Source: Burkholderiaceae bacterium
GTDB taxonomy: Bacteria > Pseudomonadota > Gammaproteobacteria > Burkholderiales > Burkholderiaceae_C
DNA: 64,000 bases
Assembly: GCA_023150375.1 (NCBI GenBank)
Contig: JAKLLA010000019.1
Coordinates: forward strand, 1-64,000
Direction of reading: 5' to 3'
Position 1 is the first letter of the stretch, and every line of letters starts with the position of its first letter. A program made the position numbers and the translations under genes. Positions 1-64,000 of this stretch are shown in pieces. Under the pieces are notes generated by a model. That model searched no databases. It was not told the origin of the DNA and worked only from the letters and a program-made list of their open reading frames with translations.

Positions 1-363
1 GGCCGTCGCCGTCGGCGTCCAGCCAGACACGGTCGCCCAGCGAGGCGCGCTGGTACAGGCCCGCGTCGACGCTCGTGTCGCGCTCGCCGGCCTCCAGTTG
101 CACCGTGCCGCTGCGGCCATCGGCACCGATGTCGCTGTCCACGGCGTCGTCGCTGCCTGCATCGGCCGGGCTGAGGTCCCAGCCCGCTGGCGGCGTCACC
201 TTGACGCTGTAGCTGCCCGCGGGCACCTCGAAGCGGTAGTGGCCGTTCTCGTCGGTGGTCGTGCTGCCCACCGGGTTGCCCTGAGCGTCCAGCAGCTGCA
301 CGCCCACGCCCGCAAGGCCACGCTCGCCCTCGTCCTGCACGCCGTTGGCGTTGCGGTCTTCGA
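1..363. repeat. Copy A of a long internal coding repeat
   Basis: Bases 1-140 are identical to 772-911. Bases from 191 onward match 915 onward with only a few substitutions (offset 724 instead of 771). Copy A keeps the 47-bp segment (within ~141-190) that copy B lacks, so copy A preserves the reading frame. Confidence 0.85.
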
Positions 364-911
364 AGACGCGGTCGCCCAGTTCCGCAGGGGCTGGCGGGGG
401 CGGAGGCGGGGGCGGGGGCGGAGGAGGAGGAGGCGGCGGCGGTGGGGGAGGCGGCGGTGGCGGCGGGGGCACCTCAGCGACCAGGCCGGCGTCGACGCTG
501 CCGTCGTGCTCGCCGCTGTCCAGTGTCACGGCCACCGTGCGGCCGGTCGCCGCATCGGCATCGCTGTCCGCAGCATCGTCACCACCGGCGTCCGCGCTCG
601 TGAAGACGTAGCCGTCGGGCCGCACGAACTGCACCGAGTACTCTCCCGGCACAAGCCCTTCGAAGCGGTACTCGCCCTGCCCGTTCGTCCGCTGTTCGGC
701 CACGACTTCGCCGGCTGCGTTCAGCAGCTTGACCGTCACGCCGCCCAGGCCGGCTTCGCCGGCATCCTGCCGGCCGTCGCCGTCGGCGTCCAGCCAGACA
801 CGGTCGCCCAGCGAGGCGCGCTGGTACAGGCCCGCGTCGACGCTCGTGTCGCGCTCGCCGGCCTCCAGTTGCACCGTGCCGCTGCGGCCATCGGCACCGA
901 TGTCGCTGTCC
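1..911 (-). pseudogene. SdrD-B-like repeat surface protein, continuation in shifted frame, runs off the left edge
   Basis: Read in the frame with codons ending at 20-22, the minus strand is open to the window edge. It encodes SdrD-B-like repeats (GDRVWLDADGDGRQDAGEAGL; AELGDRVFEDRNANGVQDEG), a second long proline tract (~391-470), and linker units of the type DAGLYQRASLGDRVW. There is no plausible start codon at its upstream end. It joins the preceding entry at a frame change near 911-915. The two frames differ by 47 bp missing from this repeat copy. Without the frameshift they form one protein of at least 600 residues with alternating Pro-rich spacers and B-type domains. Whether it is functional depends on whether the frameshift is real. 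Confidence 0.5.
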
Positions 912-1796
912 CGGCGGCGTGACCTTGACGCTGTAGCTGCCCGCGGGCACCTCGAAGCGGTACTGGCCGTTCTCGTCGGTGGTCGTGCTGCCCACCGGGT
1001 TGCCCTGGTCGTCCAGCAGCTGAACGCCCACGCCCGCAAGGCCACGCTCGCCCTCGTCCTGCACGCCGTTGGCGTTGCGGTCTTCGAAGACGCGGTCGCC
1101 GACCTCGGCGGGTGGACAGGGAGGAGGAGGTGGTGGCGGCGGCGGCGGCGGAGGGGGAGGAGGAGGCGGCGGCGGCGGGGGGGGAGGCGGCTCCGGGATC
1201 GGTTCCGGGGCCGGCACCGGGCTGCCGGGATCGGGGCGGTCCTCGATCGGTGGCCGGGGTTCGCGCGCGCCGAGGAGGTCGTCGTACTCCTTCGCGCTGA
1301 TGACCTCGTATTCGCGCTCCACGCGCAGGCCCGGCTGCAGCGGGCTGTCGCCGGCCCCGCCGGCGCCGGGCGGATCGAAGGTCAGTTCTTCGTCGTCGCG
1401 GCAGACGACGGTGTAGGTCTTGCCGGAGTGGCGAATCTCGACGATGCCGTCCTGCGAGGTCAGGATGACGTCGCCCTTGCGCAGGTAGTCGCCGATGCGC
1501 AGCTTGTGCACCTTGCCCTGCAGGGGCTTGACCACCGCGCTGCCCTGGATGTCGACCACGTAGCCTTCCGGCATGCGCGAGGACAGGTAGTCCTTGCGCA
1601 GGAAATGCACCGGCTTGGGCTGGGGCTTGGGCGGTGGCGGCAGTTCCGGTCCGACGAATTCGGCCGCCTTCTGGGTCAGCGGCGGCAGCTTGGACTTGAC
1701 CGCCGGCTTGCGCGCCACGCTGCGCTGCGGCGCAGGGGTGAGTGCAAGGGGGGCGTCGGTGCCGGCGCCGATCGGCGGGTCGCAGTTCACAGCCAT
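579..1796 (-). CDS. SdrD-B-like repeat surface protein, N-terminal part (frameshifted)
   Basis: The start is MAVNCDPPIG at 1796. Residues ~75-140 (GYVVDIQGSAVVKPL, IGDYLRKGDVILT) resemble the FecR-like/retention-type module at the N terminus of large type I-secreted adhesins. No signal peptide is visible, which would fit type I export. A proline tract of about 25 residues follows, then an SdrD-B-like domain (VGDRVFEDRNANGVQDEGERGLAGVGVQLLD is its Ca-binding-type opening, split here as VGDRVFEDRNANG and VQDEGERGLAGVG). Similarity stops at VKVTPP near position 915. From there to 579 the frame is Arg-rich nonsense, because the real reading continues in another frame (next entry). Most likely one long cell-surface or secreted protein whose gene carries a 47-bp deletion relative to its repeat partner, or an assembly error in a repeat. 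Confidence 0.6.
   Translation of the reverse strand: MAVNCDPPIGAGTDAPLALTPAPQRSVARKPAVKSKLPPLTQKAAEFVGPELPPPPKPQPKPVHFLRKDYLSSRMPEGYVVDIQGSAVVKPLQGKVHKLRIGDYLRKGDVILTSQDGIVEIRHSGKTYTVVCRDDEELTFDPPGAGGAGDSPLQPGLRVEREYEVISAKEYDDLLGAREPRPPIEDRPDPGSPVPAPEPIPEPPPPPPPPPPPPPPPPPPPPPPPPCPPAEVGDRVFEDRNANGVQDEGERGLAGVGVQLLDDQGNPVGSTTTDENGQYRFEVPAGSYSVKVTPPGQRHRCRWPQRHGATGGRRARHERRRGPVPARLAGRPCLAGRRRRRPAGCRRSRPGRRDGQAAERSRRSRGRTADERAGRVPLRRACAGRVLGAVRAARRLRLHERGRRW
772..1087. repeat. Copy B of the coding repeat, with a 47-bp deletion
   Basis: Same unit as 1-363. At 911-915 it lacks 47 bp present in copy A. Since 47 is not a multiple of three, the frame of the surface-protein gene breaks exactly here. 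The flanks are nearly identical, so slippage, recombination or repeat mis-assembly are all possible. Confidence 0.85.
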
Positions 1797-2005
1797 GGCG
1801 GTCTTTCAGAGGGGGTCGCGTCTCGGGGCCGGCCCGCAGGACCGGCTCGTGAGTGATCGGCCCGGCCCCGGCGAACTTGATGGCCGCCCCCCGCCTGCGG
1901 GGCCGCAGCGCCGCCGCGGTGCGGGCTTGTGCACATCCGGGCGCGACGATCCGGACGAGGCCCGGACCGCTACGATTCGCCCCTCCGACTTGCCGCGACC
2001 CGCCG

Positions 2006-2989
2006 ATGAGCGCCCTGCCCTGCTTCCAGACCTTCGCCGAAGGCCTGCATGTGATCGACACCGGTTTCGAGCGCGACCGCTTCGACGCCGCCTACCTCAT
2101 CGTCAGCCCCGAGGGCCGCGCCGCCTTCGTCGACACCGGGCACAACGCCGCGGTACCGCGGCTGCTGGACACGCTGGGGGCGCTCGGCCTGGACGTGCAG
2201 GCGGTGGACTGGGTGATTCCCACCCATGTGCACCTGGACCATGCCGGCGGCGCCGGCCTGCTGATGCAGGCGCTGCCGAACGCGAAGGCGCTGATCCACC
2301 CGCGCGGCGCGCGCCACCTGATCGATCCGCTGGCGCTGATCGAAGGCGCGCGGGCGGTGTACGGAGCGGAGGTGGTGCGGGCCACCTATGGCGAGATCCG
2401 CCCGATCCCGGCCGAACGCGTGGTCGAGAGCCACGACGACATGACCGTGGCGCTGGGCAGCCGGGTGCTGCGCCTGATCGACACGCCGGGGCACGCACGC
2501 CACCACCACTGCATCTGGGACGAGAGCAGCCGCGGCTGGTTCACGGGCGACACCTTCGGCATCAGCTACCGCGAGTTCGACAGCGCGGCCGGCCCCTGGC
2601 TGTTCCCGACCACCACCCCGGTGCAGTTCGAGCCGGCGGCGATGCGCGCCTCGGTGCAGCGCATGCTGGCCGCCGCACCGCGGGTGATCTTTCCCACCCA
2701 CTTCGGCCCGATCACGACGCTCGAACGGGTCACCGCCCAGTTCATGGCGCTGCTCGAGCGCTTCGAGACCGGTGGCCTGACCCTGCGCGACGCGCTGCGA
2801 CGTGACGGGCGCTGGGAGGACCGTGCCGCGCGCGAGGCGGCGCTGCAGGCCTTCGTCGAAGCCGAGTTGATCGCCGCCGCGCTGGCCAGCGGCGCACCGC
2901 TGACGCCGGACGAGGCGCGGGGCCTGCTGCAGCTCGACGCCACGCTGAACGCCCAGGGCCTGGCCGTCTGGCTGGCCAAGGCAGCCTGA
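2006..2989 (+). CDS. MBL-fold metallo-hydrolase
   Basis: This 327-residue protein has the metallo-beta-lactamase metal site THVHLDHAGG (H74, H76, D78, H79). Later ligand regions are TPGHARHHH and FTGDTFGI. It probably binds two metal ions and hydrolyses an ester or thioester-type substrate in the cytoplasm, as no signal peptide is seen. The start MSALPCFQTF at 2006 is chosen because the in-frame extension back to 1853 is low-complexity sequence. A TACGAT hexamer at 1971-1976 could be its -10. The substrate cannot be deduced from sequence or neighbours. It is convergent with the sensor kinase downstream. Confidence 0.85.
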   Translation: MSALPCFQTFAEGLHVIDTGFERDRFDAAYLIVSPEGRAAFVDTGHNAAVPRLLDTLGALGLDVQAVDWVIPTHVHLDHAGGAGLLMQALPNAKALIHPRGARHLIDPLALIEGARAVYGAEVVRATYGEIRPIPAERVVESHDDMTVALGSRVLRLIDTPGHARHHHCIWDESSRGWFTGDTFGISYREFDSAAGPWLFPTTTPVQFEPAAMRASVQRMLAAAPRVIFPTHFGPITTLERVTAQFMALLERFETGGLTLRDALRRDGRWEDRAAREAALQAFVEAELIAAALASGAPLTPDEARGLLQLDATLNAQGLAVWLAKAA

Positions 2990-3022
2990 CAGCGGCCCGG
3001 AAGCGGCCTGGCAGCGGCCTGA

Positions 3023-3044
3023 GCGCGCTCGGAAGGCAGCGCGC
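3023..3044. terminator. Hairpin between convergent genes
   Basis: GCGCGCT (3023-3029) pairs with AGCGCGC (3038-3044) around an 8-nt loop, in the 69-bp gap between two convergent genes. No U-run follows, so it is only a candidate bidirectional terminator. Confidence 0.35.
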
Positions 3045-3058
3045 CGGCGGCCGGGCGG

Positions 3059-5896
3059 TCAGGTCAGCGCCGGGAACCAGAGGGTGACTTCGCTGCCCTC
3101 GCCCGGCGTGCTGGCGATCTCCACCTCGCCCTGGTGCAGGTCGACGATCTCCTTGACGATGCTCATGCCCAGGCCGGTGCCGGGGATGTTGCCGGAGGCG
3201 TCGGCGCGGTAGAAGCGCTCGCAGACGTGGCTGCGCTGCTCCTCGGTCATGCCGATGCCGTGGTCGCGCACCGCCACGCCCCAGCAGTCCTGGCCGTGGC
3301 TTTCGCCGAGGCGGTAGTGGATCTCCACCGGCCCGCCGGCGGGCGAGTACTTGTACGCGTTGGCGACGATGTTCAGCAGCGCCTGCTGCAGCTTCTGGCG
3401 ATCGCCGCGCACCTGCAGCGGTTGCGGGCACTCGGCCAGGCACGGCGGCTCGCGACCGGCCGGCGGTGCATAGCCGGCCAGCACGGCGGCCACCACGTCC
3501 TGCAGCGCCAGCGGCTCGAAGCGGAAGTCCTGCCCGCGGCGCGCCTCGATGCGCGCCAGGTCGAGCAACTGGTTGATGATGGTGATCATCAGCTCGGACT
3601 GCTGGGCGATGGTCGACAGCAGGTCGTTGCGGCGCTCCGGGGTGAACTCGCGCATGCGCAGCAGCTTCACGAAGCCGTAGATGCTGGTCATCGGCGTGCG
3701 CAGTTCGTGCGCGGCGGTCGAGAGGAACTCGCTCTTCATGCGGTCCACCTCGGTCTCGTGGGTGATGTCGCGGAAGTACAGCACCTGCGAAACGTTGTCG
3801 GCCTGCGCCAGGCGCAGCCCCACCTCCACCACACGCGGGCGCGGCTGCAGCAGCTCGAAGCTGCGCCGCGGCTCGGGCAGCGGGGCAGGCGCGCCCTCCT
3901 CGGGCAGGAAGCTGCTGCTGCCACGGTCTGCCAGGCGCTGGCGCTCGGCGCGCAGCTGCGCCACCGGCGGGAAGGGCGCGGCGTCGCGGCAGGCGGCCTG
4001 CAGCCGGGCGGTGAAGGCCGCCTCGTCCATGCCCAGCAGCGTGGCCGCATCCAGGCCGGTCAGACGCAGGAAGGCCCGGTTGGCGAAGCGCACCTGCCGC
4101 TCGGCGTCGAAGGAGACGAAGCCGTCCGGGCTCAACGCGAAGATCGCATCGAGCTGCTCGCTGCGCTCGTGCAGCTCGCGGGTGCGCAGCTCCACCAGCC
4201 GCTCGAGCTCGCTGCGGTACTGGGCCAGCTCGGCCTCGACCGCCTTGCGCTCGGAAATGTCGCGCTGCAGCAGCACGACGAAGCGGCGCTCGCCCCAGGT
4301 GGCCACGCTCAGCGCCACCTCGGCGGCGTAGCGACTGCCGTCGGCGCGGCGGTGCTCGGTCTCGTAGAGCTGCCCGCCGCCTTCGGGCGCCGCCAGCAGT
4401 TCGGCCAGCCGGTCGGCATCCAGTGTGGCGTCCCAGTCCCACACCCGGCGGGCCAGCAGCTGTGTTGCGTCGCAGCCCAGCATCTGTGCGGCCATCGGGT
4501 TGGCCTCGAAGACCCGGCCATCGGCCTCCAGGATGACCACGCCGTCGCGCTCGGCCTCGAACAGCGCACGGCGGCGCAGAGCCTCGTCGGCGATGGCCTG
4601 CTGGGCCTCGCGCTGGCGCGCGTCCTGCGCCTCGATGGTCTCGAGCAGCACGTCGAAGTGCTGCGACAGTCGCCCCAGTTCGTCGTCGCGCAGCGGCCGG
4701 CCGACGCGCGCGCTGCGATCGCCCCGGCGCACCTGCGACATCGTGCCGGCGACGCGGTCCAGGCGCTGCGTGAGTTCACGCCCGGCGCGCAGGAACAGCA
4801 GCGACAGCACCAGCATCGTCGCGGCCAGCAGCAGCGCCGTCAGCCCCAGCAGCAGCCAGGTCATGCGGGCATAGGGTGCCTCCGGAAAGCCGGTGCCGAT
4901 CATGCCGATGCGCCGGCCCTCGCCGTCCTCCAGCGCCTCGTAGCCGGCCATGTAGGTCGTGCCGCCGACGTCGAGCAGGCCGACCCAGTCGTCACCATCG
5001 CGCAGCACCCGCGCCACGGCGCGGGCCGCTGCCGCCTCGCCCACCGCGCGCTGTCCCTGCAGGCGCTGGCGGCTGGTGGCGATGCTGGTGCCCTCGAGAT
5101 GCAGCGAGGCCATGCCCTCGGCGTCGTCGGGCAGGCTGCCCACCGGGAAGAGCACCTCGCGCAGGTGCTCGATGAGCGGGAAGTTGCGGTTGAGCAGGAT
5201 GCCGCCCACCAGGATGACGTCGTTCATCCGCACCGACAGCGGAAAGTGCGCCCCGGCGGTGATCAGCAGCGCCCGCGTCTCCAGGCCGCCACCCTGCAGG
5301 GCCACGCGCGCCTGCTCGGGGAAGGCCGGCGAGAAGGCCGCCAGCTGCGCGGCGTCGAAGCGTTCATAGGCCGTGTTGGCCACCCCGATGCGGGCCTGGC
5401 GGATCACCCAGGATTCCGGGATGCGCTGGCCCGGCGCCACCCCGGTGCTCGCACCGATGACCTCGCCGCCGGCAGCCGCGGCGACCAGGAAGTCCAGCCC
5501 GGCGCCCTCTGCCGCGGTGCGCAGGTAGCTGTCGAGTTCGCGGCGCGGCGCGCCCGAGTCGACCAGCTGGACCAACCGTTCCGAACGCGCCAGCTGCGAC
5601 ACCCGCGCGCCCGACTGGGTGCGCATCTGGTCGAGGTAGTTGCGCGCAGCCGACAGGCTGCTGCGCACGTTGCTGCTCAGCAGGCTGTCCGCACGCTCGC
5701 CGCCGACCCACACCAGCACGCCGATCACCAGGGGAAAGGCCACCAGCAGCGGCAGCAGCCCCAGCACCAGCAGACGAAAGCGCAGCGAGCCGTTCCAGGC
5801 CTGGCGCCAGCGCTGCAGCCGCGAAGCGGCCGGCAGGGCCTGGGCCGGCACGGCCGCGGAGGGGAGCGGAGGGAACTGGGAAATCATCGGTGACAT
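3059..5896 (-). CDS. Membrane PAS-PAS sensor histidine kinase
   Basis: 945 residues. TM1 is ~41-65, a large periplasmic sensor region (probably Cache-like) ~70-343, and TM2 ~345-370. HAMP is ~370-425 and two PAS domains lie at ~445-560 and ~585-715. HisKA has phospho-acceptor H730 in AAHELRTPM, and the HATPase G-boxes lie at ~830-943 (RDHGIGM, GTGLGMSI). It has no receiver domain, and no response regulator is adjacent. The gene is divergent from a periplasmic binding protein, so the binding protein may present its ligand to this kinase, as in TorT/TorS or LuxP/LuxQ-type pairs (inference). A perfect sigma-28 -10 element lies just upstream. An in-frame ATG at 5887 is an alternative start. Confidence 0.9.
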   Translation of the reverse strand: MSPMISQFPPLPSAAVPAQALPAASRLQRWRQAWNGSLRFRLLVLGLLPLLVAFPLVIGVLVWVGGERADSLLSSNVRSSLSAARNYLDQMRTQSGARVSQLARSERLVQLVDSGAPRRELDSYLRTAAEGAGLDFLVAAAAGGEVIGASTGVAPGQRIPESWVIRQARIGVANTAYERFDAAQLAAFSPAFPEQARVALQGGGLETRALLITAGAHFPLSVRMNDVILVGGILLNRNFPLIEHLREVLFPVGSLPDDAEGMASLHLEGTSIATSRQRLQGQRAVGEAAAARAVARVLRDGDDWVGLLDVGGTTYMAGYEALEDGEGRRIGMIGTGFPEAPYARMTWLLLGLTALLLAATMLVLSLLFLRAGRELTQRLDRVAGTMSQVRRGDRSARVGRPLRDDELGRLSQHFDVLLETIEAQDARQREAQQAIADEALRRRALFEAERDGVVILEADGRVFEANPMAAQMLGCDATQLLARRVWDWDATLDADRLAELLAAPEGGGQLYETEHRRADGSRYAAEVALSVATWGERRFVVLLQRDISERKAVEAELAQYRSELERLVELRTRELHERSEQLDAIFALSPDGFVSFDAERQVRFANRAFLRLTGLDAATLLGMDEAAFTARLQAACRDAAPFPPVAQLRAERQRLADRGSSSFLPEEGAPAPLPEPRRSFELLQPRPRVVEVGLRLAQADNVSQVLYFRDITHETEVDRMKSEFLSTAAHELRTPMTSIYGFVKLLRMREFTPERRNDLLSTIAQQSELMITIINQLLDLARIEARRGQDFRFEPLALQDVVAAVLAGYAPPAGREPPCLAECPQPLQVRGDRQKLQQALLNIVANAYKYSPAGGPVEIHYRLGESHGQDCWGVAVRDHGIGMTEEQRSHVCERFYRADASGNIPGTGLGMSIVKEIVDLHQGEVEIASTPGEGSEVTLWFPALT

Positions 5897-5909
5897 CGGC
5901 GACCTGTTG

Positions 5910-5936
5910 TTATCGGCAGCACGGCAGCCGGCCTAA
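5910..5936 (-). promoter_or_regulatory. Candidate sigma-28 promoter for the sensor kinase
   Basis: On the minus strand GCCGATAA (5910-5917) matches the FliA -10 consensus 8/8. At the N11 spacing the -35 is weak (TTAGGCCG, 3/8). The element sits only about 14 bp upstream of the kinase ATG. Confidence 0.4.
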
Positions 5937-5960
5937 AGTTCCAGGGCGACGCGCCGACAA
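5934..5960 (+). promoter_or_regulatory. Near-consensus sigma-28 (FliA) promoter
   Basis: TAAAGTTC (5934-5941), an 11-bp spacer, then GCCGACAA (5953-5960). The E. coli FliA consensus is TAAAGTTT-N11-GCCGATAA, so 14 of 16 positions match with exact spacing. It would start transcription near 5968, about 50 nt before the binding-protein gene, and would place that gene in the flagellar/chemotaxis regulon. Confidence 0.75.
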
Positions 5961-6017
5961 TGAGCAAGTCGTGGCCCGACCGGCCGCGCGACTGTCCGCT
6001 CGACCCAGGAACCCCCG

Positions 6018-7127
6018 ATGCAACGACGCTCCCTGCTGTGCGCCACCCTGGCCGGCCTGCCGGCCCTGGCCCTGACGGCCTGCAGCCCGACCAAACCCTA
6101 CCAGATCGGTTTCATCGGCGGGCTGTCGGACCGCAATTCGGACAACGGTCAGTCCGGCCTGAACGGTGTGATCCTCGCGGTGGAGGAATTCAACCGGGCT
6201 GGCGGCGCCGGCGGGCGCATGGTCGAGCTGATCCACCGCGACGATGCGCAGAACGCCGAGACCGCCGCGAAGTCGGCCCGCGAGCTGGTGGAAGCGCGCG
6301 TGGAAGCCGTCATCGGCCCCTTCACCAGCGGCATGGCCAAGGTGATCGTGCCCATCACCGGCGCGGCGGGCATCTTCCAGGTCAGCCCGACCATCACCTC
6401 GATGGACTTCTACGGGCAGGACGACAACCTGTTTCGCATCAACCGCACCACCCGCGACAACGCGCGCGACTACGCCCGGGTGATGCGTGCGCGCGGCCAG
6501 AAGGCCATCGCGGTGGCCTATGACACGCGCAACCGCAACTTCACCGAATCCTGGCTGAAGGAGTTCCGCGCCGCGGTGGTCGAGGCGGGCGACAGTCTCG
6601 CCGCCGAGGTCCCTTACGAGTCCGCCGCCGATGCCGACTTCAGCGCGGTGATCGGCCGCATGCTGCAGGGCCGCCCCGACGGACTGCTGTTCATCTCCGG
6701 CGCCCTGGATGTCGCCCGGCTGGCCCAGCAGGCCCGGCGACAGGCCCCGACGCTGCCGATCGCGGCGGCCGAATGGGCCGCCACCGAGCAGCTCATCGAA
6801 CTGGGCGGCCAGGTGGTCGAAGGCCTGCTGATCGTGCAGAACTACGACCGCGACGACGCCTCGCCCCGCTTCCGGGAGTTCAGCGAAGCCTATTTCAAGC
6901 GCTTCCAGCGCAAGCCCGGCTACAGCTCGGTGTCGGCCTACGACGCCGCCACGGTGGTGCTCACCGCGCTGAAGAACCGCCAGTCCGGCGAGACGCTGAA
7001 GGCAGCGGCGCTGCGCTCGGGCCCCTATCCGGGCCTGCAGCAGAGCATCACCTTCGACGCCAATGGCGACACGCCGCGCAAGGTCTTCTTCACCGAGATC
7101 CGCGACGGGCGCTACGTGCGCATCTGA
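6018..7127 (+). CDS. Periplasmic binding protein (type 1, Peripla_BP_6-like) lipoprotein
   Basis: 369 residues. It has an N-terminal basic region and hydrophobic stretch with lipobox LTAC (Cys about residue 22), then a Leu/Ile/Val-binding-protein fold: YQIGFIGGLS, VILAVEEFNRAGG, VEAVIGPFTSGMAKV, YDAATVVLTALKN. No ABC permease or ATPase genes are near. It may therefore serve as a sensory binding protein rather than a transporter component. The divergent sensor kinase and the sigma-28 promoter upstream support a sensory or motility-linked role (inference). Ligands of this family include amino acids, amides and urea; the actual ligand is unknown. Confidence 0.85.
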   Translation: MQRRSLLCATLAGLPALALTACSPTKPYQIGFIGGLSDRNSDNGQSGLNGVILAVEEFNRAGGAGGRMVELIHRDDAQNAETAAKSARELVEARVEAVIGPFTSGMAKVIVPITGAAGIFQVSPTITSMDFYGQDDNLFRINRTTRDNARDYARVMRARGQKAIAVAYDTRNRNFTESWLKEFRAAVVEAGDSLAAEVPYESAADADFSAVIGRMLQGRPDGLLFISGALDVARLAQQARRQAPTLPIAAAEWAATEQLIELGGQVVEGLLIVQNYDRDDASPRFREFSEAYFKRFQRKPGYSSVSAYDAATVVLTALKNRQSGETLKAAALRSGPYPGLQQSITFDANGDTPRKVFFTEIRDGRYVRI

Positions 7128-7181
7128 CGGTCGCGGCGGGCGGACCGTTAACATCGTGCTCCCTTCCGGGAGGAGCCTGCG

Positions 7182-7940
7182 ATGTCCCCGATCCCCGCGC
7201 GGCTGCGTCTGCCCGCGAACGCCCTGCCCCTGAGGCGGGCGAAACGCGCCTGTCTGGCGCTGAGTGCCGTCGCCGCCCTGTCGGGCTGCGGCGGCGGTGG
7301 CGACGAGGCGGGCGGACGTCCGGTGGAGCGGCGCTTCGACTTCGCCGTCGACGCGCCGGCCTGGACGCTGGGCAGTGCGGACTACAGCGCCGACACCGCA
7401 CCGACCGACCTGGGTGCGCAGGTGCAGCCCGCGCCGGCGCCGGTGAGCGGCCGCGTGCTGGCCATCGGCGCGACCAACCGCAGCGACGACCTGTTCGTCT
7501 ACGTGCTGCGCCGCCTGGACGGACTGCCGCCGGGTGAACGCTACCGCGCCACGCTGACGCTGCAGTTCGTCGCCACGCTGCCTCAGGGCTGCTTCGGCGT
7601 CGGCGGTGCACCGGCCGAAGCGGTCTACATCAAGGCCGGCGTCGGCACCCCGCAGCCGCAGACCCTGCTGAGCGACGGCGAGTACCGTTTCAGCTGGGAC
7701 AAGGGCAACCAGGGCGAAGGCGGCCCCCAGGGCCCGCTGCTGGGCGACCTCTCCAGCAGCGGTCGGGACTGCATTCCGGTGCCGGCCGAGGTGCGCACGC
7801 TGTCGGCGCGCCAGTCGGCCCCGGTGGTCGTCGATGCCGACGGGCGGGCCTGGCTGTGGGTCGGCTACGACTCCGGCTACGAGGCCGGCTCGACACTGCC
7901 ACTGCTGCGCCTGACGCTGCGGCTGGACCCGCTGCGCTGA
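7182..7940 (+). CDS. Hypothetical lipoprotein
   Basis: 252 residues with a basic N terminus, hydrophobic helix and lipobox LSGC, followed by a Gly-rich linker (CGGGGDEAGG), so a lipidated envelope protein is likely. The mature part looks beta-rich (FVYVLRRLDGL, YRATLTLQFVATL, WLWVGYDSGYEAG), perhaps a secreted beta-sandwich. I do not recognise a family. It lies 54 bp after the binding protein and could be cotranscribed with it. Its stop codon lies inside a perfect palindrome. Confidence 0.7.
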   Translation: MSPIPARLRLPANALPLRRAKRACLALSAVAALSGCGGGGDEAGGRPVERRFDFAVDAPAWTLGSADYSADTAPTDLGAQVQPAPAPVSGRVLAIGATNRSDDLFVYVLRRLDGLPPGERYRATLTLQFVATLPQGCFGVGGAPAEAVYIKAGVGTPQPQTLLSDGEYRFSWDKGNQGEGGPQGPLLGDLSSSGRDCIPVPAEVRTLSARQSAPVVVDADGRAWLWVGYDSGYEAGSTLPLLRLTLRLDPLR

Positions 7941-7950
7941 TCAGCGCAGC
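7931..7950. terminator. 20-bp perfect palindrome spanning a stop codon
   Basis: GCTGCGCTGATCAGCGCAGC is a perfect inverted repeat centred on the TGA of the lipoprotein gene, 4 bp before the end of the convergent gene. It is well placed to act as a bidirectional terminator, although no T-tract follows on either side. Confidence 0.45.
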
Positions 7951-7953
7951 CGA

Positions 7954-8328
7954 TCAGCGCTTCGTGGCCGTCTTGCGCGGCGCCTTCTTGGCCGGCGCCT
8001 TGGCGGCCGGCTGGGCGCCCGGCGGCGGCGCGGTGAACAGCTTGGCAGCACGCCCCTTGAGCTCCAGCAGCTCGTCGGGGGTGATCGAGTAGCGGCGCCC
8101 CATGCGATCGACCTCGATGCGGAACTCCACCTCCTTGCTGCCGTTGCTCAGGGTGCCGCAGGTGAATTCGTAGTCCTCGCTGTCGGCCGGGAAGCCGTCC
8201 TCGGCGAGGTCGTAGTCGACATACTTGACGTCACGGATGTCGCCGCTGGCCAGGTCGAGCAGGCCGGTGGCCTCGATGACCTCGTCGGTCAGTTCGTCGT
8301 GGATGCGGATGGGCAGTTGCAGGTCCAT
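7954..8328 (-). CDS. Hypothetical protein with Lys/Ala-rich tail
   Basis: 124 residues. The N-terminal ~90 residues form an acidic, beta-rich domain (IRIHDELTDEVIEATGLLDL, YDLAEDGFPADSEDYEF, MGRRYSITPDELLELK). The C-terminal tail PAAKAPAKKAPRKTATKR is highly basic and histone-H1-like. No signal peptide is seen, so it is cytoplasmic and the tail may bind nucleic acid (inference). The family is not recognised. It is divergent from hoxC with a 132-bp gap. It occupies the position where hoxB would normally precede hoxC. Confidence 0.75.
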   Translation of the reverse strand: MDLQLPIRIHDELTDEVIEATGLLDLASGDIRDVKYVDYDLAEDGFPADSEDYEFTCGTLSNGSKEVEFRIEVDRMGRRYSITPDELLELKGRAAKLFTAPPPGAQPAAKAPAKKAPRKTATKR

Positions 8329-8460
8329 GGCAGGGCGGCCGGGCAGGAGGGGCGCGGATCATGCCACAGGCCCCCGAGCGAGCGCCCCCCGGCGCTGCTG
8401 GCATCATGGCGCCCCAGGCGCCCGAACCCCGGGCTGCCCGCTCCTGCCGTACCGCTGCCT

Positions 8461-9963
8461 ATGTCACGCCTGATCGTCGGCCCCTTCAATCGCGTCGAGG
8501 GCGACCTGGAAGTCCAGCTCGAGCTGGCCGACGACCGGGTCGTCTCGGCCCGGGTGAACGCGCCGATGTACCGCGGCTTCGAAGCCCTGCTGGCCGGGCG
8601 CGACCCGCAGGACGCGCTGGTGATCGTGCCGCGCATCTGCGGCATCTGCTCGGTGTCGCAGTCGGTGGCCGCCGCCCGGGCACTGGCCGATGCGGCCGGG
8701 CTGGAGCCGGCGCGCAACGGCCGCCTGGCCATCGAGCTGATGCTGGCCTGCGAGAACCTGGCCGACCACCTGACGCACTTCTACCTGTTCTTCCTGCCGG
8801 ACTTCACCCGGCCGGTGTATGACCAGCGCCCCTGGTACTGCGAGGCCCGGCGCCGCTTCGCCGCCGCATCGGTCAGCGGCCAGGGTGAACAGGCCCGCCG
8901 CGCCACCGCGGCACGGCAGCGCTGGTTCATGCTGATGGGGCTGCTGGGCGGCAAGTGGCCGCACAGCGGCAGCATCCAGCCCGGCGGCAGCAGCCGCTCG
9001 CTGGAAGCGGCCGAGCGACTGCGCCTGCGCGCCCTGCTGCAGGAGTTCCGCGCCTTTCTGGAGGAGCAGCTCTTCGGCCAGCCGCTCGAGGCCGTGGCCG
9101 CCTGGCAGCGCGAGGACGAGCTGCCCGCGCCGCTGGCGCTGCCGGCCGGGGTCGGCGCATGGCGCGATGCCAGCGACCTGCAGGTCTTCCTGACGCTGTC
9201 GGCCGACCTGGCGCTGGACCGGCTCGGCCGCGGGCCGGACCTCTACCTCAGTCACGGCAGCCACCAGGGTGCCGACGGGCGCTGGCTGCAGCCGCCCGGC
9301 GTCTGGGATGCCGCAGCCGGCAGCCTGCGGCCCTTCGACCCGGGCGAGGTGCACGAGGATCTGCAGCACGCCTGGCTGGGCGACCCGGGCAGCCTCGGTG
9401 CGGCCGCGCCGCGCCACCCCTTCGAGGGGGTGACGCTGCCGCAGCCGGACAAGCCCGGCGCCTACAGCTGGAACAAGGCACCGCGCCTGGCCGGTCGGGT
9501 GCTGCAGACCGGCGCGCTGGCGCGCCAGCTGGTGGCCGGCCAGCCGCTGCTGCAGGCGCTGACCTTGCGCTGCGGCGGCACGGTGCAGGCCCGCGTGCTG
9601 GCCCGGCTGCTCGAACTGGCGCAGGTGCTGCCCTGGATGGAGCAGACCCTGGCCGGCCTGAGCGACGGCGAACCCTGGTGCCACCCGGTGGCCCTGCCAC
9701 GCGAGGGGCGCGGCGTCGGCCTGGTCGAGGCCGCCCGCGGCGCGCTGGGCCACTGGACCACGCTGCAGCAAGGCCGCATTGCCAACTATCAGATCGTCGC
9801 ACCGACCAGCTGGAACTTCTCCCCGCGCGACGCCCAGGGGCGCCCCGGCGCGCTGGAGGCAGCCCTGGTGGGCGCGCCGCTGCGCCCGGGCGAGACCACG
9901 CCGGTGGCGGTGCAGCACATCGTGCGATCCTTCGACCCCTGCATGGTCTGCACCGTGCATTGA
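8461..9963 (+). CDS. hoxC: Regulatory (H2-sensing) [NiFe] hydrogenase large subunit, HoxC/HupV-like
   Basis: 500 residues. Both Ni-Fe ligand motifs are intact: RICGIC at 58-63 (C60, C63) and DPCMVCTVH at the very C terminus (C494, C497, H500). The protein ends at that His, so there is no cleavable C-terminal extension. That is typical of the HoxC/HupV sensor class and unlike energy-producing enzymes. The first motif continues SVSQS, giving Gln where uptake hydrogenases have His, again as in sensors. The start MSRLIVGPFNRVEG is the conserved N terminus. The partner small subunit HoxB/HupU is absent from the window. A hybrid kinase starts 11 bp downstream and hoxJ follows, so the product should report H2 to a kinase. 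Confidence 0.9.
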   Translation: MSRLIVGPFNRVEGDLEVQLELADDRVVSARVNAPMYRGFEALLAGRDPQDALVIVPRICGICSVSQSVAAARALADAAGLEPARNGRLAIELMLACENLADHLTHFYLFFLPDFTRPVYDQRPWYCEARRRFAAASVSGQGEQARRATAARQRWFMLMGLLGGKWPHSGSIQPGGSSRSLEAAERLRLRALLQEFRAFLEEQLFGQPLEAVAAWQREDELPAPLALPAGVGAWRDASDLQVFLTLSADLALDRLGRGPDLYLSHGSHQGADGRWLQPPGVWDAAAGSLRPFDPGEVHEDLQHAWLGDPGSLGAAAPRHPFEGVTLPQPDKPGAYSWNKAPRLAGRVLQTGALARQLVAGQPLLQALTLRCGGTVQARVLARLLELAQVLPWMEQTLAGLSDGEPWCHPVALPREGRGVGLVEAARGALGHWTTLQQGRIANYQIVAPTSWNFSPRDAQGRPGALEAALVGAPLRPGETTPVAVQHIVRSFDPCMVCTVH

Positions 9964-9974
9964 CCCGTTGCGAG

Positions 9975-12900
9975 ATGACCGAGCCCGCCGTCCCCCCCGA
10001 ACCTGCCGACCGGCCCGGCCTGCCGGCGGCGGCGCACGCCCGGCTGGCCCTGCTGGAGGCGCTGGTCGACAGCTCCGAGGACGCGATCGTCGTGAAGGAT
10101 CGCGACGGCCGCTACCTGGTGGTGAACCGGCGCGCCCATGAACTGCTCGGCCTGGACGAGTCGGTGCTGGGCCGCCTGGACAGCGAGGTGCACCCGCCCG
10201 GGCGTGCGGCCGAGCTGGGCTCGCTGCGCGCCCGGCTGCTGGCCGACGGCCAGCCGATCGCCAGCGAGGACCTGCACTGCCGCGACGCGGGCGGGCGCAG
10301 CCTGCACCTGCTGCGCGGGGTGCTGCGCGATGCCGCGGGCCAGCCGATCGGCGTCTACACGCTGGCCCGCGACATCACCGAGCGCCAGCGCGCCGAAGAG
10401 GAGCTGCGCATGAGCAGCGCCCAGCTGCTGGAGGCCCAGCGGGTGGGCGGCCTGGGCCACTACGTGCTGGACGTCGGCACGGGCCGCTGGCAGAGCTCGC
10501 CGATGCTCGACGAGATCTTCGGCCTGGACACGCAGGCCCCGCGTGATGTCGACAGCTGGGCTGCCCTGCTGCACCCCGAAGACCGCGACGCCATGCTGGC
10601 CTACCTGCGCGACGAGGTGATCGGCCGGCGGCGTCCCTTCGACCGCCGCTACCGCATCCTGCGCCGCAACGACGGCGCGCTGCGCTGGGTGCACGGGCTG
10701 GGCCGGCTGGAATGCGATGCACAGGATCGCCCGCTGCGCATGCTGGGCACGATCCAGGACGTGACCACCCATCACCTGGCCGAACAGGCACTGGCCGACA
10801 GCGAGCAGCGTCTGTCGCTGGCCATCGAAGGCGCCGCCCTCGGCCTGTGGGACTGGGACATCCCCAGCGGTCGGGTCACCTTCAACGAGCGCTGGGCCAC
10901 CATGCTGGGCTGGCGGCGCGACGAGATCGATCCGCACGTCTCCAGCTGGGCGAAGCTGGTGCATCCGGACGATCAGGCGCAGGCCACCGAGCGCCTGCAG
11001 CGCCACCTGCGCGGCGAGAGCCCCGACTACCACTGCGAGCACCGGCTGCGCCACCGCGACGGCCACTGGGTCTGGGTGCTCGATGCCGGGCGGGTGGTGG
11101 CGCGCGACGCGCAGGGCCAGGCGCTGCGGGCGGTGGGCATCCTCCAGGACATCAGCGAGCGGCGCACCGTCGAGGAGCAGCTGCGCAAGCTCTCGCTGGC
11201 CGTGGAACAGAGCGCCGAGACCATCGTCATCACCGACCTGGACGGGCGCATCGAGTACGTCAACGAGGCCTTCACGCGCATCAGCGGCTACCGTGCCGAC
11301 GAGGTGATCGGCCAGAACCCGCGCGTGCTCAACTCCGGCCAGACGCCGCCGGAGACCTACGTCGAACTCTGGCGCAGCCTGACGGCGGGGCAGACCTGGC
11401 GCGGCGAGTTCGTCAACCGGCGCAAGGACGGCAGCCTGTACGTGGAGTCGGCGGTGCTCTCGCCGATCCGGCGCGCCGACGGGCGCATCACCCACTACGT
11501 GGCGGTGAAGGAAGACGTCAGCGAGCACCGCCGCCTGACCGAGGAACTGGCGCGGCACCGCCACCACCTCGAGGAGCTGGTGGCCGAGCGCACCGCCCAG
11601 CTGGCCGAGGCCCGCGAGCGTGCCGAGGCGGCCAACCGCGCCAAGAGCGCCTTCCTGGCCAACGTCAGCCACGAGATCCGCACGCCGATGAACGCCATCG
11701 TCGGCCTGACGCGCATCCTGCGCCGCAGCGCCGGCGCGCAGTCCGAGCAGGCGCTGCGCCTCGAGAAGGTCGAGACCGCCGCCCACCACCTGCTGGCGCT
11801 GATCAACGACGTGCTGGACCTCTCCAAGATCGAGGCCGGCCGGCTCGAACTGGAGTCGGTGGACTTCTCCCTGGCCGGCGTGCTCGAGCATGTGGCCACC
11901 ATGGTGACCGAGGCCGCGCAGGCCAAGGGCCTGCTGCTGCGCAGCGAGCTGCGCAACGAGGCCGGCCCGGACGAGGCCCTGCCGACCTGGCTGCGCGGCG
12001 ACCCCACGCGGCTGCGCCAGGCGCTGCTGAACTTCGCGGGCAACGCGGTCAAGTTCACCGCCAGCGGGCATGTCACGCTGCGCGTGGTGCTGCTCGGTCG
12101 TGCCCAGGGCCGGGTGCGGCTGCGCTTCGAGGTGGAGGACAGCGGCATCGGCATCGGGGCCGAGCAGCAGGCACGCATCTTCGAGCCCTTCGAGCAGGCC
12201 GATGCCTCGACCACCCGGCGCCACGGCGGCACCGGGCTGGGGCTGGCGATCGCACGCCGGCTGGTCGAAGCGATGGGCGGCCAGATCGGCCTGCGCAGCC
12301 GACCGGGCGTGGGCAGCTGCTTCTGGTTCACTGTGGCGCTGCAGGAGCCGGACCTGCCGGCCGGCACGCAGCCCGTGCCGCTGTCGGACTTCGGCGCCCT
12401 GCTCGACCTGGGCACGCCGGGCGCGTCGACCCGCTCGGCCCGGGCCGATGCCGGCGGCGAGTCGGCCGAGGAGGCCCTCAGGCGCCGCCACGCCGGCGCG
12501 CACGTGCTGCTGGCCGAGGACAACGCCATCAACCGCGATGTCGTCACCGAGCTGCTCAGCCTGGTCGGGCTGCAGGTGGCGGTGGCCCGCGACGGCGCCG
12601 AGGCCGTGGCGCACTGCCGGCAGCAGCGCTGCGACCTGGTGCTGATGGACGTGCAGATGCCCGTGCTGGACGGCCTGGAGGCCACACGCCAGCTGCGCCG
12701 CACCGCCGGGCCGCAGACGCTGCCGATCATCGCGCTGACCGCCAACGCCTTCAGCGAGGACCGGCGCGCCTGCCTGGAGGCCGGCATGAACGACTTCCTG
12801 GTCAAGCCGGTGGACCCCGACGCCCTGTACGCCGCGCTGCTGCGCTGGCTGGACGGCACGGCATCCGCCGAGCCGGGCGCCACGGCGCTGGCGCCGCTGC

Positions 12901-13613
12901 ACCTGGAGCGCATCCGCCTGGGACTGCCGCCCGCACCCGGGACGGCTGCCCCCACCGCCCCCCGGCCGCCCGCCGCAGCCGAAGACGCCGCGGCGGCGCT
13001 GCCCGAAGCCCTGCAGCACCTGCCGGGCCTGGACTGCCGGCGCGGCCTGGCGCTGGTGCGCGGGCGCAGTGCCACCTACCTGGGGCTGCTGGCACGCTTC
13101 GCCGCCCGCCACGCCGAGGATGGGCGCACGCTGGCACGGCTGCTGGGCAGCGGCGAGCGCAGCGGGGCCGCCGCGCTGGCCCACACCCTGGCCGGCGTGG
13201 CCGGCAACCTGGGCGCGCAGACCCTGCAGCAGGCCGCGGCAGACCTGTGCGCCCGGCTGCGCGGCACGCCCCAGCCGCCCGGTGCCGCGGCCTCGGCGAT
13301 CCCGGCACTGGCACGCTGCCAGGCCGAACTGGACCGCCTGGTCGGCGCGATCCGCGCAGTGCTGCCGCCGGCGCCGCCCGACGCGGCGCGGGACAGCCCG
13401 GCCGGCGCGGCGGCACCGCTCGCCGACGCCGACCTGGCGGCGCTGGCGCAGTGGCTGCACCAGGGCGACCCCGAGGCGCGCCGCTGGCTCGGCCCGCGCC
13501 AGGCGGCCCTGCGCGCCACCCTGGGCAGTGCGGCGGCGCAGCGCCTGATCGAACAGGTGGAAGCCTTCGACTTCGACGCCGCCGCCGCGACCCTGCGCGG
13601 CGCACGGCACTGA
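9975..13613 (+). CDS. Hybrid sensor kinase, four PAS domains, REC and HPt
   Basis: 1212 residues, soluble (no membrane segment). PAS/PAC units lie at ~20-135, 145-260, 275-390 and 400-520. A coiled coil leads to HisKA with H566 in NVSHEIRTPMNAIVG, and HATPase follows at ~660-780 (GTGLGLAIARRLVEAMGG). The receiver domain is ~840-960 with phospho-acceptor D892 in LVLMDVQMPVLDG. The C-terminal HPt has H1070 in AHTLAGVAGNLGA. A complete His-Asp-His relay is therefore present. The start at 9975 is 11 bp after the hoxC stop. Sitting between hoxC and hoxJ, it probably takes part in hydrogen signalling, or receives a redox or oxygen cue through its PAS domains (inference). Confidence 0.88.
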   Translation: MTEPAVPPEPADRPGLPAAAHARLALLEALVDSSEDAIVVKDRDGRYLVVNRRAHELLGLDESVLGRLDSEVHPPGRAAELGSLRARLLADGQPIASEDLHCRDAGGRSLHLLRGVLRDAAGQPIGVYTLARDITERQRAEEELRMSSAQLLEAQRVGGLGHYVLDVGTGRWQSSPMLDEIFGLDTQAPRDVDSWAALLHPEDRDAMLAYLRDEVIGRRRPFDRRYRILRRNDGALRWVHGLGRLECDAQDRPLRMLGTIQDVTTHHLAEQALADSEQRLSLAIEGAALGLWDWDIPSGRVTFNERWATMLGWRRDEIDPHVSSWAKLVHPDDQAQATERLQRHLRGESPDYHCEHRLRHRDGHWVWVLDAGRVVARDAQGQALRAVGILQDISERRTVEEQLRKLSLAVEQSAETIVITDLDGRIEYVNEAFTRISGYRADEVIGQNPRVLNSGQTPPETYVELWRSLTAGQTWRGEFVNRRKDGSLYVESAVLSPIRRADGRITHYVAVKEDVSEHRRLTEELARHRHHLEELVAERTAQLAEARERAEAANRAKSAFLANVSHEIRTPMNAIVGLTRILRRSAGAQSEQALRLEKVETAAHHLLALINDVLDLSKIEAGRLELESVDFSLAGVLEHVATMVTEAAQAKGLLLRSELRNEAGPDEALPTWLRGDPTRLRQALLNFAGNAVKFTASGHVTLRVVLLGRAQGRVRLRFEVEDSGIGIGAEQQARIFEPFEQADASTTRRHGGTGLGLAIARRLVEAMGGQIGLRSRPGVGSCFWFTVALQEPDLPAGTQPVPLSDFGALLDLGTPGASTRSARADAGGESAEEALRRRHAGAHVLLAEDNAINRDVVTELLSLVGLQVAVARDGAEAVAHCRQQRCDLVLMDVQMPVLDGLEATRQLRRTAGPQTLPIIALTANAFSEDRRACLEAGMNDFLVKPVDPDALYAALLRWLDGTASAEPGATALAPLHLERIRLGLPPAPGTAAPTAPRPPAAAEDAAAALPEALQHLPGLDCRRGLALVRGRSATYLGLLARFAARHAEDGRTLARLLGSGERSGAAALAHTLAGVAGNLGAQTLQQAAADLCARLRGTPQPPGAAASAIPALARCQAELDRLVGAIRAVLPPAPPDAARDSPAGAAAPLADADLAALAQWLHQGDPEARRWLGPRQAALRATLGSAAAQRLIEQVEAFDFDAAAATLRGARH

Positions 13614-13656
13614 ACCCGGCCGCAGCGCCCCCGGCCGACACCCTGCACACCCCCGC

Positions 13657-15039
13657 ATGGCGAGCGACACTCCCCCGCTGCCCCCGCGCCACCGCACCGC
13701 CCTGCCCGGCGGCGAGGACCTGGCCGGCATGGACGAGTCCACCTGGCTGGACGTGATCCAGAAGATGGACGAGGTGTACTCGCAGCTGGTCGCCGACGAA
13801 GTGGCCCTGGAGGAAAAGAACGCCCAGCTCGAGCAGTCGCAGCAGTTCATCTTCAGCCTGCTGGCGGCGATGAGCGACGTGCTGGCCGCCTGCAACCGCG
13901 CCGGCGAGATCGAGGAGACCAACGCCGCGCTGTGCGAGCTGGTCGGCCGCGACGAGCGCAGCCTGCGCGGCATGGCCCTGGCCGACCTGGTGGCCGACGC
14001 GGCCAGCGCCGCACGCATCCGCCACGTGCTGGACACCCCCGCGCTGCAGCGCAGCGGCACGGTGGTCGAGGTGGAACTGCGTGACGCGCAGGGACGCAGC
14101 GTGCCGGTGGACTTCAACGGCACGCCGCGCTTCGACGCGGCGGGGCGGCACGTCGGCGTGGTCTTCGTCGGCCGGCCGATGGGCGAGCTCAAGCGCGCCT
14201 ACCACCAGCTGCGCGAGGCGCACGAGGCCCTCAAGCGCACCCAGGCCCAGCTGCTGCATTCGGAGAAGCTGGCGTCGCTGGGCCGGCTGGTGGCCGGCGT
14301 GGCGCACGAGCTGAACAACCCGATCAGCTTCGTGCTGGGCAACGTGCATGCGCTGGGCCGCTACAGCGACCGGCTGCGCCGCTACCTCGGTGCGATCCAC
14401 GCCGGCCTGCCCGCCGAGACCCTGGCCGAGCTGCGCCGCCAGCTGCGCATCGACCACCTGCTGGCCGACCTGCCCTCGCTGATGGAGGGCACCCTGGAGG
14501 GCGCGCAGCGCACCGCCGACATCGTCGATGGGCTCAAGCGCTTTTCGGCCCAGGACCGCGGCGAACTCGCGCCGGTGGAGCTCAACGGCGTCATCGAGCG
14601 GGCCATCCATTGGGTGCAGAAGGGTACCGCGCCGGCCTTCACGGTGCACTGGCAGCCCGGCCCGCCCTGCCAGGTGCTGGGCAGCGCCGGCCAGTTGCTG
14701 CAGGTGATGATGAACCTGGTCCAGAACGCCTACGACGCCGCCAGCGGGCGTGGCGATGGTCAGCCCGCCACGCTCTGGATCGCCGGCCGCTGCGAGGCCG
14801 GCCTGGCGCGCATCACCTTCCGCGACAACGGCCCGGGCATCGCCGACGAGCACCTCGGCCGCCTGTTCGACCCCTTCTTCACGACCAAGCCGCCGGGCAA
14901 GGGCACCGGGCTGGGCCTGTCGATCAGCTACGGCATCGTGGAGCGCCACGGCGGGCGGCTGCTCGCGGGCAACCACGCCGACGGCGGCGCGGAGTTCGTC
15001 GTCGAACTGCCGCTGCTGCCCAGGCCGGCCGAAGGCTAG
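13657..15039 (+). CDS. hoxJ: HoxJ/HupT-type PAS histidine kinase
   Basis: 460 residues, soluble. The N-terminal block [18 protein letters not shown] followed by a coiled coil resembles HoxJ/HupT kinases. A PAS domain lies at ~70-185. HisKA has H217 in [12 protein letters not shown] and the HATPase has DNGPGI and [14 protein letters not shown]. In known systems HoxJ binds the HoxBC regulatory hydrogenase and controls the NtrC-like regulator HoxA. No hoxA is in the window. It lies 43 bp after the hybrid kinase, in a likely hoxC-kinase-hoxJ operon. Its stop codon overlaps the end of a small antisense-strand ORF. Confidence 0.85.
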
Positions 15040-15200
15040 CCCGGCGGCGGGGAGGGCGGCGACGAGGCCGCGCCGGAGCGGCCCGCCGCCGCATCGCCGG
15101 CGGCATCGGCCGCGTCGGCCGCGCCGCGTGCGCAGGCCGCCCAGACCGCGCGGCCCACCCACGCGGCCAGCCCGACGATCAGCAGCAACTCGATCCACAT
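15036..15200 (-). CDS. Small putative membrane protein (54 residues)
   Basis: The ORF MWIELLLIVGLAAWVG begins with one strongly hydrophobic helix (residues 3-22), then a hydrophilic Ala/Asp/Pro-rich tail. A good Shine-Dalgarno (AGGAGA) sits 7 bp upstream of the ATG, which separates it from a chance GC-rich ORF. Its stop overlaps the stop codon of hoxJ on the other strand. No family is recognised. Confidence 0.4.
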   Translation of the reverse strand: MWIELLLIVGLAAWVGRAVWAACARGAADAADAAGDAAAGRSGAASSPPSPPPG

Positions 15201-15309
15201 GCCGGCTTCTCCTCAGCGCAACGCAGCGCAGGGCAGATTGTCACGCGGCGGCGCGCCGGTGGGCGGCCGCCGCGTCGCCGCGCCGCAGGACTGCGCATAC
15301 TCCGGCCCC

Positions 15310-15813
15310 ATGCCAACCCCGCCCGAACGCCTGCCGCGCGACACCCTGCTGACCGTGGTGCAGCATGCCCCCCTGGTTTCCGTGGACCTGATCTGCCGAG
15401 ATCCCGACGGCCGGGTGCTGCTGGGCTGGCGGCGCAACCGCCCGGCGCAGGGCAGCTGGTTCGTGCCGGGCGGACGCATCCTCAAGGGCGAGCGCGTGGC
15501 CGCCGCGCTGCGGCGCATCGCCGCCGCCGAGCTCGGCCTGGCAGCGCAGGCGCTGCCGCCGGCGGAGTTCCTGCGCGCCTGGGAGCATCTCTACGACGAC
15601 AACTTCGCCGGCGTACCGGGCATCGGCACCCACTACGTGGTGCTGGCCTACCAGCTGAACCTCGACGCCGCGCAGGCCCGCGACCTGCTGCCCGACACCC
15701 AGCATGGCGAGCTGCGCTGGTTCGAAGTGGAGGCGCTGCGGCGCGACCCGCAGGTGCACCTGAACAGCCGGGCCTACTTCGACCCGGAGCTCGACGCCAC
15801 GCGCATCCCCTGA
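15310..15813 (+). CDS. gmm: GDP-mannose mannosyl hydrolase (Nudix)
   Basis: 167 residues. It follows the E. coli Gmm/NudD pattern closely: TPLVSVDLI-like N terminus (APLVSVDLICR), NRPAQGSWFVPGGRI, the modified Nudix box with AAAELGL, YDDNFAGVPGIGTHYVVLAY, and NSRAYF near the end. The enzyme hydrolyses GDP-mannose or GDP-glucose to GDP and sugar with Mg2+, and is usually linked to capsule or LPS sugar metabolism, although no such genes are nearby. The start at 15310 matches the family N terminus. There is no Shine-Dalgarno, and a CATACT hexamer ends 8 bp upstream, so a leaderless message is possible. Its 3' end overlaps the convergent MarR gene by 40 bp. Confidence 0.9.
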   Translation: MPTPPERLPRDTLLTVVQHAPLVSVDLICRDPDGRVLLGWRRNRPAQGSWFVPGGRILKGERVAAALRRIAAAELGLAAQALPPAEFLRAWEHLYDDNFAGVPGIGTHYVVLAYQLNLDAAQARDLLPDTQHGELRWFEVEALRRDPQVHLNSRAYFDPELDATRIP

Positions 15814-16349
15814 GCGGGTTCGCGCGCAGGGCGCGGCGCAGCGGGCCGGTTGTGCGCGATCAGGCGGTCGAGCAGGTCACCCAGCAGCTGCTGCTCGGCC
15901 GGGCTCAGGCAGCCGAACAGGCGGCGGCTGCGCGCGTTGACCAGCGCCAGGGTGCGCGCATGCAGTGCCCGGCCGGCCGGCGTGAGCGTCAGCACGACAC
16001 CGCGGCCGTCCGCATCGCTGTCGCGCTTGTCCGCCAGCCCCTGCGCCACCAGCGCCTGCGCGGCGCGGCTGGCCTGGCCCTTGTTCAGGCTGCAGGCCTC
16101 GGCCAGCGCCATCACCGACAGCGGCTCGAAAGCGCCCAGCGTGGCCAGGGCCCGGGCGTCGCTGGGCGTCAGGCCCAGGGCCTGCAGGAACTCGCCGCCG
16201 CTGTCGCGCTCGCTGAGCTTGTGCAGCATCAGCAGGCGAAAGCTCAGCGTGCGCTCGAGAGGCAGGTCGGCGGGCGGGTCCTGCGCAGCGACATCCGACA
16301 GGGCATCGGCGGGGAGATCCGGCCGCGACGCCGGCAGGGGAGCGGTCAC
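15774..16349 (-). CDS. MarR-family transcriptional regulator
   Basis: About 191 residues from a GTG at 16349. An alternative GTG at 16445 adds 32 residues of low-complexity sequence. The winged-helix core reads LGLTPSDARALATLGAF, LSVMALAEACSLNKGQASRAAQALVAQGLAD, then the wing KRDSDADGRGVVLTLTPAGRALH. MarR proteins bind short palindromes and release DNA when an aromatic ligand binds. The gene is divergent from an FAD aromatic-type hydroxylase, and a perfect palindrome lies in between. It therefore probably represses that oxygenase in response to its substrate (inference). Confidence 0.85.
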   Translation of the reverse strand: MTAPLPASRPDLPADALSDVAAQDPPADLPLERTLSFRLLMLHKLSERDSGGEFLQALGLTPSDARALATLGAFEPLSVMALAEACSLNKGQASRAAQALVAQGLADKRDSDADGRGVVLTLTPAGRALHARTLALVNARSRRLFGCLSPAEQQLLGDLLDRLIAHNRPAAPRPAREPAQGMRVASSSGSK

Positions 16350-16518
16350 GATGCGGGCAGGCAGCAAGGACAAGGCAGAGGGAATTCGAGCGGGCCGGCA
16401 GCAGATCGCCGCACCGGCCGCCGCAGTGTAAGCGCGGCCCGGCACCGCCCGTCCGCCGGATGGCCGACACGCGGCGTGAACCCAGGTTTACCCGCAGTGC
16501 AGGACGCCGTCCGGCCCA

Positions 16519-16536
16519 TATAGTTGCGCACGCAAC
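16519..16536. promoter_or_regulatory. Candidate MarR operator overlapping a -10 box
   Basis: GTTGCG-CA-CGCAAC (16523-16536) is a perfect 14-bp inverted repeat in the gap between the MarR gene and the monooxygenase. A -10-like TATAGT (16519-16524) overlaps its left arm, which suits repression by occlusion. It lies 24 bp before the monooxygenase ATG. Confidence 0.6.
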
Positions 16537-16560
16537 CAAAATGGCCGCACCGAGGTCCGC

Positions 16561-18264
16561 ATGCACCAGCCCAGCAGCACGCCACGCCCGTCGATCTACT
16601 ACCGCTACGAGGTCTTCGCACCCTGGCTGCCGTCGGCGCATCCGGCGCAGGCACGGCAGCAGGTGGTCATCGTCGGCGCCGGTCCGGCCGGCATGGTGAC
16701 GGCCCTCGAACTGGCCCGCCACGGCGTGGCCAGCGTGGTGCTGAACTCGGAACGGCAGTTCTCGCAGGGCAGCCGGGCGATCTGCTTCACGCGCCGCTCG
16801 CTGGAGATCCTGCAGCAGGTCGGCGTGGCCGGGCGCATGAGCGCCGCCGGCCTGCCCTGGCGCTTCGGCAACTCCTTCTTCCGCGGCCAGCGCGTCTTCC
16901 GCATGGAGGCGCCGCACAGCGAGGACGAGCGTTTCCACCCCATCCTCAACCTGCAGCAGCAGTACCTGGAGGAGTTCCTGCACGACGCCTGCCGGGCCCA
17001 TCCGCTGATCGAGCTGCGCTGGGGCAACCAGGTGGTCGAGGTCCGGCAGCAGCCGGACCACGCCCTGCTGCGCATCGATACGCCCGAAGGCGAGTACACG
17101 CTCACGTCCGACTGGGTGGTGGATGCCTCCGGCGGGCGCTCGGCCATCCGCAGTGCGATGGACCTGCAGATGGAAGGCGCCTCCTACGAGGGCTTCTTCG
17201 TCATCTGCGACATCCGCGTCGACCTGCCGCTGCCCACCGAGCGGCTGGCCTTCTTCGACCCGGCCTGGAACCCGGGCAACACCGTGCTGATGCACCGCGA
17301 GCCGCAGGGCATCTGGCGCGTCGACTACCAGCTGCCGCGCGGCGAGACGCCCGAGGAAGCGCTGCGCCCGCAATCGCTGCGCGAGCGCATCGACGCGCAG
17401 CTGGCCGCCATCGGCCATGCCGGCACGCCCTGGGAGATGGACTGGTGCTCGGTCTACTCGGCGCGCACGCTGACGCTGCCGGACTATGTGCACGGCCGCG
17501 TGATCTTCACCGGCGACGCCGCCCACCTGCTGCCGATCTTCGGCGTGCGCGGCGCCAACACCGCCTTCCAGGACGCCCAGTCGCTGGGCTGGCACCTGGC
17601 CTTCGTCGTCAAGGGGCTGGCCGGGCCGGCCCTGCTGGAAAACTACAGCGCCGAGCGGGTGGGCGCCGCGCGCGAGATCATCGCCGAGGGCGGCAAGAGC
17701 ACGCGCTTCATGACACCGCCCAGCCACGGCTTCCAGCTGCTGCGCGACGCAGTGCTGTCGCTGTCGCTGTCGCAGGACTTCGTGCGCCCGCTCTATCACT
17801 GGCGCACCTCGCGGCCGCACGCGTACAGCGGCTCGGCGCTGAACTGCCCGAGCGACGACGACGCCCTCTTCACCGACGGCCCGGCGCGCGGCGCGCCGCC
17901 GCGCAACGTCCGCCTGGGCAGCGACGATTTCCTGCTCGACCACCTGGGCGGCGCACACGGGGCAGGCTTCGAGCTGCTCGTCTTCGGTGGCGCCGAGCGC
18001 CTGAGCGAGCCGCTGCAGCAGGTCGTCGAGGCCGCCCGCGCCCGCGGCCTGCCGCTGCGGGTGCTGGCTATCGGCGCGGCGACCGCGGTGGCCGGCGCCG
18101 ACGCCACCCTGCCCGATGCCGACGGCCGCTGCCGGCAACGCTGGGGCGTTCCCGCCGGCGGCGCGGCCTACCTGCTGCGACCCGACCAGCATGTCTGCGC
18201 ACGCTGGCTGACCCTGGACGCCAGCCGCCTGCAGGCGGCCCTGCACCACCTCCTGCCCCAGTGA
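16561..18264 (+). CDS. FAD-dependent aromatic hydroxylase-type monooxygenase
   Basis: 567 residues. The FAD-binding Rossmann motif VVIVGAGPAGM lies at ~35-45 and the second FAD motif FTGDAAHLLPIFGVRGAN at ~318-335, followed by a C-terminal thioredoxin-like PHOX domain (~450-567). This is group A flavoprotein monooxygenase architecture, as in phenol, 3-(3-hydroxyphenyl)propionate or salicylate-type hydroxylases. The expected reaction is NAD(P)H- and O2-dependent ring hydroxylation; the substrate is not known. A Shine-Dalgarno GAGGT precedes the ATG. It is probably controlled by the divergent MarR regulator and cotranscribed with the DUF2783 gene 7 bp downstream. Confidence 0.88.
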   Translation: MHQPSSTPRPSIYYRYEVFAPWLPSAHPAQARQQVVIVGAGPAGMVTALELARHGVASVVLNSERQFSQGSRAICFTRRSLEILQQVGVAGRMSAAGLPWRFGNSFFRGQRVFRMEAPHSEDERFHPILNLQQQYLEEFLHDACRAHPLIELRWGNQVVEVRQQPDHALLRIDTPEGEYTLTSDWVVDASGGRSAIRSAMDLQMEGASYEGFFVICDIRVDLPLPTERLAFFDPAWNPGNTVLMHREPQGIWRVDYQLPRGETPEEALRPQSLRERIDAQLAAIGHAGTPWEMDWCSVYSARTLTLPDYVHGRVIFTGDAAHLLPIFGVRGANTAFQDAQSLGWHLAFVVKGLAGPALLENYSAERVGAAREIIAEGGKSTRFMTPPSHGFQLLRDAVLSLSLSQDFVRPLYHWRTSRPHAYSGSALNCPSDDDALFTDGPARGAPPRNVRLGSDDFLLDHLGGAHGAGFELLVFGGAERLSEPLQQVVEAARARGLPLRVLAIGAATAVAGADATLPDADGRCRQRWGVPAGGAAYLLRPDQHVCARWLTLDASRLQAALHHLLPQ

Positions 18265-18271
18265 GTCCCCG

Positions 18272-18463
18272 ATGAATCCTCCCGCCCTGCCCCTCGACGA
18301 GCTCGAGACCGTCTACGACGAGCTGGCCCAGGCCATCGACCGGGCCGCCGCCAGCGGCCGCAGCGAGCTCTTCCTGACCAAGCTGGCCCTGCTCAACGCC
18401 CACGCGCTGGGCAGCGCCGCGCGCTTTCGTGAGCAGCTCGAGGCGGCGCTGCGCGATCTCTGA
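18272..18463 (+). CDS. DUF2783 domain protein
   Basis: 63 residues (LDELETVYDELAQAIDRA, FLTKLALLNAHALG), all helical. It matches the DUF2783 pattern commonly found next to FAD monooxygenases of this type. It starts 7 bp after the monooxygenase stop, so it is surely cotranscribed. It may be a small accessory or stability factor (inference; no biochemical role known to me). Confidence 0.75.
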   Translation: MNPPALPLDELETVYDELAQAIDRAAASGRSELFLTKLALLNAHALGSAARFREQLEAALRDL

Positions 18464-18584
18464 CGGGCGCCGAGACGGCCGCGGCGCCGGCGCCTCGCCG
18501 GCCGGCCTGCTTCCCGGTGCGCCCTGAGGACCACGCGGTGACGAAGCCGCGCCGAACCGCGCGGCTGCGGTTAAACTGCCGCCC
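18464..18584. other. Intergenic stretch before the riboswitch
   Basis: 121 bp with no credible ORF. TAAACT at 18572-18577, in an otherwise GC-rich context just before the riboswitch, is the best -10 candidate, but no good -35 is visible at normal spacing. Confidence 0.3.
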
Positions 18585-18835
18585 GTCAGGAGAGAGCGGG
18601 GCTGCGGTGTCCATCGGGACGCAGGCGGCAACGCCGCCGAAGGCGCCGGCCCGGGAGTTTCCGGGTCGATCGAACGCTCAGGCAAAAGGACTGGCAAGCG
18701 TTCCTGCAGGGAACGTCACCTCACTGGAGAGAGGCTGCGGCGGCTGTGAGGCTGCAGCCCACCGAAGGGGCAAGCCTCGCGGGCGAGTGAATCGCCGCGG
18801 CGCCAATCTCTCAGGTAAAGCGGACAGCGAGGGCT
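18585..18835 (+). promoter_or_regulatory. Tandem glycine riboswitch
   Basis: Two consecutive aptamers carry the glycine-riboswitch signature. The first runs from CAGGAGAGAG (~18587) through CGCCGAAGGCG to CTCAGGCAAAAGGACTG (~18693). The second runs from CTGGAGAGAG (~18724) through CACCGAAGGGGCAA to CTCTCAGGTAAAGCGGACAG (~18828). They lie 90 bp upstream of gcvT. Such elements usually switch the glycine cleavage operon on when glycine is abundant. No clear terminator stem with a U-run follows, so translational control at gcvT is possible. Confidence 0.93.
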
Positions 18836-18926
18836 CGCCCCACCCCGGCCTGGCCGGAGTGGATCGGGCGGAGGGTGGACTGCCGGAAGGGCCACCGCCG
18901 CCATCGATGCCCGGAGTCCGTCTGCC

Positions 18927-20066
18927 ATGTCCTCTTCCCCCGCCGCCGCCAGCGCCTCGCCCGATCTGCAGCACACCGCCCTGCACGCCCTGCACCTGGA
19001 ACTGGGCGCCCGCATGGTGCCCTTCGCCGGCTACGCGATGCCGGTGCAGTACCCCGCCGGCATCCTGGCCGAGCACCGTCAGTGCCGCGAATCGGCCGCG
19101 CTGTTCGACGTCTCGCACATGGGCCAGGTCCGCCTGGTCGGCCCGGAGGCCGCCGCCGCGCTGGAGACGCTGGTGCCGGTGGACGTGCAGGGCCTGTCGC
19201 TGGGCAAGCAGCGTTATGCCTTTTTCACCAACGCCGCCGGCGGCCTGCTCGACGACCTGATGATCACGCGCCGCGCCGACGACCTCTTCCTGGTCGTCAA
19301 CGCCGGCTGCAAGGACGCCGACCTGCAGCACCTGATCACGCAGATCGGCCACCGCTGCCAGGTGATCGCCCAGCCCGAACGGGCGCTGCTGGCACTGCAG
19401 GGGCCGCGGGCCGTGGACGCGCTGGCCCGCATCCATGCCGGCGTGGCCAGCCTGACCTTCATGACCGGCGGCTGGTTCGCGCTGGCCGGGGCGGAGTGCT
19501 TCGTGACCCGCTCGGGCTACACCGGCGAGGACGGCTTCGAGATCTCGGTGCCGGCCACGCATGCGATGGCCCTGGCGCGCACCCTGCTGGCACAGCCCGA
19601 GGTGCAGCCCGCCGGCCTGGGCGCGCGCGACACGCTGCGCCTGGAGGCCGGGCTGTGCCTGTACGGCCACGACATCGACGCGACCACCACGCCGGTGGAA
19701 GCCGGCCTGACCTGGGCCATCCAGAAGGTGCGCCGCTGCGGTGGCGAGCGTGCCGGCGGCTACCCCGGCGCGGCGGTGATCGACGGCCAGCTGGCCCAGG
19801 GCGCGGCGCGCAAGCGCGTCGGCCTGGTCGGGCTGGAACGCGCGCCGGTGCGCGAGGGCAGCGTGCTGGTCGACGCGCACGGCCACAAGGTCGGCAGCGT
19901 CACCAGCGGCACCCTGGGCCCCAGCGTGAACCAGCCCATCGCGATGGGCTACCTCGCCGCCAACCACGCCGTGCCCGGTGGCGAGGTCTACGCCGAGGTG
20001 CGCGGCCGCCGCCTGCCGATGCGCGTCACGCCGATGCCCTTCGCGCCGCACCGCTACCACCGCTGA
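18927..20066 (+). CDS. gcvT: Glycine cleavage system T protein (aminomethyltransferase)
   Basis: 379 residues, the usual length. Family landmarks are MVPFAGYAMPVQY, ALFDVSHMGQV, TRSGYTGEDGFEI, GLGARDTLRLEAGLCLYGHDID and LGPSVNQPIAMGY. It transfers the methylene group from the aminomethyl-lipoyl arm of GcvH to tetrahydrofolate and releases ammonia. It is the first gene of gcvT-gcvH-gcvP under the tandem glycine riboswitch. The L protein (lpd) is not encoded here. Confidence 0.97.
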   Translation: MSSSPAAASASPDLQHTALHALHLELGARMVPFAGYAMPVQYPAGILAEHRQCRESAALFDVSHMGQVRLVGPEAAAALETLVPVDVQGLSLGKQRYAFFTNAAGGLLDDLMITRRADDLFLVVNAGCKDADLQHLITQIGHRCQVIAQPERALLALQGPRAVDALARIHAGVASLTFMTGGWFALAGAECFVTRSGYTGEDGFEISVPATHAMALARTLLAQPEVQPAGLGARDTLRLEAGLCLYGHDIDATTTPVEAGLTWAIQKVRRCGGERAGGYPGAAVIDGQLAQGAARKRVGLVGLERAPVREGSVLVDAHGHKVGSVTSGTLGPSVNQPIAMGYLAANHAVPGGEVYAEVRGRRLPMRVTPMPFAPHRYHR

Positions 20067-20169
20067 GCGGCCGGCAGACCCGCCTGCGACGCCGCGCGAC
20101 GGCCCTCGGCACCGGCGGGCGCAGGCCTTCGAATCGTTTCCCCCTCACCCCTTGCACGAGGAAAGCCCC

Positions 20170-20544
20170 ATGACGACCCTGTACACCCCCGACCACGAGT
20201 GGATCGACACCCAGAACCCCGAGGCCGCCGTCGTCGGCATCACGCTGCACGCGCAGGATGCGCTGGGCGACGTGGTCTTCGTCGACCTGCCGGCGGTCGG
20301 CGCGACCTTCGCCAAGGGCGAGGTCGCCGGCGTGGTCGAGTCGGTCAAGGCCGCCGCCGACCTCTACATGCCGGTGGATGGCGAGATCGTCGAAGTCAAC
20401 GAGGCCCTGCGCAGCGACCCCTCGCTGGCCAACAGCGACCCGATGGGCAGCGGCTGGTTCTTCAAGGTCCGCGTGAGCAACCCGTCCCAGTTCGGCGAGC
20501 TGATGGATCCGCCGGGCTACGACGCCCTGCTGAAGACCCTCTGA
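20170..20544 (+). CDS. gcvH: Glycine cleavage system H protein
   Basis: 124 residues, typical length. The lipoylation site is the Lys in VVESVKAAADLYMP. Other hallmarks are YTPDHEWI, GITLHAQDALGDVVFVDLP and NSDPMGSGWFFKV. It carries the aminomethyl intermediate between GcvP, GcvT and the L protein. The start MTTLYTPDHEW at 20170 has the Shine-Dalgarno GAGGAA 8 bp upstream; in-frame codons further 5' overlap gcvT and are not coding. Confidence 0.97.
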   Translation: MTTLYTPDHEWIDTQNPEAAVVGITLHAQDALGDVVFVDLPAVGATFAKGEVAGVVESVKAAADLYMPVDGEIVEVNEALRSDPSLANSDPMGSGWFFKVRVSNPSQFGELMDPPGYDALLKTL

Positions 20545-20598
20545 CGCCCGACTGCCCCGCCCTCGCCGCTGCCGCCTGAAACTCCACCGCGCCCGTCC

Positions 20599-23526
<2,928 letters not shown>

Positions 23527-23547
23527 TGTCGGGCTTCAGGACGGCGC

Positions 23548-23576
23548 TGGTCACGCCGACCGCATCGTGCTACTCT
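23548..23576 (+). promoter_or_regulatory. Candidate promoter of the toxin-antitoxin operon
   Basis: TGGTCA (23548-23553), a 17-bp spacer, then TACTCT (23571-23576). The -10 ends 7 bp before the antitoxin ATG, which predicts a transcript starting at or next to that ATG, i.e. leaderless. Hexamer matches are moderate. Confidence 0.35.
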
Positions 23577-23583
23577 GGTCAGC

Positions 23584-23889
23584 ATGACCAGTTCTGAATC
23601 GCCTTCTCCGGTGCGCGTCGAAGAACAGCCTGTCGCGTCCTGGCGGCTCCAGGACGCAAAGGCGCGGTTCAGCGAAGTCGTCCGGCTGGCGCATCAGGCC
23701 GGGCCGCAGCGCGTCACCGTCCACGGCCGGCAGGCGGTGGTGGTGGTCGATGCGGCAGAGTTCGATCGGTTGCAGGGTGCCCAGACCGGTCGGGCGCTGA
23801 TCGACGCGCTGCAGGCTTCGCCACATCGGGACTGCGAGATCGAACCCGCCCGGTCGGTGCCGATGCCGGCGCGCGCGGTCGAACTGTGA
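23584..23889 (+). CDS. Phd/YefM-family antitoxin
   Basis: 101 residues. The N-terminal Phd fold reads WRLQDAKARFSEVVRLAHQAGPQRVTVHGRQAVVVVDAAEFDRL, with a more polar C-terminal part that would wrap the toxin. Such antitoxins bind and neutralise the cognate toxin and autorepress the operon. It overlaps the toxin gene by 4 bp (GTGA), indicating translational coupling. No Shine-Dalgarno is visible and a -10-like box abuts the start. Confidence 0.88.
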   Translation: MTSSESPSPVRVEEQPVASWRLQDAKARFSEVVRLAHQAGPQRVTVHGRQAVVVVDAAEFDRLQGAQTGRALIDALQASPHRDCEIEPARSVPMPARAVEL

Positions 23890-24320
23890 GCGGCTGGCTG
23901 CTCGACACCCACGTGCTGTCGGAGCTGCGGCGGCCGCGTCCGGACGCGCGCGTGGTCGCCTTCGTCGCGGGCCAGCCACTGGAAAGCCTGTTCGTCAGCG
24001 AAGTGACGCTGGCCGAGATCCGCTTCGGCATCGAGTGCGTCGACGATGCCCTGCGCCGCCGCGAGTTGCACGAATGGCTCGACGGCCGGGTGCGACCCAT
24101 GTTCCGCCAGCGCACGCTCGCCGTCTCGGAGGACGTGCTGCTGCGCTGGCGCCTGCTGGTGGAGCAGGGGCGCAAGACGGGCCACGCCTATTCGCAGCCG
24201 GACCTGTTCATCGCGGCCACCGCGTTGCACCACGGCAAGACGCTGGTGACCCGCAACACGCCCGACTTCGCTCGCACCGGCGTTCCCCTTCTCGATCCAT
24301 GGACCTCTGCACCGCCATGA
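23886..24320 (+). CDS. PIN-domain toxin (VapC/FitB-type RNase)
   Basis: 144 residues from a GTG start. Acidic catalytic residues of the PIN fold are visible: D7 in LLDTHVLSELRR, E44 in VTLAEIRFGIE, D106 in YSQPDLFIAATA and D127 in TRNTPDF. VapC-type toxins are Mg-dependent endoribonucleases, often cutting tRNA or rRNA. The specific target is unknown. The stop overlaps the start of the threonine aldolase gene (ATGA), so the toxin pair and the aldolase are probably read from one transcript. Confidence 0.88.
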   Translation: MSGWLLDTHVLSELRRPRPDARVVAFVAGQPLESLFVSEVTLAEIRFGIECVDDALRRRELHEWLDGRVRPMFRQRTLAVSEDVLLRWRLLVEQGRKTGHAYSQPDLFIAATALHHGKTLVTRNTPDFARTGVPLLDPWTSAPP

Positions 24321-25387
24321 GTGATTCATCCCCGCACACCCGCCAGCACTTTGCCAGCGACAACTACGCCGGCATGTGCCCGAACGCGGCCCGCTGGTTC
24401 CAGGAGGCCAACGCCAGCGGCCACGAGCCAGCCTATGGCGACGACCGCTGGACGCAGCGGGTGTCCGACCAGCTGCGCGAGCTGTTCCAGACCGACTGCG
24501 ACGTCTACTTCGTCTTCAACGGCACGGCGGCCAACTCGCTGGCGCTGGCCTCGCTGTGCCAGAGCTACCACTCGGTGATCTGCACCTCGGTGGCGCACAT
24601 CGAGACCGACGAGTGCGGAGGGCCGGAGTTCTTCTCCAACGGCTCGAAGCTGCTGGTGGCCGAGACGGCCAGCGAGGCCGCCCGGCTGGGCAAGCTCACG
24701 CCGGACGCGGTGGAGGCGCTGGTGACCCGGCGCAGCGACATCCACTACCCCAAGCCCAAGGTCGTCAGCCTGACCCAGGCCACCGAGCTGGGCACGGTGT
24801 ACTCGGTGGAGGAGGTGCGCGCGATCGCCGCGATCGCCAAGCGCCGCCACCTGAAGCTGCACATGGACGGCGCGCGCTTCGCCAACGCCGTGGCCACGCT
24901 GGGCTGCCACCCCAGCGACATCACCTGGCGCGCCGGGGTGGACGTGCTCTGCTTCGGCGGCACCAAGAACGGCCTGCCGGTGGGCGAGGCGGTGGTGTTC
25001 TTCGACCGCGCGCTCAGCGAGGACTTCGCCTACCGCGTCAAGCAGGCCGGCCAGCTGGCCTCGAAGATGCGCTTCATCTCCGCGCCCTGGCTGGGCCTGC
25101 TGGAGCACGACACCTGGCTGGCCAACGCCCGCCATGCCAATGCGATGGCGCAGCGGCTGCACGCCGCGCTGCAGCCGCTGGCGGCGGTGGAGCTGCTGCA
25201 GCCGCCGCAGGCCAATGCAGTGTTCGCCCGCCTGCCCGCGCCGGCCATCGCCCGGCTGCGCGCCGAGGGCTGGCGCTTCTACGAGTTCATCGCCGGCGGC
25301 GGCTGCCGCTTCATGTGCAGCTGGGACACCCGGCCGGAGTCGGTGGACGCCTTCGCCGCCGCGATCACGGCGGCCGTGGCGGGCTGA
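24317..25387 (+). CDS. ltaE: Threonine aldolase (PLP, fold type I)
   Basis: 356 residues. The start MSDSSPHTRQHFASDNYAG matches the family N terminus (F-x-SDNY) and overlaps the toxin stop. The PLP lysine is K217 in CFGGTKNGLPVGE, and the cofactor aspartate region is HLKLHMDGARFANA. It cleaves L-threonine or allo-threonine to glycine and acetaldehyde. That fits the glycine cleavage operon upstream, since its product glycine is the riboswitch ligand (pathway link is inference). The type resembles the low-specificity aldolases of proteobacteria, but stereospecificity is not determined by sequence inspection. Confidence 0.87.
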   Translation: MSDSSPHTRQHFASDNYAGMCPNAARWFQEANASGHEPAYGDDRWTQRVSDQLRELFQTDCDVYFVFNGTAANSLALASLCQSYHSVICTSVAHIETDECGGPEFFSNGSKLLVAETASEAARLGKLTPDAVEALVTRRSDIHYPKPKVVSLTQATELGTVYSVEEVRAIAAIAKRRHLKLHMDGARFANAVATLGCHPSDITWRAGVDVLCFGGTKNGLPVGEAVVFFDRALSEDFAYRVKQAGQLASKMRFISAPWLGLLEHDTWLANARHANAMAQRLHAALQPLAAVELLQPPQANAVFARLPAPAIARLRAEGWRFYEFIAGGGCRFMCSWDTRPESVDAFAAAITAAVAG

Positions 25388-25503
25388 TCGACGCTGCCCG
25401 GCCCACGCCGGCCTGCGGCGGCGGCCCGCCCGGGGCAGCGCCGTCCACGCGGGATCGCGGCGCGGCCGCCCGGCCCGTCCGGCCGGAGCGCTACAGTGCC
25501 GGC

Positions 25504-26220
25504 ATGAGCCCCCACGACGACCTTTCCTTCCTCGAGCTGCGCCCCACCCAGGGCGAGGCCCGCCAGCTCTTCGTCCTGCTGCACGGCGTGGGCGCCACGG
25601 CCGAGGACCTGCTGCCCGTGGCCCGCTGGCTGCAGGGCCACTTCGCGCAGGCGGCCTTCGTGCTGCCGCAGGGCCGCCAGCCCTTCGACGGCGGGGGGGC
25701 CGGCCGGCAGTGGTTCTCGCTGGCCGGCATCGACGACGCCAGCCGGCCCGCGCGCGTCGCCGAGGCCCTGCCGTCTCTGCTGGCCTTCGTGCGCGCCACG
25801 CAGCGCCGCCTGGGCGTGGACGCCGCCGCCACCGCGCTGCTGGGCTTCTCGCAGGGCTCGATCCTGGCGCTCGAGGCGGTGGCCCAGGTCGACGGCCTGG
25901 CCGGCCGGGTGCTGGCCTTTGCAGGCCGCTATGCCCGCCTGCCGGAGCAGGCGCCCCGGCTGACCACGCTGCACTTCTTCCACGGCGGCGCCGACGCGGT
26001 GATCCCGGTCGCCCATGCCCGCGAGGCCCTCGAGCACCTGGGGGCGCTGGACGGCGACGCGACGATCGACATCGCCCAGGGCGTGGGCCACCAGATCCAC
26101 CCAGCCCTGCTCGACCAGGCGCTGATCCGGCTGACCCGCCATGTGCCCAAGCGCATGTGGCGCGAGGCGATGGGGGCGGCCGGTGCCGCCGGCCGCCCCG
26201 ACGGCGGCCCGCCGCACTGA
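25504..26220 (+). CDS. ypfH: YpfH-type alpha/beta-hydrolase (esterase)
   Basis: 238 residues. It parallels E. coli YpfH along its length: LFVLLHGVGATAEDL, AGRQWFSLAGID, the nucleophile Ser in ALLGFSQGSILALE, LAFAGRYARLPE, FFHGGADAVIPVAHA (catalytic Asp) and GVGHQIHPALL (catalytic His), ending VPKRMWREAM. It is a cytoplasmic carboxylesterase with a preference for short acyl esters in the family. TACAGT ends 6 bp before the ATG and no Shine-Dalgarno is seen, so a leaderless start is possible. Confidence 0.88.
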   Translation: MSPHDDLSFLELRPTQGEARQLFVLLHGVGATAEDLLPVARWLQGHFAQAAFVLPQGRQPFDGGGAGRQWFSLAGIDDASRPARVAEALPSLLAFVRATQRRLGVDAAATALLGFSQGSILALEAVAQVDGLAGRVLAFAGRYARLPEQAPRLTTLHFFHGGADAVIPVAHAREALEHLGALDGDATIDIAQGVGHQIHPALLDQALIRLTRHVPKRMWREAMGAAGAAGRPDGGPPH

Positions 26221-26313
26221 CCGCCCGCATCGATCCGCACCCGCCCGGAGCCTGCCGGCCGGCACCGGGAAACCCGCAGACGGTGTCCCTGGCCGGCATC
26301 CCGGGAGGCCCGC

Positions 26314-27228
26314 ATGTCCGATCCCGAACCTCGCCCGATCACCCGCCGCCGCCTGCTCGGCCAGGGGATGGGCGCCCTGAGTGCCGTGGCCCTGGCAACG
26401 CCGCCCCCCGTCAGGGCCGAAGCGCCGCGCTACGCCGGCGCGCTGTTCGACGCGCACCTGCACTACAACGACGAAGCCTGGCTGGGCCCGCACACGCTGG
26501 ACGACGTGCTCGGCCGGCTGCAGCGGGCCGGCGTGCGCGGCGCGGTCGCCAACAGCCGGCCGAACGCCGGCACGCATGCGCTGGCCGGGCCGCAGGCGCA
26601 GGCCGCCGGCATCGCGGTGGTGCCCTTCGTGCGTCTGTACCGCCAGCGTGCCGACTACGAAGGCTGGCCGGACGACGACAGCATCCGCCGCATGGTGCTC
26701 GACGAGCTGGCGGTCGGCACACCCGCCGGGCCCTTTCGCGGTCTGGGGGAGTTCCACCTCTACGACAGCCGGCGGGCCGACGCGCCGGTGCCGCGGGCCC
26801 TGATGCAGCTGGCCCAGGCGCGCGGCCTGGCGGTGCTGGCGCACTGCGACGACGAGGCGGTGCAGCGGCTGATGGCGCATGCGCCACAGACCCGACTGAT
26901 CTGGGCCCACACCGGCATCGGCGGCGTGCCGCTGGCGCGGGTGCGCGCGCTGCTCGAGCGCCATCCGACCCTGCTGGGTGAGCTGTCCTACCGACCCGGC
27001 CTGACCGAGGGCGACGGCCGGCTGGCCGCCGAATGGCGCGCCCTGCTGGCCGAGCAGCCGCAGCGCTTCCTGCTGGGCTCCGATACCTGGGTCAATGCCC
27101 GCTGGAGCGCCTACGAGACGCTGATGGACGAGGTCAGGCGCTGGCTGGCCGACCTGCCACCGGCGGCGGCGCAGCGCATCGCATGGGACAACGCTGCGGC
27201 GCTGTTCGGGCTGGCGGCGCCGGGCTGA
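26314..27228 (+). CDS. Tat-exported amidohydrolase-family metalloenzyme
   Basis: 304 residues. The N terminus [20 protein letters not shown] is a twin-arginine signal, with cleavage probable after PPVRAEA, so the enzyme acts in the periplasm. The TIM-barrel metal motif is DAHLHYN. Later landmarks are [22 protein letters not shown] and [12 protein letters not shown] (C-terminal Asp). This resembles amidohydrolase-2/TatD-like proteins, with an unknown substrate. A GGGAGG Shine-Dalgarno precedes the ATG. It is convergent with gdhA. Confidence 0.8.
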
Positions 27229-27246
27229 AGCGCTGCGCCGCCGCAC

Positions 27247-27261
27247 GGCCCGGTGCGGGCC
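27247..27261. terminator. Short hairpin between convergent genes
   Basis: GGCCCG (27247-27252) pairs with CGGGCC (27256-27261) around a 3-nt loop in the 48-bp gap between the amidohydrolase and gdhA 3' ends. No U-run follows, so support is weak. Confidence 0.3.
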
Positions 27262-27276
27262 GGGCCGGCCGGGGCG

Positions 27277-28620
27277 TCAGATCACGCCCTGCGACAGCAT
27301 CGCGTCGGCCACCTTCACGAAGCCGGCGATGTTGGCGCCGTCGACGTAGCTGATCGAGCCGTCGGCGCGCCGGCCGTGGGCCACGCAGGCCTCGTGGATG
27401 CCGGTCATGATGCCGTGCAGGCGGGCGTCGACCTCCTCGCGCGGCCAGGACAGGCGCATGGCGTTCTGGCTCATCTCCAGGCCCGAGGTGGCCACGCCGC
27501 CGGCGTTGCTGGCCTTGCCCGGGGCGTAGAGCACGCGCGCCTCCTCGAAGATGCGCACCGCCTCCAGCGTGGTGGGCATGTTGGCGCCTTCGGCCACGCA
27601 GAGCACGCCGTTGCGGATCAGCATGGCCGCGTCGGCGGCGTCCAGCTCGTTCTGGGTGGCACAGGGCAGCGCCACGTCCACCTTCACGCCCCAGGGCTTG
27701 GCGCCCGCCTCGAAGTGGGCGCCGCTGCGCTTCGCATAGTCGCTGACGCGGCCGTAGAGATGGTTCTTCACCTCCATCAGTTCGGCCATCTTCTCGGCGG
27801 TGAAGCCCTCCTCGTCGATCACCGTGCCACTCGAGTCGGACACGGTGACCACCTTGGCGCCCAGCGCCATGGCCTTCTCGACGGCGTACTGCGCCACGTT
27901 GCCCGAGCCCGAGACGCTCACGCGCAGGCCGTCGAAGCTGCGGCCCTGGCGCTTGAGCATCTCCTCGGCGAAGTAGACCGTGCCGTAGCCGGTGGCCTCG
28001 GGGCGGATCAGCGAGCCGCCGAAGCTCAGGCCCTTGCCGGTGAAGACACAGTCGGCACGATTGCTGAGCTTCTTCATCATGCCGGCCATGTAGCCCACCT
28101 CGCGCCCGCCCACGCCGATGTCCCCGGCCGGCACGTCGGTGTCGCTGCCGATGTGGCGGTACAGCTCGGTCATCAGCGCCTGGCAGAAGCGCATCACCTC
28201 GCCGGGGCTCTTGCCCTTGGGGTCGAAGTCCGAGCCGCCCTTGCCCCCGCCCATCGGCAGCGTGGTGAGCGCGTTCTTGAAGGTCTGCTCGAAAGCCAGG
28301 AACTTCAGGATCGACAGGTTCACCGACGGGTGGAAGCGCATGCCGCCCTTGAAGGGGCCGATGGCCGAGCTGTGCTGGATGCGGTAGCCGCGGTTGACCT
28401 GCACGTCGCCGTGGTCGTTGACCCAGGAGACACGGAACATCATCACCCGCTCCGGCTCGACCAGGCGGTCCAGCAGGCCCTGCTCGGCATAGCGCGGATG
28501 GGCGGAGATGAAGGGCCAGAGGCTCTCCATCACCTCGGTGACGGCCTGCAGGAACTCAGGCTGGCCGGGGTTGCGCTGGGCGACGTGCTCCAGGAAGCTG
28601 TGGACGGTGGCGTATCGCAT
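27277..28620 (-). CDS. gdhA: NADP-specific glutamate dehydrogenase
   Basis: 447 residues from MRYATVHSF at 28620, the same length as E. coli GdhA and very similar throughout: GPFKGGMRFHPSVN, catalytic Lys in LPMGGGKGGSDFDPKG, DVPAGDIGVGGREVGYM, nucleotide-binding VSVSGSGNVAQY, and ending VADAMLSQGVI. It aminates 2-oxoglutarate to glutamate with NADPH. The frame extends upstream to 28653, but the family N terminus supports 28620. No Shine-Dalgarno is evident. The upstream gap is unusually AT-rich for this genome and holds a probable promoter. Confidence 0.97.
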   Translation of the reverse strand: MRYATVHSFLEHVAQRNPGQPEFLQAVTEVMESLWPFISAHPRYAEQGLLDRLVEPERVMMFRVSWVNDHGDVQVNRGYRIQHSSAIGPFKGGMRFHPSVNLSILKFLAFEQTFKNALTTLPMGGGKGGSDFDPKGKSPGEVMRFCQALMTELYRHIGSDTDVPAGDIGVGGREVGYMAGMMKKLSNRADCVFTGKGLSFGGSLIRPEATGYGTVYFAEEMLKRQGRSFDGLRVSVSGSGNVAQYAVEKAMALGAKVVTVSDSSGTVIDEEGFTAEKMAELMEVKNHLYGRVSDYAKRSGAHFEAGAKPWGVKVDVALPCATQNELDAADAAMLIRNGVLCVAEGANMPTTLEAVRIFEEARVLYAPGKASNAGGVATSGLEMSQNAMRLSWPREEVDARLHGIMTGIHEACVAHGRRADGSISYVDGANIAGFVKVADAMLSQGVI

Positions 28621-28779
28621 GGTTCGACGCATTAAGAAGGTGCATCGCATCATACAAAATGCGCACCAACATCGAGCTTACGCACCTTAACGGGTCAATT
28701 TTCCTTGATGCAGCGCAGAGCAACCCGGCCAGCTTCATGATCCGCACCATTTAAGTGCCTCTCGAACTTCGAGCCGGGC
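28621..28779 (-). promoter_or_regulatory. AT-rich gdhA upstream region with repeated GGTGCG
   Basis: On the minus strand TATGAT (28649-28654) is a good -10 about 28 bp before the ATG, with a weak -35. Three direct GGTGCG copies (plus-strand CGCACC at 28662-28667, 28681-28686 and 28743-28748) sit upstream. The first two are 19 bp apart and the third is 62 bp further, roughly helical phasing, so an activator or repressor site is possible. There is no ORF of note. Confidence 0.45.
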
Positions 28780-31700
28780 TCAGCGTCCCGTCCGACCGGC
28801 GTCGCGCACCAGATAGCTGTAGATCACCGGCACCACCACCAGGGTCAGCAGGGTCGAGGTGATGACGCCGCCGATGATGGCGCGGCCCATCGGGGCCTGG
28901 ATCTCCCCGCCGGGGTTGAGCGCCAGCGCCATCGGCAGCATGCCGAAGACCATCGCCATCGTGGTCATGACGATCGGGCGCATGCGCGCCTGGCCGGCCT
29001 GGCGCAGCGCCTCGGCCACGCCTGCACCGGCCCGGCGGGCCTGGTTGGCGAAGTCCACCAGCAGGATGGCGTTCTTGGTCACCAGCCCCATCAGCATGAT
29101 CAGGCCGATCATCGAGAAGAGGTTGATCGTCGAGCCGGTGACGAGCAGCGCGAGCATCACCCCGATCAGCGACAGCGGCAGCGAGGCCATCAGCGCCACC
29201 GGCTGCACGAAGCTGCCGAACTGGCTGGCCAGCACGATGTAGATGAAGATCACCGCCAGCCCCAGCGCCGCCACGATGGCGCCGAAGATCTCCTGCTGCT
29301 CCTGGGTCTGGCCGCCGACGTCGAAGCGGTAGCCCGGCGGCAGCGCGGTGGCGCGCACCAGCTTCTGCACGTCGGCGCCGACGTCGCCCACCGCCCGGCC
29401 CGAGGTGACGTCCACGCCGGCATACACCGCCTGGCGGCGCTGCAGGTTCTGGCGCTTGATGACCTCGGGGTTGTCCACCGAGACGATCTCGGCGACGCGG
29501 TCGAGCGCGATCGGCGTGCCGTCGGCCGCATAGGCCACCGGCAGGCCGGCAAGCTGCGCGACGCTGCGCCGCTGCGCCTGCGGCAGGCGCAGCTGCACCT
29601 CGACCTGCTCGCCGTCGGGCGTGGTCCAGTAGGTGGCGACCTCGCCGTTGACGTAGGCACGCAGGCTGGCGGCCAGCTGGGCGGCCGTCAGCCCCAGCTC
29701 GCGCGCGGCATCGGGCTTCAGGCGCACCGCCCAGGCCGGCACGCCGGGCTTGACCGAGGTTTCCAGGTCGGTGATGCCCGGGATCTGCCCGACCCGGGCG
29801 GCGAAGTCCTGGGTCAGGCGGTCCAGCACCGCCGGGTCCGGCCCGAGGATGGCCACATAGATCGGCCGGTTCCAGCCCAGCGCGATCTCGATGCCCGGCA
29901 CCGGCCGCAGTGCCGCCCGGATGGCCTCCTCCACCTCGGCCTGGCGGCGGCTGCGCTCGGCCAGCGGGGTCAGCCCGATGCCCAGCGTGGCCTGGTGGCG
30001 GCCCTGGTCACCGCCGATGCGGGTGGTCAGGCTGCGCACCTCGGGCAGCGCGAGCACGCGGGCCTCGACCTCGCGAATCTTCGCGTCCGAGCGCTCCAGG
30101 CTGCTGCCCACCGGCAGACGCACCACCAGCTGGGTGTAGCCCTGGTCGGTCTGCGGCATGGTCTCCGCGCCGATCAGCGGCGCCAGCGCCAGCGCGCCCA
30201 GCAGCGACAGCGCGGCCACGCCCAGCACCACGCCGCGCGGCGTGAGCGTGGCGGCCCGCCAGCGGCGCGGCTGCCGGGGGTCGCGCCGCCCGTCGGCGCC
30301 GAAGGGCCGGCCCCAGGCCGGCAGCGGCAGGCGCCAGCGCTGCGGCCCGAAGGCCCAGCCGATCAGGCGGTCGTAGCTGCGGTGCAGCCCGGCCATCCCG
30401 GCCTCGACGCCGTCGATGGCATGGCGCAGCCCGGGCAGGCGGCGCAGGCGCTGCGAGGGCGGATCGGGCCAGACCGACGACAGCATCGGGTCGAGCGTGA
30501 AGCTGACGAACAGGCTGAGCAGCACCGCCACCGTCACGGTGACGCCGAAGGGAAAGAAGAACTTGCCGACGATGCCCTCCATGAAGGCCACCGGCACGAA
30601 CACCGCGCAGATCGCGAAGGTGGTGGCCATCACCGCCAGGCCGATCTCCCGGGTGCCCTCCTCGGCAGCGCGGCGGTGGTCCTTGCCCTGGGCCAGGTGG
30701 CGCACGATGTTCTCGCGCACCACGATGGCGTCGTCGATCAGCAGGCCGATGCACAGACTCAACGCCATCATCGTCATGAAGTTCAGCGTGAAGCCGAAGG
30801 CGTAGACGGCCAGGAAGGTGGCGATCACCGCGATGGGCAGCGTCAGGCCGGTGATGACGGTGCTGCGCCAGCTGTGCAGGAAGAGGAAGACGATCACCAC
30901 GGTCAGCAGCGCGCCCTCGATCAGCGTGCGCTGCACGCCGGCCAGCGAGTCCTTCACCCAGTCGCTGTTGGCGTAGATCTTCTCCAGCCGCACCCCCGGC
31001 GGCAGCGCGGCGCGCAGCTCCTCGGCCGCCGCCAGGATGGCGTCGCCGGTGCGCACCACGTTGGCGTCCTGCTGCTTGAAGACGTCGAAGGTCACCGCGG
31101 GGCGTCCGTTCACGCGCGAAATCGAGTCCGGCTCGGCCTCGCGGTCCACCAGGCGGCCCACGTCGGCCAGCGTCACCACCGACCCGGTTGCCGAGCGGGC
31201 GATCACCAGCTCGGCGAAGCGCTGCGGATCGCGCACCCGGCCTTCCACGCGCAGCACGGCATCGCGCTGCGCGTCGCCGAGCAGGCCCACCGGCTCGTCG
31301 CGGTTGGCCCGCGCCAGCGCCGCGGACACGTCCGCCGGCGTCAGCCCCAGGGCGCGCAGGCGCTGCACGTCCAGGTCGATGCGCAGCTGCCGTTTCGCCA
31401 GCCCGCTGGGCGTCACACGGGCCACCCCCTCGACGCGCTCGAGGCGGCGGCGCACGGTCTGCTCGGCGATCAGCGCCAGCTCCCGGGCGCTGCGCGGGGC
31501 CACGGCGGCCCCCCCCGGTGGCGCATCCTGCCCTCCCGACGCGGCGCCGCCGTCGGCCAGCAGCGCCAGCACCACGGTGGGCTGGGCGTTGTCACCGTCG
31601 AAACGGGCGACGTAGGGCTGCCGAGCCTCCTTCGGGAACTGCACCTGCACCTGCGCGACCTTGTCGCGCACCTCCTGGGTGGCACGGTCGACGTCCGCGT

Positions 31701-31992
31701 CGAGCTGGAACTCGGCCACCGTCTCGCTGCGGCCCTCCCAGCTGTTGGAGCGGATCATCTTGACCCCGGCCACGCTGTTGAGCGCCTGCTCGAGCGGCCG
31801 GGTCAGCTCGGTCTCGACGGCTTCGGGCGAGGCGCCCGGCCAGGCCACCGACACGTAGACCACCGGCGGGCTGACGTCGGGCAGCTGTTCGACGCCCAGC
31901 CGGGCGTACGAGAACAGGCCCAGCACGCACAGCGCCACCATGACCATGGTGGCGAAGACGGGGTGGCCGATCGCGACGCGCGTCATCCACAT
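28780..31992 (-). CDS. RND efflux permease (AcrB/HAE1 type)
   Basis: 1070 residues, full length. TM1 is [22 protein letters not shown], followed by a porter domain ([26 protein letters not shown]). The proton-relay Asp pair lies in [17 protein letters not shown] second porter and TM half ends in [12 protein letters not shown] and [16 protein letters not shown]. It is an inner-membrane proton/drug antiporter that should work with the adaptor 36 bp upstream and a TolC-like outer-membrane channel, which is not encoded here. The loop near residues 145-160 is Gly/Ala-rich and may be a lineage insertion. Substrates are not predictable. Confidence 0.93.
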
Positions 31993-32028
31993 GGCGGCTC
32001 TCCAGGGCGGTGCAGGCGGGGGCGGCGC

Positions 32029-33213
32029 TCAGCGCGACGCAGCGATCGACACGGACCGGGCGGAAGCGACGGACGACGGGGCGGAGGACGGGGCGGGCGG
32101 GGCCGCAGCCGGCCGGGCCCGCGCCGCCGCGCCCTCGCGCAGGTTGTCGAAGCGACCAGCCAGCACCACCACTTCTTCGGACAGTCCGCCGAGCAGCTCG
32201 ACGCGCCCGCTGGCCGGATCGCGCCGCCCGGGGGTGACCGCCCGGCGCATCAGCCGGCCGGCCTCCAGGGTCCAGACGTAGCTCTGCCCGCCGCTGCTGG
32301 ACAGCGCCGCCTCGGGCAGGGTCAGACGCAGCCGGTCGTCCTCCAGCGTCACCTGGGCCAGGGCGTACTGGCCGGCGCGCAGGCGCTCGTCGGGGTTGTC
32401 CAGCGCCACGGTCACGCCGATGGAGCGGCTGCCCGGTTCGGCCGCCGGGGCGATGCGGGCAATGCGCGCTGCCACCGCCTCCTCCTGCCCCTCCACCTGC
32501 ACCCGCACCGGCTGGCCGGGGCGCAGCAGGCCCACCTCATGGGTGCCCACCATGCCGGCCAGTTCGAGGCGGCGCAGGTCGACCAGCGTCAGCACCGGCT
32601 GCTCGGGCGCCACCTGCTCGCCGGGCAGGGCCTGGCGCCGCGCGACGATGCCGTCGATCGGCGCGCGCAGCCGGACATCGCGCTGCGCCAGCTGCAGCGT
32701 GGCCAGCTGGGCCTGCGCACTCTCCCACTGCGCCCGGGCCGCGTCCATCTGGCTGCGCGAGGTCTCCAGCGCCGTGGCAGCGATGAACTGCTGCGCCGCC
32801 AGGCCCTCGTTGGCGCGGTGCTGGCGCTCGGCCAGCTGGAATTGCGCCCGCGCCGCGGCGGCCGCGGCCTCGCGCTCGCGCAGGCGGCCGAGCAGCTCGC
32901 TGTCGTCGATGCGGCCCAGCAGCTGCCCGGCGCGCACCCGGTCGCCCTCGCGCACGCTCAGTTCGAGCAGGGTGCCGGCCGACTTGGCCCGCAGCACCGC
33001 CGTGCCGGGCGCCACCAGGGCACCGGAGAAGGACAGCGTGCGTGGCAGCGTCTGCCGCAGCGGTCGCACCAGCTCGTCGGCAGCGAACTCGAGCGGCGGC
33101 GGCGTGTCCGCCGGCCGGGCCTTGCTCCCCTGGGCGGACCGCAGCGCCCAGCCGCCGAGTCCCAGCAGCAACGCCACGGCCACGCCGCCCGCCACCCATC
33201 CACGCCTGCCCAT
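32029..33213 (-). CDS. RND efflux periplasmic adaptor (membrane fusion protein)
   Basis: 394 residues from ATG 33213 (a GTG at 33219 is the alternative). The N-terminal anchor is GGVAVALLLGLGGWAL. It is followed by a biotinyl-lipoyl-like half-motif (GTAVLRAKSAGTLLEL, VREGDRVRAGQLLGRID), a coiled-coil hairpin (~residues 100-165), the second lipoyl half (RLRAPIDGIVARRQALPGEQV) and a beta-barrel. It links the RND permease to an outer-membrane channel. The first gene of the adaptor-permease operon. The C-terminal tail is Ala/Ser/Pro-rich. Confidence 0.92.
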   Translation of the reverse strand: MGRRGWVAGGVAVALLLGLGGWALRSAQGSKARPADTPPPLEFAADELVRPLRQTLPRTLSFSGALVAPGTAVLRAKSAGTLLELSVREGDRVRAGQLLGRIDDSELLGRLREREAAAAAARAQFQLAERQHRANEGLAAQQFIAATALETSRSQMDAARAQWESAQAQLATLQLAQRDVRLRAPIDGIVARRQALPGEQVAPEQPVLTLVDLRRLELAGMVGTHEVGLLRPGQPVRVQVEGQEEAVAARIARIAPAAEPGSRSIGVTVALDNPDERLRAGQYALAQVTLEDDRLRLTLPEAALSSSGGQSYVWTLEAGRLMRRAVTPGRRDPASGRVELLGGLSEEVVVLAGRFDNLREGAAARARPAAAPPAPSSAPSSVASARSVSIAASR

Positions 33214-33234
33214 GCGCACCCCGATCCTGGTTGC

Positions 33235-33260
33235 GAGCGGCCCGCGCCTGCGGGCCGCTC
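33235..33260. terminator. Strong 11-bp hairpin
   Basis: GAGCGGCCCGC (33235-33245) pairs perfectly with GCGGGCCGCTC (33250-33260) around a GCCT tetraloop. It lies between the 3' end of the diguanylate cyclase and the start of the efflux adaptor, both on the minus strand, so it most likely ends the former transcript. An imperfect GTGA-N5-TCAC repeat (33286-33298) nearby could be a regulator site for the efflux operon. Confidence 0.5.
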
Positions 33261-33373
33261 GATTGCCGCGCAGTGTAAGCAGCGCGTGACAATTTCACAG
33301 CCGCGGGCGACGAAGTGAGCATCGGGCCGGCTGAAACGTCGGGAAACGGGCATGGAACGGCGCCCGGCGCCGC

Positions 33374-35491
33374 TCAGCCGACCTGGGCAGGCCCCGCATG
33401 CACCCGGTTGCGCCCCTCGCCCTTGGCGGCGTAGCAGGCCTCGTCGGCCAGTTGCAGCACCCCGGCCACGCTGGCCCCCTGCGGCGGGATCGCCACCACG
33501 CCGATGCTGGCGCCCACCGGCAGACGCCGGCCCACATGCCTGATCTCGATGCGCTGCAGCGCCGCGCGCAGTTTCTCGGCCACCCGCACCGCAGCCTCGA
33601 GCTCGCAGTGCATCAGCACGACGGCGAACTCGTCGCCGCCCAGCCGCGCCACCAGTTCGTCGCGGCGCAGCCCGGCCTGCAGCGCGGCGGCCACCTCGCG
33701 CAGCACCTGGTCGCCCGCGGCATGGCCGGCCGTGTCGTTGATCACCTTGAAGTGGTCCAGGTCGACGAACAGCGCCGCCGCCGGCGACTCGGGGCCGACC
33801 TCGGGCAGCAGCCGCTGCAGCTCGGCCTCGAAATGGCGCCGGTTCGCCAGCCCGGTCAGCGGGTCGTGGCTGGCCGACCAGGCCAGCTCGCGGTAGGCGG
33901 CCCGCTCGGCCGTGACATCGCGCAGCAGCCAGATCGTGCCGGCCTGCGGCTCGCCCGGCACCACCGGCCGGCCCTTCAGTTCGCCGACGAAGTGGCTGCC
34001 GTCCCGGCGCACGAACTCGCAGTCGCCGCAGAACTCCTGGCGCTGCGCGAAGGCTTCGGCCACCCGCGGGCCCAGCGCCTCGTAGTCGGCCTTGCTGGCA
34101 TGGATGATCAGCGCAGGCTCGCCTTCGAGTTCACCGTCGGCGTAGCCCAGCAGGCGGCAGAACTCGTCGCTGACGCGCTCGAAGCGGCGCTCGCGCGTGA
34201 AGGCGATGCCGATCGGCGCGGTGTGCAGCATCGAGTGCAGCTGGCCCATCAGGCTGCGGGTGGCCTGCTCGGCCTGGCTGCGGCGGCGCACCGCCTCGCG
34301 CAGCGCGTGCACCAGCTCGCCGATCTCGCCGCCGGCCTGCGGCCAGCCGGCCTCGGAGGCCTCGGCGGGTTCGCCCTCCACGGCCAGCCGGCGGGCGCGC
34401 CGCTCCAGTTGCTCGAGCGGGCGCAGCAGCCAGACCAGCCCGCCCAGCAGGGCCAGGCCGGTCACCACCGCCACGGCCAGCGCCAGCCGCACCGCCGCCG
34501 CCCGGCCGGCCTCGAAGCCGGCCAGCATCTGCTCGGCCGGCGCCAGGCGCAGTACCGTCCAGTCCTGCTGCGGCACCGGCGCGGCGGCCACGATCAGGGC
34601 GCCGGAGGCGGCCTGCGGCAGCGCCGAGGACGCCGCCTGCGCGACACCCGACGCCCGCACCGCCGCCCAGGCCGCGGCCAGCCGGGCATCTTCCTGCACC
34701 GGCTGCATCACCAGGCGGCTGTCGGGGTGCGCCAGCACGCGGCCCTGCCGGTCCACGATGACGGTCTCGACATGCGGCTGGGCCTCGAAGCTGCGCTGCG
34801 TCACCCGCCCGGAGGGGCCGCCGGCGCCCAGCACGAGGTCGGTCAGCAGGTCGCGCGAGCTCAGCCGCAGCCCGGCGCTCAGCAGCGCGGCCATCTGCCC
34901 GTCGCCGCGCCGCACGGGCATCGTGAAGTAGAGCATCGGCTCTTCCGAGGTGCGCCCCAGCACCGGCTCGGAAATCACCGCCACGCCCTGGTCGAGGGTG
35001 CGCCGGATGTGCGCCCGGTCCGCCAGCGAGATCTCCGGGAAGCGGATGCCGGCCTCGTCGCGCAGCACCCGGGTGCGTCCGCCGGCGTCGACCAGCGTCA
35101 GGGTGGCGAACAGCGTCGCGGTCACCTGGCGCTGCTGCATGTAGGCCTGCAGGGCGGCACGGTCGTCGAGTTGCTCGAGCGGCACCGCCGCGGCCGCCGA
35201 GCGCAGCGCCGTCTGCAGGTTGGTCAGCCGCTGCCCGACGATCGCTGCCAGGCGCTGCGCGTTGGCCGCCTCGGCCTCGCGCAGGATCTCGGCGGTGCGC
35301 TCGCGTGCCTGCGCCAGCACCAGCGCCGCCGCGGTGAACACGCCCGCGGCGACGAGCAGCACGCTGGCCAGGGCCACGCGCACCTTCAGCGAAGCCGCCC
35401 AGCGGCGCACGCGGGCCAGCCCGCCGGCATCGCCGGCGCTCACGGCATGCCCCGCCGCCGCGCGACGCATCGATGGTCCGGAGTCACCCAC
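33374..35491 (-). CDS. Membrane diguanylate cyclase (Cache-HAMP-PAS-GGDEF)
   Basis: 705 residues from GTG 35491 (ATG 35470 is equally plausible). TM1 (VALASVLLVAAGVFTAAALVL) is followed by a periplasmic double-Cache-like region ~65-325 (LRDEAGIRFPEISLADRAHIR; GALIVAAAPVPQQDWTVLRL). TM2 (LALAVAVVTGLALLGGLVWLL) leads to HAMP, then PAS ~435-545, and GGDEF with the intact active site GGDEF at 618-622 (RLGGDEFAVVL). It should make c-di-GMP from GTP in response to an external ligand. No RxxD inhibitory site is evident just upstream of GGDEF. A -10-like TACACT lies at 35511-35516 on the minus strand. Confidence 0.9.
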   Translation of the reverse strand: MGDSGPSMRRAAAGHAVSAGDAGGLARVRRWAASLKVRVALASVLLVAAGVFTAAALVLAQARERTAEILREAEAANAQRLAAIVGQRLTNLQTALRSAAAAVPLEQLDDRAALQAYMQQRQVTATLFATLTLVDAGGRTRVLRDEAGIRFPEISLADRAHIRRTLDQGVAVISEPVLGRTSEEPMLYFTMPVRRGDGQMAALLSAGLRLSSRDLLTDLVLGAGGPSGRVTQRSFEAQPHVETVIVDRQGRVLAHPDSRLVMQPVQEDARLAAAWAAVRASGVAQAASSALPQAASGALIVAAAPVPQQDWTVLRLAPAEQMLAGFEAGRAAAVRLALAVAVVTGLALLGGLVWLLRPLEQLERRARRLAVEGEPAEASEAGWPQAGGEIGELVHALREAVRRRSQAEQATRSLMGQLHSMLHTAPIGIAFTRERRFERVSDEFCRLLGYADGELEGEPALIIHASKADYEALGPRVAEAFAQRQEFCGDCEFVRRDGSHFVGELKGRPVVPGEPQAGTIWLLRDVTAERAAYRELAWSASHDPLTGLANRRHFEAELQRLLPEVGPESPAAALFVDLDHFKVINDTAGHAAGDQVLREVAAALQAGLRRDELVARLGGDEFAVVLMHCELEAAVRVAEKLRAALQRIEIRHVGRRLPVGASIGVVAIPPQGASVAGVLQLADEACYAAKGEGRNRVHAGPAQVG

Positions 35492-35581
35492 AGGCCCTGC
35501 ATGGCGACGCAGTGTAGCGATCTGCCGATTCGGGATGCCCAGGTCGACGGCGGCACGGGCGGGGAAGGCCCGGTCGGCCCA

Positions 35582-37510
35582 TCAGACCAGCTTGAACTGC
35601 GCCATCGCCTCTTCCAGGGTGTCGCCCTGGCCGCGCAACGCCACCGAGGCGGCGGTGAGCTGGTTCATCAGCTGCACGTTGCCTTCGGTGGCCGCACCCA
35701 CCTCGCGCGCCAGGCCCAGCACTTCCTCGGCCTCGGTGGTGCTGGCGCGCAGCACCTCGACGATGCGGTTCATGCGCTCGTTGATCGCGGTGATGCGCTC
35801 CTCGGTGAGGGTCACCATCTCGCTGGCCCGACCGCTCAGGGCGTGGCCGTCGACGATCTCGGTGGTCGAGGCCTCGATGATCTGCGCCACCTGGGTGGCG
35901 GCCTCGGCGCTGCGCTGCGCCAGCGCGCGCACCTCGGCGGCCACCACCGCGAAGCCCTTGCCGGCCTCGCCGGCGCGAGCGGCCTCCACCGAGGCGTTGA
36001 GCGCCAGCATGCGCGTCTGGTGCGCCAGGCCGTCGATCAGGCCGATGATCTCGCCGATCTCGCTGCTCTTGCGCTGCAGCGCGTCCATGCGCTCGCGCAG
36101 TCCGGCCATGCTCTTCTTCGAGCGCGCCGCGTCGATGCGCATCGCGCGGGCGTGGTCCACCGCCTCGTCGACCTCGCGGCCGCAGGCGTCCATCTTCTCG
36201 GAAAAGCTCAACACCCGGCCGCTCATGCGGTGGATGCCCTGGTCGGCCGTCTGCGTGCGCTGCGCCAGGCCGGCGTTGCCGTCGGCCACCTCGTGCACCG
36301 CATGGGCCAGCGAGGACACCCCGCGTGTCACCGTGGCGAACAGCTCGTTCATGCGCAGCAGCGACACGCGCAGGCTGCCCAGCGCCTGGCCGACCTCGTC
36401 GTGGCCACGCGGCTGCGGGATCTGCGAGAAGTCGCCTTCGGCCATGCGTGCCGCATGCGAGCGCAGCGTGGCCAGGCCGCCGCTGACGACGCGGTAGGCG
36501 CAGACCATCATGTAGGCGCAGGCCAGCAGGCTGAGCACGAGCAGGCCGCCCTCGAAGCGCAGCGCCCGCGCGGCCGCAGCGCGGGCGGCCGCGGTGCGTT
36601 CGCGCAGCAGCTCCAGACCCTCGAGGCGCAGTTCGTGCGCGGCCAGGACCAGGGGCTGCCGGGCAGCCTCCACCTCCACGGCCGGCGCGGCCCACAGGGC
36701 CTGCGACTGCGCCTGCAGGCGCTGCAGCAGCGGCAGCAGACGCGCCTGCAGATCGCGCTCCTGACGCAGGCGCGGCGAGCGCAGGCCGTCCTCGACCAGG
36801 TGGACGGTCTGCAGCAGCTTCCCCTGCGCCAGCGCGGCCGCCAGCCGGCCGGCGTCGTCGCCGGCGTGCTGGCGCTGCGCCACCTCGAGGCCGAGCGACT
36901 GCATCTTGTGCGGCGGCAGCACGACGCCGGACAGCAGGCCGGCGGCCACCGGGTCCAGGCCGGGCTGCGTGAGCGTGAGATCGACCACGGCACGCTCGAA
37001 GGTCCGGTGCGCGCTGCGGTAGGTCTGCAGGGCCTGCGTCTGCTGCGACGCTGCGGCCGCACCGGCCCGACGCAGACCTTCGCGCGCCTGGTCCAGCGGC
37101 AGCCACAGCGGCTGCAGCGCCGGCTCGAGGGCCTCGAACGCGCGGGCGGACTCGGCCAGCCGGCTCCAGCCGGCCGGATCGCCGACCGGGTCGCCGGCTG
37201 CCCCCGCCGGCCGGTCGGGCGCCTGCGCCCCCAGTGCGTCGAGCAGCGACACCGCCGCCTCCAGCACCTCGAAGCGGTGCCACTGGGCGCTGCGCTGCAC
37301 GGCATGGGATGCCAGCAGCCAGGCCGCCGGCAACGACAGGACGACCAGGATCAGCACCGACTTCCAGGCCATCGACAGGTTGCGCAGCAGCAGCATGCCC
37401 GGCCCCCACAGGCCATGGAACCGCCAGACGGCGCGCAGCTCGGCCAGGTCGAGGCCGTCGCGCCAGCGGCGCGGGACGGGTTCTGCGACAGAAGGCGGTG
37501 GGTGAGTCAT
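35582..37510 (-). CDS. Methyl-accepting chemotaxis protein (module 1)
   Basis: 642 residues from [11 protein letters not shown] at 37510 (the frame stays open further upstream). The cytoplasmic N-terminal segment [15 protein letters not shown] precedes TM1 (~45-67). The periplasmic helical domain is ~70-315, TM2 ~317-345, and then HAMP ([16 protein letters not shown]). The signalling tip [30 protein letters not shown] lies near 493-523 (variant Arg-Met in place of Asn-Leu; shown here only as [19 protein letters not shown]). It is paralogous to the receptor at 55241-57295. It is divergent from the CheZ-motif protein at 37814. Confidence 0.9.
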
Positions 37511-37813
37511 ATCCCTCGGAGTTAGGAGGCGGGATGCACCCGCAGACGGACGTCGGCGATATCGGAAGGGCTGCAACGCGGCTTGAACGCGGGCAGCGGA
37601 CACACGCCCGGCCGGCGCGAGGCGTTCACGCGCGCCGAACCTGGGGCACTGCGGAGCAAGCCTAGCTCTCCAGATGGGCCGCCACGCGCCGATATGGCGT
37701 CGACGGCGCTGGGTTATCCGGCCTTCCCCCCGTGGCGGCCGCGCCTAAGGTGCGCAGCCTGAGAACCCGGGATTGCGCCGGCCTGGCCGGCCCCACCACC
37801 GCCTCGAACCACG
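37511..37813. promoter_or_regulatory. Divergent intergenic region with two sigma-28-like elements
   Basis: 303 bp without a credible gene. Minus strand: TCCGATAT (37559-37566) with TCAAG (37582-37586) upstream, similar to a FliA promoter but with the spacer one base long. Plus strand: GCCGATAT (37688-37695, 7/8 to consensus) with a weak -35 at 37669-37676. Both point at receptor genes, so flagellar-regulon control is plausible but not proven. Confidence 0.4.
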
Positions 37814-38980
37814 ATGAAATCAGGAGTCCCGCTCGCGCCCCCTGCCTCGCCGCGCCCTGCCCTTCGGGTGAGATGGTCCGCAGGGGTGCATCGCCTCCCG
37901 GCGGCCCGTGCGCTCGGCGCCGCCGCACTGGCCGCGCTGGCCGCTGCGCTGGCCTGGCAGGGCGACGGCAGCGCCTGGGCGGCGGCAGCCTGCGCCGCCC
38001 TGGCCACGGGTTTGCTCACGCACCGCGGCGGCGCGGCTTCGGCCCCCCCCTCCGCGCCCAGAACCGGCACGGCCGCCGGCGGCCTGACCCGCGAGGTGGT
38101 GCCGATCTGGCAGCGCAACGTCGAGGCTGCCCGCGTCGAGGGCGAGCGCCAGGTCCACGAGATCATCGAGGCCTTCGCGACCATCCAGGCCAGGCTGGAG
38201 CAAGCGCTGAACGCCGGAGGCCAGCTCACCTCGGCCGCCGGGACCGGCGACGCGCTGATGCAGGCCTGCGAGGCCCAGGTGCAGGCCCTGCTCGAACCCA
38301 CCCGGCAGGCCTTCGCCCGCCAGGCCGCCATGCTGCAGGCCCTGCAGGACACCCGCGGCACCCTCGAGGAACTGCTGCGCGGCAGCACCCGCATCGGGCA
38401 GCTGGCCGGCAGCACCCACCTGGTGGGCCTGAACGCGGCCATCGAGGCCAGCCGCGCCGGCGAGCAGGGCCGCGGCTTCGGCTTCGTCGCCCAGGAGGTG
38501 CGTCAGCTGGCGCGCCAGAGCAGCGAGGCGGCCGGCACGATCGGCAGCGCCCTGCAGCAGTTGCTGGAACGGCTCGACCGGCTGGCCGCCCAGGCCGCGC
38601 AGCACAGCGCCGACGACGAGGAGATCGCCTGGCAGGCCGAGGAGCGCGCCCGGGCGGTGGTGCGCAGCATCCTCGACGACCTGCAGCAGCAGCGCGGCCA
38701 GTCGCAGGCGCTGCGTGCCGCACGCCTGGACGTGGGCGAGGCGCTCGACCGCCTGTACATGAACCTGCAGCACCAGGACCGCCAGAGCCAGATGCTGGTC
38801 AACGTCACCACCGACATGCAGCGCCTGGTCGAGTGGCTGGACCAGGACGGCCAGGCCGACCGCGCCGCCATCCAGGCCTGGCTCAAGCGCCTCGAGCACA
38901 GCTACTCGATGCGCGAGCAGCTCGACCACCACCACGGCACCGTGAGCGTGCAGGCCAGCCCCGCCGTGGAGTTCTTCTGA
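37814..38980 (+). CDS. Membrane receptor-like protein with CheZ-like motif (module 1)
   Basis: 388 residues. Two adjacent TM helices (~38-75) are joined by a very short loop, so there is no periplasmic sensor domain. The middle part has a receptor-type hairpin ([19 protein letters not shown] near 200-220; [18 protein letters not shown]). Near the C terminus [11 protein letters not shown] places D322 and Q326 as D-x-x-x-Q, the catalytic pattern of the CheY-P phosphatase CheZ, followed by a DMQRLVEWL helix. The protein ends in VEFF. A paralogue with the same layout is at 57534. Annotation pipelines would call it a methyl-accepting protein. A tethered CheY-P phosphatase is my inference. It lies 157 bp upstream of cheY. 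Confidence 0.75.
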
Positions 38981-39137
38981 TGGTCCCCCGTCCGGCCCGA
39001 CCTCCGCCAGAGCGACGCGGACGCGGACGCGACCGCCCGAACGCGCGAATCTGCCCCCTCTTCCCCCCCTGTTTTCCCGGCCTCGCAGGTCGCCGGATGC
39101 GAACACAGTCCCCCCCAGATCTCCCAGGAGCCCCGAC

Positions 39138-39503
39138 ATGAGCAAGACCATCCTCGTGGTGGACGATTCCAGCAGCTTCCGCACCGTCGTGAAGCTGGCC
39201 CTGCAGAAGGCCGGCTACACCGTCATCGAGGCCGGTGACGGCAAGGACGCCAGTGCCAAGCTCAACGGTCAGAAGATCAACCTGATCGTCTGTGACGTCA
39301 ACATGCCCCACATGGACGGGCTGAGCTTCCTGCGCCACGTGAAGACGCAGGCGGCCTACAAGTTCACGCCGGTGATCATGCTGACCACCGAGAGCCAGGA
39401 AGCCAAGAAGGCCGAGGGCCGTGCCGCCGGCGCGCGCGCCTGGATCACCAAGCCCTTCCAGCCCTCGCAGCTGGTGGACGCGGTCAACCGCCTGTGCGTC
39501 TGA
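39138..39503 (+). CDS. cheY: CheY-type single-domain response regulator
   Basis: 121 residues. Acidic pocket in ILVVDDSSSFR, phospho-acceptor D53 in LIVCDVNMPHMDG, switch Thr in MLTTESQ, Lys in WITKPFQP. It should be phosphorylated by CheA and act on the flagellar motor or serve as a phosphate sink. The Shine-Dalgarno AGGAG lies 7 bp before the ATG. First gene of the cheY-STAS-cheA-receptor-receptor-cheW-cheR-cheD-cheB series. Confidence 0.93.
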   Translation: MSKTILVVDDSSSFRTVVKLALQKAGYTVIEAGDGKDASAKLNGQKINLIVCDVNMPHMDGLSFLRHVKTQAAYKFTPVIMLTTESQEAKKAEGRAAGARAWITKPFQPSQLVDAVNRLCV

Positions 39504-39507
39504 GGCC

Positions 39508-39843
39508 ATGGGCGCGACCCGCACGCTTCGCCTCGAGGGCGACCTGACCATCCAGTCCGCAGCCGACTGGCACCTGGCCCTGCTGAGCGCGGCCAACGAA
39601 CTCGGCGACGAACCGGAGGCGGGCCTGGCGCTGGACCTGGCGCAGGTCGTCGCGCTCGACAGTGCGGGCGTGCAGCTGCTGCTGTCGGCCCGCCGCAGCC
39701 TGGCCGCGCGCGGCCAGCAGCTGCGGCTGGTGGCCGACAACGCCGTCGTGGCCGACGTGCTGACCACCCTCGGCCTGCAGGACCTGCGCCCGAGCGCGGC
39801 CGACGCCGCCGAGGCTGCGCAACCCGAAGGAGTGCCGGCATGA
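39508..39843 (+). CDS. STAS-domain protein in the chemotaxis operon
   Basis: 111 residues. STAS fold with the hallmark LDLAQVVALDSAGVQLLLSARR; the Ser in DSAG is the position phosphorylated in anti-anti-sigma factors such as SpoIIAA. It starts 4 bp after cheY and its stop overlaps the cheA start (ATGA), so it is translationally coupled to both. No anti-sigma kinase is seen nearby. It may bind CheA or another partner (inference). Confidence 0.85.
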   Translation: MGATRTLRLEGDLTIQSAADWHLALLSAANELGDEPEAGLALDLAQVVALDSAGVQLLLSARRSLAARGQQLRLVADNAVVADVLTTLGLQDLRPSAADAAEAAQPEGVPA

Positions 39844-42098
39844 CCCATCGCCAAGACGACGACGAGATCCTGGCCGCCGCGCGGGCCGGCTTTCTCGAAG
39901 AGGCCGACGAGCTGCTGGCCCAGTTCGAGCAGTGCCTGCTGGGCCTCGAGAGCGACCCGCAGGATGCCGAGATCATCAACGCCGCCTTTCGCGCCGCCCA
40001 CACCATCAAGGGCACCGCCGGGCTGTTCGGCTGCGACGCGGTGGTGGGCTTCACCCACGAGGTGGAGACCCTGCTCGAAGCGGTGCGCGCCGGCCGGCTG
40101 GCGGTCGACGAACCGCTGATCGCCGTGCTGCTGCAAAGCCGCGACCAGATGGAGCGCCTGCTCGACGAGGTGCGCGCCGGGCGCGCGGACACGCCGGACG
40201 CCGGGCTGGAGGCGGTCAGCCGCGATCTGGGCGGCCAGCTGCGGGCCCTGCTCGGTCTGGCGCCCGCCCCGGCGGCCGCGGCCGATGCAACCGCGGTCGG
40301 CGACGGCATGGCGGCGGACCCCGGCAGGCGCGGGGCCTGGCAGATCTCGCTGCGCCTGCGCCTGGACGCCCTGCGCAACGGGCTGGACCCGCTGTCCTTC
40401 ATCCGCTACCTGGCCACGCTCGGCACGATCGAGCAGCTGGCCACGCTGGACGAGCGCGTGCCGGCGCTGGACGCCCTGGACGCCGAGGACTGCCACCTGG
40501 GCTTCGAGATCCGCTTCACGAGCGAGAGCGCCGACCAGGCCGCGATCGAGCAGGTGTTCGAATTCCTCGCCGACGACTGCGAGCTGACCGTGCTGGCGCC
40601 CGACGCGGCGCCGGCCCGGTGGGACACCCTGCTCACGCAGCGCTGCGGCGACGATGCGCAGGCCCGCACCCGTCTGCTCGCGCTCTGGACCGCGCAGGGC
40701 GTGCAGCTGCCGCTGCGCGATGCCGCCCCGGCCGTGGCCGCCGCCACGCCGGTCGACGATCGCACGCCGGCGGACACGCCCGCAGCCGAGCTCCCGGCGG
40801 CCGCTCCGCAGATCGAACGCCGCGCCGCCGAGGCCGGCGAGCGGCGCCGCAACGAGCCCGAGCGCCGTGCGGGCGCCAAGGACCGGCGCGGCGACGACGC
40901 CCGCTTCCTGCGCGTCTCGGCCGACAAGCTCGACCGGCTGATCGACCTGATCGGCGAGCTGGTCATCGCCGGCTCCGGCGCACAGCTGGTGGCCCAGCGC
41001 GAGGCCTCGCCGGCCTTCCTGGAGGCCGCCCAGCGCATCCACGACCTGGTGCAGGAGGCCCGCGACGGCGCGCTCAGCCTGCGCATGGTGCCCATCGGCG
41101 AGACCTTCGCGCGCTTCCAGCGCGTGGTGCGCGACGTCAGCAAGGGACTGGGCAAGGAGGTCGAGCTGGAGATCACCGGCGGCGACACCGAACTGGACAA
41201 GTCGATGGTCGAGGCCATCGCCGACCCGCTGATGCACCTGGTGCGCAACAGCCTGGACCACGGCATCGAGTCGGCCGAGGACCGCGCCGCCGCCGGCAAG
41301 TCGCCGCGCGGCCGCCTCGCACTGAACGCCTACCACGAGAGCGGGCTGATCGTCATCGAAGTCAGCGACGACGGCCGCGGCCTGCCGCGCGAGCGCATCC
41401 TGGCCAAGGCCATCGAGCGCGGCCTGGTCGAGGCCGACCAGCCGCTCAGCGACGCCGAGGTGAACCAGCTGATCTTCGCGCCGGGCTTCTCCACCGCCGA
41501 GAAGGTCACCGACCTGTCCGGCCGCGGCGTCGGCATGGATGTGGTCAAGCGCAACATCGACTCGCTGCGCGGCCAGATCCACATCGCCAGCACCCCGGGG
41601 GCCGGCACCACGATGCAGATCCGCCTGCCGCTGACGCTGGCGATCATCGACGGCTTCCTGACCACGGTGGGCGAGACCCACTACGTGGTGCCGCTCGAGG
41701 GCGTGGTCGAGTGCATCGAGACGCCGCCGGCCTGCAAGGCCGACGACGGCCGGCTGTCGGGCTGCTTCGACCTGCGCGGCGAGGTGCTGCCCTACGTCGA
41801 CCTGCGCCGCGCCTTCCGCCAGGACGGCGAGCGCCCGGCACGCCAGAGCATGCTGCTGGTGCGCACGCCCACCGGCAAGGTCGGCCTGCTGGTCGACCGC
41901 CTGCTGGGCGAGCACCAGACCGTCCTCAAGCCGCTGGGCCGCGTCTTCCAGCACCTGCCCGGCATCGCCGGCTCGACCGTGCTGGGCAGCGGCGAGGTGG
42001 CGCTGGTGCTGGACCTGCCGAGCCTGGTGGCGCATGCCAGCGTCAGCCACGCCGCGCTGCGCCGCAGCCAGGCCACAGCCCGGCGCGCCGCGGCCTGA
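39840..42098 (+). CDS. cheA: Chemotaxis histidine kinase CheA
   Basis: 752 residues. P1/HPt has phospho-acceptor H54 in AAHTIKGTAGLFG. A middle domain (~155-265, LRNGLDPLSFIRYLATLG) takes the place of a classical P2. P3 dimerisation starts at FLRVSADKLDRLIDLIGELV. The P4 kinase has N-box HLVRNSLDHGIE and G-boxes DDGRGLP, GRGVGMDVVK. The P5 CheW-like end is LPYVDLRRAFR and GLLVDRLLGE. There is no fused receiver. It phosphorylates CheY and CheB under receptor control. The start overlaps the STAS gene stop and has an AGGAG Shine-Dalgarno. Confidence 0.96.
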   Translation: MTHRQDDDEILAAARAGFLEEADELLAQFEQCLLGLESDPQDAEIINAAFRAAHTIKGTAGLFGCDAVVGFTHEVETLLEAVRAGRLAVDEPLIAVLLQSRDQMERLLDEVRAGRADTPDAGLEAVSRDLGGQLRALLGLAPAPAAAADATAVGDGMAADPGRRGAWQISLRLRLDALRNGLDPLSFIRYLATLGTIEQLATLDERVPALDALDAEDCHLGFEIRFTSESADQAAIEQVFEFLADDCELTVLAPDAAPARWDTLLTQRCGDDAQARTRLLALWTAQGVQLPLRDAAPAVAAATPVDDRTPADTPAAELPAAAPQIERRAAEAGERRRNEPERRAGAKDRRGDDARFLRVSADKLDRLIDLIGELVIAGSGAQLVAQREASPAFLEAAQRIHDLVQEARDGALSLRMVPIGETFARFQRVVRDVSKGLGKEVELEITGGDTELDKSMVEAIADPLMHLVRNSLDHGIESAEDRAAAGKSPRGRLALNAYHESGLIVIEVSDDGRGLPRERILAKAIERGLVEADQPLSDAEVNQLIFAPGFSTAEKVTDLSGRGVGMDVVKRNIDSLRGQIHIASTPGAGTTMQIRLPLTLAIIDGFLTTVGETHYVVPLEGVVECIETPPACKADDGRLSGCFDLRGEVLPYVDLRRAFRQDGERPARQSMLLVRTPTGKVGLLVDRLLGEHQTVLKPLGRVFQHLPGIAGSTVLGSGEVALVLDLPSLVAHASVSHAALRRSQATARRAAA

Positions 42099-42152
42099 GG
42101 CCGCATCCACCGCCGCCCCCGCTCATCACACGAACCACCAGGGCTTCACACC

Positions 42153-44705
42153 GTGCGCAGCAATCTCCCCGTCACCCAGAAGGAATACCCGCTGTCCGCG
42201 GGCATGTGCATCGTCTCGCGGACCGACCCGAAGGGCCGCATCACCTGGGTCAACCAGGACTTCATCACCGCCGCCGGCTTCACCGAGCGCGAGCTGATCG
42301 GCCAGCCGCACAACCTGGTGCGCCACCCGGACATGCCGGCCGAAGCCTTCGCCGACCTCTGGCGTACCCTGCAGGCCGGCAAGCCCTGGTCCGGCATGGT
42401 GAAGAACCGCCGCAAGGACGGCGACCACTACTGGGTGCTGGCCAACGTGACCCCGCTGGAGGAGAACGACCAGCGGGTGGGCTACCTGTCGGTGCGCACC
42501 GTGCCCACGCGGGCGCAGATCGACGCGGCCGAGGAGGCCTACCGCCGCCTACGCGAAGGACAGGCACCCGGCTGGACCGTGCATGAAGGCGAGTTCGTCC
42601 AGGCCGCCGGGATACGGCGCGCCGAGCGCCTCGCCGGCCTGCTGGGCCGCACCTCGGTCGGGCGCCAGCTGGGCGTGGCGGTCGGGCTGGGTGGCGCGGC
42701 CGCGCTCGGCGGCATCGGCCTGGCGGCCGCGCAGGCCTGGTGGCTGGCACCGCTGCCGCTGGCCGCGGCGGTGGCCTCGGCCTGGGCACTGCAGCGCGTG
42801 TCGCGCCGCCTGAACTCCAGCCTGCGCGACATCCGCGAGCACCTGGACCGCTATGCCCAGGGCCGCTTCGACGGCGTGGTGGGCCGCCTGGTCGGCCAGG
42901 ACGAACCGGTGCAGGCGCTGCACGCGATCCGTCGCCTGCAGACCCGGCTGGGCTTCGAGCTGGCCGACTCGAAGCGCCGCGCAGTGGAGTCCGAGCGCAT
43001 CCGCATGGCGCTGGACGTGGCCACCGCCCGCATGCTGGTGACCGACGCGGACGGCTTCGTGGTCTACGTGAACACTTCCCTGCGCGACTGGCTCGACGAG
43101 CATCAGGAGGCGCTGCGTGCCGACTGGCCGAAGCTCGATGGCGCGCGGCTGGCCGGCGCCCGGCTGGACGCGATGATGGTCGACCGGCAGGGCCAGCCGC
43201 TGCTGCCCGCACTGGACCGCCGCCAGCGCCTGACCCGCACGGCCGGCGGGCGCACCGTGGACCTGACCATCACGCCGGTGCGCCAGGGTGAAGGCCCGGT
43301 GACCGGGGCGGTGATCGAATGGGTCGACCAGACCGAGGCGCTGGCCGCGACGGCCCGCACCGAGGCCGCCGCCGCCGAGGATCGCCGCCAGCGCGATGCC
43401 GCCCTGCGCGTGAACCGGGCGCTGGACGCCACGCCGATGCCCATCCGCATCGCCGACGCCAACGGCACGATCGTCTACGTCAACGAGGCCCTGACGGAGG
43501 TGGTGCGACGCGATGCGGCCGCCTTCCGTGCCGAGATCCCTGGCTTCGATCCGGAGCGGGTGCTGGGCGGCTCGATCGGCATCTTCTACCGCGACCCGGA
43601 AGCCGCCATCGCCCGGCTGCGCGGCCTGCAGAGCCGGGTCACCACGCGCATGGTGCTGGGCGGGCGCACCTACGACGTCACCACCACCCCGATCGTCGGG
43701 GCCGACGGCAGCCGCCTGGGCTCGATCGGCCAGTGGCAGGACCGCACCGAGCAGCTCGCTGCCGAGGCCGAACTGGCCAAGCTGGCCGAGGCGGCCACGC
43801 GCGGCAACTTCACCGCCCGCATGGACGTGCAGCGCCACGAGGGCTTCATCCGCCAGGTCGGCGAGATGCTCAACGGCCTGATCGCGACGATGAACGGCAC
43901 CCTGACCGAAGTGCGCGGCGCGGCCGAGCGGCTGCGCATGGCCGCCGGCGAGACCACCAGCACGGCCCACTCGCTGGCCCAGCAGGCCTCCGAGCAGGCC
44001 GCCACGGTCGAGCAGACCACCGCCGCGCTGCAGGAGATGGCCGACTCGGTGCAGCGCAACGCCGCCAACGCCTCCGAGACCGGGCGCATGGCCCGCGGCG
44101 CCGCCACCGAGGCCCAGGAAGGCGGCGCGGCGGTGGCGCAGACGGTGGAGGCCATGAAGTCCATCGCCACGCGCATCTCCATCATCGACGACATCGCCTA
44201 CCAGACCAACCTGCTGGCCCTGAACGCGGCCATCGAGGCCGCCCGTGCCGGCGAGCACGGCAAGGGCTTCGCCGTCGTGGCCGCCGAGGTGCGCAAGCTC
44301 GCCGAGCGCAGCCAGATCGCCGCCCAGGAGATCGGCCAGCTCGCCGACAGCTCGGTGGGCCTGGCCGAGAAGGCCGGCCGCCTGCTGGGCGACATGGTGC
44401 CCGCGATCCGCAAGACCAGCGACCTGATCGGCGACATCGCGCAGGCCTCGGACAGCCAGAGCGACAGCGTCGGCCAGATCACCGACGCGATGGACCAGGT
44501 CAACCAGGCCACGCAGCGCAACGCCGCGGCCTCCGAAGAGCTGTCGGCCACCGCCGAGCAGCTCAACGGCGAGGCCGCCCAGCTGCAGCAGCTGGTGGCG
44601 CGCTTCCAGCTCGGCGAGCGCCGTGCCGAAGCGGCACCTCGCCCGGCAGCGCGCAGTGCCGGCACGTCCGCCCGCCGCAGCCCGGCCCCCGCGCTGGTCG
44701 ACTGA
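42153..44705 (+). CDS. Aer-like PAS methyl-accepting chemotaxis protein
   Basis: 850 residues from a GTG start ([14 protein letters not shown] is the conserved Aer-type beginning). An N-terminal PAS at ~10-120 ([36 protein letters not shown]) is of the Aer/redox type. Hydrophobic segment ~170-215 inserts in the membrane with almost no periplasmic part. Two more PAS units follow at ~283-396 and ~416-533, then the signalling domain with tip [20 protein letters not shown] near 680-713. It probably monitors redox or energy state from inside the cell. It lies inside the che operon between cheA and a second receptor. Confidence 0.9.
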
Positions 44706-44766
44706 ACGCCCTGCCGACCCCACACCTCCGTCCACGCCCCCTCACGACTTCCTCGCGCCACCGACC

Positions 44767-47700
44767 ATGACACAACGCCCCACTTCCTCTTCCGCGGGCC
44801 CACGCCCGCTGCCCTGGTTCTTCCGCGCCGCAGCCGCTCCGCTGGGTCGGCTGACCCTGGCCGGCAAGTCGATCCTGGTGGGCACCGCGCTGATGATCCC
44901 GCTGGCCTGGCTGATCGGCAACACCGGTCTGCGCCAGCAGGCCGAGCTGGCCTACACCCAGGGCGAGCTGACCGGACATCACGCGCTGCACGAAGTGCTC
45001 GACTTGTCGCTGCAACTGTCGGACGCGCGTGGCCAGGCCATCGTGGCGCTGAGCGCGCAGCAGCCGCAGCCGCGCCCGGACGCGCTGCGCCAGCAGGTCG
45101 ACGCGGTGCAGGCCCTGGTCCAGGCCCATCCGCAATGGGGCCTGCAGCCGGCCTGGGCCAGCACCCGCGAGGCCCTGCAACCCCTGCTCGAACCGGTCGC
45201 CGCGGGCACGCCGGTGGCACGCCTGACGGCCCAGCATGCCCTGGCACAGCAGCGCATCCGCGCACTGGTGACGCTGGCTGCCGAGCAGAGCGGCGTCATC
45301 TTCGACCCGGAACCGGTGACCTACCTGCAGATGGACCTGTTCACCGCAGTGCTGCCGCAACAGATGGAGCTGCTGGCCTTGCTGCGTGACGGGACGGTCG
45401 AGGCCCCCGGCGCGGCCCAGGAAGGCACCGAGGCGGCCCGACGCGCCCGCATCGAGGTGCTGAGCCGCCAGCTGGCCGAGCAGGCCCATGTGGTGAAGAT
45501 GCGCATGGATGGTCTGACCCGGCACGGCGGCAGCCTGCCCCCGGCGTGGAACACAGCGCAGGCAACGATCGAAGGCTTCGTGCGGTCGCTGCAGGCCGCC
45601 GCCGAGCAGCAAGGCAGCGGCAATCCGGCCGCCCTGCTGGCCGACAGCCGCAAGGCCATCGAGGCGCTCGACCAGGTGCACGGCGAACTCGGCAGTGCCT
45701 TCGAGGCCGGCCTGAACGCGCGCATTCACCGCATCGAACAGGAACGGCTCTGGATGGCCGCGGCCCTGCTCGGCGGGCTGGCACTGGCCACCTACCTGTT
45801 CCTGGCGGTGCTCGCCTCGGTGGCCCGTGCGGCCGGCGCACTCCGGCAGGGCGCACAGCGCATGGCCGCCGGCGAGATCCACCAGCCCATCGAGGTGGCG
45901 GGCCGCGACGAGTTCGCCCGCATCGCTGCCTCCTTCGAGCAGAGCCGCCTGAGCCTGGTGCGCCTGATCCAGGACATGCAGAGCATGGCCGCCGAGCACG
46001 AGCGCGGCGACATCGACGTGGTGATCGACGCCGATCGCTTCAGCGGCGAGTACCGCACCATGGCCGCCGGCGTCAACGAGATGGTGGGCGCACACATCGC
46101 GGTCAAGAAGAAGGCCATCGCGGTGGTGCAGGCCTTCGGTGCCGGGGACTTCGAACAGCCCCTGGAGACCTTCCCGGGCAAGAAACGCTTCGTCAACGAC
46201 GCCATCGAGCAGGTGCGCGCAATCCTGCGCAGCAACGCCGCGGCGGCCGACGAGAACCTGCGCATCCGCATGGCGCTGGACGACGTGCCCAGCGCGGTGC
46301 TGATCGCCGACAACGCCGGCGTGATCCGCTACGCCAACAAGTCGGTGATCGCCCTGCTCACCCGCATCGCCGACGACCTGCGCACCGTGGTGCCGAACTT
46401 CGACGTCAAGACCATCATCGGCTCGAACTTCGACATCTTCCACAAGAATCCGGCGCACCAGCGCCGCCTGGTCGAGGGCCTGAGCGGCCCGCACCGCGCG
46501 CAATGGAAGTTCGGCGGCCGCGCCATCCAGCTCACCGCCAGCCCGATCTTCGATCACGCCGGCGAGCGTGCCGGTGCCGTGCTGGAGTGGGTCGACCGCA
46601 CCGGAGAGGTGCGCGCCGAAGAGGAAGTGACCTCGATCGTCGAGGGCGCCTCGCGCGGCGACTTCAGCCGCCGGATCTCGCTGGCCAGCGATGCCCCGGC
46701 CTTCATGCGCACGCTGGGCAACGGCGTGAACCAGCTGATGGGCACCACCGAGCACAACCTCACCCAGGTCAGCGAGATGCTCTCGCGGGTGGCCGCGGGC
46801 GACCTCACCGCCACCCTGGACGGTGAACATGCCGGCATCTTCGGCCAGCTGCAGGGCGACCTCAACCGCATGGTCGGCCAGCTGGTGGACACCATCTCAC
46901 AGGTCACGGCCGCCGCCGAGGCCCTCACCGCCGCAGCCGGCCAGGTCTCGTCGACCTCCCAGAGCCTGTCGCAGGGTGCCTCCGAGCAGGCCGCCAGCGT
47001 CGAGCAGACTTCCGCCTCGCTGCAGGAGATGGCCGCATCCGTGCGCCAGAACGCCGAGAACGCCAACGTCACCGACGGCATTGCCACCAAGGCGGCCCGC
47101 GAGGCCCAGGACGGCGGCGACGCCGTCGCCCAGACCGTCGAGGCCATGAAGTCGATCGCCACGCGCATCTCCATCATCGACGACATCGCCTACCAGACCA
47201 ATCTGCTGGCGCTGAACGCGGCCATCGAGGCTGCCCGCGCCGGCGACCACGGCAAGGGCTTCGCGGTGGTGGCCGCCGAGGTGCGCAAGCTCGCCGAGCG
47301 CAGCCAGGTCGCCGCCCAGGAGATCGGCCAGCTCGCCGGCTCGTCGGTCAAGCTGGCCGAGAAGGCCGGCAGCCTGCTCGGCGAGATGGTCCCCTCGATC
47401 CAGAAGACCAGCGAGCTGGTGCAGGAGATCGCGGCCGCCTCGGGCGAGCAGTCCGACTCTGTGGGCCAGATCAACGCCGCGATGGAGCATGTCAACGGCT
47501 CGACGCAGCAGAACGCCTCCGCGGCCGAGCAGCTCTCGGCCACCGCCGAGCAGCTCTCCGCGCAGGCCGCCCAGCTGCAGGGGCTGATGGCCTTCTTCCA
47601 GCTGCGCGACCACGAGGCGCCCCGGGCAGCGGCTCTGCCCGCCGCGCCGGCACGGCCGGCCCCGGGCGCGGGTCGCCCCGCCTTCGCTGCCAGCGGGCAG

Positions 47701-47829
47701 GGCAACCAGGCGGCCCGCCAGCTGCAGTCCCTGCTGCAGCGGCGCGGCGTCGCCCCGGCCGCACGCGCGGGCAGCCCTGGCATGGCGGACGCTCAGGACA
47801 TCGACGAAGCCTCCTTCGGGCGCTTCTGA
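44767..47829 (+). CDS. Methyl-accepting chemotaxis protein with HAMP and PAS domains
   Basis: 1020 residues from ATG 44767. TM1 is ~30-55, a long periplasmic helical domain ~60-325, TM2 ~328-355. HAMP and a second HAMP-like unit ([21 protein letters not shown]) follow to ~490, then PAS ~496-615 and another HAMP-like linker. The signalling region is ~705-945 with tip [20 protein letters not shown] near 808-842. Its signalling segment is nearly identical in DNA to that of the preceding receptor. The Ala/Pro-rich C-terminal tail ends in EASFGRF, which might tether adaptation enzymes (inference). Confidence 0.9.
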
Positions 47830-47853
47830 TCCCTCCCCCGCGAAGCTCCCGTC

Positions 47854-48417
47854 ATGACCCTCCCCACCGCCCCCCTCTCCGCCTTCGGCAGCGCGGCGGC
47901 CGGCAACGCCGCCGACCGGATGGCCGGCAGCCAGCTGCTGCGCCTGGCCGTCGGGCCGCGCATGTATGCGGTGCCCATCGAGCAGGTGCGCGAGATCCTC
48001 AAGGTCAGCCAGCTCACCGTGCTGCCGCTGATGCCCGCCTTCGTGCGCGGGGTGATGAACCTGCGCGGCGCCGTGGTGCCGGTGATCGACCTGGGCGCAC
48101 GCCTGGGCGGCCCGACCACTGCGCTGGCGCGGCGCACCTGCGTGGTCATCGTCGAGCAGCGCAGCGGCGACGGCAGCGCCCAGACCCTGGGTGTGCTGGT
48201 CGATGCGGTGCACGAGGTGGTCGACACCGGCGAGGCCGATCTGGAGCCCGTGCCCACGCTGGGTACCGAGGTCGACACCGCCTTCCTCGCCGCGATGGCC
48301 CGGTTGCGCGGCGAGATCGTGCCTGTGCTGGCGCTCGATCGGGTGCTCGACGAAGAGGCGCTGGCCCAGGCCATTGCCACGCACGCGCAGCCGGCCGACG
48401 GCGCGCGCCTGCACTGA
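47854..48417 (+). CDS. cheW: Chemotaxis coupling protein CheW
   Basis: 187 residues. CheW fold: LLRLAVGPRMYAVPIEQVREIL, LPLMPAFVRGVMNLRGAVVPVIDL, VLVDAVHEVVD. It links receptors to the CheA P5 domain. It lies 24 bp after the receptor gene and 13 bp before cheR, in operon. A second cheW is at 62533. Confidence 0.94.
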   Translation: MTLPTAPLSAFGSAAAGNAADRMAGSQLLRLAVGPRMYAVPIEQVREILKVSQLTVLPLMPAFVRGVMNLRGAVVPVIDLGARLGGPTTALARRTCVVIVEQRSGDGSAQTLGVLVDAVHEVVDTGEADLEPVPTLGTEVDTAFLAAMARLRGEIVPVLALDRVLDEEALAQAIATHAQPADGARLH

Positions 48418-48430
48418 AGGAGACGCTGCC

Positions 48431-49228
48431 ATGGGCATGTCCGATGCGTCGTTCGACGCGGTGGTGACGATGTTCGAGAAGGTCTCGGGCATCCGCCTCG
48501 CGCCGGTCAAGAAGCCGCTGGTGGAAGGCCGGCTGCAGCGCCTGGCCGTCGAGGCGGGCCAGCCCAGCCTGGACCGCTACGTCGAGCAGCTCATGCGCGG
48601 CGAATCGCCCGACGAGCTGACCAAGGTCATCGACAAGCTGACCACCAACGAGACCTACTTCTTCCGCGAGCCGCAGCATTTCGAGTACCTGGCGCGCTGG
48701 CTGAAGGAGCATCCGCCGCGCGGCCCCTTCCGCGTCTGGAGCGCCGCCAGCTCCTCCGGCGAGGAGGCCTACAGCATCGCCATGCTGCTGGCCGACCAGC
48801 TCGGCCAGCGCCCCTGGGAGGTGGTCGGCACCGACCTGTCGACCTCGGTGGTGGAGACCGCCCGGCGCGCGCTCTACCCGATGGAGCGGGCCCGCCACAC
48901 CCCGCAGGCCTACCTGAAGCGCTTCTGCCTGCGCGGGCAGGGTGAGTACAGCGGCCAGCTGCTCATCCAGCGCGCGCTGCGCGAGCGCGTGAGCTTTCGC
49001 TGCGCCAACCTGATGCAGCCCCTTCCTTCGGATCTCGGGCAGTTCGACGTGATCTTCCTGCGCAACGTGCTGATCTACTTCGACGCCCCGGCCAAGGCCC
49101 GAATCGTCAGCCGTGTCATCGGACACCTCCACGATCATGGGCATCTCTTCACCGGCCACGCCGAGTCGCTCGGCAACCTCGACCTGCGCCTGCGGGCCAT
49201 CCAGCCGGCCATCTACACGCACGGCTGA
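48431..49228 (+). CDS. cheR: Chemotaxis methyltransferase CheR
   Basis: 265 residues. The N-terminal helical domain (TMFEKVSGIRLAPVKKPLVEGRL) precedes the SAM-dependent domain: TTNETYFFREPQHFE, SAM-binding VWSAASSSGEEAYSIAM, GTDLSTSVVETARRALY, FDVIFLRNVLIYFD, HGHLFTGHAESL. It methylates receptor glutamates. The Shine-Dalgarno AGGAGA precedes the ATG; an ATG two codons downstream is an alternative. Confidence 0.95.
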   Translation: MGMSDASFDAVVTMFEKVSGIRLAPVKKPLVEGRLQRLAVEAGQPSLDRYVEQLMRGESPDELTKVIDKLTTNETYFFREPQHFEYLARWLKEHPPRGPFRVWSAASSSGEEAYSIAMLLADQLGQRPWEVVGTDLSTSVVETARRALYPMERARHTPQAYLKRFCLRGQGEYSGQLLIQRALRERVSFRCANLMQPLPSDLGQFDVIFLRNVLIYFDAPAKARIVSRVIGHLHDHGHLFTGHAESLGNLDLRLRAIQPAIYTHG

Positions 49229-49232
49229 CGCG

Positions 49233-49814
49233 ATGAGCGGTCTGCACCACAAGCCGGCGCATCCGCCGCCCCGCCCGGGCGGGGGCGCGCTGCCCGGGCG
49301 TGCGGCCGCCGCGCCGTCCGGCCCCGTCGGCCTGGTGCGCCACGCCCGCCCCGGCCACGAGCTGCTGCTGATGCCCGGGCAGCTCTACTTCGGCCGCGAG
49401 CCCGCCTCCATCCGCACCCTGCTGGGCTCCTGCGTGGCGCTGACGCTGTGGCATCCGCAGCGCCATCTCGGCGGCATGTGCCACTACCTGCTGCCCGAGC
49501 GCCACCGCAGCCACGGCCTGCCGGCCGACGGCCGCTACGGCAGCGAGGCCATCGCCCTGCTGCTGGACCTGCTGGCTCGCGCCGGCACCCGCGCCACCGA
49601 GTACGAGGTGCACCTGTACGGCGGCGCCGACACCCTGCCCGACCATGTGCAGCACAAGACCCAGGTCGGGGTGCGCAACATCGAACTGGGCTGGACGCTG
49701 ATCGACCAGCACGGCTTCCAGCTGGTCGGCGTGGACGTGGGCGACAACGTGCCGCGCACCGTGCGGCTGGACATGCACAGCGGCGAAGTGACGATGCGCC
49801 GCTCCGAGCGCTGA
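49233..49814 (+). CDS. cheD: Chemoreceptor glutamine deamidase CheD
   Basis: 193 residues. The active-site Cys is C67 in TLLGSCVALTLW and His is H84 in GGMCHYLLPER, as in the CheD family. Later motifs are VHLYGGADTL, VGVRNIELGW and GDNVPRTVRLDMHSGEV. It deamidates receptor glutamines to glutamates and, in some bacteria, binds CheC. No cheC is seen here. The N-terminal ~35 residues are Pro/Gly-rich. It starts 4 bp after cheR. Confidence 0.94.
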   Translation: MSGLHHKPAHPPPRPGGGALPGRAAAAPSGPVGLVRHARPGHELLLMPGQLYFGREPASIRTLLGSCVALTLWHPQRHLGGMCHYLLPERHRSHGLPADGRYGSEAIALLLDLLARAGTRATEYEVHLYGGADTLPDHVQHKTQVGVRNIELGWTLIDQHGFQLVGVDVGDNVPRTVRLDMHSGEVTMRRSER

Positions 49815-49853
49815 GCCGCCGCGGCGCGCGCACGCAACCCGAAGGGAACCGAC

Positions 49854-50993
49854 ATGAAATCGATCAAGGTGATGATCGTCGACGACTCGGCGGTGGTGCG
49901 AAAGCACCTCACCGGCCTGCTCAATGCGGCGGGCATCGAGGTGATCGCCGCCGCATCCGACCCGCTGTTCGCCTGGCAGAAGATGCAGGCCCAGTGGCCC
50001 GACGTGGTGGTGCTGGACGTGGAGATGCCGCGCATGGACGGCATCACCTTCCTGCGCCAGATCATGGCCGAGCGCCCCACCCCGGTGGTGATGTGCTCGA
50101 CCCTGACCGAGGCCGGCTGCGAGACCACGATGCAGGCGCTGGCCGCCGGCGCGGTGAGCTTCGTCACCAAGCCGCGCATCGGCCTGCGCGACTTCCTGGA
50201 GGACCGCAGCAACGGGCTGGTGGCCGCGGTGCGTGCGGCCGCGGGCGCCAACCTGCGCGCCATCGCCGCCGGCGCGGCGGCGCGGGCGCAGCCGGCGGCA
50301 TCGGCCACGGTGACGCGGTCGGCCGGCGCGACGGCCGGAGCCGGCGCCGCGACGCGCCGGCCGCCGGGCCACGTCGCCCCGGCCCGGCCGGCGGGGGCGA
50401 TGGCCGAGACCACCGACCGCGTCATCGCGGTGGGCATCTCCACCGGCGGCGTGCAGTCCATCGAAGTGGTGCTGCGCGCACTGCCGCGCACGATTCCCGG
50501 CATGGTGATCGTGCAGCACATGCCGGAGAAGTTCACCGCCTCCTTCGCGGCCCGGTTGAACAACCTCTGCGAGCTGGAGGTCCTGGAGGCCCGGGACGGC
50601 GACCGCGTCATCGACGGGCGCGTGCTGATCGCCCCGGGCGGTCGGCACATGCGGCTCAAGCGCAACGGCGCCCAGTACGTCGCCGAGGTCTTCGACGGCC
50701 CGCTGGTGAACCACCACCGGCCGTCGGTGGACGTGCTGTTCAAGTCGGTGGCGCACTGCGCCGGGCGCAACGCCATCGGCCTGATCATGACCGGCATGGG
50801 CGACGACGGCGCGCGCGGCCTGCGCGACATGCACGACGCGGGCGCGCTCACCGCAGCGCAGGACGAGGCCAGCTCGGTGGTCTTCGGCATGCCCAAGGAG
50901 GCCATCAAGCTCGGTGCGACCGACCACGTGCTCGGCCTGGGCGAGATCGCCGGCTGGCTGCAACGGGTGTGCAGCCAGCGCGCCACGGCCTGA
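49854..50993 (+). CDS. cheB: Chemotaxis methylesterase CheB
   Basis: 379 residues. The receiver domain has D55 in [14 protein letters not shown] long Ala/Pro-rich linker (~135-185) leads to the methylesterase domain with the catalytic Ser S196 in GISTGGVQS, His in [10 protein letters not shown] and Asp in [11 protein letters not shown]. It removes methyl groups from receptors when phosphorylated by CheA. The Shine-Dalgarno GAAGGGA precedes the ATG. Last recognisable che gene of the operon. Confidence 0.95.
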
Positions 50994-51045
50994 CGAGGGG
51001 GTGTCACTGCGGGAACGGGCGACTGCCGCGATACTTCGGCACCGG

Positions 51046-52491
51046 ATGCCCGACCCCGCCATGCCTGAACCCGCCGACCCGACGCCCGCCTTCACGATCC
51101 GCAGCGCCAGCCCCCCCGCCGCGCTGCGCGCCCTGCTGCCACCCGACGACGGGCTGCGCATCCTGCTGCACAACGAGGTGCATGCCCGCCCGTCGGCGCG
51201 CATCCGCCTGCCGGCGCTGGTGGTCTTCGTCGCGCTGCTCAACGAGGGCGTGACGCGCGAGCAGGAATGCGCCCACCTGCGCGCCCTGCCCGGGCAGGAC
51301 GGCCTCACCCTGGCCGACCTGGACGACAACTTCCTGCGCCTGCGCCTGGGCAGCCCGGCCGATGCCGCCGGCGGCGCCGCTTCCCCCCCTGCCGGCACGC
51401 TCAAGTGGGAGCGCCACAGCGAGTTCACCCGCTACGTGCTGGTGCAGCCGCTGCCCGAGCACGCCGGCCTGGGCGCCGAGCTGCCTGACCTGCTCGACGG
51501 GCTGATCGTGCCGCCCGCCTGGCTGCAGGGCCTGCCGGGGCGCACCGTCGCCGCGGTGCTGATGGCCATGGTGCATCACGAGCTGGACGACCCGCAGGCC
51601 GCGCTCGCGCTGGGCCAGCGCTGGTTCGGCGGGCGCACCGTGGTGGCCTCGCTGATGGGCAACAGCCCGTCGGGGCGGGGCCACTCGATCGCGGTGACCA
51701 ACTTCCGCATCCGCGACGACGGCTTCGAGCGCATGCTGGTGATCGCCCCGCCGGGCACCAGCGAGACCCGCGCCGGGCGCATCTCGCAGCGCCTGCTCGA
51801 GCTGGAGATCTACCGGCTGATGGCCCTGCGCGGCCTGCCGGTGGCCAAGGCGCTGGCCCCGGTGCTGGCCCGGGCCGAGGCCGATCTGGCCGAAACCACC
51901 GCCCAGCTGGAGGCACGCGAGGTCTCGGAGACCGACCTGCTGGACCGGCTGATCCACGTGGCCGCGCGCATCGAGCGGGCCAACGCCGAGCACGGCTACC
52001 GCTTCTCGGCCACCGAGGCCTACCACGGCATCGTGCGCCAGCGCATCGCCGAGCTGCGCGAGCGACCCATTCCGGGCACGCAGACCCTGGGCGAGTTCAT
52101 GCAGCGCCGCCTGTCGCCGGCCATCGCCACGGTGGGGGCCACCGCACAGCGCCTGGCCGCGCTGTCGCAGCGCATCGAGCGCAGCAGCGCGCTGCTGCGC
52201 ACCCGCGTGGACATCGCCACCGAGCAGCAGAACCAGCAGCTGCTGGAACGCCTGACGCGCGGCCAGCGCCTGCAGCTCAACCTGCAGAGCACGGTGGAGG
52301 GACTGTCGATCGCGGCGATCTCCTACTACGTGGTCAGCCTGCTGTTCTACGTGGGCAAGGCGCTGAAGTCGGCCGGTCTGCCGCTGAACCCGGAGCTGGC
52401 CGCCGGCGCGCTGATTCCGCTGGTGCTGTGGAGCGTCTGGAAGGCCACGCAGCGCATCCACGCCCGGCTGCACGCCGCCGACGACCATTGA
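51046..52491 (+). CDS. DUF3422 family membrane protein
   Basis: 481 residues from 51046 (ATG 51061 is an alternative). Soluble N-terminal region with LLHNEVHARPSARI, LKWERHSEFTRYVLV and FGGRTVVASLMGNSPSGRG, then a long coiled-coil stretch and two C-terminal TM helices (ISYYVVSLLFYVGKAL; AGALIPLVLWSVWKA). This matches the DUF3422 family, whose function is not known to me. It lies 52 bp after cheB, so read-through from the che operon is possible. Confidence 0.85.
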   Translation: MPDPAMPEPADPTPAFTIRSASPPAALRALLPPDDGLRILLHNEVHARPSARIRLPALVVFVALLNEGVTREQECAHLRALPGQDGLTLADLDDNFLRLRLGSPADAAGGAASPPAGTLKWERHSEFTRYVLVQPLPEHAGLGAELPDLLDGLIVPPAWLQGLPGRTVAAVLMAMVHHELDDPQAALALGQRWFGGRTVVASLMGNSPSGRGHSIAVTNFRIRDDGFERMLVIAPPGTSETRAGRISQRLLELEIYRLMALRGLPVAKALAPVLARAEADLAETTAQLEAREVSETDLLDRLIHVAARIERANAEHGYRFSATEAYHGIVRQRIAELRERPIPGTQTLGEFMQRRLSPAIATVGATAQRLAALSQRIERSSALLRTRVDIATEQQNQQLLERLTRGQRLQLNLQSTVEGLSIAAISYYVVSLLFYVGKALKSAGLPLNPELAAGALIPLVLWSVWKATQRIHARLHAADDH

Positions 52492-52507
52492 CCGCAGGGG
52501 GACGCGG

Positions 52508-53407
52508 ATGATCTCGGTGTCGATCGGCCCGCTGGCGCTGCCGGCGGCTCCGCTGCTGCTGCTGGGCTCGCTGTGGGCGGCCACCTGGGTGGCGGGCTGG
52601 GTGGCGCGACGAGCCGGCACGGCGGAGGCCGATGCGGGCCCGGAGGCTGCCGGCGACACGGCGCCGGTTTCCGGCGGGGAGACCGAGGGGCGCGCGCGCG
52701 CCGATGCCGCCGGCCACGCGCTGATCCTCGCCGTCGCGCTGGGCCTGCTGGCTGCCCGGCTGGTCCATCTGGGCGGGCACGCCGATCTCTACGCGGCCGA
52801 ACCGCTGGCCGCCCTCGACCTGCGCGACGGCGGCTGGCACGCTGCCAGCGGCTGGGCGGCCGCCGCCGCCTGGCTGAGCTGGCGCGCCTGGCGTTCGGCC
52901 GCCCTGCGGCCCGCCCTCGGCGCCGGTGCGCTGGTGCTGCTGCTGGGCAGCACGGCCGGCGCGCGGCTGCTCGGCCTGCACGACCGCCCCGCGCTGCCGG
53001 CCCTGCCGGTGCAGGCGCTGGGCGAGGCCGCCCCCCGCTCGCTGGCCGAACTGGCGGCCGGCCGACCGGTGGTCGTCAACCTCTGGGCCAGCTGGTGCGG
53101 ACCCTGCCGGCAGGAGATGCCACTGCTGGCGGCGGCCCAGCAGCGCGAGACCCGGGTGGGCTTCCTGTTCGTCAACCAGGGGGAATCGGCTGCGGCGGTG
53201 CAGGCCTACCTGGCCGACCAGGGATTGGCGCTGCGCGAGGTCTGGCTGGATCCGCGCTCGGCGGTCGGCCCGGCGCTGGGATCGCGCGGCCTGCCCACCA
53301 CGCTGTTCTACGACGCCCAGGGCCAGCTGGTCGCAAGCCACTTCGGCGTGCTCCACAGCGCCGCCCTGGAAGCCAGGCTGCGCGAACTGCGCCGCAGCCC
53401 GCGCTGA
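52508..53407 (+). CDS. Membrane-anchored TlpA-type thioredoxin-like protein
   Basis: 299 residues. Three to four N-terminal TM helices (~10-32, ~70-86, ~115-150) show weak resemblance to part of Lgt. The thioredoxin fold carries the active site WASWCGPC (C197, C200) and the cis-Pro loop GLPTTLF. It is probably a periplasmic disulfide reductase of the TlpA/ResA kind. It has a strong Shine-Dalgarno (AGGGGG) and starts 17 bp after the DUF3422 gene. Two further thiol-redox genes follow. Confidence 0.85.
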   Translation: MISVSIGPLALPAAPLLLLGSLWAATWVAGWVARRAGTAEADAGPEAAGDTAPVSGGETEGRARADAAGHALILAVALGLLAARLVHLGGHADLYAAEPLAALDLRDGGWHAASGWAAAAAWLSWRAWRSAALRPALGAGALVLLLGSTAGARLLGLHDRPALPALPVQALGEAAPRSLAELAAGRPVVVNLWASWCGPCRQEMPLLAAAQQRETRVGFLFVNQGESAAAVQAYLADQGLALREVWLDPRSAVGPALGSRGLPTTLFYDAQGQLVASHFGVLHSAALEARLRELRRSPR

Positions 53408-53438
53408 ACCACCGCGCGGCCTCGGATCCTCAGCGCGG
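53399..53438. terminator. Inverted repeat spanning two convergent stop codons
   Basis: CCGCGCTGA (53399-53407) is exactly complementary to TCAGCGCGG (53430-53438). Each arm contains the stop codon of one of the two convergent genes. The 22-nt loop is the whole intergenic gap. Candidate bidirectional terminator. Confidence 0.4.
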
Positions 53439-53879
53439 CGGCGCCACCATCGGCCAGCCGCGCGCGGCCCAGCTGCTCATGCCGCCGTGCACGTAGCGCA
53501 CCTGGGTCCAGCCGCGCTCCCGCAGGGCCTCGACCACACGGCGCGAACGGTTCTGGGTGTTGCAGATCAGCAGCACCGGCTGGTCGGCCGCTTTCGGGAT
53601 TTCGGCCAACCGGGCGCCGATCTGGCTCATCGGCAGCAGCCGCATGCCCGCGGCCACGCCGGTGGCGTGCTCGCGCGGCTCGCGGATGTCGATCACCACG
53701 GTGCGCCCGTCGGCCAGCGCGGCCCGGGCGGCCTCGAGGCTGACCGACAGCCCGTCGGGCCCCTGGGCCGCCGCCCGGTCGGCCCCGACCAGGCCGAGGG
53801 CCAGGCAGACAGCCGCCGCGGCGGCCAGGAGGCGGCGTCGGGCGGGCCCGGTCGCAGGAGCAGAATGACGCTGGGACAT
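53430..53879 (-). CDS. Exported rhodanese-domain protein
   Basis: 149 residues from MSQRHSAPATG at 53879. The signal peptide ARRRLLAAAAAVCLALGLVGA has twin arginines before a hydrophobic core and cleavage likely near DRAAAQ (shown in part: RRRLLAAAAAVCLALGL), so it is periplasmic. A single rhodanese domain has active-site C106 in LLICNTQNRSRR and structural motifs VVIDIREPREHATG and VRYVHGGMSSWAARGWP. It may carry sulfane sulfur or act on thiols with its redox neighbours (inference). The frame remains open to 53894. The next gene starts divergently only 17 bp away. Confidence 0.87.
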   Translation of the reverse strand: MSQRHSAPATGPARRRLLAAAAAVCLALGLVGADRAAAQGPDGLSVSLEAARAALADGRTVVIDIREPREHATGVAAGMRLLPMSQIGARLAEIPKAADQPVLLICNTQNRSRRVVEALRERGWTQVRYVHGGMSSWAARGWPMVAPPR

Positions 53880-53896
53880 GCCGCGTTTATACACTC

Positions 53897-55210
53897 ATGG
53901 GTATGCAACAGGAAAGCACCCAAGCGCAGTGGGGCAGACCGGGTGCCGGGCTGGACAGGCGGCAGGGGATCGGGCGGTTCGCCGCAGCCGGCGGCTGGAT
54001 CGCCGGGATCCTCGCGCTGCTGCTGCCCGTCCTGGCGGCGCTCGCCCTGCTGGCGGCCCCGGCTGGCGTGCAGGCGGCCGCGGCGCCGGCCACCCAGGCC
54101 ACGCCCGCGGCGCCTGCCGCTTCCGCGACGGCCGTGGCGCTGGAGGTCTTCGTGCGCGAGGGCTGCCCGCACTGCGCCGAGGCCAAGATCTTCCTGGCCG
54201 ACCTGCAGCAACGCCGGCCGGGCCTGACGGTCCGGCTGCGCCCGATCGACCGCGATCCCGACGCCCGCGAGGCGCTCATGCAGCACAGCCGCGCCGCGGG
54301 GATCTGGCCGCCGGGCGTGCCCACCTTCGTGGTGCACGGGCAGTGGGTGCGGGTGGGCTTCGACGACGCGGCGCACCGTGGCCGGGAGCTGGAGGACCTG
54401 CTCGACGCGCCGGTGCCGGCCCCGGCTGCGCCTTCGGAGCCGGACACCCCGCCCGCCTCGGCACCCGACACCGGCGTGCTGGACACCGCGCTGGGCACGC
54501 TCAGCGCCAGCCGGCTGGGCCTGCCGCTGTTCACCCTGGCGCTGGGCCTGCTCGACGGCTTCAACCCCTGCGCGATGTGGGTGCTGCTCTTCCTGCTGGC
54601 CCTGCTGGCGCGGCTGCGCGACCGGCGCCGCATGGCCCTGATCGCCGGCACCTTCGTGGCGGCCAGCGGGGCGGTGTACTACGCCTTCCTGGCCGCGTGG
54701 CTGAATCTCTTCCTGGCCGTCGGACTGTCGCAGACGGTGCTGCGCGGCCTGGGGCTGCTCGCGCTGGTCATTGCAGCGCTGAACCTGAAGGACTTCTTCG
54801 CCTGGGGGCGGGGCCCCTCGCTGTCCATTCCGGCCGCGGCCAAGCCGGGGCTGTATGCGCGCATGCGCGGCGTGCTGCAGGCCCCGGGGCTGGGCGCCTC
54901 GCTGCTGGGGGCGGCGGCGCTGGCGGTGGCGGTGAACTTCGTCGAACTGCTGTGCACCGCCGGCCTGCCGGCGATCTACACGGCGGTGCTGGCTCAGCAG
55001 CAGCTCTCCGCGCTGGCCCACCACGCCTACCTGGGTCTGTACATCGTCGGCTACCTCGCCGACGACGCCCTGATGGTGACGCTGGCCGTGCTGGCCCTGG
55101 GCAGCGGCAAGCTCGACGAGCGCCACGGGCGCTGGCTGAAGGCGCTGAGCGGCACGGTGATGCTGCTGCTGGGCCTGGCGCTGCTGGCCAGGCCGCAGTG
55201 GCTGTTCTGA
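53897..55210 (+). CDS. Thioredoxin-like/DsbD (CcdA)-type membrane fusion protein
   Basis: 437 residues (ATG 53903 is an alternative). A hydrophobic segment (~34-60) anchors or exports a glutaredoxin/thioredoxin-like domain with CPHC (C90, C93) in VREGCPHCAEAK. From ~185 a polytopic domain carries two membrane cysteines in the DsbD/CcdA manner: DGFNPCAMWVLLFLL and VNFVELLCTAGLPAIYT. This suggests electrons are passed across the membrane from the cytoplasmic thioredoxin pool to a periplasmic thiol domain. Topology and partner are inferred. It is divergent from the exported rhodanese and close to the TlpA-like gene. Confidence 0.82.
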   Translation: MGMQQESTQAQWGRPGAGLDRRQGIGRFAAAGGWIAGILALLLPVLAALALLAAPAGVQAAAAPATQATPAAPAASATAVALEVFVREGCPHCAEAKIFLADLQQRRPGLTVRLRPIDRDPDAREALMQHSRAAGIWPPGVPTFVVHGQWVRVGFDDAAHRGRELEDLLDAPVPAPAAPSEPDTPPASAPDTGVLDTALGTLSASRLGLPLFTLALGLLDGFNPCAMWVLLFLLALLARLRDRRRMALIAGTFVAASGAVYYAFLAAWLNLFLAVGLSQTVLRGLGLLALVIAALNLKDFFAWGRGPSLSIPAAAKPGLYARMRGVLQAPGLGASLLGAAALAVAVNFVELLCTAGLPAIYTAVLAQQQLSALAHHAYLGLYIVGYLADDALMVTLAVLALGSGKLDERHGRWLKALSGTVMLLLGLALLARPQWLF

Positions 55211-55240
55211 ACCGCCCCACCGCTCAGGTTCAGGGGGTTC

Positions 55241-57295
55241 TCAGGCCAGCTTGAAGCGCGAGGACTGCTCGCTGACCTGCAGGCTCTGGCGGCGCAGCTC
55301 CTGCGCCGCATCGGTGAGCTGGCCGGCCAGGCGGGCGTTGGCATCGCTGAACTGGTGCAGCTCGTCGAGCGAGCCGGCCATCTGGCGGGCGTTGGCCTGG
55401 CCCTGGCAGGTCAGCTCGGTCAGGCGCTGCAGCACCTGGTTGACGCCCTGCACCTCGGCTTCCGTGCCGGCCACCGCCTCGACGCTGCGCTGGGTGATCG
55501 CGCGGCCCTGCTCGATCTCGGCGATCGAAGCCGCAACGATGGCGCCGATCTGCTGCGCGGCGTTGGCCGCCCGCATCGACAGCTGGCGCACCTCGTGGGC
55601 CACCACCGCGAAGCCCTTGCCGGCCTCGCCGGCACGCGCCGCCTCCACCGAGGCGTTGAGCGACAGCAGGTGGGTCTGGAAGGCGATGCCGTCGATCATG
55701 CCGACGATCTTGCCGATCTCGCGGCTGCGCTGCTGCAGCCCGCCGATGCGCTCGGCCAGCGTGCCCATGACGCGGCGGCTGCGCCCGGACTCGGTGCGCA
55801 TCGCGCGGGCCCGCTCGACCGCCTGCTGCACGCACTGCTCGTAGCCTTCGAGGTGCCCGACCATCGCACCGATGCCCTCGCGTACCGCCGCCACCGAGGC
55901 CAGCGCGTTGCCCGAGCCGCGCGAGAGGTCGGCGCTGGCCGAGGCGATCTCGGTGGAGGCATGTGCCACCGAGGCCACGCCGCGCCGCACCACCGAGAAC
56001 AGCCCGCCCAGGTTGCCCAGCGATTCGGTGATCAGCGCCAGGGTGCGCGCCGCCTCGTCGCGGCCGAGCGGACGGGGCCGGCGGCTGAGGTCGCCCTCGG
56101 CGACGTACTGCACCTCGCGCTGGATCTGCCGCATGCCACCGCGCAGCACATGGAAGAAGGCGTAGAGCAGGTAGTTGGCCAGCGCCAGCGCCAGGCCGAG
56201 GCCGACCACGAAGAGCGCGAAGGCATCGCGCTGCTGCTGCCAGCGCTGCGCCAGCTCGGCACGCAGCTGCGCGGCCAGATCGGCCTGCTGCCGCCGCAGG
56301 GCCTGGCGCTGCCGATCGATCGTGCTGCGGTGCGGCAGCAGCGCCTCCGGGCCGACGCCGTCGAGCACCTGCGCATGCAGCGCATCGACGGCCGCACGGG
56401 TCTGCTGCAGGGTCTGCAGCAGGGCGGCGGACTGGGCCGCGGCCTGGCTGCCGGGCTCGGCTCCGGCACCGAGGGCCAGGGCGCTGCCGCGTGCCCGCTC
56501 GATCTGGGCCTGCAGCGGGTGGTAGGCCGCCGCGTAGGGCTCGAAGGCGCGGCGACTGGCATCGCCCTGCACGGCCAGGGCATGCGCACGCGCCCAGGCC
56601 GTGCCGATGCCCTGCTCGACGCGCAGCAGCAGGTGCACCGCCAGCCTGGCACGATGCGAGGCGCCCGGGTCCCGCAGGGCGTCCAGCGGGGTGTCGAGCA
56701 GCAGGGCCTCGTCGAAGTCCAGCAGCTGCTCGATGAAGGCGGTGCGCAGCCGCACCTCGGCAAGCCGGGGGCCCACCGGCGGCGCGACGACCTGCGGAAA
56801 GCGCTCGACCAGCGCCCGGTAACGCGCCTGCACCGCCTCGCCCGGCTGGGCGGCCCGGTGGGCCTGCTCCAGGGCCCGCCAGCCCGCCAGCAGCGGCTCG
56901 CCGGCGGCGGCCGAGGGCGCCGAGGCATCGAAGAGCTGCACGCGCTGGCGGTGTACCGCATCGAGCAGGCCGTCGGTGGCCTGCGCGACGGCCAGCATGT
57001 CGCGCGCACGCCCCAGTTCGCCCAGGTCCTGCCAGGCCCGCCCGAACAGCAGCATCGCCAGCAGCGCCGTGGGCAGCACGAAGGCCAGCGCGACCAGCGT
57101 GGCCTTGGCGCGGAAATCCAGCCTCCGGTGCAGCCGGACCCCGGGCGCCCAGACACCGTGATGGCGGAAGAACTCGCGCCAGCCTTCGCGCAGCTGCCGC
57201 AGCCGCTGCAGCAGCCCGTCGGCCGCCCCGGATGCGGGGGACCCGCGGTGGGGTCGACCGAGCGCGCCGGCTCGCCAGCGCAGGGAAAGACTCAT
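55241..57295 (-). CDS. Methyl-accepting chemotaxis protein (module 2)
   Basis: 684 residues from [10 protein letters not shown] at 57295 (upstream codons in the same frame run into the divergent gene and are not coding). The N-terminal cytoplasmic segment [15 protein letters not shown] resembles [15 protein letters not shown] of the receptor at 35582. TM1 is ~60-82, the periplasmic helical domain ~85-358, TM2 ~360-385, then HAMP. The signalling tip [21 protein letters not shown] lies near 535-565 (cited in part: [19 protein letters not shown]). It is paralogous in size, layout and divergent orientation to module 1. Confidence 0.9.
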
Positions 57296-57533
57296 GGAGG
57301 CACCTTTGCATGCAACCGCGTCGCAGCGAGCGGCAGCCGGCCCGCCGACCTGTGCGGCAACCTTCGCATTAGAGGCGGCGCGCACCGGCGCGACGGCCCG
57401 AATTGGCCCGACGCAGCGCAGCATTTCGGACGACTGCGCCCCTGCGGCCACGGCGACGATGCCCGACGTCCCCCGAAAGGTGGCCGGCAGCGCGTGCGCG
57501 CCGCCGGTCCGACCCATGCCGGACCGACCCACG

Positions 57534-58691
57534 ATGACCGCCTCCTCCGCCGACCTGCCGCCCCGCTCCGACGCCCCGCCGAGGCCGCCCGCACCGCCGC
57601 GCAGCCCGACCCGCTCGGCCGTCGGCCTGGCGGCCGGCCTCGCGGCCCTGACCGGCGCGGCCGTCCAGCTCGGCGGCGGCTGGGGGGCCTGCCTGGCCGG
57701 CGCGCTGCTCAGCGGCTGGCTGCTGGCGCGCCTGCTGCAGCCCCCGGCCGATGCCACGCCGGCCGCGGCCGATGCGGCCGCGCCGGTGCTGGTCGAGCAG
57801 GTGCTGCCGGTCTGGCTGCGCCAGATCGAGGCCGCCCGCCAGCACGCCGAGCAGAGCACCGGCGAGATCCTGCAGGCCTTCACCTCGATCGACCAGCGGC
57901 TCGAGGAGGCCGTGCGACTGGCCGAGTCCTCCTCGTCCGACCTGAGCGGGGCCACCGTGGACGCGCTGATCGACGACAACGACGCGGTGCTGGCCAGCCT
58001 GCTCGAACCGGTGCGCCTGGCCATCGGCCAGCGTGACGAGGCCCTGGCCGAGGTCGAGCAGGTCGGCGCGGCGATCGACGAGATGCGCCAGGGCGCCGCC
58101 CGGGTGCGCCAGCTGGCGCGCCGCATCAACATGGTGGCCATCAACGCGGCGGTGGAATCGGCCCGCTCGGGCTCGCGCGCCGGCAGCTTCGCGGTGCTGG
58201 CCGAAGAGGTGCGCGGCCTGGCGCAGCAGTCCGCCGCCGATGCCGGGCGCCTGCTGAGCCAGTCGGCCCGCCTGGAGGAGCGCCTGAGCGGACTGCGCCT
58301 GCTGGCTGCCACCCGCGACAGCAGCGACGAGGAGCTGCGCGCCCAGGCCGACGCGAGTGCGCGCCGCGCCATCGGCGGCCTGCTCGACAGCGTCGGCCAG
58401 ATCGGCCGCTCCAGCCGGGGGCTGCGCGAGGCCGGCGGCCAGGTGCGCGCCGACGTGGAGCGGGTGCTGATGGGCTTCCAGGCCCAGGACCGCTTCAACC
58501 AGATGCTCGGCAGCATCACCGAGGACATGCAGCGCCTGCAGGACTGGCTGGCGCAGCGCGGCGACCTCAGCAGCAACCAGGCCGCCGTCTGGCTGGCCCG
58601 GCTGGAGTCGGCCTACACCATGGAAGCGCAGCGCTCGCAGCACCACGGCCAGCAGGTCATCGAGCGAGACAACCAGGTCGAGTTCTTCTGA
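57534..58691 (+). CDS. Membrane receptor-like protein with CheZ-like motif (module 2)
   Basis: 385 residues from [11 protein letters not shown] at 57534. In-frame ATGs at 57516 and 57459 exist, but this start gives almost the same length as the paralogue (388). Two TM helices (~27-65) have no periplasmic domain. A receptor-like hairpin, [20 protein letters not shown], lies near 195-220 and is followed by [26 protein letters not shown] gives D319 and Q323 as the CheZ-type D-x-x-x-Q, then a DMQRLQDWL helix and the C-terminal VEFF. A membrane-tethered CheY-P phosphatase is inferred. It is 24 bp upstream of another receptor gene. Confidence 0.75.
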
Positions 58692-58715
58692 CCCGACCGC
58701 GAGCCACAGGTCCCC

Positions 58716-61112
58716 ATGACAAGTCCCCCGATTGCCGTTGCCGGCCTGCCCGGCTGGATCCTGACGCTGCTGCAGCCCGGCCTGCGGCTGATGCAGCGCT
58801 TCACGATGGGCCACAAGATCATCGCCTGCTGCGCGCTGGCCCTGTTGCCGCTGGGCGCGCTGAGCGGCTGGACGGCCTGGCAGCAGTGGCAGCGCCTGCA
58901 GGAAACCCGCCTCGAACTGCGTGGCAGCGCCCAGCTGCGCCTGCTCGCCGAGGTGGGCCGGCTGGCGCGTGAGCTGCGCCTGACGAGCCAGCTGGCCGAG
59001 GCCGGCCTGCCCGCCGGGCCGGGCCAGGCCCAGGCCCAGCGCGAGCGCCTGGCCGCGGCGATCGAGGCGGCCACCCGGCAGCTGGACCGCGACGCCGATG
59101 CCCTGCTGCAGACGCGCTGGCAGGCCTGGGCGGCGGGCTGGCGCGGTGCGGCGACGGGCAGCCCGTCCACCCCGGCGCCCTGGAGCGGCGAGGCCTCCTC
59201 GCTGCAGGCCCTGGAAGCCCTGCTGCTGCTGGTGGGCGAGCGCTCGCGGCTGCTGCTCGACCCCGAGGGCGGCCCCTATTTTCTGATGGATCTGGCGGTG
59301 CAGCACCTGCCGCCCTGGATCGAATCGATCGCCCAGGCCGGCGGGCTGGGGGCCGTCCTGCTGGCCGCCCCGGACGGCGCGGTGGCCGCACCGGCCACGC
59401 TGCAGGCCCGGCGCGAACTGCTGGCCTGGCACAGCGAGGCGATCGCCCGTCGCACCCAGGCACTGCAGCGCTTCGGCGAGGCCGAGCCCCCCGGCTGGCA
59501 GGCGGCGGCCCAGCTGGCCCGCCGCCTGGGCGAGCGCCTGCCGACGGACTCCGGCGAGTCGTCGGGTGCCGAGCAGGCCCGTGCCCACGCCGCCTTCGCG
59601 CAGCAGGTGCTGCATGCGGCCGGGCAGATGGAGAGCTCCGTGCTGGGGCGTCTCGAGACGCTGCTGCAGCAGCGCGCCGAACAGCTCACGCGCTGGCTGG
59701 CCGCGCAGCTGCTGCTCGGCCTGGGCGTGGGCGCGGCCATGCTCTACCTGGGGCTGTGCCTGTACCTGGCCTTCGGCAGCGGCCTGCGCCAGCTGCGCCG
59801 GGCGGTGCAGGCGGTGGCTGCGGGCGACCTGACCTACGTCGGGCGCATCGACACCGACCGCGAGCTCGACGCGATCCAGCAGGCGCTGAGCGGCATGTCA
59901 CGCCAGCTGTCGGGCACCGTGGCGGGCATCCGCAGCACCGCGGCGCGCCTGGCGATGTCGGGCGAACGCCTGTCGGGCGACACCACCGCCCTGGCCCAGC
60001 GCACCGAGTCGCAGGCCGGCGCGCTGGCGCAGACCAGCCGGGCCGTGCGCCAGGTGAGCGACAGCGTGGCCCACACGGCGCGTCACGCCCACGCCGTGTC
60101 CGAGCGGGCCGGCCAGGCCTGCGCGGTGAGCGACGAGGGCCGCCGCTCGATGCGCGAGGCCGTGATGACCATGCAGGAGATCGAGGCCTCGGCGCGCCGC
60201 ACCGGCGAGATCGTCGACCTGATCGAGGACATCGCCTTCCAGACCAACATGCTGGCGCTGAACGCCTCGGTGGAGGCGGCCAAGGCCGGCGAGAGCGGAC
60301 GCGGCTTCTCGGTGGTGGCCGAGGAAGTGCGCAAGCTCGCCCAGCGCAGCAGCCAGGCGGCCCAGGAAGTGGGCCAGCTGCTGGAGACCTCGGCGCGACA
60401 GATCGGCGAGGGGGTGAACCGCATCGGCAGCGTCGATCTGACACTGGGCGACATCGCCCAGGGCATCCGCGAGGTCACGGGCACGCTGCAGCAGATCGCC
60501 GATGCGGCCAGCAGCCAGAGCACCGCCCTGGACGAACTGACCCGCACCGTGGCCAGCCTGGACGAGATCACGCGCGAGAACGCGGCGATGGTGCGCGAAT
60601 CGCACCACGCCACCGAAGCGCTGATGGAGCACGCCCGCAGCCTGACGCAGGGCGTGCGCTCGATCCGGCTCTGGCAGGGCAGCTCCGACGAGGCGCGCGA
60701 TCTGGTCGACCGCGCCGCCGCGCTGATTGCATCGCAGGGCCTGGAGGCCAGCCTGCAGGCCCTGCACGACCCGCAGGGCGAGTTCCGCGACCGCGACCTG
60801 TACCTCTTCGGCCTGAGCCGCGACGGCCATTACCGCATCTTCGGTCTGGACCGCAGCCGCGTGGGCCAGCCGGTTCCGCCCATCGCCACGCGCAACGGCG
60901 ACCTGCTCGATGCCGCCGCCTGGCAGGTGGCGCAGGCCGGTGGCGGCTGGGTGGACTACCAGATCTCGCACCCCCAGACCCTGGAGCTGGAGGACAAGGC
61001 CAGCTACGTGCGCCAGGTGGACGAAAACCTGGTGATCGGCTGCGGCGTCTATCGGCGCCAGGGCGTGCTGGACGGCAGCACAGCGCGCCGCACGGAACCC
61101 GCCTTGCGCTGA
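58716..61112 (+). CDS. Methyl-accepting chemotaxis protein with C-terminal Cache domain
   Basis: 798 residues. TM1 ~34-52, periplasmic helical domain ~55-325, TM2 ~327-353, HAMP ~355-405. The signalling domain is ~428-641 with tip [21 protein letters not shown] near 505-538 (cited in part: [18 protein letters not shown]). After it, at ~658-782, comes a single-Cache-like sensor: [50 protein letters not shown]. Cache domains are normally periplasmic. Here the order places it in the cytoplasm behind the signalling domain. It is probably cotranscribed with the CheZ-motif gene. Confidence 0.9.
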
Positions 61113-61171
61113 CCCGACCGGCCCCCGCCGGCGGCCTGGGCCGGACTCTGCCCCACCGGCCGGCCCGGTGT

Positions 61172-62284
61172 TCAGGCCGGCGGCAGCGGCGCGATCGGCG
61201 GCAGCGGCGGCCAGGGCAGCTGGACGTCGGCGCACTGGGCGCGGTCGATCAGCACATGGTCGATCAGCACCAGCGCCAGCAGGGCCTCGGCGATCGGCGC
61301 GGCGCGGATGCCCACGCAGGGGTCGTGGCGGCCGAGGGTGCTGACCACCGTCGGCTCGCCGCTGCGGGTGACCGAGGCGCGCGGCGTGCGGATCGAGCTG
61401 GTGGGCTTGATCGCGATCGACACGCGCAGGTCCTGCCCGGTCGAGATGCCGCCCAGCACGCCGCCGGCATGGTTGCTGCGAAAGCCCTGCGGCGTCAGTT
61501 CGTCGCCATGCACGCTGCCGCGCTGCGCCACGCAGGCGAAGCCGTCGCCGATCTCGACGCCCTTGACCGCGTTGATGCCCATCATCGCGTAGGCGATGTC
61601 GGCATCGAGCCGGTCGTACACCGGCGCGCCCAGGCCGGCGGGCACGCCGCGCGCCAGCACCTCGATGCGCGCACCGCAGGAATCACCCTCGCGCCGCAGC
61701 GCGTCCATGTAGGCCTCCAGCGCGGGAACCACCGAACTCGACGGCGCGAAGAAGGGGTTGAGCGGAATCTGCGCCTCGTCCTCGAAGGGGATGGGCAGTT
61801 CGCCGAGCTGGCTCATCCAGCCCAGGAAGGTGGTGCCGAAGCGCTCGCGCAGCCACTTCCTGGCCACCGCGCCGGCGGCCACCGTCGGCGCGGTCAGGCG
61901 CGCCGAGGAGCGCCCGCCGCCGCGCGGGTCGCGCAGGCCGTACTTGCGCCAGTAGGTGTAGTCGGCATGGCCCGGGCGGAAGGTGTCCAGGATGTTGCCG
62001 TAGTCCTTGCTGCGCTGGTCGGTGTTGCGGATCTGCAGGGCGATCGGCGTGCCGGTGGTCAGGCCCTCGTAGACACCGGAGAGGATCTCCACCCGGTCGG
62101 GCTCGTTGCGCTGCGTGACATGGCGGCTGGTGCCGGGACGGCGGCGGTCCAGGTCGCCCTGGATGTCGGCCTCGCTCAGCGCCAGCCCGGGCGGGCAGCC
62201 GTCGATGACGCAGCCGATCGCCGGGCCGTGGCTCTCGCCGAAGTTGGTGACTCGAAACAGGGTGCCGAAGGTGCTGCCGGGCAT
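61172..62284 (-). CDS. aroC: Chorismate synthase
   Basis: 370 residues from [20 protein letters not shown] at 62284, the conserved N terminus of the family (cited in part: [11 protein letters not shown]). Further landmarks are GRRRP-type [76 protein letters not shown] and [17 protein letters not shown]. It converts 5-enolpyruvylshikimate 3-phosphate to chorismate with reduced FMN, the last step of the shikimate pathway. Unrelated to its chemotaxis neighbours and convergent with the upstream receptor. Confidence 0.97.
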
Positions 62285-62532
62285 CGCGGGGGTTCCATCA
62301 GTGCCGGGCGCCGCGGGGCCGGCCCGGGCAGGTACAGGCCAGGAGGCGCCGATTGTAGGTGCAGCGTCGCGCCGCACGAAAAAGCCCGCGAAGGCCTCGC
62401 TGCTCGCGGCATCGGCGCGGCGGGCCCTGCCCACAATGACCGGCAGATCCCGAGTGCCCCGGCCCGCACGCCTGCGTGGCCGCCGCACGGCACCCGATCC
62501 CGCCCTGCCCGACACACCCCAGAGGTCTGCCC

Positions 62533-63084
62533 ATGAACATGGTTCTCGAATCCGCATCCGTCGCCTCGACTCCCAGCGCCCTGACCGGAAAGGGCCGCGT
62601 CGCAGCCGGCCAGGCCGTCGGCCAGCACCATCTGGGCGGCGAGTTCCTGACCTTCCGGCTCGGCGCCGAGGAGTACGGCATCGAGATCCTGAAGGTGCAG
62701 GAGATCCGCTCCTACGAGCCGCCCACGCGCATTGCCAACTCGGCGCCCTTCTTCAAGGGCGTGGTGAACCTGCGCGGCGTGATCGTGCCCATCGTCGACC
62801 TGCGCCTGAAGTTCGGCTGCGACAGCGCCGAATACAACGGCTTCACGGTGGTCATCGTGCTCAACATCCGCGGCCGCGTGGTCGGTGCGGTGGTCGATTC
62901 GGTCTCCGATGTGCTCGAATTGCCGGGCGAGGCCGTGCGCCCCGCGCCCGAGATCGACGCGGCGGTGGACACCAGCTACATCACCGGCATCGCCAACGTG
63001 GCCGACCGCATGCTGATCCTGATGGACATCGAGGCGCTGATGAGCAGCGCCGACATGGGCCTGATCGACGCGGCGATGCAGTGA
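62533..63084 (+). CDS. cheW: Second CheW coupling protein
   Basis: 183 residues from [10 protein letters not shown]. CheW fold: [86 protein letters not shown]. This is closer to classical enteric CheW than the copy in the che operon at 47854, and may serve a different receptor array or kinase. It is divergent from aroC and followed by a small ORF. Confidence 0.94.
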
Positions 63085-63152
63085 TGCGCCGCACCCGCGG
63101 CCACGGCCCGGGTCATCCCCCGACGAACAAGACGACAGGAGAACTCCCCGAC

Positions 63153-63335
63153 ATGCAGGAACGCGCCCAGGACATCATCGTGCTCACCCGCAGCGCCTGG
63201 CAGACCCCGACCCCGGCCGATCGCCCCAGCGGACCCGAGACCGCCAAGCGCCGTCCGCACGGCTTGGGCGCGCCCTTCGAAGCGCGCCGTCCGGCCGAAC
63301 GGATGCGCCGCCATGAGGCTCGCCAGCCGGCCTGA
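63153..63335 (+). CDS. Hypothetical 60-residue protein
   Basis: The ORF MQERAQDIIVLTRSAWQTP continues with a basic, Arg/Pro-rich tail. A Shine-Dalgarno AGGAGA lies about 10 bp upstream. It is 68 bp after cheW and just before a clear hairpin terminator, so it would be transcribed with cheW. I do not recognise it. Confidence 0.4.
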   Translation: MQERAQDIIVLTRSAWQTPTPADRPSGPETAKRRPHGLGAPFEARRPAERMRRHEARQPA

Positions 63336-63360
63336 TCACGGCAGGCATTTCGAATGCAGC

Positions 63361-63382
63361 AAGGGCTCCCTCGGGAGCCCTT
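63361..63382. terminator. Rho-independent-type hairpin
   Basis: AAGGGCTCCC (63361-63370) pairs perfectly over 10 bp with its complement at 63373-63382 around a 2-nt centre. It sits between the cheW-side transcript and the convergent CBS gene and could serve both. The T-run is only short. Confidence 0.75.
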
Positions 63383-63407
63383 CGTACGTGGTGCAGCGCG
63401 GCCGGAT

Positions 63408-63890
63408 TCAGGCTTGCGTCGGCGCCTGCGTCGGGGCGGCGGCGTCGCCGCCCTCTTCCACGGGCCAGTCGCGGATGTAGGCCTTGAGCATGCGATTCTC
63501 GAAGTCCTGGCTCTCGACCACTGCGCGGGCGACGTCGTAGAACGAGATCACACCCATCAGCGTGCGCTGGTTGAGCACCGGCATGTAGCGGGCGTGGCGC
63601 TCGAGCATCATGCGGCGCACCTCGTCGATCTCGGTGCCGGGCGTGCAGGTCAGCGGCAGGTCGTCCATCACCGAGCGCACCCGCGGGCCGACCAAGGTGC
63701 CGCCGTTGCGCACCACCGCCTGGATGACCTCGCGGAAGGTCAGCATCCCCACCAGGTCGCCATGCTCCATCACCACCAGCGATCCGATGTCGTTCTCGCT
63801 CATCACCGCCACCGCCTCGGACAGCGGCTGGTCGGGGTGGACGGTGAACAGGGCATTGCCCTTGACTCGCAGGATGTCGCTGACTTTCAT
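63408..63890 (-). CDS. CBS-domain protein
   Basis: 160 residues from MKVSDILRVKGNALFTV at 63890, with a strong Shine-Dalgarno AGGAGG. Two CBS repeats: VHPDQPLSEAVAVMSENDIGSLVVME with LVGMLTFREVIQAV, and CTPGTEIDEVRRMMLERHARYMPVLN with LMGVISFYDVARAV. CBS pairs usually bind adenine nucleotides or NAD(H) and regulate partners. No partner domain is fused. The frame is open upstream to 63971, but the RBS supports 63890. Confidence 0.88.
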   Translation of the reverse strand: MKVSDILRVKGNALFTVHPDQPLSEAVAVMSENDIGSLVVMEHGDLVGMLTFREVIQAVVRNGGTLVGPRVRSVMDDLPLTCTPGTEIDEVRRMMLERHARYMPVLNQRTLMGVISFYDVARAVVESQDFENRMLKAYIRDWPVEEGGDAAAPTQAPTQA

Positions 63891-63985
63891 GGGTCCTCCT
63901 CGGGGACGATCGGTGGCCGCGACAGCGGCCTGCTGCGTGGCAATATAGCCCACATTCACCGCGAAAAGCACCCCGAGGAGATCCG

Positions 63986-64000
63986 ATGCCCGGCCCTGCC
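63986..64000 (+). CDS. Possible start of a gene running off the right edge
   Basis: ATG at 63986 follows the Shine-Dalgarno GAGGAG by 6 bp. Only five codons (MPGPA) are in the window, so the product cannot be named. The 95 bp upstream to the CBS gene contains an AT-rich CAATATAG patch that could be part of a divergent promoter. Confidence 0.35.

Follow-up and report, generated by a model that had tools for sequence, protein, structure and literature searches.

A receptor-type protein with a CheZ-like C-terminal module, encoded directly upstream of cheY in a Burkholderiaceae chemotaxis operon

In the CheY-P phosphatase CheZ, a glutamine helps to position the attacking water while an aspartate contacts CheY. 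A DxxxQ motif is also found in HisKA_3 sensor kinases (NarX/DesK), where it sits on a dimeric four-helix bundle and dephosphorylates the response regulator. According to the available parts of the respective papers, an AXXFQ motif adjoins DXXXQ in CheZ (PMC7750401), and the DXXXQ protein CheT of Sinorhizobium meliloti, which acts on one of two CheYs, has no evident homologue among the known chemotaxis proteins (PMC12654446). Further papers describe VC1394 of Vibrio cholerae cluster I/F9 as a little-known receptor of the 24H class that has a transmembrane (TM) region (PMC7534058) and place cheZ of stage 1 and stage 2 F7 systems only in the accompanying F6 cluster (PMC7184735). How the signal is terminated in second pathways that lack their own cheZ is a gap that a receptor-phosphatase could help to fill. 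Among the titles and abstract openings covered by our literature search, whose scope excluded most subscription papers, we found no chemoreceptor with a CheZ-type phosphatase, and the accessible portions of PMC6391922 and PMC9855816 held nothing on the protein described below. We found this protein in a 64,000-nucleotide stretch of DNA from a Burkholderiaceae bacterium (contig JAKLLA010000019.1), which we refer to as the window; the operon genes and the paralogue located in it below lie on its plus strand.

Anatomy of the protein and its operon

The open reading frame at 37814..38980 encodes a receptor-type, CheZ-like protein of 388 amino acids. An AlphaFold2 monomer model (27 sequences, mean pLDDT 72.6, pTM 0.46) places helices at residues 25-48, 53-73, 87-135, 145-292, 298-343, 350-363, and 367-374, followed by a disordered stretch, 377-388. 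The first two helices make up a membrane hairpin (37886..38032), in agreement with the first-pass annotation, which had seen a pair of TM helices and no periplasmic domain; by hydropathy, residues 28-48 are the sole stretch above the threshold used. The third is an N-terminal cytoplasmic helix (38072..38218). The receptor-type hairpin of the same annotation is also borne out, as residues 192-315 (38387..38758; tip [17 protein letters not shown]) match Pfam MCPsignal at 3.7e-18 (66.4 bits against a cut-off of 34.6). Apart from this match, Pfam returned a single chance row at 0.22 (E up to 1), with no HAMP, ligand-binding, or kinase domain in the window protein. HAMP and ligand-binding domains are absent from some methyl-accepting chemotaxis proteins (MCPs).

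The motif Q319-x-x-D322-x-x-x-Q326 (38768..38791; local sequence LQHQDRQSQ) lies on the helix 298-343, with D322 encoded at 38777-38779 and Q326 at 38789-38791. The chain ends in a disordered tail (residues 377-388, 38942..38977; pLDDT below 50) whose last four residues, 385-388, are VEFF, so that both the Asp/Gln pair and the terminus are present in the translation as originally noted.

The 15 best PDB matches of the window protein were chemoreceptor chains or models. Whole-chain superpositions were poor (rmsd 27-54 Å for 13 of these 15, 8.8 Å for 9a72), and the E. coli receptor tip 6s1k superposed at 1.4 Å over 97 columns (E 6.1e-3); CheZ was absent among the 50 PDB matches listed. These structural matches, the MCPsignal score above its cut-off, and the annotation of two plasmid relatives as methyl-accepting chemotaxis proteins are what one would expect of a short receptor of the ordinary kind, with QxxDxxxQ as a noncatalytic packing element of the membrane-proximal bundle. 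The same can be said of the motif helix in the model of a typical relative, L122 (monomer, mean pLDDT 80.8, pTM 0.45), which is predicted to run on from the receptor helix without a break. The tail of L122 is disordered as well. Given their low pTM values, however, neither model fixes the packing of the bundle.

Downstream of the gene follow the presumed substrate CheY (39138..39503; Pfam Response_reg; D53, N55, E85), a STAS-domain protein (39508..39843), the CheA kinase (39840..42098), and the remainder of the operon with two MCPs, CheW, CheR, CheD, and CheB (42153..50993). The MCP at 42153 was assigned from its sequence and a search match, and the others in this stretch by Pfam. A receptor-type paralogue ([12 protein letters not shown]) sharing 37% identity across residues 26-388 is encoded at 57294..58691; its receptor tip is divergent ([17 protein letters not shown]), no CheY starts within 450 nucleotides (nt) downstream, and its true start could lie further in. 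It is followed by an MCP gene (58716-61109) whose product has its signalling domain (463-619) ahead of a single-Cache match (682-779), which is an uncommon arrangement.

Conservation of the motif, the tail, and the cheY neighbor

We searched 150 genomes of the order, 116 of which had some match at 1e-3, many of them over the general receptor tip only. The best matches, up to a limit of 30 loci, together with the paralogue gave 31 homologues, the window copy included, that were recruited by whole-protein similarity. QxxDxxxQ is kept near the C-terminal end in 30 of these 31; the exception, L049, is a full-length relative that lacks both the motif and the terminal Phe and is a natural candidate for a noncatalytic form. 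A terminal [IVL]x[FLIM]F is found in every one of the 28 homologues that carry the motif and are complete at the C terminus; L047 and L048 were dropped from the tail counts as they run off contig ends. In an alignment of 29 homologues, which leaves out L049 and the truncated L048, Q319, Q321, D322, R323, and Q326 are invariant, the other invariant residues sit in the tip region (198-236), and F387 and F388 are conserved at 90% or more. A class-level search with a whole-protein profile gave the same picture, with motif and tail in 31 of 31 loci (30 from the profile search, the window among them, plus L078). The first-pass annotation had held that its reading would fall if the Asp/Gln pair varied freely among homologues; we looked for such variation and did not find it. 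A chance motif is ruled out by the conservation in 30 of 31 homologues and the invariance of D322 and Q326.

In the larger collection, the [IVL]x[FLIM]F ending is present in all 86 distinct untruncated members with the motif and absent from all 54 proteins without it, the latter being ordinary MCPs with few exceptions. These 86 members and the alignments A3 and A4 were picked by the motif, so that its invariance there holds by construction; the motif figures free of such selection are 30/31 and 31/31. Left out of the counts were L047, L048, L092 (a second record of the window), four duplicate gene entries, and L175, a pattern match that resembles an ordinary MCP and has no tail. The members come from betaproteobacteria, Pseudomonas, Shewanella, Aeromonas, Vibrio, Stenotrophomonas, and one actinobacterium, Dactylosporangium roseum. 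In the same phylum as the window, the loci L207-L214 hold relatives in frames of 331-457 amino acids, seven of them with the variant tip LNARIVxARAGEAGxAF and one, L214, without a recognizable tip. In Vibrio mimicus (L227), the family C terminus is found in a 146-amino-acid frame overlapping an MCP-matching frame, a split that is perhaps due to a frameshift or sequencing error.

On a receptor, the final [IVL]x[FL]F closes a flexible tail, and some members lie after cheB, as might be expected if it were a CheR/CheB tether and the protein merely aided adaptation. Some receptors carry such tethers as NWETF/GWEEF pentapeptides, as stated in the available part of PMC7698151. Trp was not seen in the last four residues of the family, though, and the same tail ends tip-less proteins beside cheY (see below), which makes this explanation highly improbable.

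For 67 of the 86 distinct members, a same-strand CheY begins no more than 450 nt downstream, whereas none of the 53 ordinary MCP genes fetched together with them has such a neighbor; the position directly upstream of cheY, pointed out for the window at the outset, thus holds there and for most of the family. Among the 19 members without CheY directly downstream, cheB lies upstream in seven, cheY lies upstream in one, and CheY lies further downstream in two. The usual gene order, which the window shares, is the receptor-type gene, cheY, STAS, cheA, MCP, cheW, cheR, cheD, and cheB, with STAS often missed by the neighborhood search. The complete genome of D. roseum has the same order (family gene L123, cheY, STAS, cheA), perhaps acquired by transfer, as well as a second relative, L231. 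The partner CheYs keep N55 in 65 of 67 cases and E85 likewise in 65 of 67, residues that correspond to N59 and E89 of E. coli CheY, both important for CheY-P turnover.

The conserved tail and cheY link would equally suit a docking or sink protein, whose motif and tail bind CheY-P without dephosphorylating it. Unusual residues beside the motif in both receptor-type copies of the window genome point in the same direction. A further point against a phosphatase role is H320 of the window copy, a position at which 80 of the 86 members carry Phe. Near-strict conservation of exactly the two catalytic residues of CheZ is hard to reconcile with mere binding, and we regard such a role as improbable.

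Resemblance to CheZ and short forms without a receptor tip

The first-pass annotation had named Pfam CheZ and CheC/CheX for comparison. At E up to 1, neither the whole window protein nor its final 109 amino acids (residues 280-388) gave a CheZ row, and the whole protein gave none for the CheC/CheX/FliY phosphatases. Relatives that match Pfam CheZ do so only under its curated cut-off. Among 25 C-terminal segments, CheZ matches four (best 2.2e-4) and is the sole Pfam family to match more than one, while two NCBIfam CheZ models match three and two; since an unrelated Pfam family reached 2.8e-5 with one of the 25, such E-values on helical segments are weak. The likeness to CheZ becomes apparent in the reverse direction, with a profile of the C-terminal module, which scores 11 of 25 true CheZ proteins below 0.01. 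Of the controls (250 shuffled CheZ sequences and the 54 motif-less proteins), only L049, itself a family relative, fell below this value. A genome search with the profile found the true CheZ L233 at 1.2e-4.

The CheZ signal hinges on the motif, a dependence that favors packing in an ordinary receptor: with the motif masked, 0 of 25 true CheZ proteins scored below 0.01, against 11 of 25 intact. Retaining the motif inside shuffled CheZ yielded 0 of 125 below 0.01, and we therefore rejected the motif alone as proof of CheZ homology; the resemblance may stem from common descent or from convergence. Some profile-profile comparisons barely beat an ordinary-MCP control (7.9e-3 versus 9.8e-3). When complete family proteins were scanned with CheZ models and filters off, noisy coiled-coil matches arose in the controls as much as in the family, and these scans were set aside. 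We also considered an MCP hairpin inserted into the loop of a CheZ-like hairpin, which is a doubtful arrangement: the N-terminal helix compared with CheZ at 0.15-0.39 and weakly resembles helix 1 of the short proteins described next (E 0.0048, 23 columns).

The C-terminal profile also finds short proteins, several of them encoded directly upstream of cheY and cheA. A profile built from eight of these matches in 99 of 200 genomes of the order, receptor types included. Scanning the eight against Pfam revealed no convincing family, one of them touching CheZ at 0.012. Among the best 30 loci of the short-protein search, 21 are without a receptor tip by pattern, and 14 of these 21 lie directly before cheY; QFxDxxxQ and an LF end are present in all 30. 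The tip-less frames mostly span 155-223 amino acids; four are longer, including a 623-amino-acid frame that holds a 153-amino-acid protein of the window genome itself. This CheZ-like protein, L240 (contig C13, ~167309-167767, minus strand), carries QFQDMASQ and ends in GSIELF, has no receptor tip, lies directly before cheY and cheA, and was missed by the genome-wide Pfam CheZ search. Three genomes of the same family, G049, G093, and G133, carry the short form, and scoring 12 candidates turned up no full-length receptor type in them. By profile comparison, the receptor-type and short-protein C-terminal segments are clearly related (98.2%, 4.4e-14).

The occurrence of the same module in tip-less proteins beside cheY is the strongest argument that it works alone and is not an element of receptor packing. 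Together with the absence of the tail from the motif-less proteins and the cheY link, it renders the ordinary-receptor explanation unlikely.

The window genome does contain true CheZ, with two genes over the Pfam cut-off on contigs C3 and C28. The earlier remark that cheZ is missing is thus correct for the operon of the window but not for the genome. CheZ is likewise found in 46 of the 47 searched genomes with the receptor type, which were taken from the order-level and class-level searches, the exception being G052, which is 84% complete. We therefore rejected the idea that the receptor type replaces a missing cheZ; it is an extra protein, which probably serves a second chemosensory pathway.

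Proposed function and comparison with known systems

Judging from sequence, we consider it likely that the window protein is a receptor-type CheY-P phosphatase. What speaks for the membrane-tethered CheY-P phosphatase of the first-pass annotation is the conserved Asp/Gln pair, the tail, the cheY link, and the CheZ-like profile. Against it weigh the lack of a Pfam CheZ match for the window protein, the 19 members that have no CheY directly downstream, the departure of the tail from the CheZ ends seen, and the presence of CheZ in nearly all searched genomes. The membrane hairpin would anchor the protein, and the MCP tip would seat it beside CheA and CheW in the manner of a receptor, making it probably a member of the receptor array of its own operon. 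D322 and Q326 would then act as a CheZ-type pair on the returning, membrane-proximal helix, while the flexible tail ending in VEFF is predicted to bind, and so capture, CheY. In this way, the CheY-P of the operon (CheY at 39138) could be cleared close to its kinase, and we infer that the state of the receptor would control the phosphatase. If true, opposing activities would be united in one array, local CheY-P would be shaped there, and a receptor-controlled shut-off would be possible.

More tentatively, and with somewhat more doubt than conviction, we propose that many proteobacterial receptor arrays have a built-in CheY-P phosphatase, that kinase and phosphatase sit in a single core complex with receptor conformation setting both, and that the module is part of a CheZ-like superfamily with free-standing members of ~150-220 amino acids and may account for obscure short receptors such as VC1394. 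QFxDxxxQ combined with a terminal [IVL]x[FL]F offers a sequence handle for further such proteins.

Among known systems, the HisKA_3 kinases differ in that their motif follows the phospho-His, whereas the window protein has no kinase domain. CheT, which we could compare only by its description in the available part of the source, is not described there as a receptor. With CheZ (PF04344), the module shares [F]xDxxxQ, which profile comparison places in register, the same hydrophobic phase around the motif (shifts of 7 fit nearly as well), and the cheY neighbor; many CheZ tails also end in Phe. Unlike CheZ, the window protein has a membrane hairpin and an MCP hairpin, and the family stays under the Pfam cut-off. 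Its tail is a short [IVL]x[FL]F compared with CheZ ends such as VDDLLSSLGF or IDALF, and the receptor type has a conserved Gln three residues before the Asp and often an Arg after it. MCPs without a periplasmic domain (McpA-like receptors and VC1394) resemble the window protein in their receptor tip, TM region, and place in a che cluster, with the terminal-Phe tail setting the family apart from ordinary MCPs. The Vibrio metoecus member lies after cheB in a che cluster of the cluster I/F9 type, and it and the V. mimicus member are probably the counterpart of VC1394.
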